In this document: one piece after another, positions 1 through 64,000 of the stretch
How the letters are laid out: each line of letters begins with the position of its first letter
Numbering within the stretch: the stretch's first letter is position 1
Assembly (NCBI GenBank): GCA_937883785.1
Contig: CALGDE010000132.1
Location: forward strand, 1 to 64,000
Direction: 5' to 3'
From: an uncultured cyanobacterium
Lineage (GTDB): Bacteria > Cyanobacteriota > Cyanobacteriia > CACIAM-69d
DNA length: 64,000 bases
The notes under the pieces: generated by a model
The model's database searches: none
Seen by the model: the letters and a program-made list of their open reading frames with translations, nothing else
Told to the model about the DNA's origin: nothing
Program-made: the position numbers and the translations under genes

Positions 1-27
1 GAAGAAAACAGCTTTCTTCAGTATGTC

Positions 28-966
28 TTAACTCACTCCGTCGCTGCTATAGGTGTTTTTCTCTCGATAATTGGTGCGCGAGCTGAGGGCGACCACAATC
101 CCTCCGACCCCTGCCAATAAGCCAAAGCCAAACACTCCGGCTAGGGGGTTGCCGCCAACGCCTGTTAGCCACTGGGGGACCGATCCCGTTGCAATGACCA
201 GCCCGGCGCTTTGGCTGACGGTGATGGCGCAGACCCAGGCTCCGTGCATGGCAATGGGAACCGTTAGGGTGCCTTTGGAGTGGTGTCCGAGATGTCGCCC
301 TTGACCCAGCACCCACCCCAGCAGTATCAGTCCAGGAAACTGGGGCCAGCTCGCCAGAATGACGTCCAGGGGTTTGAGGAAATGCAGCACGGCGAAGATG
401 ACGCTGCTGATCCATAGGGTGGGTTTGAATCCTAGGCTCCAGCGCAGTTCGGTCCATAGCCAGCCGCGAAAGACCAGTTCTTCTAGAAACGCTACCCCGG
501 CTCCCAGTAGCAGCCCGTTGAGCCAGAACCAGTGCCAGGGGGTGGGCTCGGTGGGGAAGACGATCGCCACCCAGCCGAGGAGAGCTTCGATGGCGTAGAA
601 AATTCCCATGCTGATAATGGCGATCGCGATCCCCAGCCCCAAATTACGCCCGGTGGTGCCCAGCCAGTTTTTTCGCGCCCAGTGCCAGCCGTAAGCCCGT
701 AATGGTTCAGGGTATTGCCGCACCAGTCGCCCCCAGCCCCAAATCACCAGCAGCAGAATGGCGTACAAGGACACCCCCGCCGCGATCGCCGTACCGTTGC
801 CATCGAAGCCATCCACCGCCGCCACCGGCAATACGGTTACCACCGCAATGGGCAGCCAAATCACCACCACCGCTGCCAGCACAATTAATAGTCGCCAGCC
901 TAGGGAAAGCTGACCCAAGTTCGGCAATCGGATTCGCGACGGTAGGGATGGCATCGGTAAAGACAA
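28..966 (-). CDS. CPBP-family intramembrane glutamic endopeptidase
   Basis: A 312-residue polytopic membrane protein with about eight hydrophobic segments. The family hallmark EELVFRGW lies about halfway along, followed by a helix with HFLKP and a later HGAW. These supply the conserved Glu-Glu, Arg and His residues of the CPBP (CAAX protease/bacteriocin-processing) fold. The family cleaves or processes membrane proteins; in cyanobacteria the substrates are generally unknown. The gene stands alone and is divergent from the deformylase gene, with about 100 bp between them. Met5 (ATG at 954) is an alternative start. The family call is firm; the substrate is not predictable. Confidence 0.85.
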   Translation of the reverse strand: MSLPMPSLPSRIRLPNLGQLSLGWRLLIVLAAVVVIWLPIAVVTVLPVAAVDGFDGNGTAIAAGVSLYAILLLVIWGWGRLVRQYPEPLRAYGWHWARKNWLGTTGRNLGLGIAIAIISMGIFYAIEALLGWVAIVFPTEPTPWHWFWLNGLLLGAGVAFLEELVFRGWLWTELRWSLGFKPTLWISSVIFAVLHFLKPLDVILASWPQFPGLILLGWVLGQGRHLGHHSKGTLTVPIAMHGAWVCAITVSQSAGLVIATGSVPQWLTGVGGNPLAGVFGFGLLAGVGGIVVALSSRTNYREKNTYSSDGVS

Positions 967-1068
967 AAAAATAAAGACAAAAATTCGTTACGATAGTCAC
1001 CTAGGCATTCGCTAAGGCAAAATTAGACCTTAACGTATCGCCTCTGTTTACAGATTATTTCTCAGCCC

Positions 1069-1629
1069 ATGAGTCCTGCTGTCCTCGTCGCAAAAAAGAA
1101 GGTCAAAAATCCGCCCCTGGATATTCATACTTTGGGCGATCGCGTTTTGCGTAAACCTGCCAAACGTATCGCTAAAGTGGATGCCTCAGTGCGCAAGCTA
1201 ATTGAGGATATGTTGACCACTATGTATAGCGCTGACGGCATTGGGTTGGCGGCTCCCCAGGTGGGCGTGCACAAGCAGTTGATGGTGATTGACCTGGAGC
1301 TGGACGATCCCAGCGCACCGCCCTTTGTGTTTATTAATCCGGTGATTCGCAAAGCGGGCAAGAAAATTGAGGCGGATCAGGAAGGATGCCTCAGCATTCC
1401 CGGCGTGTATATGGATGTGACGCGTCCGACGGAAATTACGGTGGCTTACAAGGACGAAACCGGTCGTCCTCGCACTTTGGAAGCGTCGGGTCTATTGGCG
1501 CGGGCGATTCAGCACGAAATGGACCACCTAAATGGCGTGATGTTTGTGGACCGGGTGGACAATCAATTTAAGCTGACCCAGGAACTGAAGAAGAATGGGT
1601 TTGTTTACAAGTCAGTGCGCCCCGTGTAG
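1069..1629 (+). CDS. def: Peptide deformylase
   Basis: This enzyme removes the N-terminal formyl group from nascent proteins in the cytoplasm. All three family motifs are present: GIGLAAPQ (residues 57-64), EGCLSIPG (105-112, with metal ligand Cys107) and QHEMDH (148-153, metal ligands His149 and His153, catalytic Glu150). At 186 residues it has normal length, with a short basic N-terminal extension of the kind seen in other cyanobacterial deformylases. The ATG at 1069 is the first start and leaves the first motif at the expected depth. It is divergent from the CPBP gene and appears monocistronic. Confidence 0.95.
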   Translation: MSPAVLVAKKKVKNPPLDIHTLGDRVLRKPAKRIAKVDASVRKLIEDMLTTMYSADGIGLAAPQVGVHKQLMVIDLELDDPSAPPFVFINPVIRKAGKKIEADQEGCLSIPGVYMDVTRPTEITVAYKDETGRPRTLEASGLLARAIQHEMDHLNGVMFVDRVDNQFKLTQELKKNGFVYKSVRPV

Positions 1630-1754
1630 GGTTTGGAGTGGTTATCTGAGATTAGACTGCTGCTGGAAATTAAGTCTTAGCCGCAAAAAAGTTGGGGATG
1701 CTTTAGAATCCTGTTTCTATTGACGTTAATTTTTCAGGTTTTTGGTTCAGCGTT

Positions 1755-1949
1755 ATGGGAATGACCCCGAAAAGCGGCTTATTTTTAGCCTTGTCCAGTG
1801 TGTCCGCGATCGCCGCAGTGGGATCAATTTTTGAATTAACCTCAGGCGAACCGGATTTAGGGGTTACCGTTACGGCGGTGATCCTAGCCCTCAGCATTCC
1901 CTTTTCCGGCGGCTGCTTTTGGTTTGCCGTCAAAAACGCCGAGCAGTAA
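1755..1949 (+). CDS. Small two-helix membrane protein, unknown function
   Basis: A 64-residue product made of two hydrophobic segments (about residues 8-27 and 36-57) separated by a short polar turn with SGEPDLG, so probably a helical hairpin in a membrane. HIP1-rich codons and a position between two plus-strand genes support a real gene, but I do not recognise the family. It lies 60 bp before the methyltransferase-like gene and could be cotranscribed with it. Confidence 0.55.
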   Translation: MGMTPKSGLFLALSSVSAIAAVGSIFELTSGEPDLGVTVTAVILALSIPFSGGCFWFAVKNAEQ

Positions 1950-2009
1950 ATATCAAGGCGCTGCGGACTCCCGTCCAGCTGACGCAATGGCACAGCCGAG
2001 AAATAGACC

Positions 2010-2690
2010 ATGGAATTAGCTAGCGTTGTGCCCTGGGGGCGTAACTTGGCTGAATATCAGGCAATGTTCAATCTCTCGGCGGCGGATTTACAAAAGACAA
2101 TTTTGGGCTGTGGCGATGGTCCCGCCAGTTTCAATGGGGAAATGGCGCAGCAAGGGCGACGGGTTATTTCCGTGGACCCGATTTATGCATTTTCCGCCCA
2201 TCAGATTCAGCAGCGCGTGGAAGGGGTTTATGACACCGTTATCGCCCAGGTGAAGGCCCAGTCAAAGCGGTTTGTTTGGCGGAATTTTGCTGACGCGGAC
2301 GATTTGGGTCGGGCTCGCTGGCAAACCATGACTGCTTTTCTGGATGATTATGACCGGGGCAAGGCGGACGGCCGTTATCAAGCCCAAAGTCTGCCTGTAC
2401 TGGACTTCAGTGACCAAGAGTTTGAGCTGTGCCTGTGCTCCCACTTGTTATTTCTTTACTCTGAAAAACTATCGGCGGCGTTTCACTGGGCATCGCTCCG
2501 GGAATTACTGCGGGTGGCGGCGGAGGTGAGGGTTTTTCCGTTGCTGACTCTGGCGGGCGATCGCTCCCCCCATTTGGATCCCCTGTTAAGCAAGCTGCAC
2601 GGGGCTGGGCATCGCGCTCGCATTCACACCGTGGATTATGAATTTCAGCGGGGCGGCAATGAAATGCTGGTAATTACCGGTGGAGCTTAG
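2010..2690 (+). CDS. SAM-dependent methyltransferase-like protein
   Basis: A 226-residue soluble protein. Residues around 31-40 (ILGCGDGPAS) match the glycine-rich SAM-binding loop of class I methyltransferases, followed by an acidic residue in VISVDPIY at the end of the second strand. The segment LPVLDFSDQEFELCLCSHLL resembles the motif IV/post-IV region. The substrate cannot be inferred. Its stop lies three bases from the stop of the convergent permease gene. Confidence 0.7.
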   Translation: MELASVVPWGRNLAEYQAMFNLSAADLQKTILGCGDGPASFNGEMAQQGRRVISVDPIYAFSAHQIQQRVEGVYDTVIAQVKAQSKRFVWRNFADADDLGRARWQTMTAFLDDYDRGKADGRYQAQSLPVLDFSDQEFELCLCSHLLFLYSEKLSAAFHWASLRELLRVAAEVRVFPLLTLAGDRSPHLDPLLSKLHGAGHRARIHTVDYEFQRGGNEMLVITGGA

Positions 2691-2693
2691 GGG

Positions 2694-3638
2694 CTAAGAT
2701 CGTCCTTGAGGATCCAGCGCATCCCGCAAGCCGTCGCCCATAAAGTTGATGCTGAGCACCGTTAGGAAAATTGCTAAGCCGGGGAATATGGCGGCGTGGG
2801 GCGACACCTCTAAGAAATTCTGAGCGTCGTAAAGCATTCGCCCCCAGGTGGGCACGTCCGGCGGAAACCCTAGCCCGAGAAAATTTAAGGTGGATTCGGT
2901 CAAAATGGCTGTGCCCACGGACAAGGTGGCTGCTACGATCGCCGGTCCAATGGCATTGGGTAAAATATGTCGCCAAATCAGCCGCGCCGGGGTTGCTCCC
3001 AGGGAATAGGCAGCGGTCACAAAATCGCGATCGCGAAGACTCAAAAAATTTGCCCGAATCAGCCGCGCCACCGCCATCCAATTCAGCCCGCCGATGGTCA
3101 ACACCACCAAAATAAAAATTCCCGCCTCCGGTCCCGCCAGCGATCGCAAACTGTCGCGAAATAAATACACCACCAGCAACAGAAGGGGCAACTGGGGCAG
3201 GGCTAAAAATAAATCCGTTAGCCGCATCAGCGCCCCGTCAATCCAGCCGCCGTAGAAACCGGCGATCGCCCCCACCGCCGTCCCAAAGCTCGTAGCCACC
3301 GCCATCGCCGCCAACCCCACCGTCAACGACACCCGTCCCCCCTGCAACACCCGCGCCAACAGGTCCTGACCGCGATCGTTTGTACCAAAGGGATGGGGAA
3401 AACTGGGGGGCAAATTCGCCAAGCCGTAATCAATATCCGTCGGCGACGCCCCGTAAACCGTCGGTCCTAGCAGTGCTGCCAGGGTAATCAGCACAAATAC
3501 CACCATCCCCGCCACCGCCAGGGCATCCCCCCGAAATCGCTGCCAGGCATCTAGCCAAGGATTTGAGGGATTAAGGTAATCTGAGTCTTTGTTGGCTTTG
3601 GTTAGGGCGCCCACTGTGCTCTCCTGTTGCCGATTCAT
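2694..3638 (-). CDS. ABC transporter permease, DppC/OppC type
   Basis: A 314-residue inner-membrane permease of the dipeptide/oligopeptide/nickel importer class. An N-terminal cytoplasmic stretch leads to a first membrane helix (about residues 35-57), a periplasmic region typical of OppC with FGTNDRGQDLLARVLQG, and then five further helices. The EAA-type loop that contacts the ATPase reads SLGATPARLIWRHILPN. No DppB partner, ATPase or binding protein is adjacent, so the rest of the transporter must be encoded elsewhere. Its upstream end overlaps the untranslated leader of aroK on the other strand. Confidence 0.88.
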   Translation of the reverse strand: MNRQQESTVGALTKANKDSDYLNPSNPWLDAWQRFRGDALAVAGMVVFVLITLAALLGPTVYGASPTDIDYGLANLPPSFPHPFGTNDRGQDLLARVLQGGRVSLTVGLAAMAVATSFGTAVGAIAGFYGGWIDGALMRLTDLFLALPQLPLLLLVVYLFRDSLRSLAGPEAGIFILVVLTIGGLNWMAVARLIRANFLSLRDRDFVTAAYSLGATPARLIWRHILPNAIGPAIVAATLSVGTAILTESTLNFLGLGFPPDVPTWGRMLYDAQNFLEVSPHAAIFPGLAIFLTVLSINFMGDGLRDALDPQGRS

Positions 3639-3708
3639 AAGTTGCTACAAATCAAACCGCTGTCAGTCACCGCTACCAACTACCGTTAATAATCATCCCT
3701 ATCAATCC

Positions 3709-4305
3709 ATGAGCGACCCGATTTCTGCCAACGAGCTTGCTAAACACTTACGCGGTCTTAGCCTCTATCTGGTGGGCATGATGGGGGTGGGCAAAAGTAC
3801 CGTTGGTAGGGGAATCGCCCAGTCCCTAAATTACCGCTTTTTCGACACAGACACCTTAATTGAGCAGGTGGCGCAACAGTCGATTTCCAATATTTTTGCC
3901 ACCGACGGCGAAGGGGCATTTCGCACCTTAGAAACCCAGGTGTTGACCCAGCTTTCCCGCCAAACTCGCTCCATTATTGCCACCGGCGGCGGCATCGTGA
4001 CCCAACAGGATAATTGGCAACAGCTCCGCCACGGGGCGATTATTTGGCTCGATGCGCCGGTGGAGGTGATTGTGCAGCGGCTGCGGGCTAATTCTAGGGA
4101 GGCGGAGCATCGTCCCCTGTTGCAAACGTCGAATCCTGAGGAAACCCTGACAAAATTGCTGGAAACTCGCCGGGACCTCTATGCCAACGCCGATCTGCGC
4201 ATTACCATAACAGCGGGCGATTCCCCGAAAGCCGTGGTGCAGAAGACGCTAGTCGGTATTCGTACGATTTTGCATCCGGCGATCGCGGGCTCCCAAAACA
4301 ATTAG
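3709..4305 (+). CDS. aroK: Shikimate kinase
   Basis: It phosphorylates shikimate at the 3-hydroxyl, the fifth step of the chorismate pathway. From the ATG at 3709 the protein has 198 residues with Walker A GMMGVGKST (23-31), the shikimate-binding FDTD (45-48) and GGG (93-95), and a lid region with REAEHRPLL. An open frame extends 40 codons upstream, but those residues have no family counterpart and overlap the divergent permease start, so the internal ATG is preferred. It is followed 52 bp later by argB, so the two amino-acid genes may be cotranscribed. Confidence 0.93.
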   Translation: MSDPISANELAKHLRGLSLYLVGMMGVGKSTVGRGIAQSLNYRFFDTDTLIEQVAQQSISNIFATDGEGAFRTLETQVLTQLSRQTRSIIATGGGIVTQQDNWQQLRHGAIIWLDAPVEVIVQRLRANSREAEHRPLLQTSNPEETLTKLLETRRDLYANADLRITITAGDSPKAVVQKTLVGIRTILHPAIAGSQNN

Positions 4306-4357
4306 CGCCCGCTACCCACTCCCGTCCCACTAGCCCACACCCCTTACAAAGTCACCG

Positions 4358-5245
4358 ATGCAAAGCGAATTTATCCAAGAAGCCGAAGCCACCCGCGTCC
4401 GCGTCCTCAGCGAAGCCCTGCCCTATATTCAAAAATTTGCCGGGCGCACCATTGTGGTGAAATATGGCGGCGCGGCGATGAAGGATAGCCAGCTTAAGGA
4501 CAAGGTGGTGCGGGATATTGTGTTTTTATCCTGCGTGGGGGTGCGTTTGGTGGTGGTTCACGGCGGTGGTCCCGAAATTAATAGCTGGCTGACCAAGCTC
4601 AATATCGAGCCTCAGTTTAAGGACGGGCTGCGGGTCACCGATGCCGACACCATGGATGTGGTGGAAATGGTGCTGGTGGGACGGGTGAATAAGGAGCTGG
4701 TGTCCCTAATTAACCAGGCGGGGGCGGCGGCGATCGGCTTGTGTGGCAAAGATGGCAACTTGGTGACGGCGCGTCCGGAAGGAAAAGAGGGCGTTGGCTT
4801 TGTGGGAGAAGTGAGCACCGTCAATCCATCGGTGCTAGGACCGTTGCTGGATGCGGGCTATATTCCCATTATTTCCAGCGTGGCGGCGGACGAAGAGGGG
4901 CAAGCTTACAATATCAACGCCGATACGGTGGCGGGGGAAATTGCGGCGGCGTTGGGGGCAGAAAAGCTGGTGTTGCTAACGGATACGCCAGGAATTTTAG
5001 AAGACTTCCACGACCCGTCCACGCTGATTGAAAAGGTGGATATTCAAGGGGCGCGGAAGCTAATTAGCGAGGGCGTTGTGGGGGGCGGCATGATTCCTAA
5101 GGTGACCTGTTGCGTGCGATCGCTCGCCCAAGGGGTCCGTGCGGCCCACATCATCGACGGTCGCATTCCCCACGCCTTGCTCCTGGAAGTGCTAACGGAC
5201 TCGGGCATCGGTTCGATGATTATCGGCTCAGAAAGCACCTGGTAA
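4358..5245 (+). CDS. argB: Acetylglutamate kinase
   Basis: It phosphorylates N-acetylglutamate in arginine synthesis. The 295-residue protein starts with the N-terminal helix typical of arginine-sensitive enzymes and shows VVKYGGAAM for the phosphate-binding lysine, VVHGGGPEI for the acetylglutamate site, and [11 protein letters not shown] and VGGGMIPKV near the nucleotide site. In cyanobacteria this enzyme is the main target of PII signalling, which relieves arginine inhibition; that is family knowledge, not something shown here. No other arg gene is adjacent. Confidence 0.95.
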
Positions 5246-5431
5246 ACAGGGCAATAAAAAACTGGGCGTAAAGTGTGTGCCCACGCACCGCTCAAAAGAA
5301 TTACGTACTATCTAAAGAAAAAGCTTCCGTTCGCGCGTCTGACAAGGCGTGCGACCTTTTCAGATATTGTGTTTTCGATGTGAACGTTTAGGCGACCTTT
5401 GCCACAGAAATGTAAGCGGTGGACTTGAAGC

Positions 5432-5863
5432 ATGCTCACAGTGGACGAGAAGATTAAGCTTATTGAAAGTCTCTTGAAAAGAGAAAACAGGCGAGATGAA
5501 GCAGTTGCCTGCATATCAACAGCCTACCCAAAAGCCACTCCGAAGATGGTGGGTACGGCAGCATTTCATGCCTATGCAGACGGGGTCAGTGCCGCCGTTA
5601 ATTGGCTGGTCGATTTAGAGTTGTTCCTGCGGAACAATCCAAGCGAGTTTGAAACTGGAGAGGCATATCATCTGATATATCACCTCTATAACTTGTTGCA
5701 CTTCGAAGACCTTATGTCCACTCTCCACGAAGACTTAGTGGATAAAGTGAATGATATTCAACTGCTACTTGAAGAAGATGGGGACAGCGAGGGGGCGGCT
5801 AACTTTTTGGATGAGCTAAAAGCCAGGCTTCAAGGTGGAATGAGCCCGCCACAGTTATTGTGA
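5432..5863 (+). CDS. Hypothetical acidic helical protein
   Basis: A 143-residue soluble, mostly helical and acidic protein with no signal or membrane segment. I do not recognise the family. It starts with a strong helix (VDEKIKLIESLLKRENRRDEAVACI). The gene and its surroundings (about 5250-5930) are clearly richer in A and T and poorer in HIP1 than the genes on either side, which suggests acquisition or weak selection. The ATG at 5432 is the first start. It sits between argB and the end of the siderophore transporter on the opposite strand. Confidence 0.6.
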   Translation: MLTVDEKIKLIESLLKRENRRDEAVACISTAYPKATPKMVGTAAFHAYADGVSAAVNWLVDLELFLRNNPSEFETGEAYHLIYHLYNLLHFEDLMSTLHEDLVDKVNDIQLLLEEDGDSEGAANFLDELKARLQGGMSPPQLL

Positions 5864-5933
5864 CTATCTCAACCAGATGCAAGCCAACGCTGATACTTAA
5901 AGAGGAACAGAAAAGAGGAACACAGCCATTGGC

Positions 5934-8900
5934 TTAGGATTTTGCAGAGGCTATCTTCCAACCGTGCGATCGCGTTTTCACATCCCATAAGCGTGCATAC
6001 AGTCCGTCCTGGTCCACTAGTGTTGAGTGCTGCCCGTGCTGGACGACACGTCCTTGATTTAGGACCAAAATCTGGTCGGCGGTGGCAATTGTGGTCAGTC
6101 GGTGAGCAATAATAATCAGCGTTTTTTTGTCACTCAGGGCTTGAATTGCCTGTTGGATTAGCCTTTCGTTCTCTGGGTCGATGGATGCGGTGGCCTCATC
6201 TAGCAACACAATTGGAGCATCTTTGAGAATGGCACGGGCGATCGAAATGCGTTGCTTTTCACCTCCAGAAAGCGTTGAGCCACCTTCCCCAACGATGGTT
6301 TGATACCCTTCCGGTAGACAGGTAATAAAGCCATGGCATTGGGCTGCCTGGGCTGCCGCCACTACCTCCATCTCCGTCGCTTTAGGGTTGCCAAACCGAA
6401 TATTTTCAAAAATTGTGTCGTTGAATAGATACACATCTTGAAAAACCATTGTCATTTGAGAGAGCAAGGCATTAGTGGGAATCTGGCGTACGTCTACACC
6501 GCCTAAAGTGACTGCACCACTGTCAACGTCCCAAAAGCGGGCAATTAGGTTGGTAATGGTCGTTTTTCCAGAACCGCTGGGACCCACCAACGCCGTCATA
6601 GAGTTGGGAAAAAGTTTAAAGCTGACTCGATCAAGTACTGTTTCACTGCCATAGCTGAAGCTAACGTTCTGGAACTCGATGGTTGAGCCTTGCAGGGGTT
6701 GGGGGGTGGACGCTACGGGTAGCAGTGGGACATGGAGAAACTCATTGAGGTTTCGCACGCAGTTTTGCATAATGCGATGTAGCTCCAGCATGTCGGCCAT
6801 GGACATTAGAGGCTTATAGAAGGCTAAGCCCAGCACCATAAAGAATAGGAAGCTGCTGCCGGTGAGGCTACCGCTGGCAAAGAAAGCTGATCCCACAATT
6901 AGAAGCAGTGCAAAGCCTAACTCCAGGCTGGATAAGAAAAAGGTCTGCGCTGGAATTAACTGGGTTACGGCATTCAGGCTAGCTGACCGATATTTTTTCA
7001 ATCCTGTCCGAAACTGTTGTAGGCGATCGCCCGCCAGATTAAAGGCACGAATAACGGCGATTCCTTGGATATATTCCACCATGCGAGCATTGGCTTGAAC
7101 CCTGGCTTTAGCGAGTAATCGCCATACCCGAACAAACACGCGTTCTCCATAGTTCAAGGCTAAGACGGCGAAAGGCACACTGGAAAGTAGCGTCAGCGCC
7201 AGCCGCCAGTCATAGGCCAGCATGACGAGCAAAATCATCACCGGTGTGACCACCGCAGTAATCATGGTTTCTAGAAGGTGGTGGGGTTCTAGGAACATAA
7301 TGTTGGTGGTGAAGAGCGCATCGATGGTGCCCGTATCACGCTGGGTGAAGAAGCCCAGGGGCAGTCGTCGCAGATAATCTGCCAAAAACAATCGCAGTCG
7401 AGTTTGGGTGGCGATCGTTACGGCGTAGGCCTGGGTGTTTGCTCGATAACCAAAGCCAATTTGCGCCAAACAAAGAATAAAAATAGCGATCCCATAGCTC
7501 CACAGTTGATCGCTATTTGCAGCGCCTGTTTTGGAGGCTTGGAACAGGGATACGAGGACTAGGTAAACCAAGTAACTGGTTAGTCCAGTAGCAACCCCCT
7601 CCGCACAGCGCCAACGAACCGCTCGCCAAAAGTAATGATCGGCCCTTGCTGGAATCAGCTTGCGCATCATGGTCCAGGCTGTATCCGTTTCCTTAAGAGA
7701 CTGATACGGATTTTCTAGGGGCGTATCGGTTTCCGACAAATCTTGAGATAAGGCAGAGGGAAACGTTGGCGATCGCCCCAGCGCTTCTTCCTTGGGGGGG
7801 AGATCATTAACCCCTTGCCCAAACTGCCAATCCTGCGCAGTCATATGGGCATGCCACTGGGTTTGATAAAGACCGCAGGTTTCCAGCAACGATAAATGGG
7901 TTCCTGCTGCAACGACTTGCCCCTGATCAATTACCAAGATTTGATCCGCTTCCGTCACCGTGGAAAGCCGGTGCGCTACGACAATTAAGGTCTTATCTCC
8001 CCCGGCCAATAGACTTGCCAATGCTGCCTGCACTAGCGCCTCGTTTTCCGGATCAACATAAGCGGTAGCTTCATCAAGCACCACAATCGGGGAATTTTTG
8101 AGAATGGCGCGGGCAATGGAAAGTCGCTGTCGCTGTCCACCGCTAAGACTTACGCCATTTTCCCCAACGGAAGTGTCATAACCTTGGGGCAGGGCTTCAA
8201 TAAACTCGTGACAGCAAGCCGCTTTAGCTGCCGCTACAATTTCATCTCGATTCGCTGTGGGGCAACCAATTTGAATATTCTCCAGAACGGTTGCATTGAA
8301 TAGGAAGACGTCCTGGAAGACAAACGATACCTGATTCATCAACTGTTCGATGGCAATGTCTTTGACGTCGACGTCACCAATGCAGATTTCGCCAGAGTCC
8401 ACATCCCAAAAGCGGGGAATTAGCTTAGCGATCGTACTTTTCCCAGCCCCCGATGGTCCGACCAAGGCGGTGACGCCTCCCGCTGGAGCGGTAAAGCTAA
8501 TGTTCTTAAGTACCGCCGTATTGCCGTAGCCGAAGGAAACGTTCTCAAACGTAATTTCACTGCTTTTGGGATACTGGGGCTGATCAGGCTCCGCTAAGTC
8601 GGGCTGGTTAAACACCGCTACAATCCGCTGAGAGGCAGCATTTACCTGATAAAACCCAGTCATACCGTGGAAAAGTACGGCCATAATCGGCCGGTTAAAG
8701 CCGATGCCCATCACCACAAACAGCACAAACGCTGGCAGGCTTAAAGAGCCCATCAGGTAAAGGGCAATCCCGGCTGGCACCACTGTTACGGCTGCCGATC
8801 GCATCAACGTCAGCATAATTGCCATAGACATTGACGATTGGCGAGTGGTTTCAACGTAGACCAGTCGCATTTCCTCAACAACATCTTGAAGCTGGGCAAA

Positions 8901-10004
8901 GGAAAAGTCGGTACGAGTAAAGGCTTTGACCACCTTCATTCCGTTGATGTACTGGATCACCACACCGTTCATTTTTGCCAGCAGCGCATTGTAGGCGCTC
9001 ATATCAAAGCGCGACATCATAACGCCGAAAAAAGTCAGGGCGATCGCGGCGCTAGCCAAGGTAGCTAGCGTCATACGCCAGTCCACCAGAAACAGTAAAG
9101 TGCCCGTCAGCAAAGGCACTGTTACCCCAGCAACAACATCCGGAATAATGTGGGCTAGCCCCTGCTCCAGCTGTTCCACATCCTCATGGATAATCTTTTT
9201 GATTTCGCCAGTTGTGCGACTACTAAAATATCCCAGCGGTAATCGACCCAGCTTGCGAGCTATTTCAATGCGTAGGTCATAAAGAATGGTGTAAGCCGCA
9301 ATATGGGATAGCCGGGTGGATAGCCCCATGCAAACCCCTTTGCCCACCACAGCGCCCACAGCCCACCAAGCTAGCTGCCAGACAGATTCTGCCTCTACCC
9401 CGTTGGCATCTGTCCCTAACAACTGCAGGCTGACCAGGTAAACCAGGTAATAAGGCACTAATCCCAAAGCTGCGCCGATGATGGCCAAAAGCCCTGACAG
9501 AGCCAATCGCAACTGCTGGTGTAATACCACTTGCCGGAAGGATATGACCGGTGAAGAAGCGATTTTCTGAGCCACTGGCGGATTCATTGATGGCAGCCCC
9601 AACTTCTTTGCCCCCCACCCTTCAGCCTGGGCCAAAGAACCGAAAACTTTCCCAGGACAGCCATACATATTTTGGGTGACTTTGGCTGCAACGGGACCCC
9701 AGAAAGCTACCAGCTTGGCGGAATCGAGCACCATTGCCACCCCAGCACAATACTGGGCAATTTGCGGCCGATGCGCTTTAGTCCAAGCGATACCCTCTTT
9801 GCGCATTCGTTTTGCTTCAGGCGATCGCTTCCCGTGAGCTTCAGCATCTTCGGCATCACAGCGCTGCACAATCAAACAAAACTGCTCTTGCCGTTCCAGC
9901 CAAGCCTCAAACTGCGTATAAAATCGCGTTGTCTCATCGGGGGTTTCAAGTCCTTGAAATCGAACGGAGACCAAGGGCCAGCGACTGTCATCGATAGTTA
10001 GCAT
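5934..10004 (-). CDS. Fused double ABC (exporter-fold) transporter with extra N-terminal domain, probable siderophore importer
   Basis: One 1356-residue chain carries two complete type IV half-transporters. Residues 1-136 are a soluble domain opening DDSRWPLV and containing YCAGVAMVL. The first membrane domain spans about 165-450, and the first nucleotide-binding domain has Walker A GPSGAGKST (516-524), LSGGQ (620-624), Walker B VVLDE (to 645) and H678. A polar linker (about 720-785) leads to the second membrane domain (790-1085) and second ATPase (Walker A 1141-1149, LSGGE 1245-1249, catalytic E1270). The D-loops DEATAYVDPENE and DEATASIDPENE resemble the YbtPQ/IrtAB group, which imports metal-siderophores despite its exporter fold. 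It follows a TonB receptor and an AraC regulator on the same strand, 298 bp downstream. Both ATP sites look intact. Export of a siderophore is the main alternative. Confidence 0.85.
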   Translation of the reverse strand: MLTIDDSRWPLVSVRFQGLETPDETTRFYTQFEAWLERQEQFCLIVQRCDAEDAEAHGKRSPEAKRMRKEGIAWTKAHRPQIAQYCAGVAMVLDSAKLVAFWGPVAAKVTQNMYGCPGKVFGSLAQAEGWGAKKLGLPSMNPPVAQKIASSPVISFRQVVLHQQLRLALSGLLAIIGAALGLVPYYLVYLVSLQLLGTDANGVEAESVWQLAWWAVGAVVGKGVCMGLSTRLSHIAAYTILYDLRIEIARKLGRLPLGYFSSRTTGEIKKIIHEDVEQLEQGLAHIIPDVVAGVTVPLLTGTLLFLVDWRMTLATLASAAIALTFFGVMMSRFDMSAYNALLAKMNGVVIQYINGMKVVKAFTRTDFSFAQLQDVVEEMRLVYVETTRQSSMSMAIMLTLMRSAAVTVVPAGIALYLMGSLSLPAFVLFVVMGIGFNRPIMAVLFHGMTGFYQVNAASQRIVAVFNQPDLAEPDQPQYPKSSEITFENVSFGYGNTAVLKNISFTAPAGGVTALVGPSGAGKSTIAKLIPRFWDVDSGEICIGDVDVKDIAIEQLMNQVSFVFQDVFLFNATVLENIQIGCPTANRDEIVAAAKAACCHEFIEALPQGYDTSVGENGVSLSGGQRQRLSIARAILKNSPIVVLDEATAYVDPENEALVQAALASLLAGGDKTLIVVAHRLSTVTEADQILVIDQGQVVAAGTHLSLLETCGLYQTQWHAHMTAQDWQFGQGVNDLPPKEEALGRSPTFPSALSQDLSETDTPLENPYQSLKETDTAWTMMRKLIPARADHYFWRAVRWRCAEGVATGLTSYLVYLVLVSLFQASKTGAANSDQLWSYGIAIFILCLAQIGFGYRANTQAYAVTIATQTRLRLFLADYLRRLPLGFFTQRDTGTIDALFTTNIMFLEPHHLLETMITAVVTPVMILLVMLAYDWRLALTLLSSVPFAVLALNYGERVFVRVWRLLAKARVQANARMVEYIQGIAVIRAFNLAGDRLQQFRTGLKKYRSASLNAVTQLIPAQTFFLSSLELGFALLLIVGSAFFASGSLTGSSFLFFMVLGLAFYKPLMSMADMLELHRIMQNCVRNLNEFLHVPLLPVASTPQPLQGSTIEFQNVSFSYGSETVLDRVSFKLFPNSMTALVGPSGSGKTTITNLIARFWDVDSGAVTLGGVDVRQIPTNALLSQMTMVFQDVYLFNDTIFENIRFGNPKATEMEVVAAAQAAQCHGFITCLPEGYQTIVGEGGSTLSGGEKQRISIARAILKDAPIVLLDEATASIDPENERLIQQAIQALSDKKTLIIIAHRLTTIATADQILVLNQGRVVQHGQHSTLVDQDGLYARLWDVKTRSHGWKIASAKS

Positions 10005-10302
10005 CGGCTTTCACCCAAAACTCACAATATTACGCAACAGATTTCGGAGGTGTTCAGAGCACTGGAGCGAGAGGCTAGTGATTAAGGTGGAGTTTCGTGC
10101 TACTCGCCGGGGAGCTCAGCTTTGATTGAAAAAGTTACCTGGCGGGGTGACAAGAAGGCTAAAAGGCTTCCTGTATCTTCCTCCTAGCCCTTTCCCCCCT
10201 CCAGTAAAAGAGCCGTTTTCCAGGCGTCAACTCCATCAACTTATGCCCCATCAGCCTAGGGATTTAATTAACGACAGCCCCTAGAACTTTTAATGACAGC
10301 CC
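10005..10302. other. Spacer between the ABC transporter and TonB receptor genes
   Basis: This 298-bp stretch holds no gene. It includes the 3' trailer of the TonB receptor gene with a duplicated repeat end and whatever leader the transporter gene has. No convincing promoter or Fur-type palindrome was recognised, so the transporter may be read through from the receptor gene or started from a site not visible by eye. Confidence 0.5.
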
Positions 10303-10312
10303 CTAGAACTTT
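10269..10312 (-). repeat. 22-bp tandem duplication at the TonB receptor stop codon, carrying a repeat-element end
   Basis: Two 22-bp units (10269-10290 and 10291-10312) differ at one base. Read on the minus strand each is AAAGTTCTAGGGGCTGTC followed by RTTA. The second unit contains the last Phe codon and TAG stop of the receptor; the first repeats them downstream. TAGGGGCTGTCAT is the terminal sequence of the dispersed element seen at 43.5, 46.6 and 52.0 kb, so this is probably a truncated copy. Confidence 0.75.
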
Positions 10313-12945
10313 GCTCTAAATTGCACGCCAACGGTAGCAGGCACTCCATAGAGGCCAAGGGTTGAATCCCCAAAGGGAGAGGCAAACGTCAAGTACTCTG
10401 TATCGAAAATATTATTTGCGAAGACATAGATACCGTAGTGGTCTGACTCGTACCCCAAGCGCGCATTGACAAGGGCATAGGGATCCTGCTTAACAGTATT
10501 CGCCTCGTCGTAAAAGGTCGTACCAAGCCCAGACAGCTCAACCCGTCCGAAAATACCAATAGGACTGCGGTACTGGAGACCTAAGTTGTAGGTAAACTCT
10601 GGAGCAAAGGGAACCGCATTCCCATCAAAGTCAGAGCGCCCCGGATAATCAGTAAAACTGGCATCAGCCAATCCAAATCCTGCCGTAATATCAAACCCTT
10701 CAAAGGGAGTTGCCCTTGCTTCTACCTCAAACCCTGTAATGCTCACATCCGCATTAACAATTCCGGTGGGTAAAAACGATATGGGATCGGAGGAAATTAC
10801 CTGATAATTCTCGACGGGGTTGTGGAATACCGCTAAATTTAGCCCCAGGCGATTATCTAACCACGAAGATTTCAAGCCAACTTCAAAATTCCACGATCGC
10901 TCCGCCTCAAAGGTCAAAGTGTCTTCATTATCTGGTCGGAAATTAACACCACCGGGTCTATAGCCCCTGGCAATACTGCCGTACACCATAACCTCGGGAC
11001 TAAAGCGATATTCAATCGTCGCCCGTGGCAACCAAACGTCTCCACTTTCTTCAACGTCATTGAACTCCACCAGCACTTGATCCGGAAGACCGGGGGTAGA
11101 GAAAAGGCGCTCAAAGCTATCTAGGGTGCTCGTAATCGTCTCGTAGCGCAGCCCTGCGGTTACGGTTAGCTGCTCCGTTAAGTCATAGCTAACCTGGCCA
11201 AAGACAGCGAATAGATCCTCGTCAATATCTGCAAACCGTAAACTTGCCCCACCCGGCACCCCAAAATCACCAAACAAAGCCGGAGCATCAGCGCCAAAAT
11301 TGAACCCGTCGCCATCGGTATTAAAACTGCGAGATTCATAGTAAGCTCCCGCCAGCCATTTCAATTGCTCTGCTGTTTCTGGCGATTGCAGCCGTAGTTC
11401 CTGGCTAAAAACTGTCGACGTAAACTTATTGGTAAACGACCCCGTATTTAACACGCTCTGATCCAGGTCAGACTCCAAATCCTGCTTGGAGTAGCGTCGT
11501 GTCGTAATTGATGTGACCCGCAGATTGGGACCGCTGTAAGCGACTCGTAGAGATTGGGTATTGGTGTCCAAATTCCCAAACCCGTTGAGGTCCTGATCTT
11601 GTTCAAAGGGATCTGAATCCACTGAGGCTAAAATCAGCCCGTCGGAAGTGTAACCGTCATAGGCCGCATTAAGCAAAATCTCCCACTCTTCCGAGGGCGT
11701 CCAAAGCACTTGCCCTCGAATGTTGCCTCCCCATTCATCATCGATACTGTCGTCTAGGAAAGTGTTTTCATAGTAGCCATCTCGCACTCCATAGCTACCC
11801 GATAGTCGTAGAAATAGCTGGTCCTCAATGGCGGGTCCGCTAATGCTTGCCTGGGTTTGAAGGTTGTTGAAGCTACCGTAGCTGAGGGCTCCTTTAAACT
11901 CAAACGTGTTGGTCGGGCGACGGGTGATGACGTTGATGGCCCCCGCCTGGGAGCTTCTGCCGTAGAGGGTGCTCTGGGGACCGCGTAGTACTTCAATGCG
12001 CTCAACATCGGTTAGATCTTGGGTGATGAATCCGCCGTAATCATAGGGAACGTCGTCAATGAAGAAGCCTACCGCGTCCCTGGAGCTAAAGTTGAAGTTA
12101 GACAGTCCTCGGATGCTGTAGTAGTCGAAGAAACGGGAACCGGTGGCATCAAAGACGGTGTAGTTGGGGACGCGATCTGCGGCCCCTCTGAAGGTGTCAA
12201 TGTTGGAGTCTTCGATCTGCTGACTGGTGAGAACTGAGATGCTAATGGGCACGTCCTGCACGTCTTCTTCGGTTCGTTGGGCGGTAACGAGAATCCGAAG
12301 GGGGGCGATCGCCCCTGCGTTTGTACCACTAGCGACTCCAGGAGTAACGCTAAGCACCAGGCCTTGCCCAATAGCTCTAATATCAGCCGCGGGCGGGCCA
12401 TCAATGCCTGTAATAGCAACGCGAACGCCACTGTCTGAGAGGCTTACAACCGAAACTTGAGCAATTCCCGGTGCCGGTGCTGTGGCTTGAAACTCGTTTT
12501 CGCCTGACAAGTTCAATGTGGCATTAGGGATATCAGCAATCAGAGCATTCTCGATTGTTGAAGTTACCGGAACCGCCAATTGACCATCCGTTGTCTTTAG
12601 CAGAACCTCAATCCCTGTCTCAGTTTCCTGTATCTCTACCCCAATAATTTGCGACACGCTGGACTGGGCTAATTCGTACTGACTCGCTTCCTGTGTCCAA
12701 GCCTCAACGGTGGTCGAAGGTAAATCTATTTCGCCCAGATAGGGAACGCTGCCAATATTGTCATTGTTATTGCCATTGCTATTCAAGGGGCGATCGCCAG
12801 ATGAAGCCCCTGCTTTACCTTGATTAGCGAGTTCAACGCTAGCCGTCTCAGCGCCAACAGGTTGCATTACCGCTAGATAAGCAACCCCTACCAACAGCAG
12901 GTGAGTTTGGACCTTGAAACGACCTTGCGCACTGCTTGAATTCAT
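10303..12945 (-). CDS. TonB-dependent siderophore receptor with AMIN domain
   Basis: An outer-membrane receptor of about 880 residues for a ferric siderophore or similar ligand. A signal peptide (to about residue 33, ending VGAE) is followed by a polar spacer, an AMIN domain (about 95-200) as in many cyanobacterial receptors, a plug domain with the typical TSQQIEDSNI and LRGPQSTLYGRSSQAGAINV segments, and a 22-strand barrel ending in the C-terminal aromatic residue of FRAKF. The ATG at 12945 is chosen because it starts the signal peptide directly; the open frame runs 27 codons further upstream. It lies 93 bp after the AraC gene on the same strand. Its TAG stop lies inside a repeat-element end. 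Confidence 0.92.
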   Translation of the reverse strand: MNSSSAQGRFKVQTHLLLVGVAYLAVMQPVGAETASVELANQGKAGASSGDRPLNSNGNNNDNIGSVPYLGEIDLPSTTVEAWTQEASQYELAQSSVSQIIGVEIQETETGIEVLLKTTDGQLAVPVTSTIENALIADIPNATLNLSGENEFQATAPAPGIAQVSVVSLSDSGVRVAITGIDGPPAADIRAIGQGLVLSVTPGVASGTNAGAIAPLRILVTAQRTEEDVQDVPISISVLTSQQIEDSNIDTFRGAADRVPNYTVFDATGSRFFDYYSIRGLSNFNFSSRDAVGFFIDDVPYDYGGFITQDLTDVERIEVLRGPQSTLYGRSSQAGAINVITRRPTNTFEFKGALSYGSFNNLQTQASISGPAIEDQLFLRLSGSYGVRDGYYENTFLDDSIDDEWGGNIRGQVLWTPSEEWEILLNAAYDGYTSDGLILASVDSDPFEQDQDLNGFGNLDTNTQSLRVAYSGPNLRVTSITTRRYSKQDLESDLDQSVLNTGSFTNKFTSTVFSQELRLQSPETAEQLKWLAGAYYESRSFNTDGDGFNFGADAPALFGDFGVPGGASLRFADIDEDLFAVFGQVSYDLTEQLTVTAGLRYETITSTLDSFERLFSTPGLPDQVLVEFNDVEESGDVWLPRATIEYRFSPEVMVYGSIARGYRPGGVNFRPDNEDTLTFEAERSWNFEVGLKSSWLDNRLGLNLAVFHNPVENYQVISSDPISFLPTGIVNADVSITGFEVEARATPFEGFDITAGFGLADASFTDYPGRSDFDGNAVPFAPEFTYNLGLQYRSPIGIFGRVELSGLGTTFYDEANTVKQDPYALVNARLGYESDHYGIYVFANNIFDTEYLTFASPFGDSTLGLYGVPATVGVQFRAKF

Positions 12946-12975
12946 AGATAGCCTCACAATTAAGCCAGCCTGCTT

Positions 12976-12994
12976 ATTGAAAATAATTTTGAAT
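12976..12994. promoter_or_regulatory. Fur-box-like 19-bp palindrome upstream of the TonB receptor gene
   Basis: ATTGAAAAT-A-ATTTTGAAT is a 9-1-9 palindrome with 8 of 9 arm positions paired, the architecture of a Fur box, and lies 31 bp before the receptor start. It matches the enterobacterial consensus at only about half the positions. It could equally be a site for the neighbouring AraC-type regulator or an AT-rich promoter. Inference only. Confidence 0.35.
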
Positions 12995-13038
12995 AGACAT
13001 TGCTGGATCCTAGAGGCGAAAAACAAATTGTCTGATCG

Positions 13039-14124
13039 CTAGCCGAAGTCTTTATGATCGCTAGGCGGAGCTTTTCGTTGTATATCCCAGTACTGTTTTT
13101 GGTGGGCAGCCAGGTAATCACTTGGGTTAACCCCAAACTTGCGCTTAAATGCCGCAGCAAAACAACCTCGATGGGAAAATCCAACAGCCTGGGCAACACC
13201 GCTCACCGTCATTTGGTTCCCTTGCAAGAGCTGTGCTGCCCGCTCCATTCGATAACCATGGAGATAGCCAAATACTGTGGTGCCAAAAATTTGGCGAAAC
13301 CCTTGTTTTAGTTTGTGATCATTGGTGCCAACCAGCCGAGCTAACGTTAGCAGCGATGGCGGATCATCCATTCGGCTAGTCAAAATATCCCTGGCTTGGT
13401 GAATAAGCCTGACATCATCGGGCTTAAGAGACCTGCGCCTTTTTGGCGATGATTGACGATCTTGAAAAGAAGGCTGTTGGATTTTGAGATGATCCAAGAC
13501 CAAGGAGATAAGCTCTAAACTCTTGCTTTCTAAGTACAACCGTCGGGTTGGACCTTCATAGGGGCAACGCAATATTTGCTGGAGGGCGATCGCCATCAGC
13601 GGTGTGGTTTTACCACCCTTGCAATAGGGGCTTAGCGTCTTGCCATGAAAATGCTGCTGCAATTCAGAAAGTGGATACTCTTCGCCCAGAATTTCCTGAA
13701 ACTGCTGCAGCGTCATGATGATTTCAACAGTTTTGAGGCTGCTACCCGCTGCCAACTCTACGTGGCTAGCCTGGTCAGCACAATACACAAGCCAATATTC
13801 CCCTGGAGAAGCACTAATCTCCGCATTCACCCCCTGAATGCTTCCACCTAGTTTTCCAGATAGGAGAAATTTGAGTGCGATCGGGGCAATCTGCGGCTTC
13901 ATTGCCGCTGCGACAAGCAACAGATCCTCGTTAAACTGATGCTTCTGAATAAATAAATCAAAGCCAAGATCGCGAAAGGTTGTGCGACTTAGCTGACCTT
14001 TACCTAAGGTCTTAGGCAATATCAGAGTACTCTCGTACGGTGAACGTTGATGAGTTGCCCCCGTTTGTTCTTGGAATGTTAGCAACGCCATTTCAAAATC
14101 ACGGTCAGTAAAAGAGATTTTCAT
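13039..14124 (-). CDS. AraC-family regulator, PchR-like
   Basis: A 361-residue transcription factor. The C-terminal 100 residues hold the paired helix-turn-helix domain of AraC/XylS proteins: the first around LLTLARLVGTNDHKLKQGF, the second with GVAQAVGFSHRGCFAAAF, closing with FGVNPSDYL. The N-terminal 230 residues resemble the PchR/YbtA type, in which the regulator senses the incoming siderophore and activates receptor genes. Its place directly before the TonB receptor and ABC transporter supports that role. No signal peptide or membrane segment is present. The ligand is unknown. Confidence 0.88.
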   Translation of the reverse strand: MKISFTDRDFEMALLTFQEQTGATHQRSPYESTLILPKTLGKGQLSRTTFRDLGFDLFIQKHQFNEDLLLVAAAMKPQIAPIALKFLLSGKLGGSIQGVNAEISASPGEYWLVYCADQASHVELAAGSSLKTVEIIMTLQQFQEILGEEYPLSELQQHFHGKTLSPYCKGGKTTPLMAIALQQILRCPYEGPTRRLYLESKSLELISLVLDHLKIQQPSFQDRQSSPKRRRSLKPDDVRLIHQARDILTSRMDDPPSLLTLARLVGTNDHKLKQGFRQIFGTTVFGYLHGYRMERAAQLLQGNQMTVSGVAQAVGFSHRGCFAAAFKRKFGVNPSDYLAAHQKQYWDIQRKAPPSDHKDFG

Positions 14125-14250
14125 CGGTTAATCAAGGTGGTGATTTAAGATGTCGCTCAAAATATTTTTGTCGAGATATTTCTGTTGGTTTTACCTCTGG
14201 AAAATTTAAATATCTGTACTGATTTTTGATCGATTCTCTAGACCCCTGGA

Positions 14251-14278
14251 AATCATTTAAACACTCAATAAAATGATT
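14251..14278. promoter_or_regulatory. Inverted repeat upstream of the AraC gene
   Basis: AATCATTT (14251-14258) and AAATGATT (14271-14278) form a perfect 8-bp inverted repeat separated by 12 bp, about 130 bp upstream of the AraC start codon. The spacing suits an operator for a dimeric regulator, perhaps autoregulation or Fur. No further evidence. Confidence 0.3.
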
Positions 14279-14312
14279 AATCCGCATCTATTTTTTAAAG
14301 GCAAAGCTATCA

Positions 14313-14353
14313 CTTCAAGACAGTAGACCAGTCGCATCTGAGGTGTCTTGAAG
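14313..14353. repeat. Perfect 10-bp inverted repeat with 21-bp loop
   Basis: CTTCAAGACA (14313-14322) pairs exactly with TGTCTTGAAG (14344-14353). No T-run follows on either strand, so it is not a simple terminator. It could be part of an untranslated RNA or a protein-binding site in the gene-poor region. Confidence 0.45.
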
Positions 14354-14920
14354 GAATATTGAGGTGGCGACTTTACCCGCTGGCTATATATATATTGAAC
14401 GATTTTTAGGTTAAGAATTTCGGATTTTGATGATTTTTCATGCTCCTGTAGCAAATCTAAACCTTGCGCTGTAATGATTTTGCGTTTGGGGTATTTCGAC
14501 TGCGATATCACAAACCAGAACAGGATTTAGAGATTAATGACTACTCGGTACCTCAATGGTCTTCAGTACCTCAACGATCTAGAGTCTGCCATCGATTAAA
14601 TCTCGACTCTTTTTTAATAGCCATGGGGATTTTAGTCCCTAGTCTGTTTTCCCTTGAAGGGCATATTATCTCCTGCTGCATTACGCTTCTGGGGGGATAT
14701 TAATGACGCCCCCTTGCCTCCCTCCGAAATTTTCTGTCAGTCTGTTTCTGCTATGTCTGCCCATTTTCCCTGACGCAGATTAGCAGCGCACGACTGGCAG
14801 TGAACTAAAGCTGCCTAAAGGGGCTGTGGCTTTTATGGCTGGCCAATCCACCAAACCAAGCTAATACCCAAATAAGTCTCCACGGGATAAGCGGGATAAG
14901 TAGGCCTTTATCTAAAAAAT

Positions 14921-14950
14921 AAAAATCCCCCTTGGAAAAGGAGGATTTTT
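14921..14950 (-). terminator. Rho-independent terminator of psb27
   Basis: Arms AAAAATCCCCC and GGAGGATTTTT pair with one mismatch across an 8-base loop. Read on the minus strand the stem ends in a T-run, about 95 bp after the psb27 stop codon. Confidence 0.75.
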
Positions 14951-15042
14951 CATCAGCCGTATTGTGAAAGGAGACTCCGTAGGCTAATCGATTGCAGTTT
15001 AACCAGGGCACAATGTGGTTAATCGCAGTCAAGAATCAGCTA

Positions 15043-15447
15043 CTAGGAGCCGCGCTTTAGGGCCACCTCAACCTGGCGGAATTCTTGTTCCAAACGCTTT
15101 TTCAGCTTCTCCGGTACCGGACGGTTGGGGTAGGAGCTGTAGTGGGCGGCGAGGGAGTTTAGGGCGGTGCGCATGGTGGTAAAGGACGCCAAGGTAGACA
15201 CTTTACCGTCGCGGCGATAGCGGGAAGCGAAGGCGTTGATTTTTTCCTTTGCCGCAGCTTGGGCTTCCTGCTTGTCGGGGGCCTCGTCGGGTAGGTTTAC
15301 CGCAGTGCGTAGGCTTTCAATTAACGCCAAGGTGTCTTGACCGTAGTTGCCGGTGACGCCGTTGGCAGATTCACCGCCGGAACAACCAGTTAAGCCGATC
15401 GCCACTACCAAAACCAGGGCAAACAACCCAGAGAAGAATCGTTTCAT
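15043..15447 (-). CDS. psb27: Photosystem II assembly lipoprotein Psb27
   Basis: A 134-residue thylakoid-lumen lipoprotein that binds CP43 during photosystem II assembly and repair. The lipobox GLTGC places the lipidated cysteine at residue 22 after a short signal peptide. The mature part is the expected four-helix bundle of about 110 residues, with GNYGQDTLALIESLRTAVNL near its start and the YPNRPVPEKLKKRLEQE segment before the last helix. It is divergent from bioB and ends at a clear terminator. Confidence 0.93.
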   Translation of the reverse strand: MKRFFSGLFALVLVVAIGLTGCSGGESANGVTGNYGQDTLALIESLRTAVNLPDEAPDKQEAQAAAKEKINAFASRYRRDGKVSTLASFTTMRTALNSLAAHYSSYPNRPVPEKLKKRLEQEFRQVEVALKRGS

Positions 15448-15589
15448 AACGTGTAGGAGCTTGCCTCCAACCCAATATTGCGTTACATATTTTTGTCGTT
15501 CTTTATCCTAACCCGACGGGGACCCGTAGCTTTCCTTGGAAGCTGAAACGGCGGTGTAAAATGCAGTCGCATTTTTACAGAGGTTACCC

Positions 15590-16759
15590 GTGGTTCATAG
15601 GATTTCTCCCTCGGCGACCCGTTTGTCTCCCAAGGTTTCAGCCTCAGTTTCTTTGGGGCAGGTTTCCCCGAATGTGTTGCCTGCTGGGTACGCAACGAAT
15701 GATAAGAACGGCGATTTGACTGGTGATCGCCTGAAGGTTTGGCTGGATAATTGGGGCGACTCCATTATTGGTGGTAAGTCGTTGGATCGGGAAACGGCGA
15801 TCGCATTGACAAAAATTGAAGGTGAATCGGATGTGTTAGCCCTGTGCGCTGTGGCGGATCGGGTGCGTCAGGCACGGTGCGGCAATGTGGTGGATTTGTG
15901 CAGCATTGTGAATGTTAAATCGGGGAGCTGCTCGGAAAATTGTGGTTTCTGTTCCCAGTCGGCGCACCATCCCGGCGAGGGCTCTCCGGTGTATGGGCTA
16001 AAGCCACGCCAGGAGATTATGGCTCAGGCGCGATCGGCGGCGTTGGCGGGGGCGAAACGGTTTTGTTTGGTGAGCCAGGGGCGTGGTCCGGCTTATGGTG
16101 GCGAGCAGGCGCGGGAATTTGAAGAAATTTTGGAAACGGTGCGCCAGATTATTGCCGAGACGGATATTAAACCTTGCTGCGCGTTGGGTGAGTTGACCGT
16201 TGAACAGGCGGAGCAGCTTAAGGCGGCGGGGGTGACTCGCTATAACCACAACTTGGAAGCGTCGGAAAGTTTCTTTCCTGAAGTGGTGACTACCCATAGG
16301 TGGCGCGATCGCGTGGAAACGGTGAAAAATCTGCGGTCCGTGGGCATCCAAGCGTGCAGCGGCGGCATTATGGGAATGGGGGAAAGCTGGGAGGATCGGG
16401 TGGATTTGGCATTGGCCCTGCGGGATTTGGGGGTGGAGTCGGTGCCGTTGAATCTGCTCAATCCCCGTGCCGGTACGCCCATGGGCGATCGCGATCGCCT
16501 GGATCCTTATGAAGCCCTGAAGGCGATCGCCATTTTCCGCCTAATTTTGCCGGAGCAAATTATTCGCTATGCGGGCGGTCGAGAAGCGGTGATGGGCGAC
16601 TTGCAGCATATGGGGCTAAAAGCGGGCATTAACGCCATGCTCATTGGGCACTACCTCACCACCTTGGGGCAACCTCCCGAGAACGATAAAAAAATGCTGC
16701 ACGATTTGGGATTGGAAGGCGGTGAAGCGCCCGTTCCCGGCACCCACGGAGGCGACTAA
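15590..16759 (+). CDS. bioB: Biotin synthase
   Basis: A radical-SAM enzyme that inserts sulfur into dethiobiotin. The cluster-binding CSENCGFC (cysteines 114, 118, 121) follows VDLCSIVNVKSG, and SGGIMGMGE, NLLNPRAGTP and AGGREAV are all typical. The GTG at 15590 gives 389 residues with an N-terminal extension of about 40 residues that is poorly conserved; a later start is possible. bioY follows after 8 bp and lspA 72 bp after that, so the three probably form one transcript pairing biotin synthesis with biotin uptake. Confidence 0.95.
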   Translation: MVHRISPSATRLSPKVSASVSLGQVSPNVLPAGYATNDKNGDLTGDRLKVWLDNWGDSIIGGKSLDRETAIALTKIEGESDVLALCAVADRVRQARCGNVVDLCSIVNVKSGSCSENCGFCSQSAHHPGEGSPVYGLKPRQEIMAQARSAALAGAKRFCLVSQGRGPAYGGEQAREFEEILETVRQIIAETDIKPCCALGELTVEQAEQLKAAGVTRYNHNLEASESFFPEVVTTHRWRDRVETVKNLRSVGIQACSGGIMGMGESWEDRVDLALALRDLGVESVPLNLLNPRAGTPMGDRDRLDPYEALKAIAIFRLILPEQIIRYAGGREAVMGDLQHMGLKAGINAMLIGHYLTTLGQPPENDKKMLHDLGLEGGEAPVPGTHGGD

Positions 16760-16767
16760 ATTACCCT

Positions 16768-17403
16768 GTGACCCGTCGTTTACCGCCGCGCCGTCGCGCC
16801 ACCCTCAGCCAATCGATTCTCCTGTGGGCTGCCATTGGTTTGGTGCTCACCATTTGCGGCACCTTTGTCGATGCCTATATTCCCACCGCGCCATGGACCT
16901 GGTTTGACTCCGGTGCCTTCCAGCCCCAGGTGCAGTCTTTGGGCACCCGGCTACAAATTGCGGCGGTGCTGTTGACCGGGTGTTTAGGCGGTGCGGGGGC
17001 GGGGACGATCGCCCAAATTGCTTACGTGGGATTGGGGCTGGCGGGGTTGCCCATCTTCAACGGCGGCGGCGGGCTGCAATATATCACCGTGCCCAGCTTT
17101 GGCTATTTGCTGGGCTTTATTATGGGCGGCATTGTGTGCGGGCGGTTGGTGACGGCGCGTTTCCTGCCGGGGCTGGGGGAGCGATCTCCGAGGGGGCATG
17201 AATCTATCGAGCGACTCACCGTAAGCGCTGGGGCGGGATTAGTGGGCATTCACGCTACGGGGCTGCTGTGGCTATTGGTGTTCCATGGCGATCGCGCTTC
17301 GGAAGAAGCCCAGCGACTCACCTGGACTCCCCTCGGCGGCCAACTTATTTTGGTATGCGCCGTCGCCCTAATTTCCTGGATTGTTCGAAGAATTCTATTC
17401 TGA
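16768..17403 (+). CDS. bioY: Biotin transporter BioY
   Basis: A 211-residue membrane protein, the substrate-binding (S) component of an energy-coupling-factor biotin transporter, or a stand-alone carrier. About six hydrophobic helices are visible, with the family features GTRLQIAAVLLTG, GLAGLPIFNGGGG and GYLLGFIMGG. The start is GTG, only 8 bp after the bioB stop. No ECF ATPase or EcfT is adjacent. The link with bioB makes biotin as substrate very likely. Confidence 0.88.
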   Translation: MTRRLPPRRRATLSQSILLWAAIGLVLTICGTFVDAYIPTAPWTWFDSGAFQPQVQSLGTRLQIAAVLLTGCLGGAGAGTIAQIAYVGLGLAGLPIFNGGGGLQYITVPSFGYLLGFIMGGIVCGRLVTARFLPGLGERSPRGHESIERLTVSAGAGLVGIHATGLLWLLVFHGDRASEEAQRLTWTPLGGQLILVCAVALISWIVRRILF

Positions 17404-17475
17404 CGAAAGCTGGGGCAATGCTTTAATAATTGAAGAAATTCTGTTGGCGTAGACAGCGCCAATTCTTGGGAGCGG

Positions 17476-18018
17476 GTGGCAAACTTGTTGAAAAATCGTT
17501 GGTTTTGGGTGGCGGCGATCGCCAGTTTGCTCCTAGATCGGGGCACCAAGCTGTGGGTGGAACAAAACTTCGCCCTCACCACGCCCCCCGAATCCTGGAC
17601 CGTTATTCCCAACGTCCTCCACTTTACCTACGTCATCAACACCGGTGCCGCCTTCAGCATGTTCCAAGGCAGCGCCTGGCTTCCGTGGCTGTCCCTAATC
17701 GTGAGTGCCGGACTTGCCCTGTTCGCCATTTTTGGCCCCCAGCTAATGATTTGGGAAGCGTGGGGCTATGGGCTATTGCTCGGCGGCGCACTGGGCAATG
17801 GCATTGATCGCTTTTTGATGGGGCACGTAATCGACTTTTTGGAAGTGCGCTTTATTCAGTTTCCCGTGTTTAACATTGCCGATATTGCCATCAACTTGGG
17901 CATTGGCTGTTTGGCGATCGCCGCAATTATTACCGGCAAAAAAGAAAAAGCCGCGAAGCAAAACGCTAAAAATATCGACCCTGCCGAGCCCTCCAATTCG
18001 AGCCCTAACGAGCGCTAA
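17476..18018 (+). CDS. lspA: Lipoprotein signal peptidase (signal peptidase II)
   Basis: An inner-membrane aspartic protease that cleaves lipoprotein signal peptides. The 180-residue chain has four membrane helices and both catalytic aspartates: D111 in GNGIDR and D136 in FNIADIAIN. DRGTK (21-25) and VINTGAAFSMF are also conserved. The GTG at 17476 puts the first helix at the usual position. The C-terminal tail is polar and Asn/Ser-rich. Likely the third gene of the bioB-bioY transcript; lipoproteins in this window such as Psb27 would be substrates. Confidence 0.95.
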   Translation: MANLLKNRWFWVAAIASLLLDRGTKLWVEQNFALTTPPESWTVIPNVLHFTYVINTGAAFSMFQGSAWLPWLSLIVSAGLALFAIFGPQLMIWEAWGYGLLLGGALGNGIDRFLMGHVIDFLEVRFIQFPVFNIADIAINLGIGCLAIAAIITGKKEKAAKQNAKNIDPAEPSNSSPNER

Positions 18019-18080
18019 ATAGGGGCGGTTAAACTGGGTAAATTAGCAGAAGCACACAGCTATGGCGTTGTAAAACCAGG

Positions 18081-18887
18081 ATGATCGTTATGGGCAAAGG
18101 GTTTAAAAGTTGGTGTCGTCAGCAGTGGCGCCACACGGTGGCGATCGCCTGTGTGGCGCTGGTGATTATGGCGACGTTGGCGTCTCCGCTGGTGCCTGAG
18201 GCGATCGCCCAAGAAGTGCGCGTCAGCCCCGATTTTGAAGCCAAAGTGCTGAAGGTTATCGACGACAATCCGGAAGCCATCTTAAAATCCGTCGGCAAAT
18301 ACAATCGTATCCAAGCGGAACGCCGCGCCCAGGCTCAATCCCAGTTTCGCCTTAGCCTGCGCACTAACCCTGACAGTGTCATTGCCGGCTCTCCCGTAAA
18401 AGGCAACACGGACGCCCCTATCACCCTGATTGAATTCTCCGACTTTCAATGTCCCTTCTGTGCCCAAGCCCAAGGGGAAATCCAGCGGTTTATGTCCCGC
18501 TACGGCAACCGCGTTCAATTTGTTTATAAGCATCTGCCCCTGTCCAATATTCATGCCCAAGCCGTCCCCGCCGCCGCTGCGTCCTGGGCAGCCCAACAGC
18601 AGGGCAAGTTTTGGCCTTACCACGACGATCTCTACAAGAATCAAAGCCGATTGGGGGAAGAGCTGTACTTAGAACTGGCAGATAAGCACAAGCTGGATAT
18701 TGACCAATTCAATAGTGATCGCGCTAGCCAAGGGGCGATCGCCGCTATCCAAAAAGATCTCGATCTCGCTGAAACCCTCAGCATCCAAGGCACCCCCACC
18801 TTCGTAATGGACGGCGTCATCCTCAATCAAGCCCCCAGCGCCGAAAATCTGACTGCCGCCTTCGAAGCCGCTTCCCAGCAGCGCTAA
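18081..18887 (+). CDS. DsbA/DsbG-like thioredoxin-fold protein, exported
   Basis: A 268-residue protein with an N-terminal hydrophobic signal or anchor (about residues 18-44, ending AIAQ), a helical linker and a DsbA-type thioredoxin domain. The active site CPFC (124-127) is in the FSDFQCPFC context, and the cis-proline loop IQGTPTFVMDG is present. It probably forms or rearranges disulfides in the periplasm or thylakoid lumen. ATG codons at 18081 and 18090 are both possible starts. The ribokinase gene follows 39 bp downstream. Confidence 0.85.
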   Translation: MIVMGKGFKSWCRQQWRHTVAIACVALVIMATLASPLVPEAIAQEVRVSPDFEAKVLKVIDDNPEAILKSVGKYNRIQAERRAQAQSQFRLSLRTNPDSVIAGSPVKGNTDAPITLIEFSDFQCPFCAQAQGEIQRFMSRYGNRVQFVYKHLPLSNIHAQAVPAAAASWAAQQQGKFWPYHDDLYKNQSRLGEELYLELADKHKLDIDQFNSDRASQGAIAAIQKDLDLAETLSIQGTPTFVMDGVILNQAPSAENLTAAFEAASQQR

Positions 18888-18926
18888 AACCTTTAAAGCC
18901 ACAGGTTTCAAAAGGGTAGCCAAAGA

Positions 18927-19859
18927 ATGAGCATCCTAGTGTTTGGCAGTATCAATATGGATTTGGTTGCCCGGGTGCCCCAGCTACCTTTGCCGGGGGA
19001 AACCATTCAGGGCAGCCATTTCACCACCAGCCCTGGCGGTAAAGGGGCCAACCAAGCCGTTGCCGTGGCCAAATTGGGCGCTGAAGTGGCACTAATCGGT
19101 CGGGTGGGGGAGGACGGATTTGGGCAAGAGTTAATGGAACATTTGCAGCGGTTTGGGGTGGATGTGGGCGCGATCGCCACCGATCCTCATACCTCCACCG
19201 GCATCGCCCAAATCCTTGTGGACGATAGGGGACAAAACCAAATTGCCATTGTGGGTGGCGCAAACCACACCATTGGTAATGTTGAGCTGGACCAATTAAA
19301 ACAGCGCTTGCCCCAGGCAAAAATTTTGCTGTTGCAGCTAGAAATCCCTTTGCCGATGGTTATTGCTGCAGCTCAACGGGCTAAAGCCGCTGGAGTTACG
19401 GTTATTTTGGACCCGGCTCCTGCCCCTGACGCCTTACCCGATGAACTTTATTCCGCCGTCGATATCCTGACCCCCAACGAAACGGAAGCCAGTCGCCTAG
19501 TGGGTTTTCCGGTGACGGACCAAGACTCTGCCGCGATCGCCACCGAAACCCTCCAAAACCGAGGCATCGACACCGTCATCATCACCTTGGGCGATCGCGG
19601 CAGCTTTTGTCGCACCCCCACCGAAGCCTTTTTTACCCCCGCCATTGCCGTAGACGTGGTGGACACCGTTGCCGCTGGGGATGGATTTAACGGGGCGATC
19701 GCCACCGCTCTGCAAAATGGTCAGCCCTGGCGCGAGGCTATTCACTGGGCAACCTGCGCGGCGGGGTTATGTTGCACCCGCTCGGGGGCTCAATTTTCTT
19801 TACCTAATTGCCAAGACGTGGACGAGAAAGCCAGTGCGACCTCAAGCAAAAATCGCTGA
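18927..19859 (+). CDS. rbsK: Ribokinase (PfkB family)
   Basis: A 310-residue sugar kinase. The N-terminal PfkB signature FTTSPGGKGANQAVA and the C-terminal signature with catalytic Asp in VDTVAAGDGFNGAIA are intact, and SINMDLV matches the ribose-binding start of ribokinases. It would phosphorylate D-ribose at O5. No ribose transporter or deoxyribose aldolase is adjacent, and other PfkB substrates cannot be excluded. It converges on the histidine kinase gene with 8 bp between the stops. Confidence 0.88.
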   Translation: MSILVFGSINMDLVARVPQLPLPGETIQGSHFTTSPGGKGANQAVAVAKLGAEVALIGRVGEDGFGQELMEHLQRFGVDVGAIATDPHTSTGIAQILVDDRGQNQIAIVGGANHTIGNVELDQLKQRLPQAKILLLQLEIPLPMVIAAAQRAKAAGVTVILDPAPAPDALPDELYSAVDILTPNETEASRLVGFPVTDQDSAAIATETLQNRGIDTVIITLGDRGSFCRTPTEAFFTPAIAVDVVDTVAAGDGFNGAIATALQNGQPWREAIHWATCAAGLCCTRSGAQFSLPNCQDVDEKASATSSKNR

Positions 19860-19867
19860 CCACATCA

Positions 19868-20896
19868 TTAATGCTCGTTGTGATCATTGCTGTCATCGTC
19901 GCCCAACTGAATGGGTAACTCGACGGTGAACACCGCCCCACCATCCTTAGCTGACCCCGCTGAAATTCTCCCGCCGTGGCGATCCACCACAATTTGATGG
20001 CAAATGGATAGTCCTAACCCCGTGCCTTTTCCCACGGATTTCGTTGTAAATAACGGTTCAAATAGTCGGGCGATCGCCGCATCAGGTAGCCCCTTCCCCG
20101 TGTCGCGCACCTGGATACGTACCCAGTTGTTGCTTACCTTCTCCGTTGTGATTTCCAACTCCAAAGGCATCCTTAAGTCCCGAGGAACCTCGTTTTCCTC
20201 CTCCTCTTGGAATCGCTCTTCAATGGCATCAATGGCATTGGCAATCAAGTTCATAAATACCTGGTTAAGGGGACCCGAATAACATTGAATTAAAGGAAGG
20301 TCGCCGTAGTTTTTAATGAGATTGATGGAAGGACGATCCGCCAATTTAGAAAGGGATTTCAAGCGGTATCCCAAAATAATCAGGGTGCTTTCAATACTGT
20401 CGTGAACGCTAGCTTCTTGCCACTGCGATTCATCGAGGCGAGAAAAATTCCGCAGGGACCGAACAATTTGCTTGACGCGATCCGTACCCAAATGGACCGA
20501 TTCCAGCACCTCTTTAAGGTCCTTTGAGACGAACTCAAAATCCAAGTCTTCTAGTTGCTCAGCAATATCATCGGGGGGCTCAGGAAGATACTTCTGATAA
20601 AGCTGCACTAATTCCAAAAGACCGCAGGAATATTCTTCCAGATAGTTAATATTGCCGGAAACAAAGCTAATGGGATTACTGATTTCGTGGGCAACGCCAG
20701 CAATCAGGAGCCCTAGGCTCGACATCTTTTCAGTTTGAATCAGCTTGGCTTGGGTTTGTTTGAGAGCTTGAATAGTGGCCTCAAGTTGCTCCGTTTGCTC
20801 AATGGCTGATCGCTCGTATACCGACAGCAGCTCGTCAAGGGAGCTAACTTGAGCCTTTAAATGCTCAATTTCAGCCATGTAATCAATACCTTCCAT
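19868..20896 (-). CDS. Sensor histidine kinase, soluble
   Basis: A 342-residue kinase without membrane segments. An N-terminal coiled coil (about residues 5-60) leads to the H-box GVAHEISNP with phospho-acceptor His70, then N-box NLIANAIDAIEERF, G1 DTGKGL, F-box and G2 GKGTGLGLSI. The C-terminus is acidic. It lacks its own sensory domain. The gene 27 bp upstream on the same strand is a conserved protein often found beside such kinases, which probably acts as sensor. No response regulator is adjacent, so its output is unknown. Confidence 0.88.
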   Translation of the reverse strand: MEGIDYMAEIEHLKAQVSSLDELLSVYERSAIEQTEQLEATIQALKQTQAKLIQTEKMSSLGLLIAGVAHEISNPISFVSGNINYLEEYSCGLLELVQLYQKYLPEPPDDIAEQLEDLDFEFVSKDLKEVLESVHLGTDRVKQIVRSLRNFSRLDESQWQEASVHDSIESTLIILGYRLKSLSKLADRPSINLIKNYGDLPLIQCYSGPLNQVFMNLIANAIDAIEERFQEEEENEVPRDLRMPLELEITTEKVSNNWVRIQVRDTGKGLPDAAIARLFEPLFTTKSVGKGTGLGLSICHQIVVDRHGGRISAGSAKDGGAVFTVELPIQLGDDDSNDHNEH

Positions 20897-20923
20897 TACA
20901 TTAGTTAGTTAATTAAAACGGGG

Positions 20924-21655
20924 TTAGTCAAAAATGGTGCCCCGATCAAAAGGCAATAGCGCAAACTTGGCGTTAAGGGCTAAACTCTTGAATTGTTCCG
21001 CCGCTGATCTCGGAATGGGAACGGTGGAAAATAAAATAAACGCGAACAGACTTCCGGAGGGCAAAATTCCTCCAAACCCTAGGACAGAGCGAATACCGTA
21101 GGCAATAACAAAATTGTTTTGGGCAGGAATGTAAGGGCTTTCAGGTGCCGTTGGAACGTGAAAAACATTGAATGTTTTTTGTTCTAAATCCACCATTAAA
21201 TCTGCGTCGAAAATTGCATCAAGACCCAGCCCAAGTTGTTGAATTAATTGGGAAATCATGGGCAGCTGCATAATCATTTCTTTGCTGCTCAGGGGAATGG
21301 CCTGGTGTCCCTGGGACTGGCGGCGATCATTCCACTGGGGCTCAGCGCCTGCGGTACCCAACAGGGTCAGAAACTGGGTCTCTTGGTCGGGCATCCCATC
21401 ATTAGCAGCGATCGCCTGAAGCGCCGACTCTGGAAGCCCATCGTAGGATTCAGTTTTAAAACAGCGAGCCAAAGCAAGGGCCGACTCCCCTGTATCTGGG
21501 TGAACAAAACTGTGGCGGAAGTAACCCACAATTCGGGACGCCACTTCCTCCATCGTTTTTGCTCCAACTCCAATACGACGCAGGGCTGAGCCGCAGGTGG
21601 TCATATCTTTCAGGGAGAAACGATCAAAGTGATAGGTTTCTGACCGGTTAGTCAT
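20924..21655 (-). CDS. Conserved putative sensor protein paired with the histidine kinase
   Basis: A 243-residue soluble protein. Conserved-looking stretches include LRRIGVGAKTMEEVASRIV, ALARCFKTESYDGLP, the paired PQWNDRRQSQGHQAIPL, and YGIRSVLGFGGILPSGSLFAFILFS. The last is reminiscent of a GAF/PAS-like sensory core. I recall similar sequences upstream of sensor kinases in other bacteria but cannot name the domain. Spacing of 27 bp to the kinase gene argues for one transcript and a joint role in signal detection. No heme or metal motif is obvious. Confidence 0.65.
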   Translation of the reverse strand: MTNRSETYHFDRFSLKDMTTCGSALRRIGVGAKTMEEVASRIVGYFRHSFVHPDTGESALALARCFKTESYDGLPESALQAIAANDGMPDQETQFLTLLGTAGAEPQWNDRRQSQGHQAIPLSSKEMIMQLPMISQLIQQLGLGLDAIFDADLMVDLEQKTFNVFHVPTAPESPYIPAQNNFVIAYGIRSVLGFGGILPSGSLFAFILFSTVPIPRSAAEQFKSLALNAKFALLPFDRGTIFD

Positions 21656-21921
21656 TTGAGGTTGAGGCTAATGGGTAATCGCCCAACTCAAGATCCGTAA
21701 CTTTCCAAAGCTTCTGACACAGTAGTTTTGAGTAAAGCAGAGTCTTAAAAAGGCATCGGCATTAAGGTGCTATCCACACTATGCCCCAACAAAATGAGAG
21801 AATTCCGCCGTGATCTTAAGCTTAGTCATAAAGTGTTGCGATCATCGAGAAAATCTTAACGATGATATTCCAGGACTTGCGCTAAGTCCCCAAAGATTGA
21901 TCCCGTCTAGAGTCCAGCGCT

Positions 21922-22395
21922 TTAGCAGCAGTGCTGAGAGGAGTGCGGGTGGGAGCCAGATTTAATCGATTCCGTAATTACTTCGGTGTCTTGGGGGCGA
22001 TCATCCCCTTTTTCGGACTGTTGACAGGTGCCGCACAGTCCATAAAATTCCAGCGTGTGATAGTACACCTTGAAATCAGCGTCCGTACTGACCTTGTGCT
22101 CCAAATCGTGGAGGGGGCACTTGTCCATAACTTCCGCCTTGCCGCATTTTACGCAGTTTAGGTGGTGGCGATCGCGTTGAAGGGAGCTATATACAGAGAT
22201 GCCGCCTTCCATGGTGCGCACTTGAATTGCCCCCTGTTGTTTAAGTACATCGAGGGAACGGTACACCGTCGCCAGCCCAATCTTATGACCGTTCTCTTGC
22301 AGGTAAATGTAGAGATCCTGAGCCGCAATCTCGCGATTTAGGGACTGCAGGGTTTGCAGGATTTGGTCTTGGTTTCGCGTACGGTTTGACGCCAT
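21922..22395 (-). CDS. zur: Fur-family regulator, probably Zur (FurB)
   Basis: A 157-residue metalloregulator. The winged helix is at residues 8-65, with recognition helix LATVYRSLDVLKQQG, followed by DRHHLNCVKCG (Cys81, Cys84) and GLCGTC (Cys121, Cys124), the structural zinc site. The start lacks the long N-terminal extension of cyanobacterial Fur; this shorter form with LATVYRSL and YYHTLEFYGLC resembles the FurB/Zur group, which represses zinc-uptake genes. The family is certain, the Zur assignment likely. The C-terminal tail (about 130-157) is polar and ends in His and Cys residues. No target gene is adjacent. Confidence 0.85.
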   Translation of the reverse strand: MASNRTRNQDQILQTLQSLNREIAAQDLYIYLQENGHKIGLATVYRSLDVLKQQGAIQVRTMEGGISVYSSLQRDRHHLNCVKCGKAEVMDKCPLHDLEHKVSTDADFKVYYHTLEFYGLCGTCQQSEKGDDRPQDTEVITESIKSGSHPHSSQHCC

Positions 22396-22671
22396 GGGAA
22401 AAGTTGGGAGTTGGGAAAGCCTGGGGACGGCGAGCGCAGATCCGCTCTGGGATCAAAATTATGGGATTGGAGATAAAGGAATTCGAAGGATTTAAGGTTT
22501 CGCAGTTATAAGCGACATCTTTACTATTAGTATCTCTTAGAGGCTAAGTTTCGCAGATACGGCATTACACAAGTGGCGATTAGAGGATCCATAACTCCTG
22601 ATCCGTGCTTGTCGAATTGCTTGCTAAACGTATCGCGCGCCGTCCCTACAGTTTCTATCTCCCAGCGACCC

Positions 22672-22923
22672 GTGAGTCAAAAATACCAGGCTAAAATTCA
22701 CGTTACTTTGCGCCCCTCAGTGCTTGATCCGGCTGGCGTCGCCGTCAAGTCTGGGCTAGAGCAGTTGGGGCATAGCGTCGATTCAGTGCGCATTGGTAAG
22801 TATATTGAGCTGTCCCTGGAGGCGCCCGACGAAGAAACGGCTCGCACCCAAGTGGATGCTATGTGCGATCGCCTGTTGGCTAACCCGGTGATTGAAAACT
22901 ACGTGATCGAGATTTCTCAGTAG
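22672..22923 (+). CDS. purS: Phosphoribosylformylglycinamidine synthase subunit PurS
   Basis: This small protein joins PurL and PurQ to convert FGAR to FGAM in purine synthesis. From the GTG at 22672 the product is 83 residues, the family length, starting VSQKYQAKIHV and containing LRPSVLDPAGVAVKSGLEQLG and IGKYIEL. An open frame continues 33 codons upstream, but those residues lack family similarity. purQ, which usually follows, is absent; the next 430 bp hold repeats and then ubiA. Confidence 0.9.
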   Translation: MSQKYQAKIHVTLRPSVLDPAGVAVKSGLEQLGHSVDSVRIGKYIELSLEAPDEETARTQVDAMCDRLLANPVIENYVIEISQ

Positions 22924-22957
22924 TTTCAGCCATTCTTTTGGTCATTCTTTCAGCCAT

Positions 22958-23112
22958 CAGGGCGTGTCATCAATTAAGTACCCAGAAGCCTCATACCGTG
23001 GGGAGTGTGCTCTTTTAAGTTAAAAAACGTTAGGGTCTGTAAACCTTGCCGCCATTGGACTTGATATTTAAAATTTGAGATTTAGGATTTGACATTTAAC
23101 TGAGCACAGCCC
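22958..23112 (+). repeat. Dispersed MITE-like element, copy A (diverged)
   Basis: It starts AGGGCGTGTCATCAATTAAG, close to copies at 43549, 46647, 52001 and (inverted) 44748, and keeps the internal CAGAAGCCTCA and GGGGAGTGTGCTCTTTT segments. The stem AGGGCGTGT (22959-22967) can pair with GTGTGCTCT (23005-23013) only with several G-U pairs. The right end is degraded; GCACAGCCCTT near 23112 may be its remnant. It lies about 35 bp after the purS stop. Confidence 0.7.
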
Positions 23113-23119
23113 TTCGTCT

Positions 23120-23189
23120 CCTGACATCAGTTTCCTGGCGTTATTCTCCTGGCATTAGTTTCCTGACATTAATTGCTTAGGGTTAGTTG
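23120..23189. repeat. Five degenerate 14-bp tandem repeats
   Basis: Five consecutive 14-bp units follow the pattern CCTGRCRTTAGTTT: CCTGACATCAGTTT, CCTGGCGTTATTCT, CCTGGCATTAGTTT, CCTGACATTAATTG, CTTAGGGTTAGTTG. Weaker units (CCCGTGCTAACTTC, TCCGTGCTAATTG, TCAGCACTAGTTT) continue around 23219-23258. They lie between copy A and the ubiA start, in its leader or promoter. Confidence 0.65.
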
Positions 23190-23354
23190 TCCAAGAGTGG
23201 CTTTTTAGCGTTGATTTGCCCGTGCTAACTTCTCCGTGCTAATTGTCAGCACTAGTTTCCCGATAGGTGGTTTTCTGACGAACACCTTGCGAGGACATAA
23301 CCCTCCAGCACATAATTTTTTGTGCTCGCTGTTTCCCAGTTCCCCGCTTCTTTC

Positions 23355-24251
23355 ATGTCCTCGACGCCGAAATTCCCCCGCCCATCGTCAATTCCCTGGG
23401 ACGCCGTTATTCGCCTATTGCGCTGGGATAAGCCCGCCGGTCGGTTAATCCTGCTAATACCCGCCCTATGGTCCTTAGTGTTGGCCACCAATGGCAGACC
23501 GCCTCTGTTGCTGCTTGTGGTGGTAGTGGTGGGCACCTTTGCCACCAGCGGCGCAGGCTGCGTCATTAACGATCTTTGGGATCGCAACATTGACCCGAAG
23601 GTGCAACGTACAAAAAAGCGTCCCCTGGCATCGCGGGAACTGTCGGTCAAGGTGGGCGCTGTGGTGTTTGGCATTGCCCTGCTGTGCGCCGCTGGGCTAA
23701 CGGTATTTTTAACGCCCTTAAGCTTTGGGTTGTGCGTTGCCGCCGTGCCAGTTATTGCCTTGTATCCCGGCGCGAAGCGGGTGTTTCCAGTGCCTCAGTT
23801 GGTTTTGGCGATCGCCTGGGGATTTGCGGTGCTCATTCCCTGGAGCGCCGCCACCGATCCCCCTGCTTTGCCTTGGCCAGCCTGGATGCTGTGGGGAGCT
23901 ACCGTTTTTTGGACGCTGGGCTTTGACACCATTTACGCCATGGCGGATCGGGAAGACGATCGCAAATTGGGGGTCAACTCTAGCGCCCTGTTTTTTGCCG
24001 AATATGTGGCAGAGGCCGTGGGCTTGTTTTTCGTTTTAACGGTGTTGCTGCTAGCTCAAGCGGGCATCGCCACTCAACTGAATGTGCTGTATTGGCCTGC
24101 CCTTGGGGGAGCGATCTTCCTATGGACAAAGCAGTATTTAAAGCTGCGTCGCCAGCCCCTTTCCCGCGACGCCTACGGCAAGCTTTTTGGTGAAAACGTA
24201 AAAATCGGTTTCCTACTTTTGGCGGGTATGTTTTTAGGCTGCTTGTTTTAA
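23355..24251 (+). CDS. ubiA: 4-Hydroxybenzoate polyprenyltransferase (plastoquinone synthesis)
   Basis: A membrane prenyltransferase of 298 residues from the ATG at 23355. The first aspartate-rich motif NDLWDRNID (72-80) and the second, DREDDRKLGVNS near residue 200, bind the polyprenyl diphosphate through magnesium. About eight membrane helices are visible. In cyanobacteria this enzyme attaches a solanesyl chain to 4-hydroxybenzoate for plastoquinone-9. An open frame with GTG at 23322 would add 11 residues; the internal ATG is preferred. A UbiD-type decarboxylase for the following step is encoded at 29701 in this window. Confidence 0.92.
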   Translation: MSSTPKFPRPSSIPWDAVIRLLRWDKPAGRLILLIPALWSLVLATNGRPPLLLLVVVVVGTFATSGAGCVINDLWDRNIDPKVQRTKKRPLASRELSVKVGAVVFGIALLCAAGLTVFLTPLSFGLCVAAVPVIALYPGAKRVFPVPQLVLAIAWGFAVLIPWSAATDPPALPWPAWMLWGATVFWTLGFDTIYAMADREDDRKLGVNSSALFFAEYVAEAVGLFFVLTVLLLAQAGIATQLNVLYWPALGGAIFLWTKQYLKLRRQPLSRDAYGKLFGENVKIGFLLLAGMFLGCLF

Positions 24252-24281
24252 GGTCAGTGCCAATACGTCTATGGAGCGAAA

Positions 24282-24345
24282 TTAGGGGCTGTCATGATTT
24301 AAGCCTCAAGCTAGTAACCACAAAGGTCTTAGTCCCTAATTTTGA
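24282..24345 (-). repeat. Dispersed MITE-like element, partial copy F
   Basis: TTAGGGGCTGTCATGATTTAAGCC at the left matches the right end of the element read in reverse (TAGGGGCTGTCATTATTTAAACGCC in copy E). Similarity fades after about 25 bp, although TTAGTCCCTAA near 24328-24338 may be an internal remnant. It lies about 30 bp after the ubiA stop. Confidence 0.5.
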
Positions 24346-24477
24346 GTCTTTCTTGAGTTGGCGATCGCCACCATCGATAAACGATTTCAGGAAAGCTTGA
24401 TCCACAAGAAGGCTTGATCAATAAGCACGCCCTAGACGAACAGCACACTGAAGCTACGGGTCGCATTCCCTTCGTTT

Positions 24478-26268
24478 ATGGGTATTCAACATTTTGTTGG
24501 CCATCGGGCGTCCGCCCGCTTCAAATCTTTTATTCGCTATGTTAAGCAACTGCCTTTGAGGTTGGCAGTGGTGGCGCTGCTTATTGGGTTAATGACCAGC
24601 GCAATGGCAGTGTTTGCTCCGTTGGCGATCGCCGCCCCCTCCATCGCCGCCCCTTCGGTTTCAACCGTGCCCCAGGAGCCCCCCGTTGACGATTTTTTTA
24701 ACGTCATTTTGCCCATTGACAATGATCTAGGGCAGATTCGCAGCCAATCGGTCATCTTTGACGGAAATCCCTTGTTTCAGGTGGCTGCTCCCAGTGACGA
24801 CTTAGAAACTCGAGTTGAAAATATTGAGTCCAACTTGATCCAAGCGAAGCGGGATTACTTAGCCAGTCAAACGGACCTTATTCCCACAAACCCGCCCATC
24901 ACCGTTCAGGAACAGGAAGGGCTGCCGACCCTGTACTACGAGGACCAGTATCTATTTACGGTCACTAACCTTGACGCCAAACTGTACCAAAGCGCCCTTG
25001 AAAATCGCGCTACAGTTATGCGGGTTCAGCTAAATATCGCCTTTATCAGAGCCTGGCGAGAGCGCCAGCCGGCGTTTATTCGAGGACGCATTTACAAGGT
25101 GATTGCTCTATGGATCGGCGGCGGATTAGTGGTCGCGGTGCTGTACCTATTAAACTGCCGCCGCCAGCGGCGCTACCGATCCCAGTACAGCCCGGATTTT
25201 CCTCAGAATCTAATTCAGACTCGCCTTCGGCATCGTCGCCGAAAACATTGGCATATTGCTGTCAGCGCGCTGTTTCGTCTGGGGCAAATTTCCATCCCAA
25301 TTGCGGCGGTAATGGCCACCTTAAACCTGTTTCCGAAAACTCGTCCTTGGTATCGCTGGGGCGCTAACAATCTACGGGTTTATTTATTTATCGCGATCGC
25401 GATCGCCAGCACCTATGTGACCACGGCCATCATCTTTGCCTTGGTGGACCGTATATTATCGACTTGGCTGGTGGACCCCCGTCCCGTGCCCCAGCGCAAC
25501 GGCCGCCTGCAGCAGCGAATCATCACCCTATCCCGAGTGATTAAAAGCATCATCGCCGTGACTTTGGCGCTTATCGCCGTGGTGGTTATTTTGGTGGGCA
25601 TACTCAAGGTGGACGTGGGACCGATCATCGCTGGTGCCGGTTTAGTGGGGGTTGCCCTGTCCCTCGCCGCGCAAAATCTAATTCGCGATGCCATTGAAGG
25701 GGTGTTGATCCTGATTGAGGACCGCTATGCCGTCGGTGACGTGGTGGTTCTGAAAGAAAATGAAATTTACGGGCTGGTGGAGAACATCACCTTACGGATT
25801 ACCCAACTTCGCGACCCGGAGCAGCGCCTAATCACCGTTCCCAACGGCGAAATGCGCATTGTGGCTAACCTCTCCAGCCGGCGATCGCAAGCGGACCTGA
25901 AAATCCCGATTGCCTATAGTAGCGACCTGGACCGGGCATTAGAGGTCATCACCCAAGAAAGCTGGACCCTGGTTAAAGACCCTAACTGGGGACTTTTTAT
26001 CACTGGCGACCCGTTAATCTTGGGCGCTGACGAATTCACTCCTTGGGGAATTATCGTGCGAGTGTGGATTGAAACCGTTCCCCTTAAGCAGTGGGACATT
26101 GCCCGGGAGTATCGTCGTCGTATTAAGCGAGCCCTGGATAATGCCGGTGTTGAAATGGCGCGATCGCGTACCGAGACCCGCGCCGAAATCACCTGGGAAC
26201 CCCCTGCGTCAGAGCAGCCCCTAGAGGAGACTCGTAACGGTAAAACCCAGGGCAGCATTAGTCTGTAG
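24478..26268 (+). CDS. Small-conductance mechanosensitive channel family protein (MscS)
   Basis: A 596-residue membrane protein. A signal-like N-terminal helix (about residues 24-50) is followed by an exported domain of about 150 residues, then membrane helices near 207, 265, 300 and 365. The pore-lining helix and beta domain are recognisable: VGPIIAGAGLVGVALSLAAQNLIRD is the TM3-like segment, followed by GVLILIEDRYAVGDVV and LITVPNGEM. It is larger than E. coli MscS, as are many cyanobacterial homologues. Role: pressure relief on hypo-osmotic shock, or ion-regulated gating; specificity unknown. Confidence 0.87.
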   Translation: MGIQHFVGHRASARFKSFIRYVKQLPLRLAVVALLIGLMTSAMAVFAPLAIAAPSIAAPSVSTVPQEPPVDDFFNVILPIDNDLGQIRSQSVIFDGNPLFQVAAPSDDLETRVENIESNLIQAKRDYLASQTDLIPTNPPITVQEQEGLPTLYYEDQYLFTVTNLDAKLYQSALENRATVMRVQLNIAFIRAWRERQPAFIRGRIYKVIALWIGGGLVVAVLYLLNCRRQRRYRSQYSPDFPQNLIQTRLRHRRRKHWHIAVSALFRLGQISIPIAAVMATLNLFPKTRPWYRWGANNLRVYLFIAIAIASTYVTTAIIFALVDRILSTWLVDPRPVPQRNGRLQQRIITLSRVIKSIIAVTLALIAVVVILVGILKVDVGPIIAGAGLVGVALSLAAQNLIRDAIEGVLILIEDRYAVGDVVVLKENEIYGLVENITLRITQLRDPEQRLITVPNGEMRIVANLSSRRSQADLKIPIAYSSDLDRALEVITQESWTLVKDPNWGLFITGDPLILGADEFTPWGIIVRVWIETVPLKQWDIAREYRRRIKRALDNAGVEMARSRTETRAEITWEPPASEQPLEETRNGKTQGSISL

Positions 26269-26473
26269 GGTTTGCCGAAAGAACTCTTTACACGATTGCA
26301 ACAAAATACTCTACTATTTAAAAATTCATGCTGTCGTCAAGGACACACCTTAACTCCAAGGCTGAATGTCCCAGTGGCTAAGCCTTTGTTACCACAGCAA
26401 CACCAGCCGCGATCGCCACTACTCGACCCTAAAGTTGGTCCCAGCGATTGCAGCAAAACCATAGAGAGCAGTT

Positions 26474-28558
26474 ATGAAAGACATCACACGCTACCGCAAC
26501 ATCGGTATCTTTGCCCACGTAGACGCTGGCAAAACCACCACTACCGAACGAATCCTGAAGCTCACCGGAAAGATCCACAAGATCGGTGAGGTCCACGAGG
26601 GGGCCGCCACCACGGACTTCATGGAGCAGGAGCAGGAGCGTGGAATCACCATTCAGTCCGCTGCCACCTCTTGTTTTTGGAAAGAGCACCAGCTCAACAT
26701 TATTGACACCCCTGGTCACGTAGACTTCACCATTGAGGTATACCGCTCCCTGAAAGTGCTCGACGGCGGCGTCGGCGTTTTCTGCGCATCTGGCGGCGTG
26801 GAACCCCAATCGGAAACCAACTGGCGCTACGCCAACGAGTCCAAAGTGTCTCGCATTATCTATGTGAACAAGCTGGACCGCACCGGCGGCGACTTCTACC
26901 GCGTGGTGAAGCAAGTTAAAGATATCCTCGGTGCCAACCCCTTGGTGATGGTGTTGCCCATCGGTATTGAAAACGACTTTGTGGGCGTCGTGGACCTACT
27001 CACCCAAAAAGCTTGGGTGTGGGATGACTCTGGCGATCCCCAAGCCTACGAAATCAAAGACGTGCCCGCCGACATGGTTGACGACGTGGCTGCCTACCGT
27101 GAAGAGCTGATCGAAACGGTGCTAGAGCAGGATGACGATCTAATGGAAGCCTACTTAGAAAACGGCGAAGAGCCCAGCATTGAAGATTTGAAGCGCTGCG
27201 TCCGCAAAGGCACCCGCAACTTAGACTTCTTTCCCACCTACTGTGGCTCCTCCTTTAAGAACAAAGGTGTGCAGCTCGTGCTAGATGCGGTTGTGGACTA
27301 TCTACCCAACCCTGAGGAAGTGCCTCCCCAGCCAGAAGTGGATCTGGAAGGTAACGAAACGGGCACCTTTGCCAAGGTGGACCCTGAGCTACCCCTGCGT
27401 GCATTGGCGTTCAAGATTATGGACGACAAGTATGGTGCGTTGACCTTTACTCGCCTGTACTCGGGCACCTTGAACAAGGGCGACACCATCTTGAACACCG
27501 CCACCGGTAAAACCGAGCGTATCGGCCGCATTGTGGAAATGCACGCTGACTCCCGTGAGGAAGTGGACAAGGCCCAGGCTGGCGATATCGTTGCCTTGGT
27601 GGGCATGAAGAATGTTCAAACTGGTCACACCCTGTGTGATCCCAAGGAACCGGCTACGTTGGAGCCGATGGTGTTCCCCGATCCGGTGATTTCTATTGCT
27701 GTTAAACCCGTTAAGAAGGGCGGCAGCGAGAAGATGGGCATCGCCTTGGGCAAGATGGTGCAGGAAGATCCCTCTTTCCGGGTGGAAACCGATGAGGAAA
27801 GCGGCGAAACCATTTTGAAAGGAATGGGTGAGTTGCACCTGGACATTAAGGTGGATATTCTAAAGCGCACCCACGGGGTGGAAGTGGAAGTGGGTAAGCC
27901 CCAGGTGGCTTATCGCGAGTCCATTACCAAGCGTCTCGAAGACAGCTACACCCACAAGAAGCAGTCTGGTGGTTCTGGTCAATACGGCAAGATCGACTAT
28001 GTGATCGAGCCGGGTGATCCGGGCACTGGGTTCGTGTTTGAGTCCAAGGTTACCGGTGGTAATGTGCCCCGGGAATTCTGGCCTGCTGTCCAGAAGGGCT
28101 TTGCAAATAGCCTGGAGAAAGGGCTGTTGGCGGGGTATCCCTGTGAGGATATGAAGGTGACTTTGACGGACGGGGCTTACCACGCGGTGGACTCGTCGGC
28201 GATCGCCTTTGAAATTGCCGCTAAGGCTGCCTACCGTCAGTCCTATCCCAAGGCTAAGCCCCAGCTACTGGAGCCCATCATGGCGGTGGACGTGTTTACC
28301 CCCGATGATTACGTGGGTGATGTAATTGGTGACCTAAACCGTCGTCGCGGCATGATCAAGTCCCAAAGCTCCACCCCCACCGGTGCCCGCATCAAGGCTG
28401 ATGTGCCCTTGAGCGAAATGTTTGGCTACATTGGCGACCTACGTACCATGACTTCCGGTCGTGGTCAGTTCTCCATGCTGTTTGATCACTATGCTCCTTG
28501 CCCCGCAAACGTGGCAGAGGAAGTGATCAAGGAAGCTAAAGAGCGTCAGGCTGCCTAA
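26474..28558 (+). CDS. fusA: Translation elongation factor G, paralogue outside the str operon
   Basis: A 694-residue translational GTPase with G1 [16 protein letters not shown]2 [10 protein letters not shown]3 DTPGHVDF and G4 NKLD, followed by domains II-V in full. Domain IV contains the expected [15 protein letters not shown] region, and domain V holds [28 protein letters not shown]. It stands alone: rpsL, rpsG and tufA, which flank the main fusA, are absent. The start [21 protein letters not shown] and the [25 protein letters not shown] region resemble the second EF-G type of multi-EF-G bacteria rather than the canonical copy, so it may act in recycling, under stress, or redundantly. Confidence 0.9.
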
Positions 28559-28573
28559 TTGTAAGGCTTTTTT

Positions 28574-28610
28574 AACCACTGCCCAATCAACTTTGACCAG
28601 GGCAGTGGTT
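28574..28610 (+). terminator. Strong hairpin after the EF-G gene
   Basis: AACCACTGCCC (28574-28584) pairs perfectly with GGGCAGTGGTT (28600-28610) across a 15-base loop, 16 bp after the EF-G stop. Only a short T-containing tail follows, so it is an atypical terminator or a 3'-stabilising stem. Confidence 0.6.
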
Positions 28611-28663
28611 ATTGTAGAAGCTGTCATAGACAATCGACGTCAAAAAAGTCGATATAAAAATGA

Positions 28664-28704
28664 GAGATGTCCAGTTTGATTACGGGATCACTGGGCATCT
28701 TTCT
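28664..28704 (+). terminator. Second hairpin before the comFB gene
   Basis: AGATGTCCAG (28665-28674) pairs with CTGGGCATCT (28691-28700) with one G-U pair, then TTCTC. A small stem ATCGAC/GTCGAT lies just before it (about 28633-28653). Could be a backup terminator or leader structure for the comFB transcript. Confidence 0.4.
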
Positions 28705-28836
28705 CATATGTTTTGATCTCGGCTCAGGCAGGCTAGGATGGGGGCGATCGCCGCACCTGTTGTTATCCTGCTGGGCAGTGCGCACTAACTCCCTATCCCG
28801 GCAAGACTAGCGGGACTAGAAGCTATCGGTTGACCT

Positions 28837-29412
28837 ATGAGTATTGAAAAAATTGTTGAGCAAGCCCTACGGGATGGCTATTTAACCCCGGCCATGGAAG
28901 CGGAGGTGGGGCGCATTTGCGACACCGCATCCGAGCTGTCCATTGAGGAGTACATGGCCCTGGACCGGTTAATGGGGGCGCTGCTGACGGGGGAAGTGGT
29001 TGTGCTGCCCCGCAAGCAGTTTATTAACGTGATGGAAGAACTGGTGTTGACCGAAGCCATTACGCGGGTGGCGGAAATTGAAACCACTAGCGATCGCGCC
29101 CTTGACGTGGGGGACATTGCCGCCTACGCCCTAAACCGCCTACCGCCCCTGTATGCCACCACCGAAGAAGGTGCTAACTATCAGCGAGCCCGCGCCAAAG
29201 AAGAGCTTCAGTCCCTTATTGCCAAACAGGTCAACGAAGCCATTAGCCGTAGCCAAGCCGTACCTGACATGGGCTCCGAGCGGGTACCTATCAGTAAATC
29301 CGGCGGTGATGTGCTGTCCCAGGTCAGCGCCTTACTCCAGTCCTCTGCCCCTGGCTTTGAAGGAGGCGATGAAGGCAGCCCCAGCGAAGCTAGCCTAACT
29401 GCCTCGGAATAA
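28837..29412 (+). CDS. ComFB-domain protein, probable cyclic-dinucleotide receptor
   Basis: A 191-residue soluble protein. The ComFB domain spans about residues 60-150, with FINVMEELVLTEAI, then DVGDIAAYALNRLPPLYATTEEGANYQ and KEELQSLIAKQVNEAI, which match the cyanobacterial family closely. Recent work on cyanobacterial ComFB proteins (for example CdgR of Anabaena) showed binding of c-di-GMP or c-di-AMP; whether this member binds either is inference. The N-terminal 60 residues are helical, and the last 45 are polar, Gly/Ser-rich and probably disordered. No cyclase or phosphodiesterase gene is near. A strong terminator follows. Confidence 0.82.
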   Translation: MSIEKIVEQALRDGYLTPAMEAEVGRICDTASELSIEEYMALDRLMGALLTGEVVVLPRKQFINVMEELVLTEAITRVAEIETTSDRALDVGDIAAYALNRLPPLYATTEEGANYQRARAKEELQSLIAKQVNEAISRSQAVPDMGSERVPISKSGGDVLSQVSALLQSSAPGFEGGDEGSPSEASLTASE

Positions 29413-29534
29413 TAACCTCACTCCCCTCGGAAAAGCCTTCCTAAAGCCTCCTGGGCGGAGAAAGTAACTTAATTCAGCCCTCTTGCCCGTTTTTAGAACC
29501 CTAAGGCAGCCTGGATGGGTTAGGAATTCCCTTC

Positions 29535-29562
29535 ACTCCCCCCTGATCAGGGGGGAGTTTTG
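29535..29562 (+). terminator. Rho-independent terminator after the comFB gene
   Basis: ACTCCCCCC-TGATCA-GGGGGGAGT is a perfect palindrome followed by TTTG, 122 bp after the comFB stop codon. Confidence 0.85.
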
Positions 29563-29700
29563 TTGCTGGCGTTTGGGGCGAATTGTCGATAAATTACCGG
29601 CAAATCATCGATAATTAAATGCAGCGTAAGTTACAAAACGTTACGGTAAAAAGGGAGCGTCCTAGAGGCGGCGTCCACAGTACACCATCGGGATTTCACC

Positions 29701-31209
29701 ATGCCAAGGGATTTGCGGGGATTTTTAAAGCAGCTTGAGTCGCGGGGGCAGCTACGGCGCATCACCGCTGAGGTGGATCCCGATTTGGAAATCGCCGAAA
29801 TCGCTAGTCGAATGCTTCAGTGTGGTGGACCGGCGCTGCTGTTTGAGAACGTAAAGGGCTGCTCGACGCCGGTGGCGGTGAATCTGATGGGCACCTTCGA
29901 GCGAGCCTGCTGGGCTATGAATATGGAGGGTCCTGACGAGCTGGAGGCTTTGGGGACGAAGCTAGCAAAGCTGCAGCAGCCTAAGCCCCCGAAAAATATC
30001 GCTCAGGCGGTGGATTTTGGCAAGATTTTGTTTGATGTGGTGCGAGCTAAGCCGGATTTGGATCTGTTTCCTCCGTGCCATCAGGTGGTGAAAAAGGAGG
30101 GCGAGTTTGACCTGACCCAAATTCCTATGATTCGTCCCTATTCGGGCGATGCGGGGCGCATTGTTACTTTGGGGCTGGTGATTACGAAGGATTGCGAAAC
30201 GGGGATTCCTAATGTGGGGGTGTATCGTCTTCAGCTTCAGTCGAACAATACGATGACGGTACATTGGCTGTCGGTGCGAGGTGGAGCGCGACATTTGCGG
30301 AAGGCGGCGGAGCGGGGCAAGAAGCTGGAGGTGGCGATCGCCCTGGGGGTAGACCCATTGATCTTGATGGCGGCAGCAACCCCCATTCCCGTGGACCTGT
30401 CCGAGTGGTTATTTGCGGGACTCTATGGCAAAACCGGTGTCCACCTAGCTAAATGTAAGACGGTGGATTTGGACGTACCCGCCCACTCGGAAATTGTTTT
30501 GGAGGGCACCATTACCCCCGGAGAGGTTTTGCCGGACGGGCCTTTTGGGGATCATATGGGCTACTACGGTGGCGTGGAAGATTCTCCGGTGGTGCGTTTC
30601 CACTGTATGACCCACCGCCAAAATCCCATTTACACCACCACCTTTAGCGGTCGCCCCCCCAAGGAGGATGCCATGATGGCGATCGCCCTGAACCGGGTAT
30701 ACACGCCCATTTTGCGCAACCAGGTGTCGGAAATCACCGACTTTTTCTTACCCATGGAAGCGTTGAGCTACAAAGCCGCCATTATTTCCATCAAAAAAGC
30801 CTATCCCGGTCAAGCCCGCCGCGCCGCCCTCGCCTTCTGGAGTGCCCTGCCCCAGTTCACTTACACCAAGTTCGTCATCGTGGTGGACGACAGCATCAAT
30901 ATTCGCGACCCACGCCAGGTGGTGTGGGCTATGTCTTCCAAGGTGGACCCCAGCCGCGACGTATTTATCCTGCCGGAAACCCCCTTTGACACCCTGGATT
31001 TTGCTAGCTCAAAAGTGGGGCTGGGCGGTCGCATGGGCGTTGACGCCACCACAAAAACCTATCCCGAAACGGACCATGAGTGGGGGGAGCCTTTAGAGTC
31101 GGATCCAGAAACGGCGGCAAAGGTGACCCAGCGTTGGGCGGAATATGGGCTTGGGGATATGACTCCCAAGGGAGTGGATCCGGCTAAATTTGGCTACGAA
31201 ATGCCATAA
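29701..31209 (+). CDS. ubiD: UbiD-family decarboxylase
   Basis: A 502-residue member of the prenylated-FMN-dependent decarboxylases. The start MPRDLRGFLKQLESRGQLRRI and the segments IPNVGVYRLQ, HPLSVRGGARH-type region (WLSVRGGARH), PDGPFGDHMGYYGG and GLGGRMGVDATTK are family hallmarks; the last includes residues of the metal-prFMN site. In cyanobacteria the UbiD homologue is thought to decarboxylate the polyprenylated 4-hydroxybenzoate made by UbiA during plastoquinone synthesis. No ubiX, which makes the cofactor, is in the window. Monocistronic by context. Confidence 0.92.
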   Translation: MPRDLRGFLKQLESRGQLRRITAEVDPDLEIAEIASRMLQCGGPALLFENVKGCSTPVAVNLMGTFERACWAMNMEGPDELEALGTKLAKLQQPKPPKNIAQAVDFGKILFDVVRAKPDLDLFPPCHQVVKKEGEFDLTQIPMIRPYSGDAGRIVTLGLVITKDCETGIPNVGVYRLQLQSNNTMTVHWLSVRGGARHLRKAAERGKKLEVAIALGVDPLILMAAATPIPVDLSEWLFAGLYGKTGVHLAKCKTVDLDVPAHSEIVLEGTITPGEVLPDGPFGDHMGYYGGVEDSPVVRFHCMTHRQNPIYTTTFSGRPPKEDAMMAIALNRVYTPILRNQVSEITDFFLPMEALSYKAAIISIKKAYPGQARRAALAFWSALPQFTYTKFVIVVDDSINIRDPRQVVWAMSSKVDPSRDVFILPETPFDTLDFASSKVGLGGRMGVDATTKTYPETDHEWGEPLESDPETAAKVTQRWAEYGLGDMTPKGVDPAKFGYEMP

Positions 31210-31352
31210 AAAACGGAGCGCCCAACTCAAAGAAACCCGGGGAAACGCCGCGAAAGGGGGTGACAAAAGCCCATAGTCTGCAAAAATATTGCAACGTTAT
31301 TGTTGTGCCTAAGTCCTTTGCCCATCCCGTGGGGGGCTGAGGCGATCGCCTA

Positions 31353-32798
31353 ATGGTCTTCTCGTCCGCGTCATTTTTATTCTATTTTCTGCCCCTAGTG
31401 CTGGTGGCCTATTTCGTCAGCCCTAAATCAGTCAAAAACGCCACTTTGTTAATTGCTAGCCTGTTTTTCTACCTATGGGGTGGCGGGCGGTTTACAGGAA
31501 TGTTGCTGATCTCCATCACAGTAAATTGGCTAATGGGGCTGTGGGTTGACCGGTGTGGATTTCAGGGGAAAGACACCAAGCTTCGCCACCGAGGGTCCCT
31601 GAAAAAAGTCGCTTTGGTGTCAGCCTGGGTCTTTAATATTGGCGTTTTAGGCTACTACAAATACGCCAACTTCTTGACAGAACAAGTCAACGCGATTTCC
31701 CCCTCAATTTTTTCCGACTGGGACGAAATCATCTTGCCCATTGGAATTTCCTTCTTCACCTTTCAAGCTCTAAGTTATGTCATTGACGTAGCCCAAGGTA
31801 TTACACCAGTGCAAAAACGTTGGGATAAATTTGCCCTTTATGTGGCGTTTTTTCCCCAGTTAATTGCCGGCCCCATTGTGCGATATCGAGACATTGCCAA
31901 TCAAATTGAGCGGCGATCGCACAGTTGGGCAAAGGTGTCCCAGGGCATGACACGGTTCGCTTACGGATTAGTAAAAAAGGTGGTTATTGCTGACTCCGTT
32001 GCCCGAGTTGCCGAAGCCACTTTTGACCCAGGCGCCCCCCTATCTTTTTCCGCTGCCTGGTTGGGACTCGCCGCCTATATGGTGCAGTTGTACTTTGATT
32101 TTTCGGGCTACAGCGATATGGCGATCGGCTTGGGGCGACTCTTCGGCTTTCGATTTCCTGAAAATTTCTGTCGTCCCTATTCTGCCATCAGTATTAGCGA
32201 CTTCTGGCGACGCTGGCATATGACCCTGTCCCAGTGGATTCGAGATTATATCTATATTCCCCTAGGGGGCTCCCGCCAGGGAAACGGTGCCACTTATCGA
32301 AATTTGGCGATCGCATTTCTATTTACCGGTATTTGGCACGGGGCGAACTGGACCTTTATTTTGTGGGGAATTTATCACGGCGGCTGGATTATTGTGGAGC
32401 GCTGGAGTGGTTGGAAACGGAGAAATCTTTCTCTGACTCAAACCGTATTTTGCCGAGCAATAACCTTGTTAATTGTGATGATGGGCTGGGTGATTTTTAG
32501 ATCGGAAACCGTTGGGGATGCTGTGAATTACTATCAGCATTTAATTAATAGTGGCGCGAATAATGCCTGGTCTATGGACTTACAAGATGCGTGGAATCGT
32601 CAGGCTCAATTATGTTTAATGATCGGCGGGGTGATCGCCCTTCTGCCTGGAGAGATTAATCTTGGACGCTACCTAGACTGGTCAACGTCTTCTTTCGCAA
32701 CCGGCGTAAAATTTGCCATAGCAGGAGTGGGATTTCCCCTGGCCCTTCTGCTAACGATTTCCAATGAATTCTCTGCATTTTTATACTTTCAATTTTAG
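31353..32798 (+). CDS. MBOAT O-acyltransferase, AlgI-like
   Basis: A 481-residue polytopic membrane protein of the membrane-bound O-acyltransferase family. SISDFWRRWHMTLSQWIRDYIY contains the conserved His289, and FTGIWHGANWTF the catalytic His329; LPIGISFFTFQALSYVID and PQLIAGPIVRY are further AlgI signatures. The family passes acetyl groups across the membrane for polysaccharide acetylation. The next two genes (gaps 41 and 44 bp) encode an AlgX/AlgJ-like acetyltransferase and a large membrane protein, so the three form an exopolysaccharide-modification unit. The polymer is unknown. Confidence 0.92.
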   Translation: MVFSSASFLFYFLPLVLVAYFVSPKSVKNATLLIASLFFYLWGGGRFTGMLLISITVNWLMGLWVDRCGFQGKDTKLRHRGSLKKVALVSAWVFNIGVLGYYKYANFLTEQVNAISPSIFSDWDEIILPIGISFFTFQALSYVIDVAQGITPVQKRWDKFALYVAFFPQLIAGPIVRYRDIANQIERRSHSWAKVSQGMTRFAYGLVKKVVIADSVARVAEATFDPGAPLSFSAAWLGLAAYMVQLYFDFSGYSDMAIGLGRLFGFRFPENFCRPYSAISISDFWRRWHMTLSQWIRDYIYIPLGGSRQGNGATYRNLAIAFLFTGIWHGANWTFILWGIYHGGWIIVERWSGWKRRNLSLTQTVFCRAITLLIVMMGWVIFRSETVGDAVNYYQHLINSGANNAWSMDLQDAWNRQAQLCLMIGGVIALLPGEINLGRYLDWSTSSFATGVKFAIAGVGFPLALLLTISNEFSAFLYFQF

Positions 32799-32839
32799 AC
32801 TTTTAATACCTGTAAATTTCCAGATTAAAGCGTCCCAAG

Positions 32840-34528
32840 ATGACCACAAGTCGCAGAAAATCCAGCTCGGTTTTATTGCCTAAAATTAGTGCCAAGGCGA
32901 TCGCCTTGGCACCGGGATTACTGTGTCTGTGTTTGCTGAGCTATCCTCTTCTGAAGGTGGTCAGCTCCTCGTTTGATGCTAATTACCTTGAAGTTGTTGA
33001 AAAACGAGAACCAAAACGTTTTCCCAAGCGAACTTATTTTAGTGCCTGGCTAAGAAAAAGAAACTATCGGCAGCTTTCTGAGTTTATTGATGACAGGCTG
33101 CCTTTTCGTGGCTTGGCTATTCAAACAAAGCAAGTATTAGCTGAAAATATCTTGGGAGAGTCCCGTTTTACCGCAGTGGATATGGGCAAAAACGGATGGC
33201 TCTATTACCGATTGAGCTATGGGCTTGAGGAAACAGGAGACGGCAATTTAATTGATGGAGAAAGAGTTGAATACGCCTTAAATAATCTGCAATATTTTTT
33301 GCAGTGGCAAACAGCGCAAAGGCGTAAAGTTAGGGTGATGGCGGTGCCCAATAAGCACACCATTTATCCTGAATATTTATCAAAGCAGGCAAGGGATGAT
33401 CTAGAAAAGAGTCAGCCCGGTCGCGAAACATTGTACGAGAAGTTTGGTGAATCACAGGATAAAAGGCTGATTGACTTATGGGACGCGCACGAATCGGCGA
33501 AAAAGAAGTCGCCAGAAAAGCTCCTTTATTTCCCAGAAGATACCCATCACTCTAGCTGGGGAAGTATTGTCTTAATGAGAAGCCTTGTTCAATCCCTAAG
33601 CTCTGATTTATGGAACCCTAAGGACATCAAAGTTCATGGTGGATACGGTAATTGGGGGCTAGATTTGAAGCATATTTTAGGGTACGCCGCTTTCGAGTCT
33701 GAGCAAGAGCTTCCCCTTTTCTACCTTGAAAGGTCTGGGGTGGAAACGGAAAGGATATTAGTGGGAGATAGGGAATTTTCCTCTTTGGCTGAGGCTGCGG
33801 ACAAAGGATTGTTGGGCGATCGCGACAGTATTCTAAGCTTTTTGCAAAATTCCGATGGTGTACCACTAATTCCAGGTCGGACTTTAGTTATAAGAGACTC
33901 TTTCTTGGAGGTTAGCCAACAGAAAAGCCTATCCCAATATTTCCAGTCCGTTGACTATATCCACGCCCAATCAAAGTCTTTATCTCAAGAGTTTATCCAT
34001 CAGTCGGCGAAGAATTACGACACAATCATAATCGCAGTAGTGGAAAGGAATTTCCTCTCATTTCTAGAAACATTGCCTCGATATTTAAATGATGGAAATA
34101 TTCAGGGCGAAAAGCCGATTTTTCAACAGATTAATGGAAACTTTGAATTGATCGGCAAACTAGGCGAGAAAACAAAAACCAAAATTGACAATGGTTTTCT
34201 AGAAGTAACTTCCCGAAAAGCTAAGCCTTTTATTACGCTTAAAATCCCTCAGCTAAACGCAGAAAAATCCTATAAATTGAATCTCTCTGTTGAAAGTCCA
34301 AGATTAGATCGGGTGGATTTATACTACCAATCAGATTATCAGCTGGAGCTTCTTGGAGAGAAATTTTCCCCTGCCAGAAGGATTTCTCTGGGGTTAAAGC
34401 CGGGCGAAAATAATATTTCCTTTTTTCTACAAAGTGCAGGACTGCGATCGCCATGGAAACTTCAGTTTGAAGGTGGGGAAGGCACTTATAAGATAGAATC
34501 CATCGAAATTTTTGAGCTTCCCGACTAG
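32840..34528 (+). CDS. AlgX/AlgJ-like SGNH acetyltransferase
   Basis: A 562-residue protein with one N-terminal membrane anchor or signal (about residues 17-45) and an exported SGNH-type domain. KNGWLYYRL (near 117-125) is the usual entry motif. The catalytic pair is in YFPEDTHHSSWG (Asp234, His236), and the Ser in VIRDSF (Ser354) completes the triad seen in AlgX/AlgJ. The last 120 residues resemble a beta-sandwich, possibly carbohydrate-binding. It would transfer acetyl groups supplied by the MBOAT protein 41 bp upstream to a polysaccharide in the periplasm. Base composition is somewhat more AT-rich than the surroundings. Confidence 0.82.
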   Translation: MTTSRRKSSSVLLPKISAKAIALAPGLLCLCLLSYPLLKVVSSSFDANYLEVVEKREPKRFPKRTYFSAWLRKRNYRQLSEFIDDRLPFRGLAIQTKQVLAENILGESRFTAVDMGKNGWLYYRLSYGLEETGDGNLIDGERVEYALNNLQYFLQWQTAQRRKVRVMAVPNKHTIYPEYLSKQARDDLEKSQPGRETLYEKFGESQDKRLIDLWDAHESAKKKSPEKLLYFPEDTHHSSWGSIVLMRSLVQSLSSDLWNPKDIKVHGGYGNWGLDLKHILGYAAFESEQELPLFYLERSGVETERILVGDREFSSLAEAADKGLLGDRDSILSFLQNSDGVPLIPGRTLVIRDSFLEVSQQKSLSQYFQSVDYIHAQSKSLSQEFIHQSAKNYDTIIIAVVERNFLSFLETLPRYLNDGNIQGEKPIFQQINGNFELIGKLGEKTKTKIDNGFLEVTSRKAKPFITLKIPQLNAEKSYKLNLSVESPRLDRVDLYYQSDYQLELLGEKFSPARRISLGLKPGENNISFFLQSAGLRSPWKLQFEGGEGTYKIESIEIFELPD

Positions 34529-34572
34529 ATAAAATATCGGCACAATTACATTTTTTAGGCTTACAAGAAACC

Positions 34573-36366
34573 ATGGTTGATCACCGAAAGCAAAGGTTTT
34601 TAGCATGGTTTTCTAAAATCTTCCTCCCCACCAATAGCTGCTGGTATAGCCAGAAAAATATTCCCTACTTAGCGGCATCGTTGCTGATTGTTCTGTGGCA
34701 GGCATTGCAGGCTTATAGTTACGGAACGTCGAGAACCTACATGGTTCAAGATGATGCTCGGCAACATGTGTTTTGGATGCAGCGATGGTTAGATACCGAC
34801 CTTTTTTCCAATGACTTGATCGCTGACTACTTTCAAAGTGTGGCGCCTTGGGGATATCAGGGCGTATATCGATTTTTTACCTGGTTTAATGTGGAACCTT
34901 TGCAGACCGCAAAGATTTTGCCTGGATTAATTGCCGCACTGTCTACGTTTTTATTTTTTCGCCTAGTTCTCAAGTTAATTCCCGTTCCTTTTTTGGGATT
35001 CCTAGGATGCCTATTTCTAAATCAGGCGCTGTGGTTAGAGGACGGAATCATTTCAGGTACCCCAAGGGCTTTTGCCTATCCGTGGTTAATTGGATTTCTT
35101 GATGGTTTCTTAACTGAATCGGCTATCTCGATGTGGATATTTATGGTGCTCCAGGCGCTATTTTATCCTCAGGCTTTACTGGTTGCGATCGCCACCCTAA
35201 CCCTCTCCTTCGGTAAGCAATTGAGGAATCGAAGGAAGCTTTTCAAAGCATTTGTCCCTTGGTGCTTTGGAATTTTGGTTTTAGGGATACTTCTTGTGGT
35301 CAGAAGTGTAGGAAATAGTGCTGACTTTAGCCCAATTCTCCCTGTGGAAATGGCGAAGGAACTGCCTGAATTAGGTTATTTCAATGGAGAATATGGGCGC
35401 TCATTTTTCTTCCATCAAAATCCGTTTATTTTTTGGTTGTTTTCCCCTCGCAGCGGCTTTCTAGCTTTGGGACTGTTAAACCCTCTACTACTGAGCAGTC
35501 TGGCCTTGCCTTGGCTATTGCGATCGCCCCAAAAATTCGATATTTCCCACCGCCTAAATCCCAAGCTTCAGCGCATTGGATACTTTATTGGCGCATCATT
35601 TTTGATGTTTTTTACTGCCCATTTATTGCTGTTCCAGCTACATCTTCCAGCTCGCTATACCTACTATTCATTTCGACTGAGTTTGATTTTGTTGGGGGCG
35701 ATCGCCATTGGATTATTGCTAGAAAAATGGTGGCGTCTAATTCAAAATTGGAAAGCAAGGAAGAAACGACTTTGGGTTTTAAGCAGCGCTTTTGCTTTGT
35801 TGATGTTAATTATTAGCTTCGGCTGGCTTCCCTTATCTAAAGGACTTACCGTTTATTCCCATCTACAAATAAAAGGGAGAATAGGAGATATATACGAATT
35901 TCTACGGGAACAACCTAAGGATATTGTGGTGGCATCGATCGCAAAAGAAGCGGACAATATTCCCACTTTTGCCCAGCGTTCTGTCTTGGCAGCGTCAGAA
36001 TATGCCATTCCGTATCACTGGGGTTACTATCAGCAATTGCGACAGCGTGTTGAAGACACAATAGTTGCTCAGTACACGGATGATCTGGAGACTCTTGCTG
36101 AGTTTATAGATAAATATGACGTGGATTACTGGCTAGTGGAAACTTGGAAACTGTCCTTAAAGGAATTTCAAAAAAGTCCCCGCCTACAGCAGTTTGAACC
36201 GACTAGTAGTGCCGTTATGGGTAACCTAGAGAATGGAAAACAGCCGATTTTTCCGATTTTCTATGAGGGCTGCACTGTTGTTGAGCAAAAAGATCAGCGC
36301 TTACTGGATGCCCGATGTATTCGTGAAACGATCGCCGCTCTTTTAGAAAACCAGCAGGGGAATTAG
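34573..36366 (+). CDS. Large polytopic membrane protein, GT-C-like
   Basis: A 597-residue protein with about ten hydrophobic helices and a soluble C-terminal part (from about residue 430). The early loop YMVQDDARQHVFWMQRW contains acidic residues placed like the catalytic loop of GT-C glycosyltransferases (compare the DxD/EDD loops of lipid-linked sugar transferases), and STPRAFAYPWLIG-like character (GTPRAFAYPWLIG) follows. I cannot name the family. It follows the AlgI/AlgX-like pair by 44 bp, so a role in assembling or exporting the acetylated polymer is reasonable inference. Confidence 0.7.
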   Translation: MVDHRKQRFLAWFSKIFLPTNSCWYSQKNIPYLAASLLIVLWQALQAYSYGTSRTYMVQDDARQHVFWMQRWLDTDLFSNDLIADYFQSVAPWGYQGVYRFFTWFNVEPLQTAKILPGLIAALSTFLFFRLVLKLIPVPFLGFLGCLFLNQALWLEDGIISGTPRAFAYPWLIGFLDGFLTESAISMWIFMVLQALFYPQALLVAIATLTLSFGKQLRNRRKLFKAFVPWCFGILVLGILLVVRSVGNSADFSPILPVEMAKELPELGYFNGEYGRSFFFHQNPFIFWLFSPRSGFLALGLLNPLLLSSLALPWLLRSPQKFDISHRLNPKLQRIGYFIGASFLMFFTAHLLLFQLHLPARYTYYSFRLSLILLGAIAIGLLLEKWWRLIQNWKARKKRLWVLSSAFALLMLIISFGWLPLSKGLTVYSHLQIKGRIGDIYEFLREQPKDIVVASIAKEADNIPTFAQRSVLAASEYAIPYHWGYYQQLRQRVEDTIVAQYTDDLETLAEFIDKYDVDYWLVETWKLSLKEFQKSPRLQQFEPTSSAVMGNLENGKQPIFPIFYEGCTVVEQKDQRLLDARCIRETIAALLENQQGN

Positions 36367-36391
36367 CGATCGCCCTGAGCATCCTTTTCTA

Positions 36392-36994
36392 CTAGACCTT
36401 TTGTAATACAAAGACGCTGCCTTCGTTGCCCCGTCCAATGCGCAGGTCATCGTCTAAATACGTGATATCAAGCCAGCCCTGTTGTTTTTCTTGATCAAAA
36501 TTGGTATCTAGCGCTGGCAATCGCTTTGAATCGTCTAAACGGCTGGTGAAAGTGTCCGGTCCTTCGTATTTAACCCAGTTTTTTAGTCCCACAACGGCAC
36601 GCTCAAATTTAACTTGAACCCGCTTGTGTGATAGCACTTCAAAATTCGCGCCCACGCTTACAACGCCAGCCAAAAACGACAGGTTGTTATTCACTTCAGC
36701 GATGTTATAAATCCGTTGTTCTGCGGCGCGAACGGATTGGTAAACGGTATTTAGTTTCAGAAATGGCGGGCGATTTAACCCCAAAATGCCTCGACTGGTG
36801 GTGTAGAGGAGCTGCCAGTCTCCCGTTAGACGATCGCCCGCGGTGGTAGGAATCAACGTGGGATTTTGTGGCTCCAACGCCGCGATCGCCGCCAGCCGCT
36901 CTTCCCGTTCCGCCGCCGACTCGTCAATGCCCAAATTGCTGTCTGCCAATAAATCTATTAATTGAGCTTTCGTAATCCCTTCCATCGCCGCCAT
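36392..36994 (-). CDS. PAP/fibrillin family protein
   Basis: A 200-residue lipocalin-like protein. The segments LTGDWQLLYTTSRGILGLNRPPF and WLDITYLDDDLRIGRGNEGSVFVL are characteristic of plastid-lipid-associated proteins. Cyanobacterial fibrillins associate with thylakoids or plastoglobule-like lipid bodies and affect photosystem I and carotenoid content. ATG at 36994 and a second at 36985 are both possible starts. It converges with the membrane-protein gene and is divergent from tldD. Confidence 0.9.
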   Translation of the reverse strand: MAAMEGITKAQLIDLLADSNLGIDESAAEREERLAAIAALEPQNPTLIPTTAGDRLTGDWQLLYTTSRGILGLNRPPFLKLNTVYQSVRAAEQRIYNIAEVNNNLSFLAGVVSVGANFEVLSHKRVQVKFERAVVGLKNWVKYEGPDTFTSRLDDSKRLPALDTNFDQEKQQGWLDITYLDDDLRIGRGNEGSVFVLQKV

Positions 36995-37155
36995 TAGTTT
37001 TCCCCCGCTATTTAGACAGATTCTATTGGTTTTTTTTATTCCTTCCCCAGGGGTTGGTAACCGTCAAATTGGCTTGTCCCCGAAACTAGAGCCCTTTGCT
37101 AGACTAGCAATAGTCCCGTTGTAAGATTTCTTAACGGTCCCGAAGGAGAACAGGA

Positions 37156-38625
37156 ATGGTATCAACTCTGCTGCTATCAAAAGAAGTGCCCAGCCTTAAT
37201 TACGAGCCCGCTGGTGATCACTTTGATGAAAGCTGGCGATCGCCCCTGTCCACCTTGTTGGGGCTGGGACGAGCTGCTGGCGCAGACTTTATCGAATTTT
37301 TTATCGAGCGCAAAAATTACATTAGCTGCTTGGCGGAAGACGACGCCATTACCAGCATTTCCCCCAGCTTGGCTTCCGGGGCAGGGGTGCGCGTTTTTCG
37401 CGGAAAGCAAGACTGTTACGTCAGCACCAACGACCTGTCCTTTAACGGTCTGCGCAGCGCTTTAGAAAAAGCCCTATCAATTTTGGGGTTAATCCTGCCC
37501 GGACCTAACGCTTACGTGCCGGAAATCAATCTGGAGATGTTCCGCGACTATGGCAGCGCCAAAGACAAGGGACTGTGGCTGGGACAGTGCAGCTCCATGC
37601 GAGAAATGGGCGATGTGCTGTTGGCGGCCAACGACGGGCTGCTGAAGCGGGGCAAGCACGTGCAATCGCGCCGGTCCAGCTATTTTCGCGACTGGCAAGA
37701 GGTGCTGGTGGCCGCCAGCGACGGGGTATTTGCCCGAGATATCCGTTTAACACAGTCCTTAGGCAGTATGTTGCTGTGTGCCGATGGCGCAAATCGGTCC
37801 TCTATTAGTAAGCGCCTGGGCAGCAGCAGCGATCCTGGCTTCCTGCGTAACTGGAACCACGGGGCGACGGCGGAAGAAATTACCGAGTCGGCGGGGCAAA
37901 TGCTTTATGCGGACTACGTGGAATCGGGTAGCTATCCGGTAATTATGGCCAACTCTTTTGGGGGTGTGATTTTCCACGAGGCTTGTGGACACCTGCTGGA
38001 AACCACCCAAATTGAGCGGGGCACCACGCCGTTTATTGATAAGAAAGGTGAGAAAATTGCCCACGAAAATTTAACCGCCTGGGATGAAGGACTGACGGAT
38101 CAGGAGTTTGGCACCATCGATATGGATGACGAAGGGATGCCCTCCCAGCGGACGCTGCTAATTGAAAACGGCATCCTGAAAAACTTCTTGGCGGATCGCG
38201 CTGGCTCTGTGCGCACGGGACATCCCCGCACCGGCAGCGGTCGCCGTCAGGGTTACACCTACGCCGCCGCGTCCCGCATGCGAAACACCTACATTGACGT
38301 GGGTGATTTCACCAACGATGATCTGTTTTCGTCCGTTGAAAAGGGCATCTACTGCAAGAAAATGGGGGGCGGCAGCGTCGGCGCAACGGGCGAGTTTAAC
38401 TTTGGCGTTGACGAGGCTTATTTAATTGAAAATGGCAAAATCACCAAGCCGCTGAAGGGCGCGACTCTGATTGGGGAAGCCGTTGACGTGATGCAGAAAA
38501 TTTCCATGTCGTCTCAGGATTTGAGCTTGGCGGCAGGCTTCTGCGGATCGGTTAGCGGCAGCGTCTACGTCACTGTGGGACAGCCCCATATCAAGGTGGA
38601 CGAAATTACTGTGGGCGGTCGCTAG
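37156..38625 (+). CDS. tldD: TldD-type metalloprotease
   Basis: A 489-residue subunit of the TldD/TldE peptidase. The zinc-binding HEACGH (274-279) lies in [16 protein letters not shown], followed by [19 protein letters not shown] and the glycine-rich [15 protein letters not shown] region. The intact HExxxH identifies the catalytic TldD subunit rather than the inactive TldE/PmbA partner, which is not adjacent. The family degrades unfolded peptides and matures some ribosomal peptides; no precursor peptide gene was noticed nearby. Confidence 0.92.
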
Positions 38626-38638
38626 GGTTTAGCGCAGG

Positions 38639-39640
38639 TTGTTTACAGATTTACCTACCGATTGCCTCCCGCGTGCCGGGGGGCTTTTGTTGTTGGCAGC
38701 GATTTTGGATTGGATTATCGGCGACCCATGGCATTGGTATCACCCGGTACAGGCGATCGCCCTATGGATCAACGGGTTTACCCGGCGCGTGCTGGGCAAA
38801 GGCTACTCTCCAAAAGTGGAACGGCTAGCGGGAGTGGGGCTGGGGCTGAGCACGATCGCCGGTAGCGCCCTGGTTACCTGGCTAATCGTCCAATTCGCTC
38901 ACCACTTCCATCCGCTGTTGGGATTTGCCGTGGAAGCGATCGCCCTAGCCTCCTGTTTCGCTGGTCGCAGTTTGCGAGATGCGGCGTGGGACGTGCTGGA
39001 TAATCTCGAAAAATCGGGAGTGGAAGGGGGGCGATCGCGCCTAAAGCTCTATGTGGGGAGAGATACGGCGAATCTGAACGAATCTGAAATCTTGCGGGCG
39101 ACCTTGGAAACGGTGGCGGAAAATGCCGTTGATGGGGTGTTGGGTCCATTGTTTTGGGCGATTCTTGGGGCAGTGGCGCTAGGCAACTTCCCTGGGGCGA
39201 TCGCCGCTAGCACCATGGCTTACAAAGCCGCAAGCACCTTGGACTCGACGGTGGGCTACCGGCGATCGCCCTACACCCACATCGGCTGCTTTAGCGCCCA
39301 GCTAGAGGACCGACTCACCTGGGTTCCCTGTCGCTTAAGCGTGGTGACCTTAGCGATTTGGTCGGGTAAGCCTCGCCGGGTGTGGGCGATCGCCCGCAGC
39401 GACGGTCCCCAAGATCCCAGCCCCAACTCAGGATGGAGCGAAGCCGCCTATGCGGGAGCCCTGGGGGTGCAACTGGGGGGCGAAAATTACTATCAGGGAC
39501 AAAAAAAGTTCAAGCCGCTATTAGGAACGCCCGAAAATCCCATCACATTTCTGACCATAAAAAACGCCCTTCAGTTAACCCGAAAGGCGTTCTTAAGCTG
39601 GTTATTATTCGCTGTTGCGCTAATTATTGTGATGATTTAA
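38639..39640 (+). CDS. cbiB: Adenosylcobinamide-phosphate synthase CbiB/CobD
   Basis: A 333-residue membrane enzyme that attaches the aminopropanol arm during cobalamin synthesis. ILDWIIGDPWHWYHPVQAI near the start, YVGRDTANLNESEILRATLETVAENAVDGVLGP, and the C-terminal YAGALGVQLGG are family signatures. Four to five membrane helices are visible. The frame opens with TTG at 38639, 13 bp after tldD. No other cobalamin gene is in the window. It converges with the HNH gene. Confidence 0.9.
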   Translation: MFTDLPTDCLPRAGGLLLLAAILDWIIGDPWHWYHPVQAIALWINGFTRRVLGKGYSPKVERLAGVGLGLSTIAGSALVTWLIVQFAHHFHPLLGFAVEAIALASCFAGRSLRDAAWDVLDNLEKSGVEGGRSRLKLYVGRDTANLNESEILRATLETVAENAVDGVLGPLFWAILGAVALGNFPGAIAASTMAYKAASTLDSTVGYRRSPYTHIGCFSAQLEDRLTWVPCRLSVVTLAIWSGKPRRVWAIARSDGPQDPSPNSGWSEAAYAGALGVQLGGENYYQGQKKFKPLLGTPENPITFLTIKNALQLTRKAFLSWLLFAVALIIVMI

Positions 39641-39663
39641 CCCATAAACCAATAACCCACAAA

Positions 39664-40161
39664 CTAAGCGCCAATAATATATTTTCGCCACTCTTGATGA
39701 CGACCGCTGTCCACCTGCCGAGTTAGCTCGAAATACAAACTGCTGTGGGGGCGACGGGGAGGACGTCGCAGTGGCATTTTCGCCTCCTTCGGCGTTCGAT
39801 TGCCCTTCTTAATATTGCAGCGCACACAGGCCGCCACCATATTTTCCCAGCTATCGCCGCCCCCTCGCGATCGCGGCACCACATGGTCCAGCGTCAGGTC
39901 ATCCCCCCGATAAGCGCAATACTGGCAGCAGTGGTTATCGCGACTCAGAATATTTTTCCGGGTTAAGGCAATTTGCTTGTAAGGGACACGAATGTAGTGG
40001 CGCAACCGAATCACGCTAGGCAAGGGCATCCCCGGGTAGATAGTTCGCTCATTATGTTCAATTTGCTCAGCTTTCTGCTTCAGTAGCAGCACCACGGCCC
40101 GTCGCCAGCTGGTGACGTTTAAAGGTTCGTAAGATGCGTTGAGAACAAGAACTTTTCCCAT
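39664..40161 (-). CDS. HNH endonuclease, conserved cyanobacterial type
   Basis: A 165-residue protein from the ATG at 40161 (MGKVLVLNASYEPLNVTSW, the usual start; an open frame continues 27 codons upstream). The HNH core has CQYC, LTLDHVVPRSRGGGDSWENMVAACVRCN with the catalytic His and the Asn/His positions, two CxxC zinc knuckles, and NRTPKEAKM after it. This stand-alone type is very widely conserved in cyanobacteria and plant relatives; its cellular role is unknown and it shows no association with phage or restriction genes here. Confidence 0.9.
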   Translation of the reverse strand: MGKVLVLNASYEPLNVTSWRRAVVLLLKQKAEQIEHNERTIYPGMPLPSVIRLRHYIRVPYKQIALTRKNILSRDNHCCQYCAYRGDDLTLDHVVPRSRGGGDSWENMVAACVRCNIKKGNRTPKEAKMPLRRPPRRPHSSLYFELTRQVDSGRHQEWRKYIIGA

Positions 40162-40476
40162 GAGCGTGCCGAGTAACTCGGTACTAGCATTGGCACGGAT
40201 CGTAGCACAGCTAAAATATCGAGAGAGCGGGTGCTCGCCCAATTAAAAGCGAGATAAACACTTGTCAAAAGCTGGGTTGGAATTTACAAACTCTCCGCAT
40301 GACTTTTTAGCCATATCCGATAGAGGATTAGATTGAAAAGTCGTGAAATCGCTGATTCTTTCGCCGATTGCCTTGTTTTCTATGGCGCCAAGACGTATTG
40401 CGTAAGCGTAAAACAACAGCTTTGGTAAATACTTGGGAAATATCAGAAAAAAGGTTGCTAAGGGGAATTGCTCGAG

Positions 40477-41085
40477 ATGCTTGTAGGGGAAAAGTGGCTA
40501 GGGAACTTTGGAAAATTAAGTTTAACTTTGGCTTTGATTGTTTCTCTAAGCCTTGTAGGAGGCTGCGGGCGAATTCTTGGGGCAGACCCTTTGGTGCAAC
40601 GGGCAGTGACCTTGGAAGTGTTGCGTACACAAGTGGCGATCGCCCAGGAATATTCTCCCAACGCCTCACCGAAACTACCAGCGGGCTCGGAATTATCAGG
40701 ATTAGAATCAGCGAGCTCGGACTCCCCAAGCTCGGACTCCCCAAGCTCGGATTCAGTTTTAGGTGACCTACCTGCCGAGAATCTTCCCGAGGATTTGCCC
40801 GTTGCTGTTGACACCCTAGATGCCGTTTCTGAAGCTCTAGGGATAAGGGTGACCCATATTCGCGTGAAAGAAAGACTGCCGTTGACCGTGGGCGATCGCC
40901 GGGGCTTTAAAATTAGCGGCACCTACGACTTAGATCTGGATCGGGAGGGCTGGAAAACTAGTCAGCGGCGATCGCCCTTTGAAATTTATCTCCAACGTCA
41001 GCTGGAAGGAAAAACCTGGCGATTAGCCCATTTAAACCCTGGCAACCAGGATCATGAGGCGTTTTGGGAGCTCTATCGCCTCTAA
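40477..41085 (+). CDS. Putative lipoprotein with SSDSP repeats
   Basis: A 202-residue exported protein of unknown family. The signal peptide ends in the lipobox LVGGC. A low-complexity Ser/Asp/Pro linker follows, encoded by 15-bp tandem repeats (near 40713-40757). The C-terminal domain (about residues 110-202) contains TVGDRRGFKISGTYDLDLDREGW and WRLAHLNPG and looks like a small beta domain. The ATG at 40477 is preferred over an upstream TTG. Confidence 0.65.
   Translation: MLVGEKWLGNFGKLSLTLALIVSLSLVGGCGRILGADPLVQRAVTLEVLRTQVAIAQEYSPNASPKLPAGSELSGLESASSDSPSSDSPSSDSVLGDLPAENLPEDLPVAVDTLDAVSEALGIRVTHIRVKERLPLTVGDRRGFKISGTYDLDLDREGWKTSQRRSPFEIYLQRQLEGKTWRLAHLNPGNQDHEAFWELYRL
40713..40757 (+). 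repeat. 15-bp tandem repeat AGCTCGGACTCCCCA
   Basis: Three units of about 15 bp, the last incomplete and diverged, lie in frame in the lipoprotein gene and encode SSDSP-SSDSP-SSDS. Near-identity of the first two units suggests recent slippage, so repeat number may vary between strains. Confidence 0.75.
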
Positions 41086-41234
41086 GCGTTCCTATCGATA
41101 TTTCAACTTACCAATCAACTCAATCAACTTTATTGAACCCGCTCTCAGGAAAATCCCCCGCAACCGCTTGGCAAAAACACCGACGAGCGCGAAAATTAAA
41201 GAGGCCCGACCGATGACTCTCAATACCGCAATCT

Positions 41235-41993
41235 GTGAATAACGTTCGAACTGTTTCTGATACTAAGCGAGCGTTCCATACCGCTCATACTCGCCCCATT
41301 AACTCCGTGTACCGCCGCGTTGTTGAGGAGTTAATGGTGGAAATGCACCTGCTAACGGTGGGCAGCAACTTCTCCTACACGTCCATTTACGCCCTAGGTG
41401 TGATGACCACTTTCGACCGGTTTATGGCAGGTTACCAGCCAGAGAGTGATCGTGACTCCATATTTGCGGCCCTATGCACCAGCGCAGGGCAAAAGGACGC
41501 CAGCCAATTCCGCCAGGACGCAACGGCATTACTAGAGGCCGCTAAAGGGCTGTCTGTAGATGACGCCATCGCGGCCCTGACCCAACAGGGAAGTGCAGGG
41601 GCTGCCGTCAAAGACGCTGTACAGCCTTTAGTTGACGGGGCAACAAAGTATAGCCGTCTACTGGGCGTAGGGTTGTACACCATTTTGGAAGCCTGTGATC
41701 AGGAGCTAATCCAGGACAAGGAAAAGCGCGCAGAATTGCTGCAAGGTATCTGTGAGCCCCTAAAACTGCCGTTTGACAAGCTAGATAAGGATCTAGATCT
41801 TTATCGCGGCAACTTGGAGAAGCTGGCCATGGCCCAAGAAACCATGCGGGATATTCTTGAAGCTGAGCGCAAGCAGCGAGAACAGCGCGCGAAAGCTAAA
41901 GAGGACGCCAAGCTAGGTAAAGACGCTGAAGCGGAAAAGCCCGAGGAAGCAGCGGCTAGCAGCTCTGCGGCGGATCAAAAAGCTAGTGAATAA
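41235..41993 (+). CDS. thf1: Thylakoid formation protein Thf1/Psb29
   Basis: A 252-residue protein needed for photosystem II maintenance and interaction with FtsH proteases. VRTVSDTKRAFHTAHTRPINSVYRRVVEELMVEMHLL and YALGVMTTFDRFMAGY are diagnostic (quoted in parts; residues 4-40 and 52-68). The C-terminus is a long charged helix or coiled coil with an acidic, Ala-rich tail. The GTG at 41235 matches the family start. Monocistronic by context. Confidence 0.94.
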   Translation: MNNVRTVSDTKRAFHTAHTRPINSVYRRVVEELMVEMHLLTVGSNFSYTSIYALGVMTTFDRFMAGYQPESDRDSIFAALCTSAGQKDASQFRQDATALLEAAKGLSVDDAIAALTQQGSAGAAVKDAVQPLVDGATKYSRLLGVGLYTILEACDQELIQDKEKRAELLQGICEPLKLPFDKLDKDLDLYRGNLEKLAMAQETMRDILEAERKQREQRAKAKEDAKLGKDAEAEKPEEAAASSSAADQKASE

Positions 41994-42495
41994 TTCTTGG
42001 GCTGGCTGACCTTGGGTTGGCGGCAGTGAAAGAGATGAGATACGGCTAGAGGCTATCTTCATTTAAATTTCCAAGGCTTTTTGCTTTGGTTGGGCAGGCA
42101 TATATTCCCTACTACGCGTAAAGCTTTTGGCAGTCACTTGATGCCAGCCCTTGGGGAAAAACGATAAAAAGCTTGATCGGCGATGAACAGGTGGATTTCA
42201 GTTTGGATCTCCGACCTATCGCTTAGGCTGACCGTCCTGATTCCTGGAATAGCGGTCAGAAATGGTGATGATACACTCAATTTGGGTGCTAGGTTTCCCC
42301 TGTTTCTGGAGCTTGTCATGAATTAGGTTCTGAAGGCTTGCGTAGTAAAGATCACAGCCATCAGATTCTGCTTAGACCTGGTGCTGCTGATTCCGGTGCG
42401 CAAAGTTTTCAATGCTAGTTGACGGCGTATCCCTGGGAAATTTGTTATCAAGAAATCATTGATTGCCTTAACGACCTATTCCCTGGAGTCTTCCT
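41994..42495. other. Spacer between thf1 and the exosortase gene
   Basis: 502 bp without a credible gene. A 61-codon minus-strand frame at 42134-42319 has no supporting features. No element copy, terminator or promoter could be assigned with confidence. Confidence 0.5.
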
Positions 42496-43386
42496 ATGAC
42501 CGCAGGACAAGCTTATTTAAATCAGGATCCCAAGGAGGATCAGCGGCCGTTTTTTGCCTATGCCGTCGGCGTTTTAATGGCAATTATTTATGTCCCTTTG
42601 TTGTGGCATTGGGCTCAAGGTTGGATTTTTAAAAATATCAGTCTTGAGCACGAGTACTTTAGCTACGCTTTTATTGGCATCCCCTACGCCGCTTACGCTG
42701 CCTGGCAAAATCGAAAGCTTTGGGACAGTATTGCTGATCAAATTCACTTCATTGGCTTTTTCTTATTAAGCCTAGGGTGTGTCTTATACCTGAGCGGTGT
42801 TTCTGACCTCGTTAATTTGTCGCTGCCCATTGTGGTGGCTGGTATGGTGGGCTGCTGGAAAGGGCTTCCGGGGCTAAGGCTGCATGTGGCTCCGCTGATG
42901 TTTTTGCTTCTGGCGACGCCAAATGAGCTACCTTATTTAATCTCTCCCTACACGTTAGGGTTACAGCGCTTTATCGCTAACGTTGCGGGCTTTGTGCTGA
43001 ACCAGTTTGATCTGAATGTTACGGTTCAGGGTATTTATTTATTCGTCAACGAACGAACGGTGGAGGTGGCTCCCCATTGTGCCGGCTTGAAAATGTTGAT
43101 CACGAGTCTGTATGTGGCGCTAATGCTGCTGCATTTGCGGAGGAAGCTGCGATCGCCATTTCATTTCGGATTGTTGATGAGCGGCGCTGTACTGATCAGT
43201 GTTGCCATGAACATTTTGCGTAACACTTTACTGACCCTATTCCATGGCATGTATTGGGACGGGTTGTTCCACTTTTTACATGAAGGCGTCGGTGGAGATA
43301 TTTATTCGGCGCTGATGCTGGGAGCCATAATTTGGTGGATGCAAGGCGTTGACCGCATTGTGCCTCTGTTGCGAGAACGCTATTAA
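42496..43386 (+). CDS. Cyanoexosortase B
   Basis: A 296-residue membrane transpeptidase-like protein with about eight helices. The exosortase triad is intact: Cys195 in VEVAPHCAGLKM, Arg242 in NILRNTLLT and His262 in LHEGVGGDIYSA. The enzyme recognises PEP-CTERM tails and is thought to cleave and attach proteins for surface display linked to exopolysaccharide. The next gene encodes the dedicated cyanoexosortase B-associated protein and the one after it a polysaccharide exporter, the usual neighbourhood. A probable substrate lies at 59930. A repeat element separates it from its partner gene. Confidence 0.92.
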   Translation: MTAGQAYLNQDPKEDQRPFFAYAVGVLMAIIYVPLLWHWAQGWIFKNISLEHEYFSYAFIGIPYAAYAAWQNRKLWDSIADQIHFIGFFLLSLGCVLYLSGVSDLVNLSLPIVVAGMVGCWKGLPGLRLHVAPLMFLLLATPNELPYLISPYTLGLQRFIANVAGFVLNQFDLNVTVQGIYLFVNERTVEVAPHCAGLKMLITSLYVALMLLHLRRKLRSPFHFGLLMSGAVLISVAMNILRNTLLTLFHGMYWDGLFHFLHEGVGGDIYSALMLGAIIWWMQGVDRIVPLLRERY

Positions 43387-43548
43387 GGCGTACGTTTGTG
43401 TCGATAGTTTCCAAAAGGTTTTGGCTGCGAAATGGCGCGGTAGCTTTGTATGGCGAATAAGTGCGCGGCTTACTGGCTATTGGGGCATCTCTTGCACGAG
43501 TAAAATCTATTCCTACAAACCTGCACAGGTGAAAAACGTTAGGGGTTT

Positions 43549-43692
43549 TGGGGCGTGCTATCAATCAAGCACCAGAAGCCTCACTTGATGAGGAGTACGC
43601 GCCTTTTTGAAGCAAAAGTCAAGGCAAAAAGTGCTAGGGGGCTGGACCCCTAACAGCTAAAGGCTTTGCCCCTTAAATGATGACAGCCTTAG
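43549..43692 (+). repeat. Dispersed MITE-like element, copy B
   Basis: GGGGCGTGCTATCAATCAAGCACCAGAAGCCTCA at the left and AAATGATGACAGCCTTAG at the right match copies D and E. It is about 12 bp longer because of an internal GTCAAGGCAAAAA duplication-like stretch. The terminal stem is weakened here. It lies between the exosortase gene and its partner gene. Confidence 0.8.
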
Positions 43693-43795
43693 TCACAGGC
43701 GATTCGATTTTGGTCCCGATAGGTTTCGGTCCTAGTGCCCAGAAGCCTACCGCCCCTAAGTAATCCGTCCTACCTAATTTTAAAAACACAACTCC

Positions 43796-44668
43796 ATGAA
43801 TAAGCTGTGGCAATGGATTCGCGGGTATCTAGCCCCAAATACGCCTTTTAAACTGACGGCGCTGATTTTATTGCTGGTGGTGGCGATCGCGGGAGCTGCC
43901 CCAGGTTATCTGAAGGGTAATTGGCGATGGTCCTGGGTCGGTCCTGTCGCCAATTTATCGGACCTTCGGGAAATTCGAAAAGAAGGCATTGAGATTCCCA
44001 ACTGGGAAACTATGGAGCAGGGAGAGCGACTTATTGGCTCACGAACCTGGTCTTCCCAGAGAATTCGCCCAGTTTCCGAAAGTAGGGACATTGAAGATAA
44101 GGAACCGGACGAAGTGGTAGTTGGAGCCTCCGACGGAGATTCTGAACAAGCACCTGAGCAAGACTCTGAAGCTGTAGACAGTGGAGCTGCGCAGGCTGCT
44201 GAAGAGCGGGACCAAGATCAATCAAATGATCGGGTGATGCAGGTGATGCTGCTGCCAACTAAATCTGATGCTGACCAGCCCCAGGTGGAATGGAGCGACT
44301 GGGAGGGGGTTGCCCAAATTACGACGGATTCTGAGCGCTTTGTGGATTTGCAGGCAAAGTCTGGAGATCAGCGAGCCACCTTTACCGTGCGCTTACTGCG
44401 GGGATGGACCGAGAACAACACAACTTTGGTTATGGCCCAGTGGTACGCCTGGCCCGGCGGCGGCAGCCCGAAGGCTGGCGACTGGTTTTGGGCGGATCGC
44501 GGCAGTCAAATTCGCCGCCACCGCTTGCCTTGGGTGGCGGTGAATATTGTGACTGAAACCAAGCGTCCTTTAGATGATTTGGAAGATTATCAGGATTTAC
44601 TAGAGGACACTGCGATTGATGTACAAACAGGATTAATTCGGGGACCGCTCAAACCTCAAGACACTTAG
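43796..44668 (+). CDS. Cyanoexosortase B system-associated protein
   Basis: A 290-residue protein with one N-terminal membrane helix (about residues 18-36) and a large exported part. After the helix come GNWRWSWVGPVANLSDLREIRKEGI-type sequence, then an acidic, Glu/Asp/Gln-rich linker (about 95-145), then a domain with RATFTVRLLRGW and MAQWYAWPGGGSPKAGDWFWADR. This arrangement matches the partner family encoded beside cyanoexosortase B. Its biochemical role is not established; it may present or hold substrates. Repeat elements lie on both sides of the gene. Confidence 0.85.
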   Translation: MNKLWQWIRGYLAPNTPFKLTALILLLVVAIAGAAPGYLKGNWRWSWVGPVANLSDLREIRKEGIEIPNWETMEQGERLIGSRTWSSQRIRPVSESRDIEDKEPDEVVVGASDGDSEQAPEQDSEAVDSGAAQAAEERDQDQSNDRVMQVMLLPTKSDADQPQVEWSDWEGVAQITTDSERFVDLQAKSGDQRATFTVRLLRGWTENNTTLVMAQWYAWPGGGSPKAGDWFWADRGSQIRRHRLPWVAVNIVTETKRPLDDLEDYQDLLEDTAIDVQTGLIRGPLKPQDT

Positions 44669-44747
44669 CCTGTTCGTGTGGGGATCTGCTGGGTTATTTG
44701 TTAATTGTTTTTTCGAGTTTCTTGCCCTCTTGCTTCTGGCAGGAAAA

Positions 44748-44880
44748 CTAAGGTCTGTGACCAATCTAATTCCTGAGTCAAAAGCTGTAAGGGGTTCAGC
44801 TCCCAGCATTTTTTACTTTGAAAGGGTGTGTACTCCCCATTGCACAAGGCTTTAAGGGTTTAATTGATGACACGCCCTAA
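44748..44880 (-). repeat. Dispersed MITE-like element, copy C (inverted)
   Basis: Read on the minus strand it begins TTAGGGCGTGTCATCAATTAA and runs through GGGGAGTACACACCCTTTC and GGGAGCTGAACCCCTTACAGC to CCTTAG. The stem AGGGTGTGT (44823-44831) pairs with ACACGCCCT (44870-44878) with one G-U pair. It is opposite in orientation to copies B and D, which flank it. Confidence 0.82.
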
Positions 44881-44948
44881 TAATGTGTCAATGGGCCTCT
44901 TTCCTCGCTTAGCCGTTTTTCTTCAATCGTTTTTCATCCTAAATTGAC

Positions 44949-46649
44949 GTGTCAATGAGTCAGCCACTGGTTAATTTTGCGAAGTTTGCACCGCGTAAAT
45001 TTTGGCGATCGCGATTCCTGACGTTGCAATTAGCCACTTTGGCAGCCGTGCTTGGCGCATTCAGCGGCACTTCAGCAGGTGTTGCGTCCGCCAGAATTGG
45101 CTCGTTGTCAGAACAAGAGGCGTCAGAATCCCAAGCAATCAACCCCTCTGCTCAGCTGAGAGAAGAACCCCAGCAGGGCTCGGAGAAAGACTCGGAGCCG
45201 ATTTTTCCTGATATTCCTCGTCAACCGGCAGACGATTCCCAGTTTCCCCAGGCTGAGCCCTTGGAGGAAGAAGCTCCATCTTTGGACACGGCTCCTGAGA
45301 ATTCCCCCGAAGCGTCCGACAATACAGTTCCTCCTCCTGACAGCTCGTCAGAGCGATCGCCCCAACCGCCACCGGCCGCTAAACAGCCCAAGCCTGACTC
45401 TCCTTCCCCTGAAGTTGTCGGTGAAGAAGGCGATCGCGATTTAGAAGAAACCCCTGACGCTGCCCCGAATACCACCACTCCTAGGCGCTTACCCCCTCTA
45501 TTGCCAAGGCGGGACAGCCCCACTGCTCGACCGGACCCACTTTTTCCGCTGGATCCTGGAGCAGAGGTTCCCGGTGATCGTTTTGATCGCGACCCCAATG
45601 AACTGGGCGGAGACGACCCTCTGCCGAATGTGCCGCCGGCCTTATTGGAACCAGTAGACCCTTGGCGAGCCTATCGACTATCGCCTCTGGATAGCGTCGT
45701 GGTGCAAGTTTTTGGCTATCCCGACTTATCTTTCAACACCAACGTGGACCAGGGGGGACGAATTTTGGTGCCCCTGGTGGGCTTTTTAAAGGTGGAAGGA
45801 CTCACCCTGGAGGAGCTTCAGGGGGCCCTAGAGAGCGCCTACAACGAATACGTGATTGACCCGGAGGTGTTGGTTACCTTGGGCAGTCAGGTGAACCCCG
45901 ATATCGTTGTGTCTGGCGAAGTAGTACGCCCTGGCTTTTACCGCGTCGGCTCCTTTGAAACGGTGGTGCAGGCGCTGATTTCAGCGGGTGGCGTGAAAGA
46001 TAGCGCCGACTTGCGGGCGATCGCCCTGCGTCGTCGGTTACCCGATGGCACCTTGCTGGAGCAGGAGCTGAACCTATTGGAATTATTAGCGGAAGGTTTG
46101 CCGGAGCCACGATTTTTCTTACAGGATGGCGACGTGGTGTTTGTGCCTCGGCGAGAGGTGGTCAACGACCCCACGTACAACTTTGCCTTGGCCACATTAA
46201 ATAACCTGGGACAGCCCACCATTCGAGTGCGTTTGTTGGCTTACGTGGGTGAAGGCGGCTTGCGCACCGTTACCTTACCCACAGGCAGCTCTTTTATTGA
46301 CGTGCTAGAAGGGCTACCCATCTCCCAAATCAACTTGCGTAAGGTGGCCCTAATTCGCTTTGAGGCGGAGCAGGGAACGGTGGTTACCCAGGAACTGGAC
46401 GGAAAAGCTGCCATCCTTGGCGACCTAACTCAAAATCCCCAGCTTCGGGACAACGACGTGATTGTGGTTAATCGCAACTTGATCACCAAACTTACGGTGT
46501 TCTTTAACCGATTTACTCAACCCTTCAGGGACGTTCTGGGCTTCCTGCTATTTTTCCGCGAGTTAGATAACGCTGCTGAAGAGCTATTTGGACCGGAGGG
46601 AACCTTTAACGGCGGGTCTGAAAATGACAACAACAATAATGATAATTAG
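44949..46649 (+). CDS. Polysaccharide export protein (Wza/OPX type, SLBB domains)
   Basis: A 566-residue exported protein. After a signal-like helix (about residues 24-48) comes a long low-complexity Pro/Glu/Ser-rich region (50-230), then a polysaccharide-export domain (YRLSPLDSVVVQVFGYPDLSF to DPEVLVTL, about 238-318), a first SLBB (VVSGEVVRPGFYRVGSFETVVQAL) and a second SLBB-like region (about 425-490). The C-terminus is Asn/Asp-rich. The expected role is exopolysaccharide passage across the outer membrane, fitting its exosortase neighbours. GTG at 44949 or ATG at 44955 start. Its TAG stop is the first triplet of repeat copy D. Confidence 0.87.
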   Translation: MSMSQPLVNFAKFAPRKFWRSRFLTLQLATLAAVLGAFSGTSAGVASARIGSLSEQEASESQAINPSAQLREEPQQGSEKDSEPIFPDIPRQPADDSQFPQAEPLEEEAPSLDTAPENSPEASDNTVPPPDSSSERSPQPPPAAKQPKPDSPSPEVVGEEGDRDLEETPDAAPNTTTPRRLPPLLPRRDSPTARPDPLFPLDPGAEVPGDRFDRDPNELGGDDPLPNVPPALLEPVDPWRAYRLSPLDSVVVQVFGYPDLSFNTNVDQGGRILVPLVGFLKVEGLTLEELQGALESAYNEYVIDPEVLVTLGSQVNPDIVVSGEVVRPGFYRVGSFETVVQALISAGGVKDSADLRAIALRRRLPDGTLLEQELNLLELLAEGLPEPRFFLQDGDVVFVPRREVVNDPTYNFALATLNNLGQPTIRVRLLAYVGEGGLRTVTLPTGSSFIDVLEGLPISQINLRKVALIRFEAEQGTVVTQELDGKAAILGDLTQNPQLRDNDVIVVNRNLITKLTVFFNRFTQPFRDVLGFLLFFRELDNAAEELFGPEGTFNGGSENDNNNNDN

Positions 46650-46776
46650 GGCATGCCATCAATTGAGCGCCAGAAGTTTTACGCCGTCGAAAAGCCATGC
46701 CCTTTCGCAACAAAAACGCTGGGGGCTGCAACCTTCGTGGCTTTTGGCTTTGAGATTTAAACGATGACCGCCCCTA
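46647..46776 (+). repeat. Dispersed MITE-like element, copy D, starting on a stop codon
   Basis: TAGGGCATGCCATCAATTGAG at the left and GATGACCGCCCCTA at the right. The TAG is the stop codon of the export gene. The stem AGGGCATG (46648-46655) pairs with CATGCCCT (46696-46703) followed by TTC; copy E has CGTGT/ACACG in place of CATG/CATG, so both arms changed together. Removing the element at its TA ends would leave TAG as the stop. Confidence 0.85.
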
Positions 46777-46829
46777 GCCAGCTGACGGTGACTGACACCA
46801 CAATTCTGAACCAGTCGCTGCCCGTAACG

Positions 46830-48188
46830 CTACACGCGAGTTGCCCGGTTGAGGCTTGGCTCCACATCCCGTGGACGCTTGCCTCGCCAAAATAGGCGCA
46901 CTGGGGTGCCTTCAAAGCCTAAGTTGGACCGGATTTGTCCTTCAATGTAGCGGCGATAATTGTCCTTAAATCGCTTGGGATCGTTGACGAATAGGGCGAT
47001 CGCCGGAGGCTGAGCACTAACCTGGGTGCCGTAATAAATCCGACCCTGCTTACCTTGGCGGGAGGTGGGCGGAGAATGCCAGCGCACCGCCTCCTCCAAA
47101 ATTTCATTGATGGTAGACGTGGTCACCCGGCGGCGATGCTGCTCCCAGCCCTGGTGAATTAATTCAAAAATCTTCGGCACGCGCTGTCCCGTCAGGGCGC
47201 TGACAAAAATCATCGATGCCCAATCCATAAAGTACAGCTTGCTACGGAGATTGCGCTCGAACAAGTAAATCGTATCGGAATCCTTCTCAATGGCGTCCCA
47301 CTTATTCACCACAATCACGCAAGCTCGACCTTCGCTAATCACCCGGTCCGCCAGCTTCTGATCCTGCTCCGTCACCCCATCCTCAGCGTCGATCACCATC
47401 AGCACCACATCGGATCGCCGAATCGCCTTAAACGCCCGATTGATACTGAAAAACTCTGGACCGTAATCGATACTTTTTTTACGCCGAATCCCCGCCGTAT
47501 CAATCAATCGATACCGAACTCCTTCGAACTCCACCCGGGTATCGATCGCATCCCGCGTTGTTCCAGAAATGGGACTAACGATCGCCCGCGTCTCACCCAC
47601 GAAAGCATTCAGCAAACTGGACTTGCCCACATTAGGACGTCCAATAATTGCCACGTTAATTTCTGGATCGTCGAGGATCTCCGCTTCCGGCGGCAGGTGC
47701 GTCATCAGCTCCTCCAGCAAATCCCCCGTGCCGTTGCCGTGAATGCTGGACACCGGATAGGGGGTGCCGAGCCCCAGCTCCCAAAATTCCGCCGCCTGGG
47801 ACAGCCCCAACTCCAGGGATTCGCACTTGTTCACTGCCAACAGCACCGGCTTACTCTGTCGCCGTAGCCAGTTTGCAATTTCCTCGTCAGCAGCCGTCAG
47901 CCCCGCCTTGCCATCCACCACTAAAACTGCAGCTACCGCTTCTTCCAGCGCCAGCTCTGCCTGCTGTCGAATTAGGGGCAAGAACTCCGTCTCATCATCA
48001 AAAACCAAGCCCCCCGTATCCACAATCAAAAAATCGCGCCCTCCCCAAAAAGCGTTGCGGTAGGTGCGATCGCGGGTGATGCCCGGCTCGTCGAACACAA
48101 TGGCCTGATTATCCCCAGCAAATCGGTTCGCCAAGGTCGATTTACCCACATTGGGGCGACCGATAATTGCAACAATAGGAAGGGCCAT
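46830..48188 (-). CDS. der: GTPase Der (EngA)
   Basis: A 452-residue ribosome-assembly GTPase for the large subunit. It has two tandem G domains: first G1 [16 protein letters not shown], with DTGG and NKCE, and second G1 [16 protein letters not shown], with DTAG and NKWD. The KH-like C-terminal domain carries the usual [10 protein letters not shown]-like strand ([13 protein letters not shown]). Full length, alone in its transcript. Repeat copy D lies downstream. Confidence 0.95.
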
Positions 48189-48300
48189 GGTTAATCACTC
48201 TCTGAAAACAAGCGCACTTGATATTATCGATACTTTGCGCGCCCTTTAGATCATGACATCTTACGGGATTTTGGTTGTTTAGCCTAAAGTAATCACGCTT

Positions 48301-48336
48301 CAAATCCAACTAGCTTGAAAAAGCTGGATTTAATTC
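48301..48336 (-). terminator. Imperfect hairpin after the glycosyltransferase gene
   Basis: AAATCCA and TGGATTT outer arms with inner AGCTT/AAGCT pairing surround a short A-rich loop about 75 bp after the glycosyltransferase stop. No long T-run, so only a possible terminator. Confidence 0.35.
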
Positions 48337-48410
48337 TCATCAAATCCAGCCATCAATTGTTTTTGGAGCCTAATATTTTCCCAATCTCCGTATTTTGATT
48401 CTTTAAGCCC

Positions 48411-49364
48411 TTAGCTGTGGGTTTCCACTGGATCTGAACTTTGAGGCTCTGTATTGGATAGTCCACTGGACGCAGCGATCGCCACCACCCCCCCTGCCCC
48501 ATCCTGGCTCCAGCGCTCCGTTACCCTCTCTTTTTCCATCATGGGATTTTGAAGTTCCCACACTTTCAACAGAATCAAATACTCATAAAACGCCTGCAAA
48601 ACACACCAGGTAAAACCTGCTCTGCCGTCTAAACATCCCCCTAGCCCGAAATACATGTAGAGAAACCGGACAAAGGGACGAAATGGCACCCGCAACGATA
48701 AATCTTTTAGGGCATGCCGGCGAATAATTTCAGTTTCACCGAAGAACAAATCTCGCCAAGCAATACCTCCGTTCTCAAGCTGTTGAATGGTTTCTTTTGC
48801 TTCGTTGGTGGAGTAAGTGTTGTGCTTCTCAACCCACCTAAAGAATCCTTTCCCAGAGGTATAGTGCGGGTAAGTTTCTGTTAGATATCCAGCCTTGCCG
48901 GCAATTTCTTCACGCTCCGTATGGCCGTAATCACTGAACCAGGCTGAACCTTTCTTAATTAGCCGCATTTGGTAGCGGGGAAACTGGGTGCTGTGCTTAA
49001 TCCAGTGATTCATAAACATCACCCGTTCCGCCGCGAAGTAAGCGACCTTATCGGTATTTTTAATAACTTCAGAGCACTCCTTAAATAACTCAGGAGTCAT
49101 CAATTCGTCGGCTTCTAAAATATAAACCCAAGGATACTTCGTGGGCACTTCTTCCAACATCCAAGTGCGCTGTTTTCCGTGGCTTTCAAACTTATGCTGA
49201 ATAACGCGGACAGGGTTATTTTCGGCAATTCCCTTGGCGATTTCTACGGTGCGATCGCCACTAAAAGAATCCACAATAATCACGTCATCCGATAGCAGAG
49301 CAGATTCAATGCAGTCTGCAATATCTCTTTCTTCGTTGTAAGTCAGAATATAAATTGAAAACAT
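48411..49364 (-). CDS. Glycosyltransferase family 2
   Basis: A 317-residue GT-A glycosyltransferase. SIYILTYNEERDIADCIES and VIIVDSFSGDRTVEIAK form the nucleotide-sugar fold, and YILEADELMTPEL takes the place of the DxD motif (LDADE in most homologues, here with Glu first). The type resembles WaaE/KdtX-like core or O-antigen sugar transferases. The C-terminal 40 residues are polar and unrelated. No other envelope-sugar gene is adjacent; the sugar and acceptor are unknown. Confidence 0.87.
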   Translation of the reverse strand: MFSIYILTYNEERDIADCIESALLSDDVIIVDSFSGDRTVEIAKGIAENNPVRVIQHKFESHGKQRTWMLEEVPTKYPWVYILEADELMTPELFKECSEVIKNTDKVAYFAAERVMFMNHWIKHSTQFPRYQMRLIKKGSAWFSDYGHTEREEIAGKAGYLTETYPHYTSGKGFFRWVEKHNTYSTNEAKETIQQLENGGIAWRDLFFGETEIIRRHALKDLSLRVPFRPFVRFLYMYFGLGGCLDGRAGFTWCVLQAFYEYLILLKVWELQNPMMEKERVTERWSQDGAGGVVAIAASSGLSNTEPQSSDPVETHS

Positions 49365-49794
49365 AGAAGTGCAGTGCGCTGAGAGTAGCAGTAACTAAGG
49401 ACTAGGTTTTAAGGCAAGAAATTAAAGGGCGAAAATCGAGTGCATTCCTGAACAGCCACTTTGACAACAAGGTTGGAGAGTTAACAGCGTGGTGAACGAA
49501 ATGATGGAGCGGGCAAAAAATCGACGTTATCCGTAAGACGCCACCCACGGGAACAAAGGTGATGTTTTAACGCTGCTATTTTTTATCCCCTAATACATTG
49601 CCCTTAACCATCCAACGGGATTAAGTCAGCATTTCGTCAATTGCTTTTACTATCTTGCTTCACATCAAAATTTTATTCATAAACTTAGTGGTTTTTAAGA
49701 ATTGGTGATAAACGAGTTTACATAGGGACGTGATCTGCCGGTTTTCCAGGGAAAAGGCTCGTAAAATCAAGATCAACTGAAGTCAAGCGTGTGC
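49365..49794. other. Spacer between ABC ATPase and glycosyltransferase genes
   Basis: 430 bp with no credible gene, no element copy and no clear terminator. It should hold the glycosyltransferase promoter (AT-rich around 49580-49700). Confidence 0.5.
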
Positions 49795-50541
49795 TTACTT
49801 TTCACTATTGGGGCTGTCTTTAATAACTTTCCCGTCTTGGAACCGCACAGTGCGTTGAGTTTGCTTTGCCACATCCGGTTCATGGGTCACCAAAATCACC
49901 GTAATCCCCTGTTGATTAAGGCGAGCAAAAATATCCATGACTTCGGCGGTGGTGGCGGTATCCAAGGCTCCGGTAGGTTCGTCCGCCAGCAACACCACGG
50001 GCTCATTAACGATCGCCCGAGCAATAGCCACCCGCTGCTGTTGCCCCCCAGAAAGTTGGTTGGGGCGGTTGTGGAGACGATCCCCCAGCCCTACCCGCTC
50101 CAAAGCTGCCTGAGCTCGCGATCTCCGATCTCGCCCAGAAACGCCGCCATAAATCATGGGCAACATCACGTTTTCCAAAGCGCTGAGCTGGGACAACAAA
50201 TGGAATTGCTGAAAAACAAAGCCAATTTTTCGATTGCGAATGGTGGCAAGCTGCTTTTCATTCAGGTGAGCCACGTCCACCCCGTCCAGAAAATACTGCC
50301 CCCGAGTGGGGCGATCCAGGCAGCCCATCACGTTCATCAAAGTGGATTTTCCTGAGCCCGAGGTGCCCATGATGGCGCAGTATTCTCCGCTTTTGATGGT
50401 TAGGCTAACGCCGTCGAGGGCGCGCACTTCCGTATTGCCGCTGCCGTAGATTTTGCTGATATCGCTTAGGGCGATCGCCGGTCGAGACGAGGATAGCGTT
50501 GACGCAGAGGCGGAGGGAGCAATGGATGGCACTCGAACCAT
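49795..50541 (-). CDS. ABC transporter ATP-binding protein, MacB/LolD type
   Basis: A 248-residue ATPase with Walker [11 protein letters not shown]-loop [18 protein letters not shown], signature [15 protein letters not shown], Walker [14 protein letters not shown] and H-switch VTHE. The sequence is of the MacB/LolD/DevA group that powers lipoprotein, peptide or glycolipid export through a mechanotransmission permease. No permease or periplasmic adaptor gene is adjacent. Residues 1-20 are a Ser/Ala-rich extension; a later start is possible. Confidence 0.9.
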
Positions 50542-50809
50542 GGGGATTTGGGGGCGATCGCGCCATAATAGATCTTCCTTTCAGCTTAGCGTGGAAGAAA
50601 ATTGCCAGGATATGGTGGAAGTAGATATTGAAATTGGTTGAAATAGCACGCCGAAATAACAGGCTGCAATAGCGAGTCAATGGCTCAAGGCTTAGCGATC
50701 GCCCCCACTGCCGCCAATTTTGTTACCAATATTTACAAAACCGCCAATGCCGTCATAATAAAAGGGCGAAACAAAGACGAAACAAGCGGAAAGCAACACT
50801 GGAGCATCC

Positions 50810-52003
50810 ATGCGCGTAATCCTGATGACTGGTAAAGGTGGCGTTGGCAAAACGTCCGTAGCAGCAGCCACTGGACTGCGCTGTGCCGAGCTAGGGTACA
50901 AAACCCTAGTGCTCAGCACGGACCCGGCTCACTCCCTTGCCGACAGCTTCGATATGGACCTGGGGCACGACCCTCGTCTAGTGCGAGACAACCTGTGGGG
51001 CGCTGAACTAGACGCGCTGCAAGAGCTGGAAGGCAACTGGGGAGCAGTAAAGCGCTATATCACCCAAGTGCTCCAGGCCCGCGGTTTGGAAGGGGTCCAG
51101 GCGGAAGAGTTAGCAATTTTGCCAGGCATGGATGAAATCTTCGGCTTAGTGCGCATGAAGCGCCACTACGACGAAAAAGAATTTGAGGTGCTGATTATTG
51201 ACTCGGCACCAACGGGAACGGCGCTGCGCCTACTGAGCTTGCCGGAGGTGGGCGGCTGGTATATGCGCCGCTTTTACAAGCCGTTCCAAAATATGTCCGT
51301 AGCATTGCGCCCCATCGTGGAGCCCATTTTCCGCCCCCTCGCCGGTTTTTCCCTGCCCGACCGAGAAGTGATGGACGCGCCCTATGAGTTTTACGAGCAA
51401 ATCGAAGCTTTGGAAAAGGTGCTGACGGACAATACCCAAACGTCGGTGCGCCTGGTGATGAATCCAGAGAAGATGGTGATTAAAGAGTCCTTGCGGGCCC
51501 ATGCCTACCTCAGCTTGTATAACGTTTCGACGGATATGGTGGTGGCAAACCGGATTATTCCTGAGTCCGTTGACGACGAGTTTTTCAAGCGCTGGAAAGA
51601 ACAGCAACAGAAATATAAGGAAGAAATTCATGAGAATTTCCATCCTTTGCCCGTTAAGGAGGTGCCCCTTTATTCGGAAGAAATGTGCGGATTAGAGGCG
51701 CTGGATCGTTTGAAAAATACTTTGTTTGAAGAAGGCGAAGATCCGACGAAGGTGTACCACGAGGAAACCACGTTGCGGGTGGAGCAGCTGGGGAATTCGG
51801 CGTACAGTTTGGAAATGTATTTGCCGGGCATTCCTAAGGATCAGGTGGATCTAAGCAAGTCTGGTGACGAGCTGAATGTGCGCATTGGTAACCACCGTCG
51901 CAACTTGGTGCTGCCCCAGGCTTTGGCGGCGATGCAGCCAGTGGGAGCAAAGATGGAAGAGGACTTCCTAAAAATTAAGTTTGCGGAACCGGCAAAGGTT
52001 TAG
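50810..52003 (+). CDS. ArsA/GET3-family ATPase with C-terminal HSP20-like domain
   Basis: A 397-residue P-loop ATPase with the deviant Walker [10 protein letters not shown] (8-16), switch I region [13 protein letters not shown] and [12 protein letters not shown]. The last 85 residues form an HSP20-like beta domain ending [13 protein letters not shown] and EEDFLKIKF. Relatives either energise arsenite export or insert tail-anchored proteins; with no ars genes nearby and the HSP20-like tail, a chaperone-like role is more likely, as inference. It is divergent from the MacB-type ATPase. Its TAG stop is the first triplet of repeat copy E. Confidence 0.9.
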
Positions 52004-52132
52004 GGCGTGTCATCCATTTAGCACCAGAAGCCTTATGTTGTGGAGAGTACACGCCCTTTTGAAGTGAAAAGTGCTAGGGGCTGAAATCCTCACCGCTACA
52101 GGATTTGGCGTTTAAATAATGACAGCCCCTAG
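52001..52132 (+). repeat. Dispersed MITE-like element, copy E (best preserved), with terminator hairpins
   Basis: Starts TAGGGCGTGTCAT and ends ATGACAGCCCCTA (near-inverse termini, TA at each edge). The left half folds AGGGCGTGT (52002-52010) with ACACGCCCT (52049-52057), followed by TTT. The right half folds CTAGGGGCTG (52074-52083) with CAGCCCCTAG (52123-52132) around a perfect inner stem AAATCCT/AGGATTT (52084-52090, 52100-52106). It fills the whole gap between the ArsA stop (52001-52003) and the convergent LprI-gene stop (52136-52138), so it may end both transcripts. Confidence 0.88.
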
Positions 52133-52135
52133 TGC

Positions 52136-53110
52136 CTAAAGCACCGAGTTTAAATGTTCGCCAAGCTGGATGTAGCGTTGGTTAGTTTGCCACTGGCGGC
52201 AAGCGGTCAGCGCTGCGTTTCCACCGCCAATTGCTTCAAACCCGCAGGCTTGATTACGGTAAATTTGCCAAGCTTGCTCTGCGTTGCGCAAAAGCCGCGA
52301 TCGCAATTCTCGATATTCCCCGTTACGAAACCCTGCCAGTCGTGTGCGCACCTGTTGGTAGCGTCGTTGCCGTTGGGGATCAGAAATGTGATCGCCCGAT
52401 TGAATCTCTGGCGAACCCAACCCGTCCCGATATCGCTGAAGCAACTGGGTGCGATCGCGGGTGAGCCGCGCTTTGCAGCCGCTACTGAGTAACGGTTGGA
52501 GGGAGCCCCCCTCGGCAGAGCTATCGTAAAATCGACATTCGCGATCGCGATAGGCAGCCCACGCAACTTGGGAATTACGCAACAGCTTTTGGCGCTGCTC
52601 CGATAGATTGGGAAACAGCTCTCGGTAGGTGTTGTTAAGGCGCTGATTCTCCCGAGTCAAGGTTTGAAAAGCACAGCGGTTTAGCTCCTGCTGCGTTTGC
52701 GGATCGTCGCAGCTTAGTTGGGACTGGGCGAGGTTTTGCTTTGTTAAAGTTTGGCGAAACTGGGGCGATCGCGGCGTGGTGGGGCGTAAGTCGTTGCTAT
52801 TTCGGCGGGGGCTAATTTGACGACCCTGACGTTGATTGCGGCGCTGGGCACCAGTGGGCGGTCGGTTGGTTTGGCGCGATCGCGGCTCAAAGCGTCGGGA
52901 ATTGCGCGGTCGGCGATTTGGCGAGCTAACGGGAGAAAGGGTGGGGCGCGTTGTTGACCGGCGCAAAATTTGGCGACGTTGTGGTGCGCGAGAGGAGGAT
53001 TCTATCGGAATTTCAGTGGCAGCAAACGCAGAAACACCTGCACAAACGCCAGCAGTTCCTATCGTTAAAAGGCTAAAAGTTGCGATCGCAAAAGTCCTTT
53101 TATTCACCAC
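52136..53110 (-). CDS. Exported protein with two LprI-like domains
   Basis: A 324-residue protein with a signal peptide (about 1-31, VSAFAATE), an Arg/Pro/Ser/Asn-rich basic linker (35-125) and two units resembling the lysozyme-inhibitor LprI N-terminal domain (DUF1311). The first has CDDPQTQQELNRC, LLRNSQVAWAAYRDRECRFY and a later Cys; the second (about 245-324) has LRSRLLRNAEQAWQIYRNQACGFE and TACRQW. LprI of Mycobacterium inhibits lysozyme; function here is unknown. It is convergent with the ArsA gene across repeat copy E. Confidence 0.75.
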   Translation of the reverse strand: MVNKRTFAIATFSLLTIGTAGVCAGVSAFAATEIPIESSSRAPQRRQILRRSTTRPTLSPVSSPNRRPRNSRRFEPRSRQTNRPPTGAQRRNQRQGRQISPRRNSNDLRPTTPRSPQFRQTLTKQNLAQSQLSCDDPQTQQELNRCAFQTLTRENQRLNNTYRELFPNLSEQRQKLLRNSQVAWAAYRDRECRFYDSSAEGGSLQPLLSSGCKARLTRDRTQLLQRYRDGLGSPEIQSGDHISDPQRQRRYQQVRTRLAGFRNGEYRELRSRLLRNAEQAWQIYRNQACGFEAIGGGNAALTACRQWQTNQRYIQLGEHLNSVL

Positions 53111-53158
53111 AGAAAATCCAAATCATAAACAAAACTGGCGGTGTCTCACCTCCGCCTT

Positions 53159-53902
53159 TTATCCCGCCACTAGAGAAACTTTGGACACGCTGACGGCTCG
53201 TTCTGACGCTTGAACGTTAGCAAATCCTGGTAAATCCCAAGGCGCAGGGTCAAAGTCGTCGAGAGATTTCAGCACCAAATCTGCCTCGTTATAATCCGCT
53301 GGATTGCTGTGGACGCTGGGTATCGCCACCACCGCCATGCCCGCCGCGATCGCCGCCTTCATTCCCGAAATAGAATCCTCAAACACCAGGCAGTTACTAG
53401 GCTTTGCCCCCAATCGTTCCGCCGCCACCAGAAAAGAATCGGGCGCGGGCTTAGAGGCTTTTACCGCTGGATCATCGCGCACCACAACCGTTTCAAAAAT
53501 GGCAAACCAGTCCGGATGGTGGGTGCGTTTTTGTTCAAAAGTGTCCCGGGTGGAGCTGGTGGCGATTCCCTGACCAATGCCTAGACGGTGAAGATGGTAG
53601 GAGAGTTCGCGGGCTCCAGGCATGGGGGCTGGGGCTCGGTTCCAGGAAGCAATCAGCGATCGCCGCTGTCGCACAAATTCTTCGGGGGTAATGGGGAGAT
53701 CTAGGACGTCTACCAGGATTTTTGCTGAGGCGATCGCGTCGCGCCCTAGCACCAGGGACTGCATTTTGGGCTCGTAGGGGCGCTGGTACCGGGTGGCGAT
53801 ATGGTCGCTGACGGCAATATTGATGGATTCCGTATCTAAAAGTAAGCCATCTAGATCATAGATAACGTGAGTGATCGAGCGGGGCGAGGTGGGATGGTTC
53901 AC
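53159..53902 (-). CDS. HAD-superfamily phosphatase, glycerol-phosphatase/GS1 type
   Basis: A 247-residue hydrolase. The nucleophile motif I YDLDGLLLDTE (with both Asps), motif II TSST, motif III with Lys in ASKPAPDSF and motif IV VFEDSISGMKAA are present, with a helical cap between I and II. The DGLLLDTE/SVH pattern is closest to GS1, pseudouridine-phosphatase and sugar-phosphatase members; the substrate cannot be fixed. It lies 48 bp before the LprI-domain gene on the same strand. Confidence 0.85.
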   Translation of the reverse strand: MNHPTSPRSITHVIYDLDGLLLDTESINIAVSDHIATRYQRPYEPKMQSLVLGRDAIASAKILVDVLDLPITPEEFVRQRRSLIASWNRAPAPMPGARELSYHLHRLGIGQGIATSSTRDTFEQKRTHHPDWFAIFETVVVRDDPAVKASKPAPDSFLVAAERLGAKPSNCLVFEDSISGMKAAIAAGMAVVAIPSVHSNPADYNEADLVLKSLDDFDPAPWDLPGFANVQASERAVSVSKVSLVAG

Positions 53903-53985
53903 GGAGTTTATGCCCTTGGGTGGGCGCTGGGATGGAAGCTAGCTACAAACTTTATTGATAAGTCGCAGCTAGCTATTAGTAGAAA

Positions 53986-56610
53986 CTAAGTTCCTACAGA
54001 AATCAAATCGCCTGCCAGCTTTTTGAACGTTAATCGCTCATTTTCCACGTCCGCAAAAATTACGCAGCCGTCGGTAAATTCCCCGCGCAAAATGCCTTTA
54101 GCGATCGCCGTTTCCAGCTCTTTTTGAATGGTTCGCTTCAGGGGACGTGCGCCATAGGTGGGGTCGTAGCCCACTTCCGCTAGGAATCGAACCGCTTCTT
54201 CAGATAGTTTGAGGGTGATTTTGCGATCGCTCAAACGCTTCCGTAGCCGATCAACCTGCAGCCCCACAATCTTCTGAAGCTGGGATTTTTCGAGGGCGTG
54301 GAAAATAATTAAATCGTCAATACGATTGAGAAATTCCGGGCGAAATTCTGCTCGTAATGCGGTCAAAACTCGCGATCGCATTTCATCGTATTGGGAATTG
54401 TCGCCCACCACATCAAGGATAAATTGCGACCCAATATTACTGGTCATAATTAGGATGGAATTTTTAAAGTCCACCGTGCGTCCTTGAGAGTCGGTAACTC
54501 GCCCATCGTCCAATATTTGCAACATAATATTGAACACATCGGGGTGAGCTTTTTCGATTTCATCAAACAGAATTACCGAATAAGGACGACGGCGCACCGC
54601 TTCCGTTAATTGCCCGCCTTCGTCGTAGCCCACGTATCCCGGAGGCGCACCAATCAGTCGAGATACGGCGTGTTTCTCCATATATTCCGACATATCAATA
54701 CGCACCATTGCCTCGTCCGTATCAAAGAGATAGCTGGCTAAAGCTTTGGCTAATTCGGTTTTACCGACGCCGGTGGGACCGAGGAAAATAAAGCTGGCAA
54801 TGGGTCGGTTGGGGTCAGCTAATCCAGCTCGCGATCGCTGAATAGCATCAGCGACGGCGGTCACCGCTTCCCCTTGTCCAATCACCCGCTTGTGCAATTC
54901 ATCTTCCAACGTTAACAGCCGCTCCATCTCCGAAGCCACCAGTTTACTAATCGGAATTCCGGTCCACTTAGCAATAATTTCGGCGATATCTTCTTCGGTT
55001 ACTTCTTCGCGAAGCATCGACTGCCCCGTTTGTTGGGACTGTAATAATTTTGCCTCCGTTTCCTCTAATTCCTGTTGCAACTGGGTGAGTCTTCCAAACT
55101 TTAATTCGGCGGCTTTATTAAGGTCGTAATCTCGCTCCGCCTGCTGAATTTCCACCTCAACTTTTTCAATTTCTTCCTTCAGCTCCTTCCGCCGATCCAG
55201 CACGTCTTTTTCCGACTGCCACTGGGCATTAAAGCCACTTTGCTGTTCTTTAAAATCCGCTAGCTCTTTCTCTAGGCGAGCCAGGCGATCGCGAGATCCC
55301 GCATCACTTTCCTTTTGCAACGACAGCTTTTCCATTTCAAGCTGCAAAATTTTCCGGTCCACCTCGTCCAGTTCCTCCGGCTTGGAGGTGGCTTCCATTT
55401 TTAGTTTGGCTGCCGCCTCGTCCACCAAATCGATCGCCTTATCGGGCAAAAAGCGATCGCTGATATACCGGGTAGACAAGGTCGCCGCTGCCACTAGAGC
55501 GCTATCGGCAATTTTTACGTTGTGGTGGGTTTCGTAGCGATCCTTCAGTCCGCGCAGGATGGAAATCGTATCCTCCACCGACGGCTGGTCCACAAACACC
55601 TGCTGGAAACGCCGCTCTAGCGCCGCATCTTTTTCGATGTACTTGCGATACTCATCCAAAGTGGTGGCACCGATACAACGCAGCTCACCCCGCGCCAACA
55701 TTGGCTTTAGCAAGTTCCCCGCATCCATGGCGCCCTGGGTTGCCCCAGCGCCAACGACGGTGTGAATCTCGTCAATAAATAGGATTATCTGCCCAGCGGA
55801 ATCGGTCACTTCTTTCAGCACCGCCTTCAGCCGCTCTTCAAACTCACCGCGATACTTCGCTCCGGCAATCAACGCCCCCATATCCAACGCAATTAGCTGG
55901 CGACCTTGCAACGACTCGGGCACGTCCCCCGCCACAATTCGCTGGGCCAATCCTTCTGCGATCGCCGTTTTACCCACACCGGGCTCACCAATCAACACCG
56001 GATTATTTTTGGTGCGTCGGGACAAAATCTGGATGGTGCGGCGAATTTCATCATCCCGCCCAATCACCGGATCTAACTTGCCCTGGCGCGCCCAGTCCGT
56101 TAAATCGCGCCCGTATTTTTCCAGCGCCTCATATTTTCCCTCGGGATCGCGATCGCTCACCGTTTGATTACCTCGCACCTGCTGAATCGCCTCCTTCAGT
56201 TTATTTTCATCTAGGCGAAACTCTTTAAAAAATCCTTTCCCAAAACGATTATCCAGGGCATATCCCAACAGCAAATGCTCGATGGAAATATACTCATCGC
56301 CCATATTCAACTTCGCCTTATCCGCCCGGTCCAGGGTTTGATCCAAGCTCTGCCCCAAATACACCGACGTGCCCGAGCCCTTCACCTTCGGCTGCTTAGC
56401 GATAAATTGCTCCGTATAATCCCGCGCCTTTTGTACCGGCACTTCCGATTTCGTCAAAATGCTGCTCGCCAGCCCTTCCTGTTCCAGCAGCGCCTTCATT
56501 AAATGCTCGGACTCAAGCTGCTGGTGGTTTGCCTGCTTCACTAAATCGGGACAGCGGGCGATCGCCTCCCAAGCTTTGGTGGTGAACTTATTGGGATCGT
56601 TTGGTTGCAT
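53986..56610 (-). CDS. clpB: ATP-dependent chaperone ClpB
   Basis: An 874-residue disaggregase. The double N-domain repeat (about 1-145), first AAA+ domain with Walker [14 protein letters not shown] and [10 protein letters not shown], the long coiled-coil middle domain (about 410-530), and the second AAA+ domain with [26 protein letters not shown] and arginine finger GARPLKR are all present. No ClpP-binding loop is apparent, as expected of ClpB. Cyanobacteria often have two copies; which this is cannot be decided here. Confidence 0.95.
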
Positions 56611-56816
56611 CGTTGGCTAGACTCCGTGGTGGCAAACGGCCGGAGAAAACTTCCTTGGCTATGTCCAAAATTGTAGATAAACGAGTGCTAGATGGGGGTT
56701 CGGCGGTCGCGACGGAGACGGTGGGGTTCCCCGGTCGCTCGCTAATTTTCGTCAATCTGCCTTTAATCTCCCTAATCTGCCTGCTACCCTGCCTGTAGGT
56801 TTATCGGGCTTTAGCC

Positions 56817-57254
56817 ATGAATCAACTGGGTCCCAGTATTTTCGTTGTCTTTTTGTATTACTCCGCTGGCTCCATGGCGATCGCTGCCATCGTCGGTGCC
56901 CAGGTGCTCAATGAAACCCCCTTTAGCGGCGTATCCTTCCAAAACGCCGTCCCCTTGGGATTGCTTTTGGGAGCCGTGGCCACCTACTTCAACCGCACCA
57001 CTGAATTTGCGATCGCCGCCAGCAACCCCAAAGCCCTGCGCAAAAAGCTAGATGCTTGGATGATGGAGCGTGGCTACGAACTGGATTCGGACTTCAAAGC
57101 GGAAGGGGACTTTCAAAGCTATCGAAAATCGTCCTGGCAGCGGTGGACCACCGGACGAATTTTTGTGAAATGGCAAGGAAAATCTGTCACCCTAGTGGGG
57201 CGCTCGTCCATTGTTCGTCCCTTACAACAAGAGCTGTCCGCTGAGGCACAGTAG
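56817..57254 (+). CDS. Conserved membrane protein, unknown function
   Basis: A 145-residue protein with two N-terminal membrane helices (about 7-29 and 43-62) and a cytoplasmic basic domain with KLDAWMMERGYELDSDFKAEGDFQSYRKSSWQRW and the strand pair GRIFVKWQGKSVTLVGRSSIV. The layout suggests a membrane-anchored small beta domain. I do not recognise the family. It is divergent from clpB; the GNAT gene follows closely. Confidence 0.68.
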   Translation: MNQLGPSIFVVFLYYSAGSMAIAAIVGAQVLNETPFSGVSFQNAVPLGLLLGAVATYFNRTTEFAIAASNPKALRKKLDAWMMERGYELDSDFKAEGDFQSYRKSSWQRWTTGRIFVKWQGKSVTLVGRSSIVRPLQQELSAEAQ

Positions 57255-57395
57255 AAGTAAGGTTGTAGGTGGTTTATGGCGTTTTGCCATAGCTATTGTT
57301 CCATCCGAACTATTGTATCCGGACTATTTTTCCTGCCTGCTTTCTTGATTTCTCTTGCGATCGCTGCATCCTCGCGTTTCCTATCGCGCCATCCT

Positions 57396-58130
57396 ATGTC
57401 CCCTTCCCCGTCCCAACCAGCAGCGATCGCCTCGCCCCCCCGTCCTGATTCAGCCATCACCATTCGTGTGGCCCAACAAAAGGACGTTTCCATCCTTGCG
57501 GACCTACTGACTGCCAGTTTCCACAGCCCCGCCGGTTGGCTAGGGTGGCTCTATCCCCTGTTGCGGGCAGGTATTTACGAAGATCTTAACCATCGTTTGC
57601 GCCAGCCCAGTCAGCATTACACTTGCCTTGTAGCCATTGATCCCGCCGTTGATGGGGGAGCGTCTGAGAGGGCGTCTCGGCAAGGGACTCAGCGGGGATC
57701 TCAGCAAAATTCTGCTCAGCCAAGTGTTGCAATGATTCCGCCCGCCTGCTTTTGGCCGCGGGCGAAAAACTCGCCGCAAAACAGTAGACAAGATATAACC
57801 GTGGTGGGAACCGTTGAAATTTCGGCGCGATCGCAATTTCCCTTGGGCTGGGGGGAACCCTCTTATCTGTACATCTCCAACTTGGCGATTGCAGAACCCT
57901 ACCGGCGACAGGGCGTTGCGACGGCGTTGCTAGCGGAATGTGAGCGTTCTGCCAAACGATGGGGATTTACGGCAATTTATTTGCACGTCCTGGAGGACAA
58001 TCAGGCAGCGCGAAGACTTTATCAAGGGGTCGGCTATCGCACTGAATCTATCCTTGCCGATTGGTTTAGTCGCCTATTTGGGCGATCGCGACGGCTCCTA
58101 ATGCGAAAAAACCTAGGTGCCCACCGTTAA
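57396..58130 (+). CDS. GNAT-family N-acetyltransferase
   Basis: A 244-residue protein from the ATG at 57396. The acetyl-CoA-binding core is clear: YISNLAIAEPYRRQGVATALLAECERSAKRWG, then LHVLEDNQAARRLYQGVGY. An insert of about 60 polar residues interrupts the first half. An upstream ATG at 57276 would add a hydrophobic 40-residue stretch; it is less likely because the GNAT fold starts with SAITIRVAQQKDV. The acceptor is unknown. Confidence 0.83.
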   Translation: MSPSPSQPAAIASPPRPDSAITIRVAQQKDVSILADLLTASFHSPAGWLGWLYPLLRAGIYEDLNHRLRQPSQHYTCLVAIDPAVDGGASERASRQGTQRGSQQNSAQPSVAMIPPACFWPRAKNSPQNSRQDITVVGTVEISARSQFPLGWGEPSYLYISNLAIAEPYRRQGVATALLAECERSAKRWGFTAIYLHVLEDNQAARRLYQGVGYRTESILADWFSRLFGRSRRLLMRKNLGAHR

Positions 58131-58474
58131 GCTGAGCACAATCGCTGGAATGACGGCTAGAACCAACAGCTCAGCACCCCAACAGTTACCTGGCGGTGGC
58201 GATTCCCCAAAAACACTCTCTCCAGACCTTCAGCGTTAGTTGCCCAGCATTATGATCCATCATCAAAATTCTTGAATGCTGGGCTCCGAACCGATCACCA
58301 CAAGAGCCAGTCTCTACGAGTTACGTACGCTTTAATTGCCCGACGTAATTCTGTGCATCTACTCCGCCTGATATCTTCTGGGATTACTGTTTATGGACAG
58401 AGGACTCCCATTTGCGTCTAATGGCGTGTGTGTAGGCTTCAAATCCAACTCTCTTCAGCTTTTCTACTGCCCCG
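58131..58474. other. Spacer upstream of the basic hypothetical gene
   Basis: 344 bp in which I see no gene, RNA or element copy. A 36-codon frame from 58394 overlaps the next gene and has no supporting evidence. Confidence 0.45.
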
Positions 58475-58924
58475 GTGAACGAACCTTCTCCCTCCCTTAT
58501 TGAGCAAATTCGCAGTGGTCCCTGCCAGATTATTAACAGCCGCAAGGCTGGCGGGATTATTATTTTAAATCGCCATTCCGCCGAGTTTGCGGGACCAGGA
58601 GCTGTGGTTGCCACCCCCCTCGATAAACACTGCGAAAACGTTATTCCCCTAGGAGACTTAGCTTTAGTCTCTCCCAAGTCCATTGACGACATTCTCACTG
58701 GATACCGAATTCGCCTTCAGTGGATCAAATTAGTCAGCAAATCCACATCCTTGGAAAACACCCAGCTTCGAGCTCAGAAAATCTTGGAGCAGTTTGAGCA
58801 GTTTTTCCGTAAGCGAGACGTACAGCAGGTTCCTGATGAAGTGCTGGCTCAACTAGTGGGTGTTTTACCACAAACTATTCGCAGCGCACGCAAGAAAAAG
58901 CAAAAGATTAAGAAAAAGCTTTAG
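58475..58924 (+). CDS. Hypothetical protein with basic C-terminal tail
   Basis: A 149-residue protein from a GTG start. The N-terminal part holds short beta-like segments (GPCQIINSRKAGGIIILNRH, VVATPLDKHCENVIPLGDLALVS), the middle is helical, and VPDEVLAQLVGVLPQTIRSAR is reminiscent of a small helix-turn-helix. The end RKKKQKIKKKL is strongly basic, suggesting nucleic-acid binding or membrane contact. Family not recognised. A good terminator follows. Confidence 0.6.
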   Translation: MNEPSPSLIEQIRSGPCQIINSRKAGGIIILNRHSAEFAGPGAVVATPLDKHCENVIPLGDLALVSPKSIDDILTGYRIRLQWIKLVSKSTSLENTQLRAQKILEQFEQFFRKRDVQQVPDEVLAQLVGVLPQTIRSARKKKQKIKKKL

Positions 58925-58951
58925 AAAGTCCCTTTACAGAAGCCCATCAAC

Positions 58952-59003
58952 CGCCTTAGACTCCCGTCTGAACAAGAGTTTCAGTGGGAACAGGCGTTTT
59001 TTT
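58952..59003 (+). terminator. Rho-independent terminator with T7 tail
   Basis: Outer stem CGCCT/AGGCG with inner CCC/GGG and CTGAA/TTCAG pairs, followed by seven T residues (58997-59003), 28 bp after the hypothetical gene stop. Confidence 0.8.
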
Positions 59004-59249
59004 GCGTTATGTTATTTATTAAAGACTTTCGTTGTGCTGAATAACTGAAAGGGTGTTTGTCTGCGGTGAGCTGAACCACAAAATTTCGTGATGCCCCTGC
59101 AGCGGATCGGGCTTGTGATTGCAGCTCTTTCCCAGATTAAAAATTCTCTTTAGATTCATTTCTAAAGCACTATTTTTCTAGTGTCAAATACCGCATAAAA
59201 CTTAAAAAAGTTTTAGTGATAATTTTTTAGATATCCCGGAAGATCTTAA
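59004..59249. other. AT-rich leader of cytM
   Basis: About 245 bp without a gene; AT-rich from 59140 onward, with several promoter-like hexamers but none that can be picked over the others. Presumably holds the cytM promoter. Confidence 0.4.
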
Positions 59250-59645
59250 TTGGAAGTTTCTGCATCCCAAACAGTTTTGTCTCAGGCAAAAAGCTCCTCT
59301 CGCCTTTGGTGGTGGGCTATGGCTATTGCTGGCGTGGTGCTGGTTCTTGGCTTGGTGGCTGGGTTTCTGGTGTGGTCAAAGCCGATGGACCCTTACGTTA
59401 AGGGGGTTTTAGAGCTGACAGGAGATGTGGATCGGGGGGGAGATATCTTTCTGATGAACTGCTCCACCTGCCATGGTTTCGACGCAACGGGGCGGGTCGG
59501 TCCTAGTTTGCAAGGGGTGGGCGATCGCAAATCTCAGCAGCAATTGATTCATCAGGTGGTTAGCGGTAAAACGCCACCCATGCCGCAATTTCAGCCAGAC
59601 ACTCAAGATATGGCTGACCTTTTGAGCTATTTACAAACCCTCTAA
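59250..59645 (+). CDS. cytM: Membrane-anchored cytochrome c, CytM type
   Basis: A 131-residue c-type cytochrome with an uncleaved N-terminal helix (about 19-42). The heme site is CSTCH (Cys71, Cys74, His75) and the sixth ligand is Met111 in TPPMPQFQP; DMADLLSYLQTL is the typical end. The sequence around the heme and the PPMPQF stretch match cyanobacterial CytM, reported to affect respiration and photosynthesis in the dark or under stress. The TTG start gives a family-length protein; no better ATG exists before the helix. Confidence 0.88.
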   Translation: MEVSASQTVLSQAKSSSRLWWWAMAIAGVVLVLGLVAGFLVWSKPMDPYVKGVLELTGDVDRGGDIFLMNCSTCHGFDATGRVGPSLQGVGDRKSQQQLIHQVVSGKTPPMPQFQPDTQDMADLLSYLQTL

Positions 59646-59929
59646 GTAAGCTTGAGCAGATTCTTTATAAGCTTGATCAAGCCCTTTTCTGGTTGACACC
59701 GGTCTTTACGGGACGCCCTTTATGAGGAGTCAGTTTTTAAAGGAACTGAGAATTTTAAAGGGGAAATAAAGGGTTGGCGAAGGGTTTATAAAGCTTTTGA
59801 AGATTGGGTGAAGCCTGGAAAATACCGGTGCTATTCCCCTTTTCGCGCCGTTAGAGTCGAAGCATAAGAGAAGAAGCCAAGCTTTGCGTTTGGGTGATTC
59901 CCTTGCTACTCTCTCTTCCGGTGATTTTG

Positions 59930-60658
59930 ATGTTGAACTTTAAAACTTTCGCCACGTTAGGATTAACTGCTGCTGCGTTGGCGATCGCCCCCAATGCTGA
60001 AGCGTTTACCCGCTACGGTTCCCTGACGGCGCAGGAATTTGAAGATCGCAACGTTGAAGTGGTGCTGTCTCCGGAAAGTCGCTGGGGTGATGGTGGCGTG
60101 TCGGCTCGCACCCACGAAGTCAATATCCACCGCTCGGATTTTTCTACTGCGGATCAGAGTAATTACCGATGGGAAAATGGCGAGGCGGTGAACTTTTCCG
60201 TTGTATTTGACGGCATCAATACTCTGACTTACACCATCGGCGACACGGTGTTGCAAACCACCGAGGTGGAGGACAATTTCTCTGATTTATATTTGCGCAC
60301 GTCTGCCTACCGCGCTGGGTCGAGCATGACGTTGACGAATATGACTTTCTCTAATGGCGGAACCACTGAAGCAATTGATGATGTGGCGTCGGTGTGTGAC
60401 TCCGGTTGCGGTTTCTTTGACGCCAGCTACTACCACATTGGCGATATTGTTGGCGCGTTTTCGCTGACGGGGCAGTCCATGATGAGCTGGGATGAAGAGG
60501 GTCCGTTACCGACCAATTCACGGTTGGCTTATCAAGTGAAGCTGGTTTACGGTGATGGTGATATTGTCAGCACGCCGGAGCCTGGATCCATGCTGGGATT
60601 GGCGGGTTTGGCTTTGGGGGCGATCACCGCCGGAAAAGGCAAGAAAAAAGACGCTTAG
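59930..60658 (+). CDS. PEP-CTERM sorting-domain protein, likely exosortase substrate
   Basis: A 242-residue exported protein from the ATG at 59930 (signal peptide to about residue 25, NAEA); a GTG at 59894 would add 12 residues. The C-terminus has the full PEP-CTERM signal: TPEPGS (215-220), a hydrophobic helix (221-233) and the basic cluster GKGKKK. The body is rich in beta and aromatic residues and contains a Cys pair (CDSGC, 156-160). Probable substrate of the exosortase at 42496. Function of the body unknown. Confidence 0.85.
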   Translation: MLNFKTFATLGLTAAALAIAPNAEAFTRYGSLTAQEFEDRNVEVVLSPESRWGDGGVSARTHEVNIHRSDFSTADQSNYRWENGEAVNFSVVFDGINTLTYTIGDTVLQTTEVEDNFSDLYLRTSAYRAGSSMTLTNMTFSNGGTTEAIDDVASVCDSGCGFFDASYYHIGDIVGAFSLTGQSMMSWDEEGPLPTNSRLAYQVKLVYGDGDIVSTPEPGSMLGLAGLALGAITAGKGKKKDA

Positions 60659-60677
60659 GTCATAACGGGGGCGCAAT

Positions 60678-61286
60678 GTGAAGCTCCGCAAGTTGACGAA
60701 ATTATTGGCAGGTTTGATTGGGGCGATGGGCACCGGAGTGGTGGCGATCGCCCCAATGTCTATAGCGCAATCGATTCCTGAAGCTCAGCCAGAGCAGGTT
60801 CCAACGTTAGAGATGCTGGAGGAGGCGCTGACGCAGGGGAACTGGCAGCGGGGCGATGAGCTGACTTGGGAAATTTTGACGGGCAGGATGGACAAGCCGG
60901 ATGGTCGACAGTTCCGGCAATTTCCTTGCGATCGCCTAGAACGCATTGACCGAGCGTGGCGGCAGGCTAGTGGCGATCGCTTTGGATTTTCGGTGCAGTG
61001 GCGGCTCTGGCGACATCTAATGGTTCGCTTAGGAGATCAGCGTGAAACACGGCAGGCGTTTGACCGAGAAGTGGGCTGGCTGGGAAGTGAGCATGGTGTT
61101 AATCCCAGGGGAGACGAGGGTGATTTGCCGTTAGGGTATTGGCCGCTGGAGCAGTCTTGGTTTTCGGGCAATATTTTGCGCTTCGGCTGTGGCGATGAGG
61201 CATGCACCTTCGCGCGGACGGTGGTGGAAGAGCAGCGACCGGCTTTGGAGTATATTTTTCCGCGTCTGTCTCAGTGTCGTCTTTGA
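60678..61286 (+). CDS. Exported GUN4-domain protein
   Basis: A 202-residue protein from a GTG start, with a signal peptide (about 1-31, SIAQS) and a GUN4 domain. The signature FPCDRLERIDRAWRQASGDRFGFSVQWRLW (partly quoted, about residues 72-101) is preceded by LEEALTQGNWQRGDELTWEIL. Classical GUN4 binds Mg-porphyrins and activates Mg-chelatase in the cytoplasm; this one appears to be exported, so a different role is likely. It lies 19 bp after the PEP-CTERM gene and may be cotranscribed with it. Confidence 0.82.
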   Translation: MKLRKLTKLLAGLIGAMGTGVVAIAPMSIAQSIPEAQPEQVPTLEMLEEALTQGNWQRGDELTWEILTGRMDKPDGRQFRQFPCDRLERIDRAWRQASGDRFGFSVQWRLWRHLMVRLGDQRETRQAFDREVGWLGSEHGVNPRGDEGDLPLGYWPLEQSWFSGNILRFGCGDEACTFARTVVEEQRPALEYIFPRLSQCRL

Positions 61287-61398
61287 TGGGTAAAACTCTT
61301 AGCTGGGGCGTAATTCCGTTTCCAAGTCGCGGTAATTTGGAGCAGGGTATATTTTCTGCGGCAGTTTACCTAGCACATAGCGGTTGAAGGAGTGGATT

Positions 61399-61851
61399 AT
61401 GGCTGAGCGATCGCCGTCTGAGGGGATGATTCTGAAAGGGCAGTATCGAGGCTATGCGATGCAGCTCCAGGTTGCGCTGGTGGATTCGGCGACGGCGGCG
61501 GGGCGATCGCTGGACCCGGAAGTGTTCGTGGAGATGGACACGATGGTGAAGCAAGCCCAGGCGCAGATTGATCGCCACATTGAGTATGGGCAAATCGCTA
61601 ACCAATTTGAGGAAAGCTTTTTGCAGCCGCTGGTATCCAAGGGATTTAGCAAGGCAAAAATTGTGGATGCGATCGCCGATTTCGCTAGCCAGTCCAACTG
61701 GCCCAGCGAGGTGGTGAAGAATTTGGAGTATGCAGCGGCGGCGCTTCAGGATGAAGGTGCTGGGGGCGAGGCGATGGCTCCCGATATGAATGCGGATGTG
61801 ATTACGGGGACGCCCATTTCCCAGCGTCCAATGCCGACGCCTGAGGGATAG
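61399..61851 (+). CDS. Hypothetical helical protein
   Basis: A 150-residue soluble protein from the ATG at 61399 (five codons shorter than the longest frame). It is mainly helical, with DPEVFVEMDTMVKQAQAQIDRHIEYGQI and SKGFSKAKIVDAIADFA; the last 25 residues are polar and flexible. HIP1 codons match the neighbours. Family not recognised. It precedes mnmE by only a few bases, so the pair is probably one transcript. Confidence 0.6.
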   Translation: MAERSPSEGMILKGQYRGYAMQLQVALVDSATAAGRSLDPEVFVEMDTMVKQAQAQIDRHIEYGQIANQFEESFLQPLVSKGFSKAKIVDAIADFASQSNWPSEVVKNLEYAAAALQDEGAGGEAMAPDMNADVITGTPISQRPMPTPEG

Positions 61852-61869
61852 GTTTTGGGCAGCGGAACG

Positions 61870-63261
61870 ATGACGGTTGGGACCACCATTGCGGCGATCG
61901 CCACAGCGATTGTGCCCCAGCAGGGCAGCGTGGGAATTGTGCGAGTGTCGGGGCCAGAGTCCTGGGCGATCGCGCAGCAAATTTTCCACGCACCGGGTCA
62001 GCAAGCCTGGGATAGCCATCGGGTTGTGTACGGCATGGTGGCAGACCCGGCGACTGACAAGGTGGTGGATGAGGCGCTGCTGATTTTGATGCAGGCACCG
62101 CGCACCTTTACCCGCGAAGATGTGGTGGAGTTCCACTGCCACGGCGGCATGATGGTGGTGCAGCAGGTGCTGCAGTTGTGTTTGCAGCAGGGGGCGCGGC
62201 TGGCTCAGCCGGGGGAGTTTACGATGCGGGCGTTTTTAAATGGGCGCATTGACCTAACCCAGGCGGAGAGCGTGGCGGATTTGGTGGGGGCGCAGTCTCC
62301 CCAGGCGGCACAGATGGCGTTGGCGGGGGTGCGGGGCAAGCTGGCGGAACCGATTCGATCGCTGCGAACCCAATGCTTAGATGTGCTAGCGGAGGTGGAG
62401 GCTCGCATTGATTTTGCCGATGATTTGCCGCCCCTAGACGAAAACGAGGTTGCTCAGGAATTGCGGAGGATTGGTGAGGCGATCGCCCAAATCCTAGGCA
62501 CCGCTGACCGGGGCGAGCTACTGCGTAGCGGCATTAAGGTGGCGATTGTTGGACGCCCTAATGTGGGTAAATCTAGCTTGCTTAATGCCTGGAGTCGCAG
62601 CGATCGCGCTATTGTGACGGACCTGCCGGGCACTACGCGGGATGTGGTGGAGTCGCGACTGGTGGTGGGGGGTATTCCGGTGCAGGTGCTGGATACGGCG
62701 GGCATCCGGGAGACGGAAGATGTGGTGGAAAAAATTGGGGTGGAGCGATCGCGAGATGCGGCGTCTGAGGCGGATTTGGTGATTTTGGCGATCGATGCGG
62801 CGGCGGGTTGGACCGCTGGGGATGAGGAGATTTATCAGCAAGCAAAGGATCAGCCGTTGATTGTGGTGGTGAATAAGGTGGATTTGTTGACCGATGAGGG
62901 GGGAGTCGAGGGCATTTTGCCTGGGACGGTGAGCGGGGGGGCGATCGCGATCGTTCAAACGGCGGCGGCTAAAAATCAGGGAATTGATCGGCTGGAGGCG
63001 GCGATTATTACCGCTGCCACTCGCAACCAAATTCAGGCGACGGATATGGACCTGGCGATTAACCAGCGTCAGGCGGCAGCTTTGACTCGCGCTCAGTCAG
63101 CATTGGAGCGAGTGTGCGAAACGGTGGCGAACCAAATGCCCCTGGACTTTTGGACCATTGACCTACGGGATGCGGTGTATGCTTTGGGAGAAATTACCGG
63201 CGAAGAGGTGACTGAATCCGTTTTAGGACGAATTTTCAGTCGCTTTTGTATTGGTAAATAG
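61870..63261 (+). CDS. mnmE: tRNA modification GTPase MnmE
   Basis: A 463-residue GTPase that, with MnmG, makes the 5-aminomethyl-type modification of uridine 34 in some tRNAs. The N-terminal formyl-THF-binding domain ([14 protein letters not shown]), G1 [14 protein letters not shown]2/G3 TTRDVVES and [11 protein letters not shown]4 NKVD and the invariant C-terminal FCIGK are all present. The ATG at 61870 is preferred to a TTG 15 bases upstream. pth follows on the same strand. Confidence 0.95.
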
Positions 63262-63292
63262 CCGGTTAGTCATTAAATTTCCAATCATCCCA

Positions 63293-64000
63293 ATGCCCGC
63301 TTTAGATCCCGCTCAGTGCCCTATTCCTCAGCTGATTGTTGGGCTCGGAAACCCTGAGCCGAAGTACGATCGCACCCGCCACAATATCGGCTTTGAGTTT
63401 GTGGATGAGCTAGCAAAAGCGTGGGGAATTTCCTTCAGCAAAAACCAGCGATTTAATGGGCTGTACGGTGAAGGTCGCAGCCCCTTTGGCAAAATCCGTC
63501 TGCTAAAACCGTTGACCTATATGAACCGGTCGGGTCAATCCATTCGCGCTGTTGTGGATTGGTACAAGCTGGATCCGGAGGCGGTGCTGGTGGTTTATGA
63601 CGACATGGATTTGCCCTTGGGACGGCTGCGGCTGCGGGCATCGGGCTCGGCAGGCGGACACAACGGCATTAAATCCACGATCGCCCACCTGGGCACTCAA
63701 AATTTTCCTCGACTACGGCTGGGCATCGGCAAGCCCCGCCACATTAAAGGCGAGACGGTTTCCCACGTGTTGGGACGTTTTGCCCCCGATGAACAGGGCA
63801 CGGTGCAGAAGGTGATGAGGCTTAGCTTAGAAACTACGGAAATGGCGCTGAAATCGGGCATTGCAAAGGCGATGAGTCTTTACAACAATAAAAACGTGGG
63901 ACCGCAGCCGCCGAAGCCTGATCCAAAACCTAATTCCAACTCTGCATCTAAAGAGACTAAATCAGCATTGAAACCGGATCAAAAATCAACGAAATCGGAT
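63293..64000 (+). CDS. pth: Peptidyl-tRNA hydrolase (3' end beyond the window)
   Basis: The frame is open from the ATG at 63293 to the window edge (236 codons, no stop seen). It rescues peptidyl-tRNA during translation. The catalytic residues are in place: Asn in GLGNPEPKYDRTRHNIG with its His, and Asp in VYDDMDLPLGRLRLR; GSAGGHNGIKS is also diagnostic. The family core ends near residue 205; beyond it is a Lys/Pro/Ser-rich tail still open at the edge, longer than in most homologues. Confidence 0.93.
   Translation, partial: MPALDPAQCPIPQLIVGLGNPEPKYDRTRHNIGFEFVDELAKAWGISFSKNQRFNGLYGEGRSPFGKIRLLKPLTYMNRSGQSIRAVVDWYKLDPEAVLVVYDDMDLPLGRLRLRASGSAGGHNGIKSTIAHLGTQNFPRLRLGIGKPRHIKGETVSHVLGRFAPDEQGTVQKVMRLSLETTEMALKSGIAKAMSLYNNKNVGPQPPKPDPKPNSNSASKETKSALKPDQKSTKSD

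What the first reader, a model, noticed from the sequence alone, without database searches (positions are those of the whole stretch)
31353..36366. Compact exopolysaccharide O-acetylation cassette with an unassigned membrane protein
An AlgI-like MBOAT, an AlgX/AlgJ-like protein with intact Asp-His-Ser and a 597-residue GT-C-like protein lie within 45 bp of one another. The third member's acidic early loop suggests a lipid-linked sugar transferase; no polymerase is nearby, so the polymer is unknown.
Basis: partly seen in the sequence, partly recalled or inferred. Interest (0 to 1): 0.5.

Follow-up and report, generated by a model that had tools for sequence, protein, structure and literature searches.

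The report
Cyanobacterial acetylation pair plus sugar transferase
Three neighbouring cyanobacterial genes encode a known two-part machine that carries acetyl groups out of the cell onto a surface sugar polymer, plus a probable membrane sugar-transferase from an unnamed cyanobacterial family that was found beside this machine in only one lineage.

Summary
An AlgI-like MBOAT (31353-32798), an AlgX/AlgJ-like SGNH protein (32840-34528) and a 597-residue polytopic protein (34573-36366) lie head to tail. The first two form an MBOAT-SGNH acetyl relay: the MBOAT ends in the acyl-shuttle motif FXYXXF (FLYFQF), and the SGNH triad D234/H236/S354 is invariant in 6 of 6 aligned rows. The third matches no Pfam or NCBIfam family and no PDB sequence. 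Its predicted fold is GT-C: 25 of 26 Foldseek matches at E<=0.001 name GT-C enzymes or their complexes. Early-loop Asp61 is invariant in 89 of 89 rows. The GT-C guess is therefore supported at the level of fold. The 'cassette' is lineage-limited: the trio recurs in one related cyanobacterium (third protein 77% identical), but 78 of 80 loci of the third family show no MBOAT or AlgX relative nearby, and 0 of 39 other MBOAT/AlgX loci show the third family. 'No polymerase nearby' needs a qualifier: the only Poly_export (Wza-type) gene found in the genome lies 8.6 kb downstream, behind a cyanoexosortase B. Most likely: periplasmic O-acetylation of an envelope polysaccharide, plus sugar addition by the GT-C protein, possibly to the same polymer.

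The parts
31353..32798 (+). MBOAT acyltransferase, AlgI/PatA/DltB-like, 481 aa; catalytic His candidate H329 (WHG), C-terminal acyl-shuttle motif FLYFQF with Tyr478
   Evidence: PF03062 1.1e-36; DltB 6bug 1.2e-29; motif at the very C-terminus
32840..34528 (+). AlgX/AlgJ/PatB1-like SGNH O-acetyltransferase, 562 aa; N-terminal membrane anchor about residues 16-45; triad D234, H236, S354; beta-rich C-terminal part about 428-560, possibly carbohydrate-binding (inferred)
   Evidence: PF16822 1.7e-9; profile: PatB1 5v8d 5.5e-15, AlgJ 4o8v 6.9e-14; hydropathy; weak model, mean pLDDT 37
34573..36366 (+). Polytopic protein of 597 aa with predicted GT-C fold; first-loop motif QDDARQHVFWM (D61 and R63 invariant); invariant cysteines C567 and C582 near the C-terminus
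   Evidence: (no named family or PDB sequence match)
32799..32839 (+). 41-base gap between first and second gene (42 in L053)
34529..34572 (+). 44-base gap between second and third gene (64 in L053)
42496..43386 (+). Cyanoexosortase B, context only, 6.1 kb downstream of the trio
   Evidence: TIGR04156, 366.7 bits, cut-off 300
44949..46649 (+). Poly_export/SLBB (Wza/OPX-type) protein, the only Poly_export hit found in the genome, context only, 8.6 kb downstream

Best explanation
This is an MBOAT-SGNH O-acetylation pair with a GT-C glycosyltransferase gene behind it, working on an envelope polysaccharide in the periplasm. The MBOAT takes acetyl from cytoplasmic acetyl-CoA and loads it, with H329, onto Tyr478 of its own C-terminal FLYFQF tail. 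The tail hands the acetyl to Ser354 of the membrane-anchored SGNH protein, which puts it on a sugar hydroxyl of the polymer. The third protein transfers a sugar from a polyprenyl-phosphate carrier, with D61 of the first extracytoplasmic loop as candidate catalytic or metal-binding residue. In this lineage the sugar probably goes to the same polymer, so that the cluster both glycosylates and acetylates it. Shown: gene order, motifs, predicted fold, conservation. Inferred: activities, donor, polymer, and that the third protein shares the target of the other two.
For: MBOAT and ALGX domains, with DltB, PatB1 and AlgJ as nearest solved relatives. FXYXXF at the exact C-terminus in 36 of 37 MBOAT ORFs (three places counted twice, one the window's own); of 1320 ORFs of the neighbourhood set 8 end this way and all 8 are the MBOATs of that set. 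The acetyl-Tyr relay is shown experimentally for PatA/PatB (PMC12148441: outline with abstract, section 4 and passages seen). Triad invariant in 6 of 6 rows. GT-C fold: 25 of 26 Foldseek matches at E<=0.001 name GT-C enzymes or OST complexes, the other (rank 1) being a chain of a secretory translocon, probably its STT3 subunit; VIA-align Z up to 20.1 with 482 residues aligned at 5.1 A. D61 in 89 of 89 rows. Other members of the family recur near a PMT_2-like GT-C gene (16 loci; 13 members adjacent on the same strand), a GT2 gene (14 loci) and an LPG_synthase_TM gene (6 loci). The trio is kept, with purifying selection, in a second species. The second and third genes have the two lowest G+C contents of 46 window ORFs.
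Against: Only 2 of 80 loci of the third family show an MBOAT or AlgX relative, and 0 of 39 other MBOAT/AlgX loci show the third family. G135, of a sister genus, has relatives of all three at separate places. Searching with the proteins, the second and third genes occur together in 3 of 386 genomes; with the looser ALGX family model, 12 of the 47 genomes with the third family also have an ALGX hit, several below its cut-off. A response-regulator-like group (named by eye) is as frequent near the third family as the PMT_2-like one (16 loci), though never adjacent on the same strand. Foldseek TM-scores are only about 0.4-0.5 and identities 9-14%. No polymerase and no polyprenyl-phosphate-sugar synthase was recognised in the cluster. 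No activity has been measured.
Confidence: 0.55

Rival explanations
1. The third gene is only a neighbour. It is one of five copies in this genome of a cyanobacterial GT-C family that glycosylates some other envelope glycan, and its place behind the acetylation pair is an accident of one lineage.
For: Five family copies in the genome; 78 of 80 family loci without an MBOAT or AlgX relative in the stretch read; closest orthologues L062, L064, L065 elsewhere; 44 of the 47 genomes with the family have no relative of the second gene by protein search, 35 of 47 no ALGX hit.
Against: Order and strand of the trio are kept in L053 at 84, 67 and 77% protein identity, with gaps of 42 and 64 bases; the second and third genes share unusual base composition.
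Confidence: 0.37
2. The acetylation target is peptidoglycan, as with PatA/PatB, and not an exopolysaccharide; the GT-C gene acts on a peptidoglycan-linked glycan.
For: The relay motif and triad are those shared with PatA/PatB; a paralogue of the third gene overlaps a murG-like gene (named by eye) by 4 bases in this genome (L068) and in Limnothrix (L059).
Against: The solved matches of the SGNH profile are PatB1 (secondary wall polysaccharide) and AlgJ (alginate); the murG link concerns a paralogue and 2 of 80 loci.
Confidence: 0.15
3. The third protein is an oligosaccharyl- or C-mannosyl-transferase that glycosylates proteins.
For: The best structural matches are OST/STT3 chains, with PglB and DPY19 among the rest.
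Against: A shared GT-C fold does not show the acceptor; AftA and ArnT, which act on glycans and lipids (recalled), score Z 18.6 and 15.3; identity is 8-14% in the 26 Foldseek and 50 VIA rows.
Confidence: 0.1

Closest known systems
MBOAT-SGNH acyltransferase pairs (PatA/PatB of peptidoglycan, PatA1/PatB1 of secondary wall polysaccharide, AlgI with AlgJ/AlgX of alginate, WssH/WssI of cellulose)
   Same: MBOAT with terminal FXYXXF and conserved His; adjacent SGNH protein with Asp-x-His and Ser; MBOAT-then-SGNH order as in G193 (L111) and G229 (L112)
   Different: Followed by a GT-C gene; Ser motif RDSF as in PatB1 (KDSF) and not GTSYS as in AlgJ; second AlgJ motif reads PEDTHH and not (R/K)TDTHW; no AlgF-like or synthase gene recognised beside it
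GT-C glycosyltransferases (STT3/PglB, ArnT, AftA, ALG9/ALG12, DPY19)
   Same: Predicted fold over most of the 597 residues and an acidic pair just after the first membrane helix
   Different: No PDB sequence match by single sequence or profile; own motif QDDARQHVFWM; no Pfam or NCBIfam family
Three-component (multi-component) transmembrane glycosylation systems (GtrA/GtrB/Gtr GT-C; Citrobacter GT136)
   Same: Some paralogue loci combine this GT-C family with GT2 and LPG_synthase_TM genes
   Different: At the window no adjacent GT2 or flippase gene; a GT2 gene at 48411-49364 is 12 kb away on the other strand

Membership tests
MBOAT-SGNH O-acyltransferase pair | MBOAT domain with conserved His | tested here: met
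   (PF03062 1.1e-36); WHG at 328-330
MBOAT-SGNH O-acyltransferase pair | C-terminal FXYXXF acyl-shuttle motif | tested here: met
   FLYFQF, last six residues; definition from PMC12148441
MBOAT-SGNH O-acyltransferase pair | Adjacent SGNH protein with Ser-His-Asp triad | tested here: met
   D234, H236, S354, 6 of 6 rows; profile matches PatB1 and AlgJ
MBOAT-SGNH O-acyltransferase pair | Acetyl transfer from MBOAT tyrosine to SGNH serine to a glycan | not testable with these tools
   Needs biochemistry
DltB | NCBIfam DltB equivalog cut-off | tested here: not met
   177.7 bits against a cut-off of 375
AlgJ (signature motifs) | Hydrophobic stretch then PxK, and (R/K)TDTHW | tested here: not met
   First motif present (VMAVPNK, 166-172); second reads PEDTHH, keeping D-x-H but not the rest (motif definitions)
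AlgX | SGNH domain followed by C-terminal carbohydrate-binding module | tested here: inconclusive
   ALGX Pfam domain met; C-terminal beta-rich region seen only in a model of mean pLDDT 37
Alginate biosynthesis system | AlgF and the alginate synthase/export genes | tested here: inconclusive
   AlgF no hit, but the control rang nowhere; an Alg8-like synthase among 23 Glyco_tranf_2_3 hits was not resolved; AlgE and AlgK not searched
GT-C glycosyltransferase superfamily | GT-C fold | tested here: met
   Predicted model pTM 0.81, mean pLDDT 77.8
GT-C glycosyltransferase superfamily | Acidic residue in the first extracytoplasmic loop | tested here: met
   D61 89 of 89, D60 82 of 89; it follows the first predicted membrane helix; not superposed on a solved active site, catalytic role not tested
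GT-C glycosyltransferase superfamily | Use of a polyprenyl-phosphate-sugar donor | not testable with these tools
   Needs biochemistry
Three-component Gtr-type system | GT2 donor synthase and flippase beside the GT-C gene | tested here: not met
   Not in the window trio or its immediate neighbours; GT2 and LPG_synthase_TM genes present at some paralogue loci

The most novel reading that the evidence does not exclude
The third gene belongs to an unnamed cyanobacterial GT-C family with several copies in some genomes (five here). In this lineage one copy has been recruited into an acetylation operon, so that a lipid-linked sugar branch and its O-acetylation are made as one coupled modification of a single envelope polymer.
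Probability: 0.4. Interest if true: 0.55.

Novelty: new variant of a known kind. Interest (0 to 1): 0.38.

Why it matters
The biosynthetic pathways of cyanobacterial extracellular polymers are called still largely unknown in the abstract of PMC4594306, and AlgI was not taken further in that phylum-wide survey because none was found in its model strain (start of abstract and passages seen). Here an acetylation pair is tied to the acyl-tyrosine relay by a testable six-residue tail, and an unannotated membrane family found in 47 of 386 genomes of the phylum is recognised as GT-C by predicted fold, which gives a set of unannotated cyanobacterial genes a concrete, testable function.

Tried and rejected
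Third gene as a constant part of MBOAT-SGNH cassettes: rejected. In one search I examined 47 loci; 8 showed no SGNH or MBOAT gene by my profile and were dropped; of the 39 left, 18 had an MBOAT and an SGNH gene within two genes of each other and 0 had the third family. I chose the loci from the listings and from earlier fetches; they are not a random sample.

A polytopic 595-aa neighbour of the AlgX relative in G135 (L060) looked like a second GT-C; Pfam shows an ABC transporter permease, so it was dropped.

The model of the second protein, made from two sequences, is poor (mean pLDDT 37), so no fold search was made with it. The AlgF search is uninformative because the control rang nowhere. 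Promoter-like and terminator-like sites were about as many as in shuffles (7 against 8.0, 7 against 6.6). The single-sequence PDB search of the second protein gave only three weak hits with E near 1.

Literature: 0 papers of the held library with at least 3 of cyanobacteria, MBOAT, AlgX, exopolysaccharide acetylation; 0 with GT-C, MBOAT, O-acetyltransferase and operon together; 0 with five GT-C/cyanobacteria terms. One search listed 8 papers with three of four related terms; of these I looked into PMC4594306 only. One search listed 20 of 23 papers on AlgX/AlgI/MBOAT terms; I looked into PMC12148441 and PMC4148444. One search listed 15 of 117 on GT-C; I looked into PMC11127046 and PMC8035078. 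One search listed 8 of 18 on acetyl groups in cyanobacterial polysaccharide; none read for that. Most subscription papers are not held, so this is no proof that the trio is unpublished.

Limits of the counts: of the 80 third-family loci one place was fetched twice (L058 and L153); some stretches end at a contig end; MBOAT and AlgX relatives were sought there with single-sequence phmmer at E<=1e-5, which can miss distant ones; one search scored at most three candidates per genome; two of the 91 family ORFs, short pieces in L145, were left out of the 89-row alignment, which holds 87 different sequences. Phyla other than the window's were not searched for the third family, except by the short-pattern scan, whose 7 loci are all cyanobacterial. 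The tree is a quick one with SH-aLRT support only. Names murG, LptF/G, TldD and response regulator rest on my reading of the sequence, not on a family search.
Full report
The window comes from a 4.84 Mb cyanobacterial genome in 167 contigs. One genome of the same family, G045, has a contig of 206,121 bases, the length of a Limnothrix sp. CACIAM 69d record that also carries the third family, so G045 is probably that strain; G033 is placed in the same genus as G045. The gene upstream is a ubiD homologue ending 143 bases before; downstream lie a PAP_fibrillin gene on the other strand and a TldD-like gene (named by eye).

First gene. It is an MBOAT (1.1e-36), nearest among solved structures to DltB (1.2e-29), but far below the DltB equivalog cut-off (177.7 against 375). 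It ends in FLYFQF. PMC12148441 shows for PatA that the tyrosine of a C-terminal FXYXXF motif is auto-acetylated and that a conserved His is needed, and that the partner PatB accepts acetyl from such a peptide (abstract, section 4 and passages seen). I tested the motif on 37 MBOAT ORFs from the phylum: 36 end exactly in FXYXXF; the one miss is cut by an in-frame stop. The 37 include the window's own gene and three places fetched twice. Of 1320 ORFs of the neighbourhood set, 8 end in this motif and all 8 are the MBOATs of that set, so the motif is not chance.

Second gene. It carries the ALGX domain (1.7e-9). An alignment with five relatives of 22-67% identity keeps D234, H236 and S354 in 6 of 6 rows. 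A profile of these finds B. cereus PatB1 (5.5e-15) and AlgJ (6.9e-14); the printed alignment puts the D-x-H and DSF motifs on those of PatB1. One of two AlgJ signature motifs is present, the other only in its D-x-H core. Hydropathy shows an N-terminal anchor at about residues 16-45. The C-terminal 130 residues come out as beta strands in a weak model; a carbohydrate-binding role is inference.

Third gene. No Pfam or NCBIfam family over its cut-off and no PDB sequence match. AlphaFold2 on nine sequences gives pTM 0.81 and mean pLDDT 77.8. Of 26 Foldseek matches at E<=0.001, 25 name GT-C enzymes or OST complexes (STT3, PglB, AglB, DPY19, AftA, ArnT, ALG9, ALG12); the other, rank 1, is a chain of a secretory translocon, probably its STT3 subunit. 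TM-scores are about 0.4-0.5. VIA-align gives Z 20.1 (482 residues, 5.1 A) for yeast OST chain 6ezn_F, and 18.6, 18.4 and 15.3 for AftA, PglB and ArnT; the tool's own yardstick is a best Z of 7-8 for models without a clear match and about 14 for mostly helical ones. Identity is 8-14%, so this is a shared fold only. In 89 family rows D61 and R63 never change, D60 is D in 82, and C567 and C582 never change. Asp61 lies just after the first membrane helix of the model, where GT-C enzymes carry catalytic acidic residues (recalled; not superposed here).

The family. It occurs in 47 of 386 genomes of the phylum and in five copies in this genome. I read up to about 9-10 kb on either side of the listed hits, less at contig ends. 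Of 80 loci (91 family ORFs, window included) two, the window and L053, show an MBOAT or AlgX relative in the stretch. Recurrent neighbours within 5 kb are a PMT_2-like GT-C group (16 loci; 13 members adjacent on the same strand), a response-regulator-like group (16 loci, none adjacent on the same strand; named by eye), a GT2 group (14 loci) and an LPG_synthase_TM group (6 loci). Pfam checks of single members: PMT_2 over the cut-off for L138 and just under it for L054; Glycos_transf_2 and LPG_synthase_TM clearly over theirs. A search with single queries gave 15, 11 and 7 loci within 9 kb for PMT_2-like, GT2 and LPG_synthase_TM. This recalls the GT-A plus flippase plus GT-C glycosylation systems described in PMC8035078 and PMC11127046 (passages seen). 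Two loci, one in this genome (L068) and one in Limnothrix (L059), have a murG-like gene overlapping the family gene by 4 bases.

Is it one cassette? For: the trio, in order and strand and with short gaps (42 and 64 bases), is kept in L053, an uncultured cyanobacterium, at 84, 67 and 77% identity, with the same downstream genes; dN/dS is about 0.09, 0.12 and 0.10 (dS 1.1-1.9, so rough); the second and third genes are the two lowest in G+C of 46 window ORFs of at least 150 aa (0.424 and 0.435 against a mean of 0.534). Against: the nearest orthologues of the third gene (L062 in G135, L064 in G033, L065 in G045; a 5-row group with 99% SH-aLRT) show no MBOAT or AlgX relative nearby. G135 has a 57% MBOAT relative, two AlgX relatives and the GT-C orthologue at separate places. 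G033 and G045 have no relative of the second gene. By protein search the second and third genes co-occur in 3 of 386 genomes (G000, G135, G229); with the looser ALGX model 12 of the 47 genomes with the third family have some ALGX hit, of 79 genomes with one. Of 39 other loci with MBOAT or SGNH genes, 18 are pairs and none has the third family. I conclude that the pair is the older unit and that the link with the third gene is confined, so far, to one lineage, kept in two species, and of unproven meaning.

Polymer. The Wzy_C hits lie on other contigs and the 23 Glyco_tranf_2_3 hits also lie on other contigs, so no polymerase was found beside the trio. But the only Poly_export hit in the genome lies in the gene at 44949-46649, behind a cyanoexosortase B and its associated protein. 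Six genes on both strands stand between the trio and the exosortase, so no operon is claimed; it is a lead to the exported polymer.

Verdict. The acetylation reading is strongly supported, the GT-C reading well supported at the level of fold, and the one-cassette reading open.

Noticed in passing
window 42496-46649: Cyanoexosortase B, its system-associated protein and a Poly_export/SLBB protein in a row; the Poly_export hit is the only one found in the genome.
   Followed up: partly
L068 1686-4567 (G000:C22) and L059 8808-11845: A paralogue of the third gene overlaps a murG-like gene (named by eye) by 4 bases in this genome and in Limnothrix sp. CACIAM 69d, suggesting translational coupling.
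   Followed up: partly
L054, L056, L059, L063, L069, L075, L078, L079, L113, L117, L120, L128, L137, L138, L160, L162: Members of the third gene's family stand near a second, different GT-C-like family (PMT_2-like); 13 members are adjacent on the same strand.
   Followed up: partly
L072 9117-10655 (G000:C115) and L171/L184 (G000:C16): A second MBOAT of the genome, ending FIYFNF, has no relative of the second gene in the stretch read; a second, weak ALGX hit lies on another contig.
   Followed up: partly
L062 7639-10779 and L066 662-4126: Family members lie close to LptF/G-like genes (named by eye) in two genomes, convergent in one and about 480 bases apart on the same strand in the other.
   Followed up: no
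window 32840-36366: The second and third genes are the two lowest in G+C of 46 ORFs in the window, and are A+T-rich in L053 too.
   Followed up: partly
L073, L079, L117, L135, L166: An unassigned protein recurs on the same strand near the family; the member tested (598 aa, L135) has no Pfam match.
   Followed up: no

Follow-up and report, generated by a model that had tools for sequence, protein, structure and literature searches.

The BOX repeats of Streptococcus pneumoniae are MITE-like and encode the stop codon of 36 of the 58 coding sequences that they overlap, with no good evidence of truncation reported in the part of PMC3049150 available to us. In the same part of that paper, the RUP element of S. 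pneumoniae, of about 107 bp, is proposed to be mobilised by IS630-Spn1 and has its highest density at 50–150 bp from genes. IS630 itself prefers TA within CTAG, according to the reference list of PMC2170065, and ISY100, a cyanobacterial element of the IS630 family, duplicates TA (PMC2170065). In Anabaena sp. 90, 15 of 147 MITEs lie inside broken ORFs (PMC3542288).

The DNA analysed here (the window) is a 64,000-nucleotide stretch of the genome of an uncultured cyanobacterium, in which two genes end exactly where a repeat copy begins. The polysaccharide export gene (Poly_export/SLBB by Pfam; 44949–46649, plus strand) ends with a TAG at 46647–46649, assigned from the ORF list, the coding score and Pfam, which is also the first three bases of copy D (46647–46776, plus strand). 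This copy is 130 bp long, has both TA edges, reads TAGGGCATGCCA...GACCGCCCCTA and matches the covariance model of the family with 118 bits. Likewise, the arsA gene (ArsA ATPase; Pfam ArsA_ATPase and ArsA_HSP20; 50810–52003, plus strand) ends with a TAG at 52001–52003, assigned from the ORF list and coding score, which is the first three bases of copy E (52001–52131, plus strand; 131 bp, both TA edges, 146 bits). The initial annotation had placed both stops in the first bases of these copies, at 46647 and 52001, and these coordinates were confirmed. It had also claimed that deleting each element between its TA edges restores TAG, and the joined flanks bear this out, giving AATAAT-TAG-CCAG across copy D and AAGGTT-TAG-TGCC across copy E. 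The stop of the convergent gene beyond copy E lies at 52136–52138, 4 bases past the right edge of the element, so that the intergenic space is occupied almost entirely by copy E.

The other copies in the window do not overlap stop codons. They are copy C (44748–44879, minus strand) and copy B (43549–43692, plus strand, left edge decayed to TGGGG), both matched by the covariance model, and copy A (22958–23115, end approximate, plus strand), a decayed copy of the same or a sister subfamily detected by blastn and by the left-end pattern.

The element family and its target site

Copies D and E are members of a non-autonomous MITE family of about 130 bp with TA edges, restricted to the genus. In an alignment of the copies, the consensus measures about 131 bp (TAGGGCGTGTCATCAATTGAGCACC...AAATGATGACAGCCCCTA); its terminal inverted repeats are imperfect, and its two ends carry TAGGGCGTGTCATCAATT and TAGGGGCTGTCATCATTT. 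Both ends read TAGGG inward and have stops in each of the three inward frames. Either half of the element is able to form a hairpin of its own, and the element showed no coding capacity. With the covariance model, at least 150 full-length copies were found in the window's genome (4.84 Mb), where the left-end pattern gave 267 matches versus 7 for the reversed control. The sister species G001 (MAG SRR3401492_bin.38), the only other genome of the genus found, contained at least 150 matches, of which a few are short or lie at the edge of a contig, and its best copies scored as high as those of the window's genome. Four other genomes of the family contained no copies. In two distant cyanobacteria there were 4 and 1 weaker matches, whose ends agree but whose interiors differ. 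The elements of distant cyanobacteria at loci L243, L246 and L249 of G017 and L244 of G020 share the length, the ends (TAGGG..TGTCATCAATTA) and the two-part build of the family and have other interiors, which suggests a wider class of elements mobilised by related transposases. No Rfam family matched the element up to E=1, and the best hit in a plasmid collection, a 22-bp end match in Polaromonas, was not significant (E=0.3).

Genome G000 also holds a second subfamily of MITEs, about 130 bp long and bounded by TAGGGCGTGTGCTCAGTTA / TAGGGGCTGTGCTCAGTTA (C11:7014, C36:9437, C50:1068, C88:19905 and C115:52201; L387–L392). Its pattern gave 79 matches at up to 3 mismatches and 0 in the reversed control, some of these matches belonging to the first subfamily. 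In addition, an outward ATG is present at each end of the element (GATGACA...CCCCTA), and next to six G001 copies (C304:1207, C84:4543, C435:2521, C295:292, C568:1501 and C374:638) the neighbouring gene was called from this ATG, 13 nt inside the element.

The target was derived from copies with intact TA edges that do not lie at stops. Around them the flanks read YTAR in 61 of 63 cases in the window's genome and in 68 of 69 in the sister, with CTAG accounting for 26 of the 63 and 51 of the 69, respectively. TA is found at both edges and is the only sequence duplicated. The left TA is followed by G both where the right flank has G and where it has A, and in the 20 clear sister cases a T in the left flank pairs with C on the right in 19 and with T in 1. 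Since the edges are uncorrelated, duplication of four bases (YTAR) or of three (TAG) was ruled out. The 4-bp YTAR duplication that mobilisation by an IS5-group element would leave was thus not found, the third base on the left (G/A) being independent of the right flank. The initial annotation had an element beginning with TAGGG insert into TA; this stood as regards TA, while the target was refined to YTAR with CTAG preferred, and not any TA. At C162:32353–32614 of G000 (L005/L014), two copies lie head to tail with one TAG edge in common, an arrangement that would result if one copy had inserted into the CTAG edge of the other.

Of the features of the IS630-Tc1-mariner group, both the TA-only duplication and the IS630-like preference for CTAG were found. 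Since the target preference and the duplication are those of IS630 and ISY100, an IS630-type transposase acting in trans is the likely mover, judging by target and duplication only. If this class is right, the autonomous parent would be an IS630-type transposase flanked by TAGGGCGTGTCATC / TAGGGGCTGTCATC ends. An autonomous insertion sequence with these ends was not found in the approximately one quarter of the genome searched, nor around the IS630 or DDE_Tnp_1 hits, and IS630-type transposase fragments were present in the sequence searched. An IS630-type insertion sequence at C158:898–1973 of G000 (L151), with HTH_Tnp_IS630 and DDE_3 in two frames and a run of A between them, carries different ends (TAGTCATTCCCCAGG..) and sits within a MITE copy, at a TTTAAA site; it is therefore not the parent. 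Near the DDE_Tnp_1 hits, a single MITE-like end at C142:25351 had no matching second end, and a 1043-bp pair at C111, considered as one element, proved to be two separate copies.

Gene stops at element edges in two genomes

Overlap was counted for the 150 best copies by model score in the window's genome and for the 101 sister copies with flanks. Gene ends were assigned by a home-made dicodon-based caller; it was trained on the retrieved sequence, which was centred on the copies. In the window's genome, an inward-reading gene faces 135 of the 300 element ends. The stop of a gene fell exactly on the element edge in 24 of the 150 best copies (14 at the left end and 10 at the right), and no stops were found at offsets −6 to −1 or +1 to +130. 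In the sister, used as an independent test, exact overlap was found in 21 of 101 copies (8 left, 13 right); here two ends lay at −6, one at −8 and one inside the element. Over both genomes, the TAG frame accounted for all 45 overlaps, and the other two frames together for 1 stop. The two ends were used about equally (22 left and 23 right) because both read TAGGG inward; thus the TAGGG that had been noted at the start of the element holds for both ends, and orientation is irrelevant. Restriction to the TAG frame with equal use of the ends fits landing in pre-existing stops and argues against truncation.

Element-free orthologues were then compared, as the initial annotation had proposed, for the original stop. 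The sister arsA (98% identical protein) ends GTT TAA GGCTTAAAGTGTGGAG with no element, while the joined flanks of copy E read GTT TAG TGCCTAAAGCACCGAG. The stop is at the same codon and the downstream DNA is alignable, so that the sister locus (L161) is an empty site. A sister homologue was found for 18 of the 24 overlap genes, and in 10 of these 18 the stop (TAA, TAG or TGA) lies at the identical codon without the element. Besides copy E, the downstream DNA also matches at C164:7703, C149:33694 and C133:50411, which makes these flank-to-flank empty sites. For the gene ending at copy D, the relatives in G002 and G003, which lie outside the genus, lack the element and have ..AAT TAG as their end. 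Together with the 45 of 45 overlaps in the TAG frame, these orthologues uphold the claim that the element inserts into the TA of an existing stop and keeps TAG.

The frequency of overlap was compared with several expectations, the target-context weights being taken from the non-stop copies themselves. Stops accounted for 22–23% of the copies with intact edges (P ~2e-4 in each genome), versus an expected 4.4–5.0% by TA availability and 8.5–10.2% by target context within intergenic DNA. Relative to the context-matched intergenic expectation, 18 of 81 copies were seen versus 6.9 (P=1.4e-4) in one genome and 21 of 90 versus 9.1 (P=2e-4) in the other, an enrichment of about 2 to 3 fold over all intergenic target sites. 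The rate is, however, not uniform over intergenic DNA. Per context-weighted site, pooled over both genomes, it reached 2.83 for stops; on the 3′ side of genes it was 2.22 up to 60 nt, 1.18 from 60 to 150 nt and 0.41 beyond 150 nt, and on the 5′ side, up to 60 nt, it was 0.98. The nearest matched class for stops is that of sites up to 60 nt 3′ of genes. Against matched YTAR sites of this class, no significant excess was found in either genome (P=0.18 and 0.31) or in the pooled data (39 of 81 at stops, 42% expected, P=0.16), the rate at stops being 1.2 to 1.4 fold that of the nearby 3′ sites, which is not significant. The overlap thus exceeds chance when random TA sites or context-matched intergenic sites are the reference, as had been predicted, but not when the reference is the matched 3′ sites. 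Coding DNA contains about two thirds of the weighted target sites, yet the called genes of the window's genome were free of copies.

Explanation of the overlaps

The overlap, its frame, the target, the TA duplication and the empty sites are observed, and they are very probably explained by YTAR targeting combined with tolerance of this non-autonomous MITE near the 3′ ends of genes. A transposase supplied from elsewhere would insert the element at a TA within YTAR, CTAG being the best target, and would duplicate TA only. Since both TAA and TAG are TAR, a stop of either kind preceded by C or T would form such a target, and since both ends read TAGGG inward, an insertion in either orientation would put a TAG where the old stop was and would not alter the protein. 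Insertions within coding sequence would be removed by selection, a filter whose role we infer from the pattern of surviving copies. Copies at stops and just downstream of genes would survive at similar, elevated rates, and exact overlaps would follow. The proposal that insertions into stops are harmless is supported by the lack of copies inside called genes in the window's genome.

The further proposal that stop codons are especially favoured was not supported, given rates of 2.83 at stops and 2.22 at near 3′ sites (pooled P=0.16). Active favouring of stops, whether by the transposase or by selection for a hairpin serving as 3′ terminator or mRNA stabiliser, would account for the excess over the context-matched intergenic expectation, and each half of the element can indeed form a hairpin, copy E folding better than its shuffles (z −3.1). 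However, copy D folds no better than shuffled sequence (z −0.2), terminator-like patterns in the region are within the shuffle range (14 versus 10.8, sd 3.2), only 15 of the overlaps lie between convergent genes, with 28 in tandem arrangement and 2 at contig edges, and the matched 3′ sites leave no significant excess to explain, so that this reading is considered improbable. Termination or transcript stabilisation by the hairpin is possible but unsupported. A stronger proposal, that selection has shaped the element's ends to do no harm where genes end, through TAG edges, three-frame stops and a hairpin behind the stop, and that copies are retained above the neutral rate as replacement 3′ ends, is regarded as quite improbable.

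Truncation, in which the element lands near the 3′ end of the coding DNA and its TAG becomes a new, earlier stop, is within the capacity of an element with stops in all three inward frames at both ends, and two overlap genes (C68:28377 and C61:1587) are in fact about 8 codons shorter than their sister orthologues, which may reflect truncation or drift of the tail. As a general account it is very improbable, since truncation would hit all three frames, whereas 45 stops were in the TAG frame and 1 in the others, and since in the sister 10 of 18 orthologues, free of the element, end at the very same codon. Nor do the overlaps seem to arise from ORF calling. Any open frame running into the element does meet a stop inside it, but spurious frames would end equally in the other two frames, where none was found here and one in the sister; moreover, coding scores are high for most overlap genes, and a sister homologue exists for 18 of 24. 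The probability left to such an artefact is negligible.

Comparison with known elements

YTAR targeting with tolerance at gene 3′ ends makes landing in a stop codon a tidy but ordinary case. It gives a replicated measure of how a target preference and 3′-end tolerance let a mobile element supply stop codons, in about one copy in six, and it implies for annotators that a stop codon may belong to a repeat without the gene being truncated. A genus-restricted family is also added to the known cyanobacterial MITEs. Like Nezha, a cyanobacterial MITE cited in the available part of PMC10969869 and likened here by description only, and like the MITEs of Anabaena sp. 90, the present family is small, non-coding, bounded by inverted repeats and present in many copies. 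In Anabaena sp. 90 some MITEs lie in broken ORFs, whereas no called gene of the window's genome contains a copy. MITEPsy1 of Pseudomonas syringae, possibly IS5-related (PMC3189936), is likewise a short MITE found at CTAG or YTAA, but it has different ends and duplicates 4 nt, whereas the present family duplicates TA only. IS630 and ISY100, of the IS630-Tc1-mariner group, also duplicate their TA target but encode their own transposase. RUP is similar by description, being non-autonomous, linked to IS630 by its ends and high in copy number, in another host and under another name; the present family reaches its highest density at gene 3′ ends and in the 60 nt next to them, unlike RUP, for which 50–150 bp is given in the available part of PMC3049150.

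The closest precedent for the behaviour is BOX, since both families supply the stops of neighbouring genes, although BOX has another sequence and a modular build. What is new is the MITE family of this genus, the supply of stops being precedented in the BOX data of PMC3049150, as far as its available part goes. To that precedent the present data add the exact landing within stop codons, its origin in the TA/YTAR target site, and the matched-site null, none of which is described for BOX in the same part of that paper.
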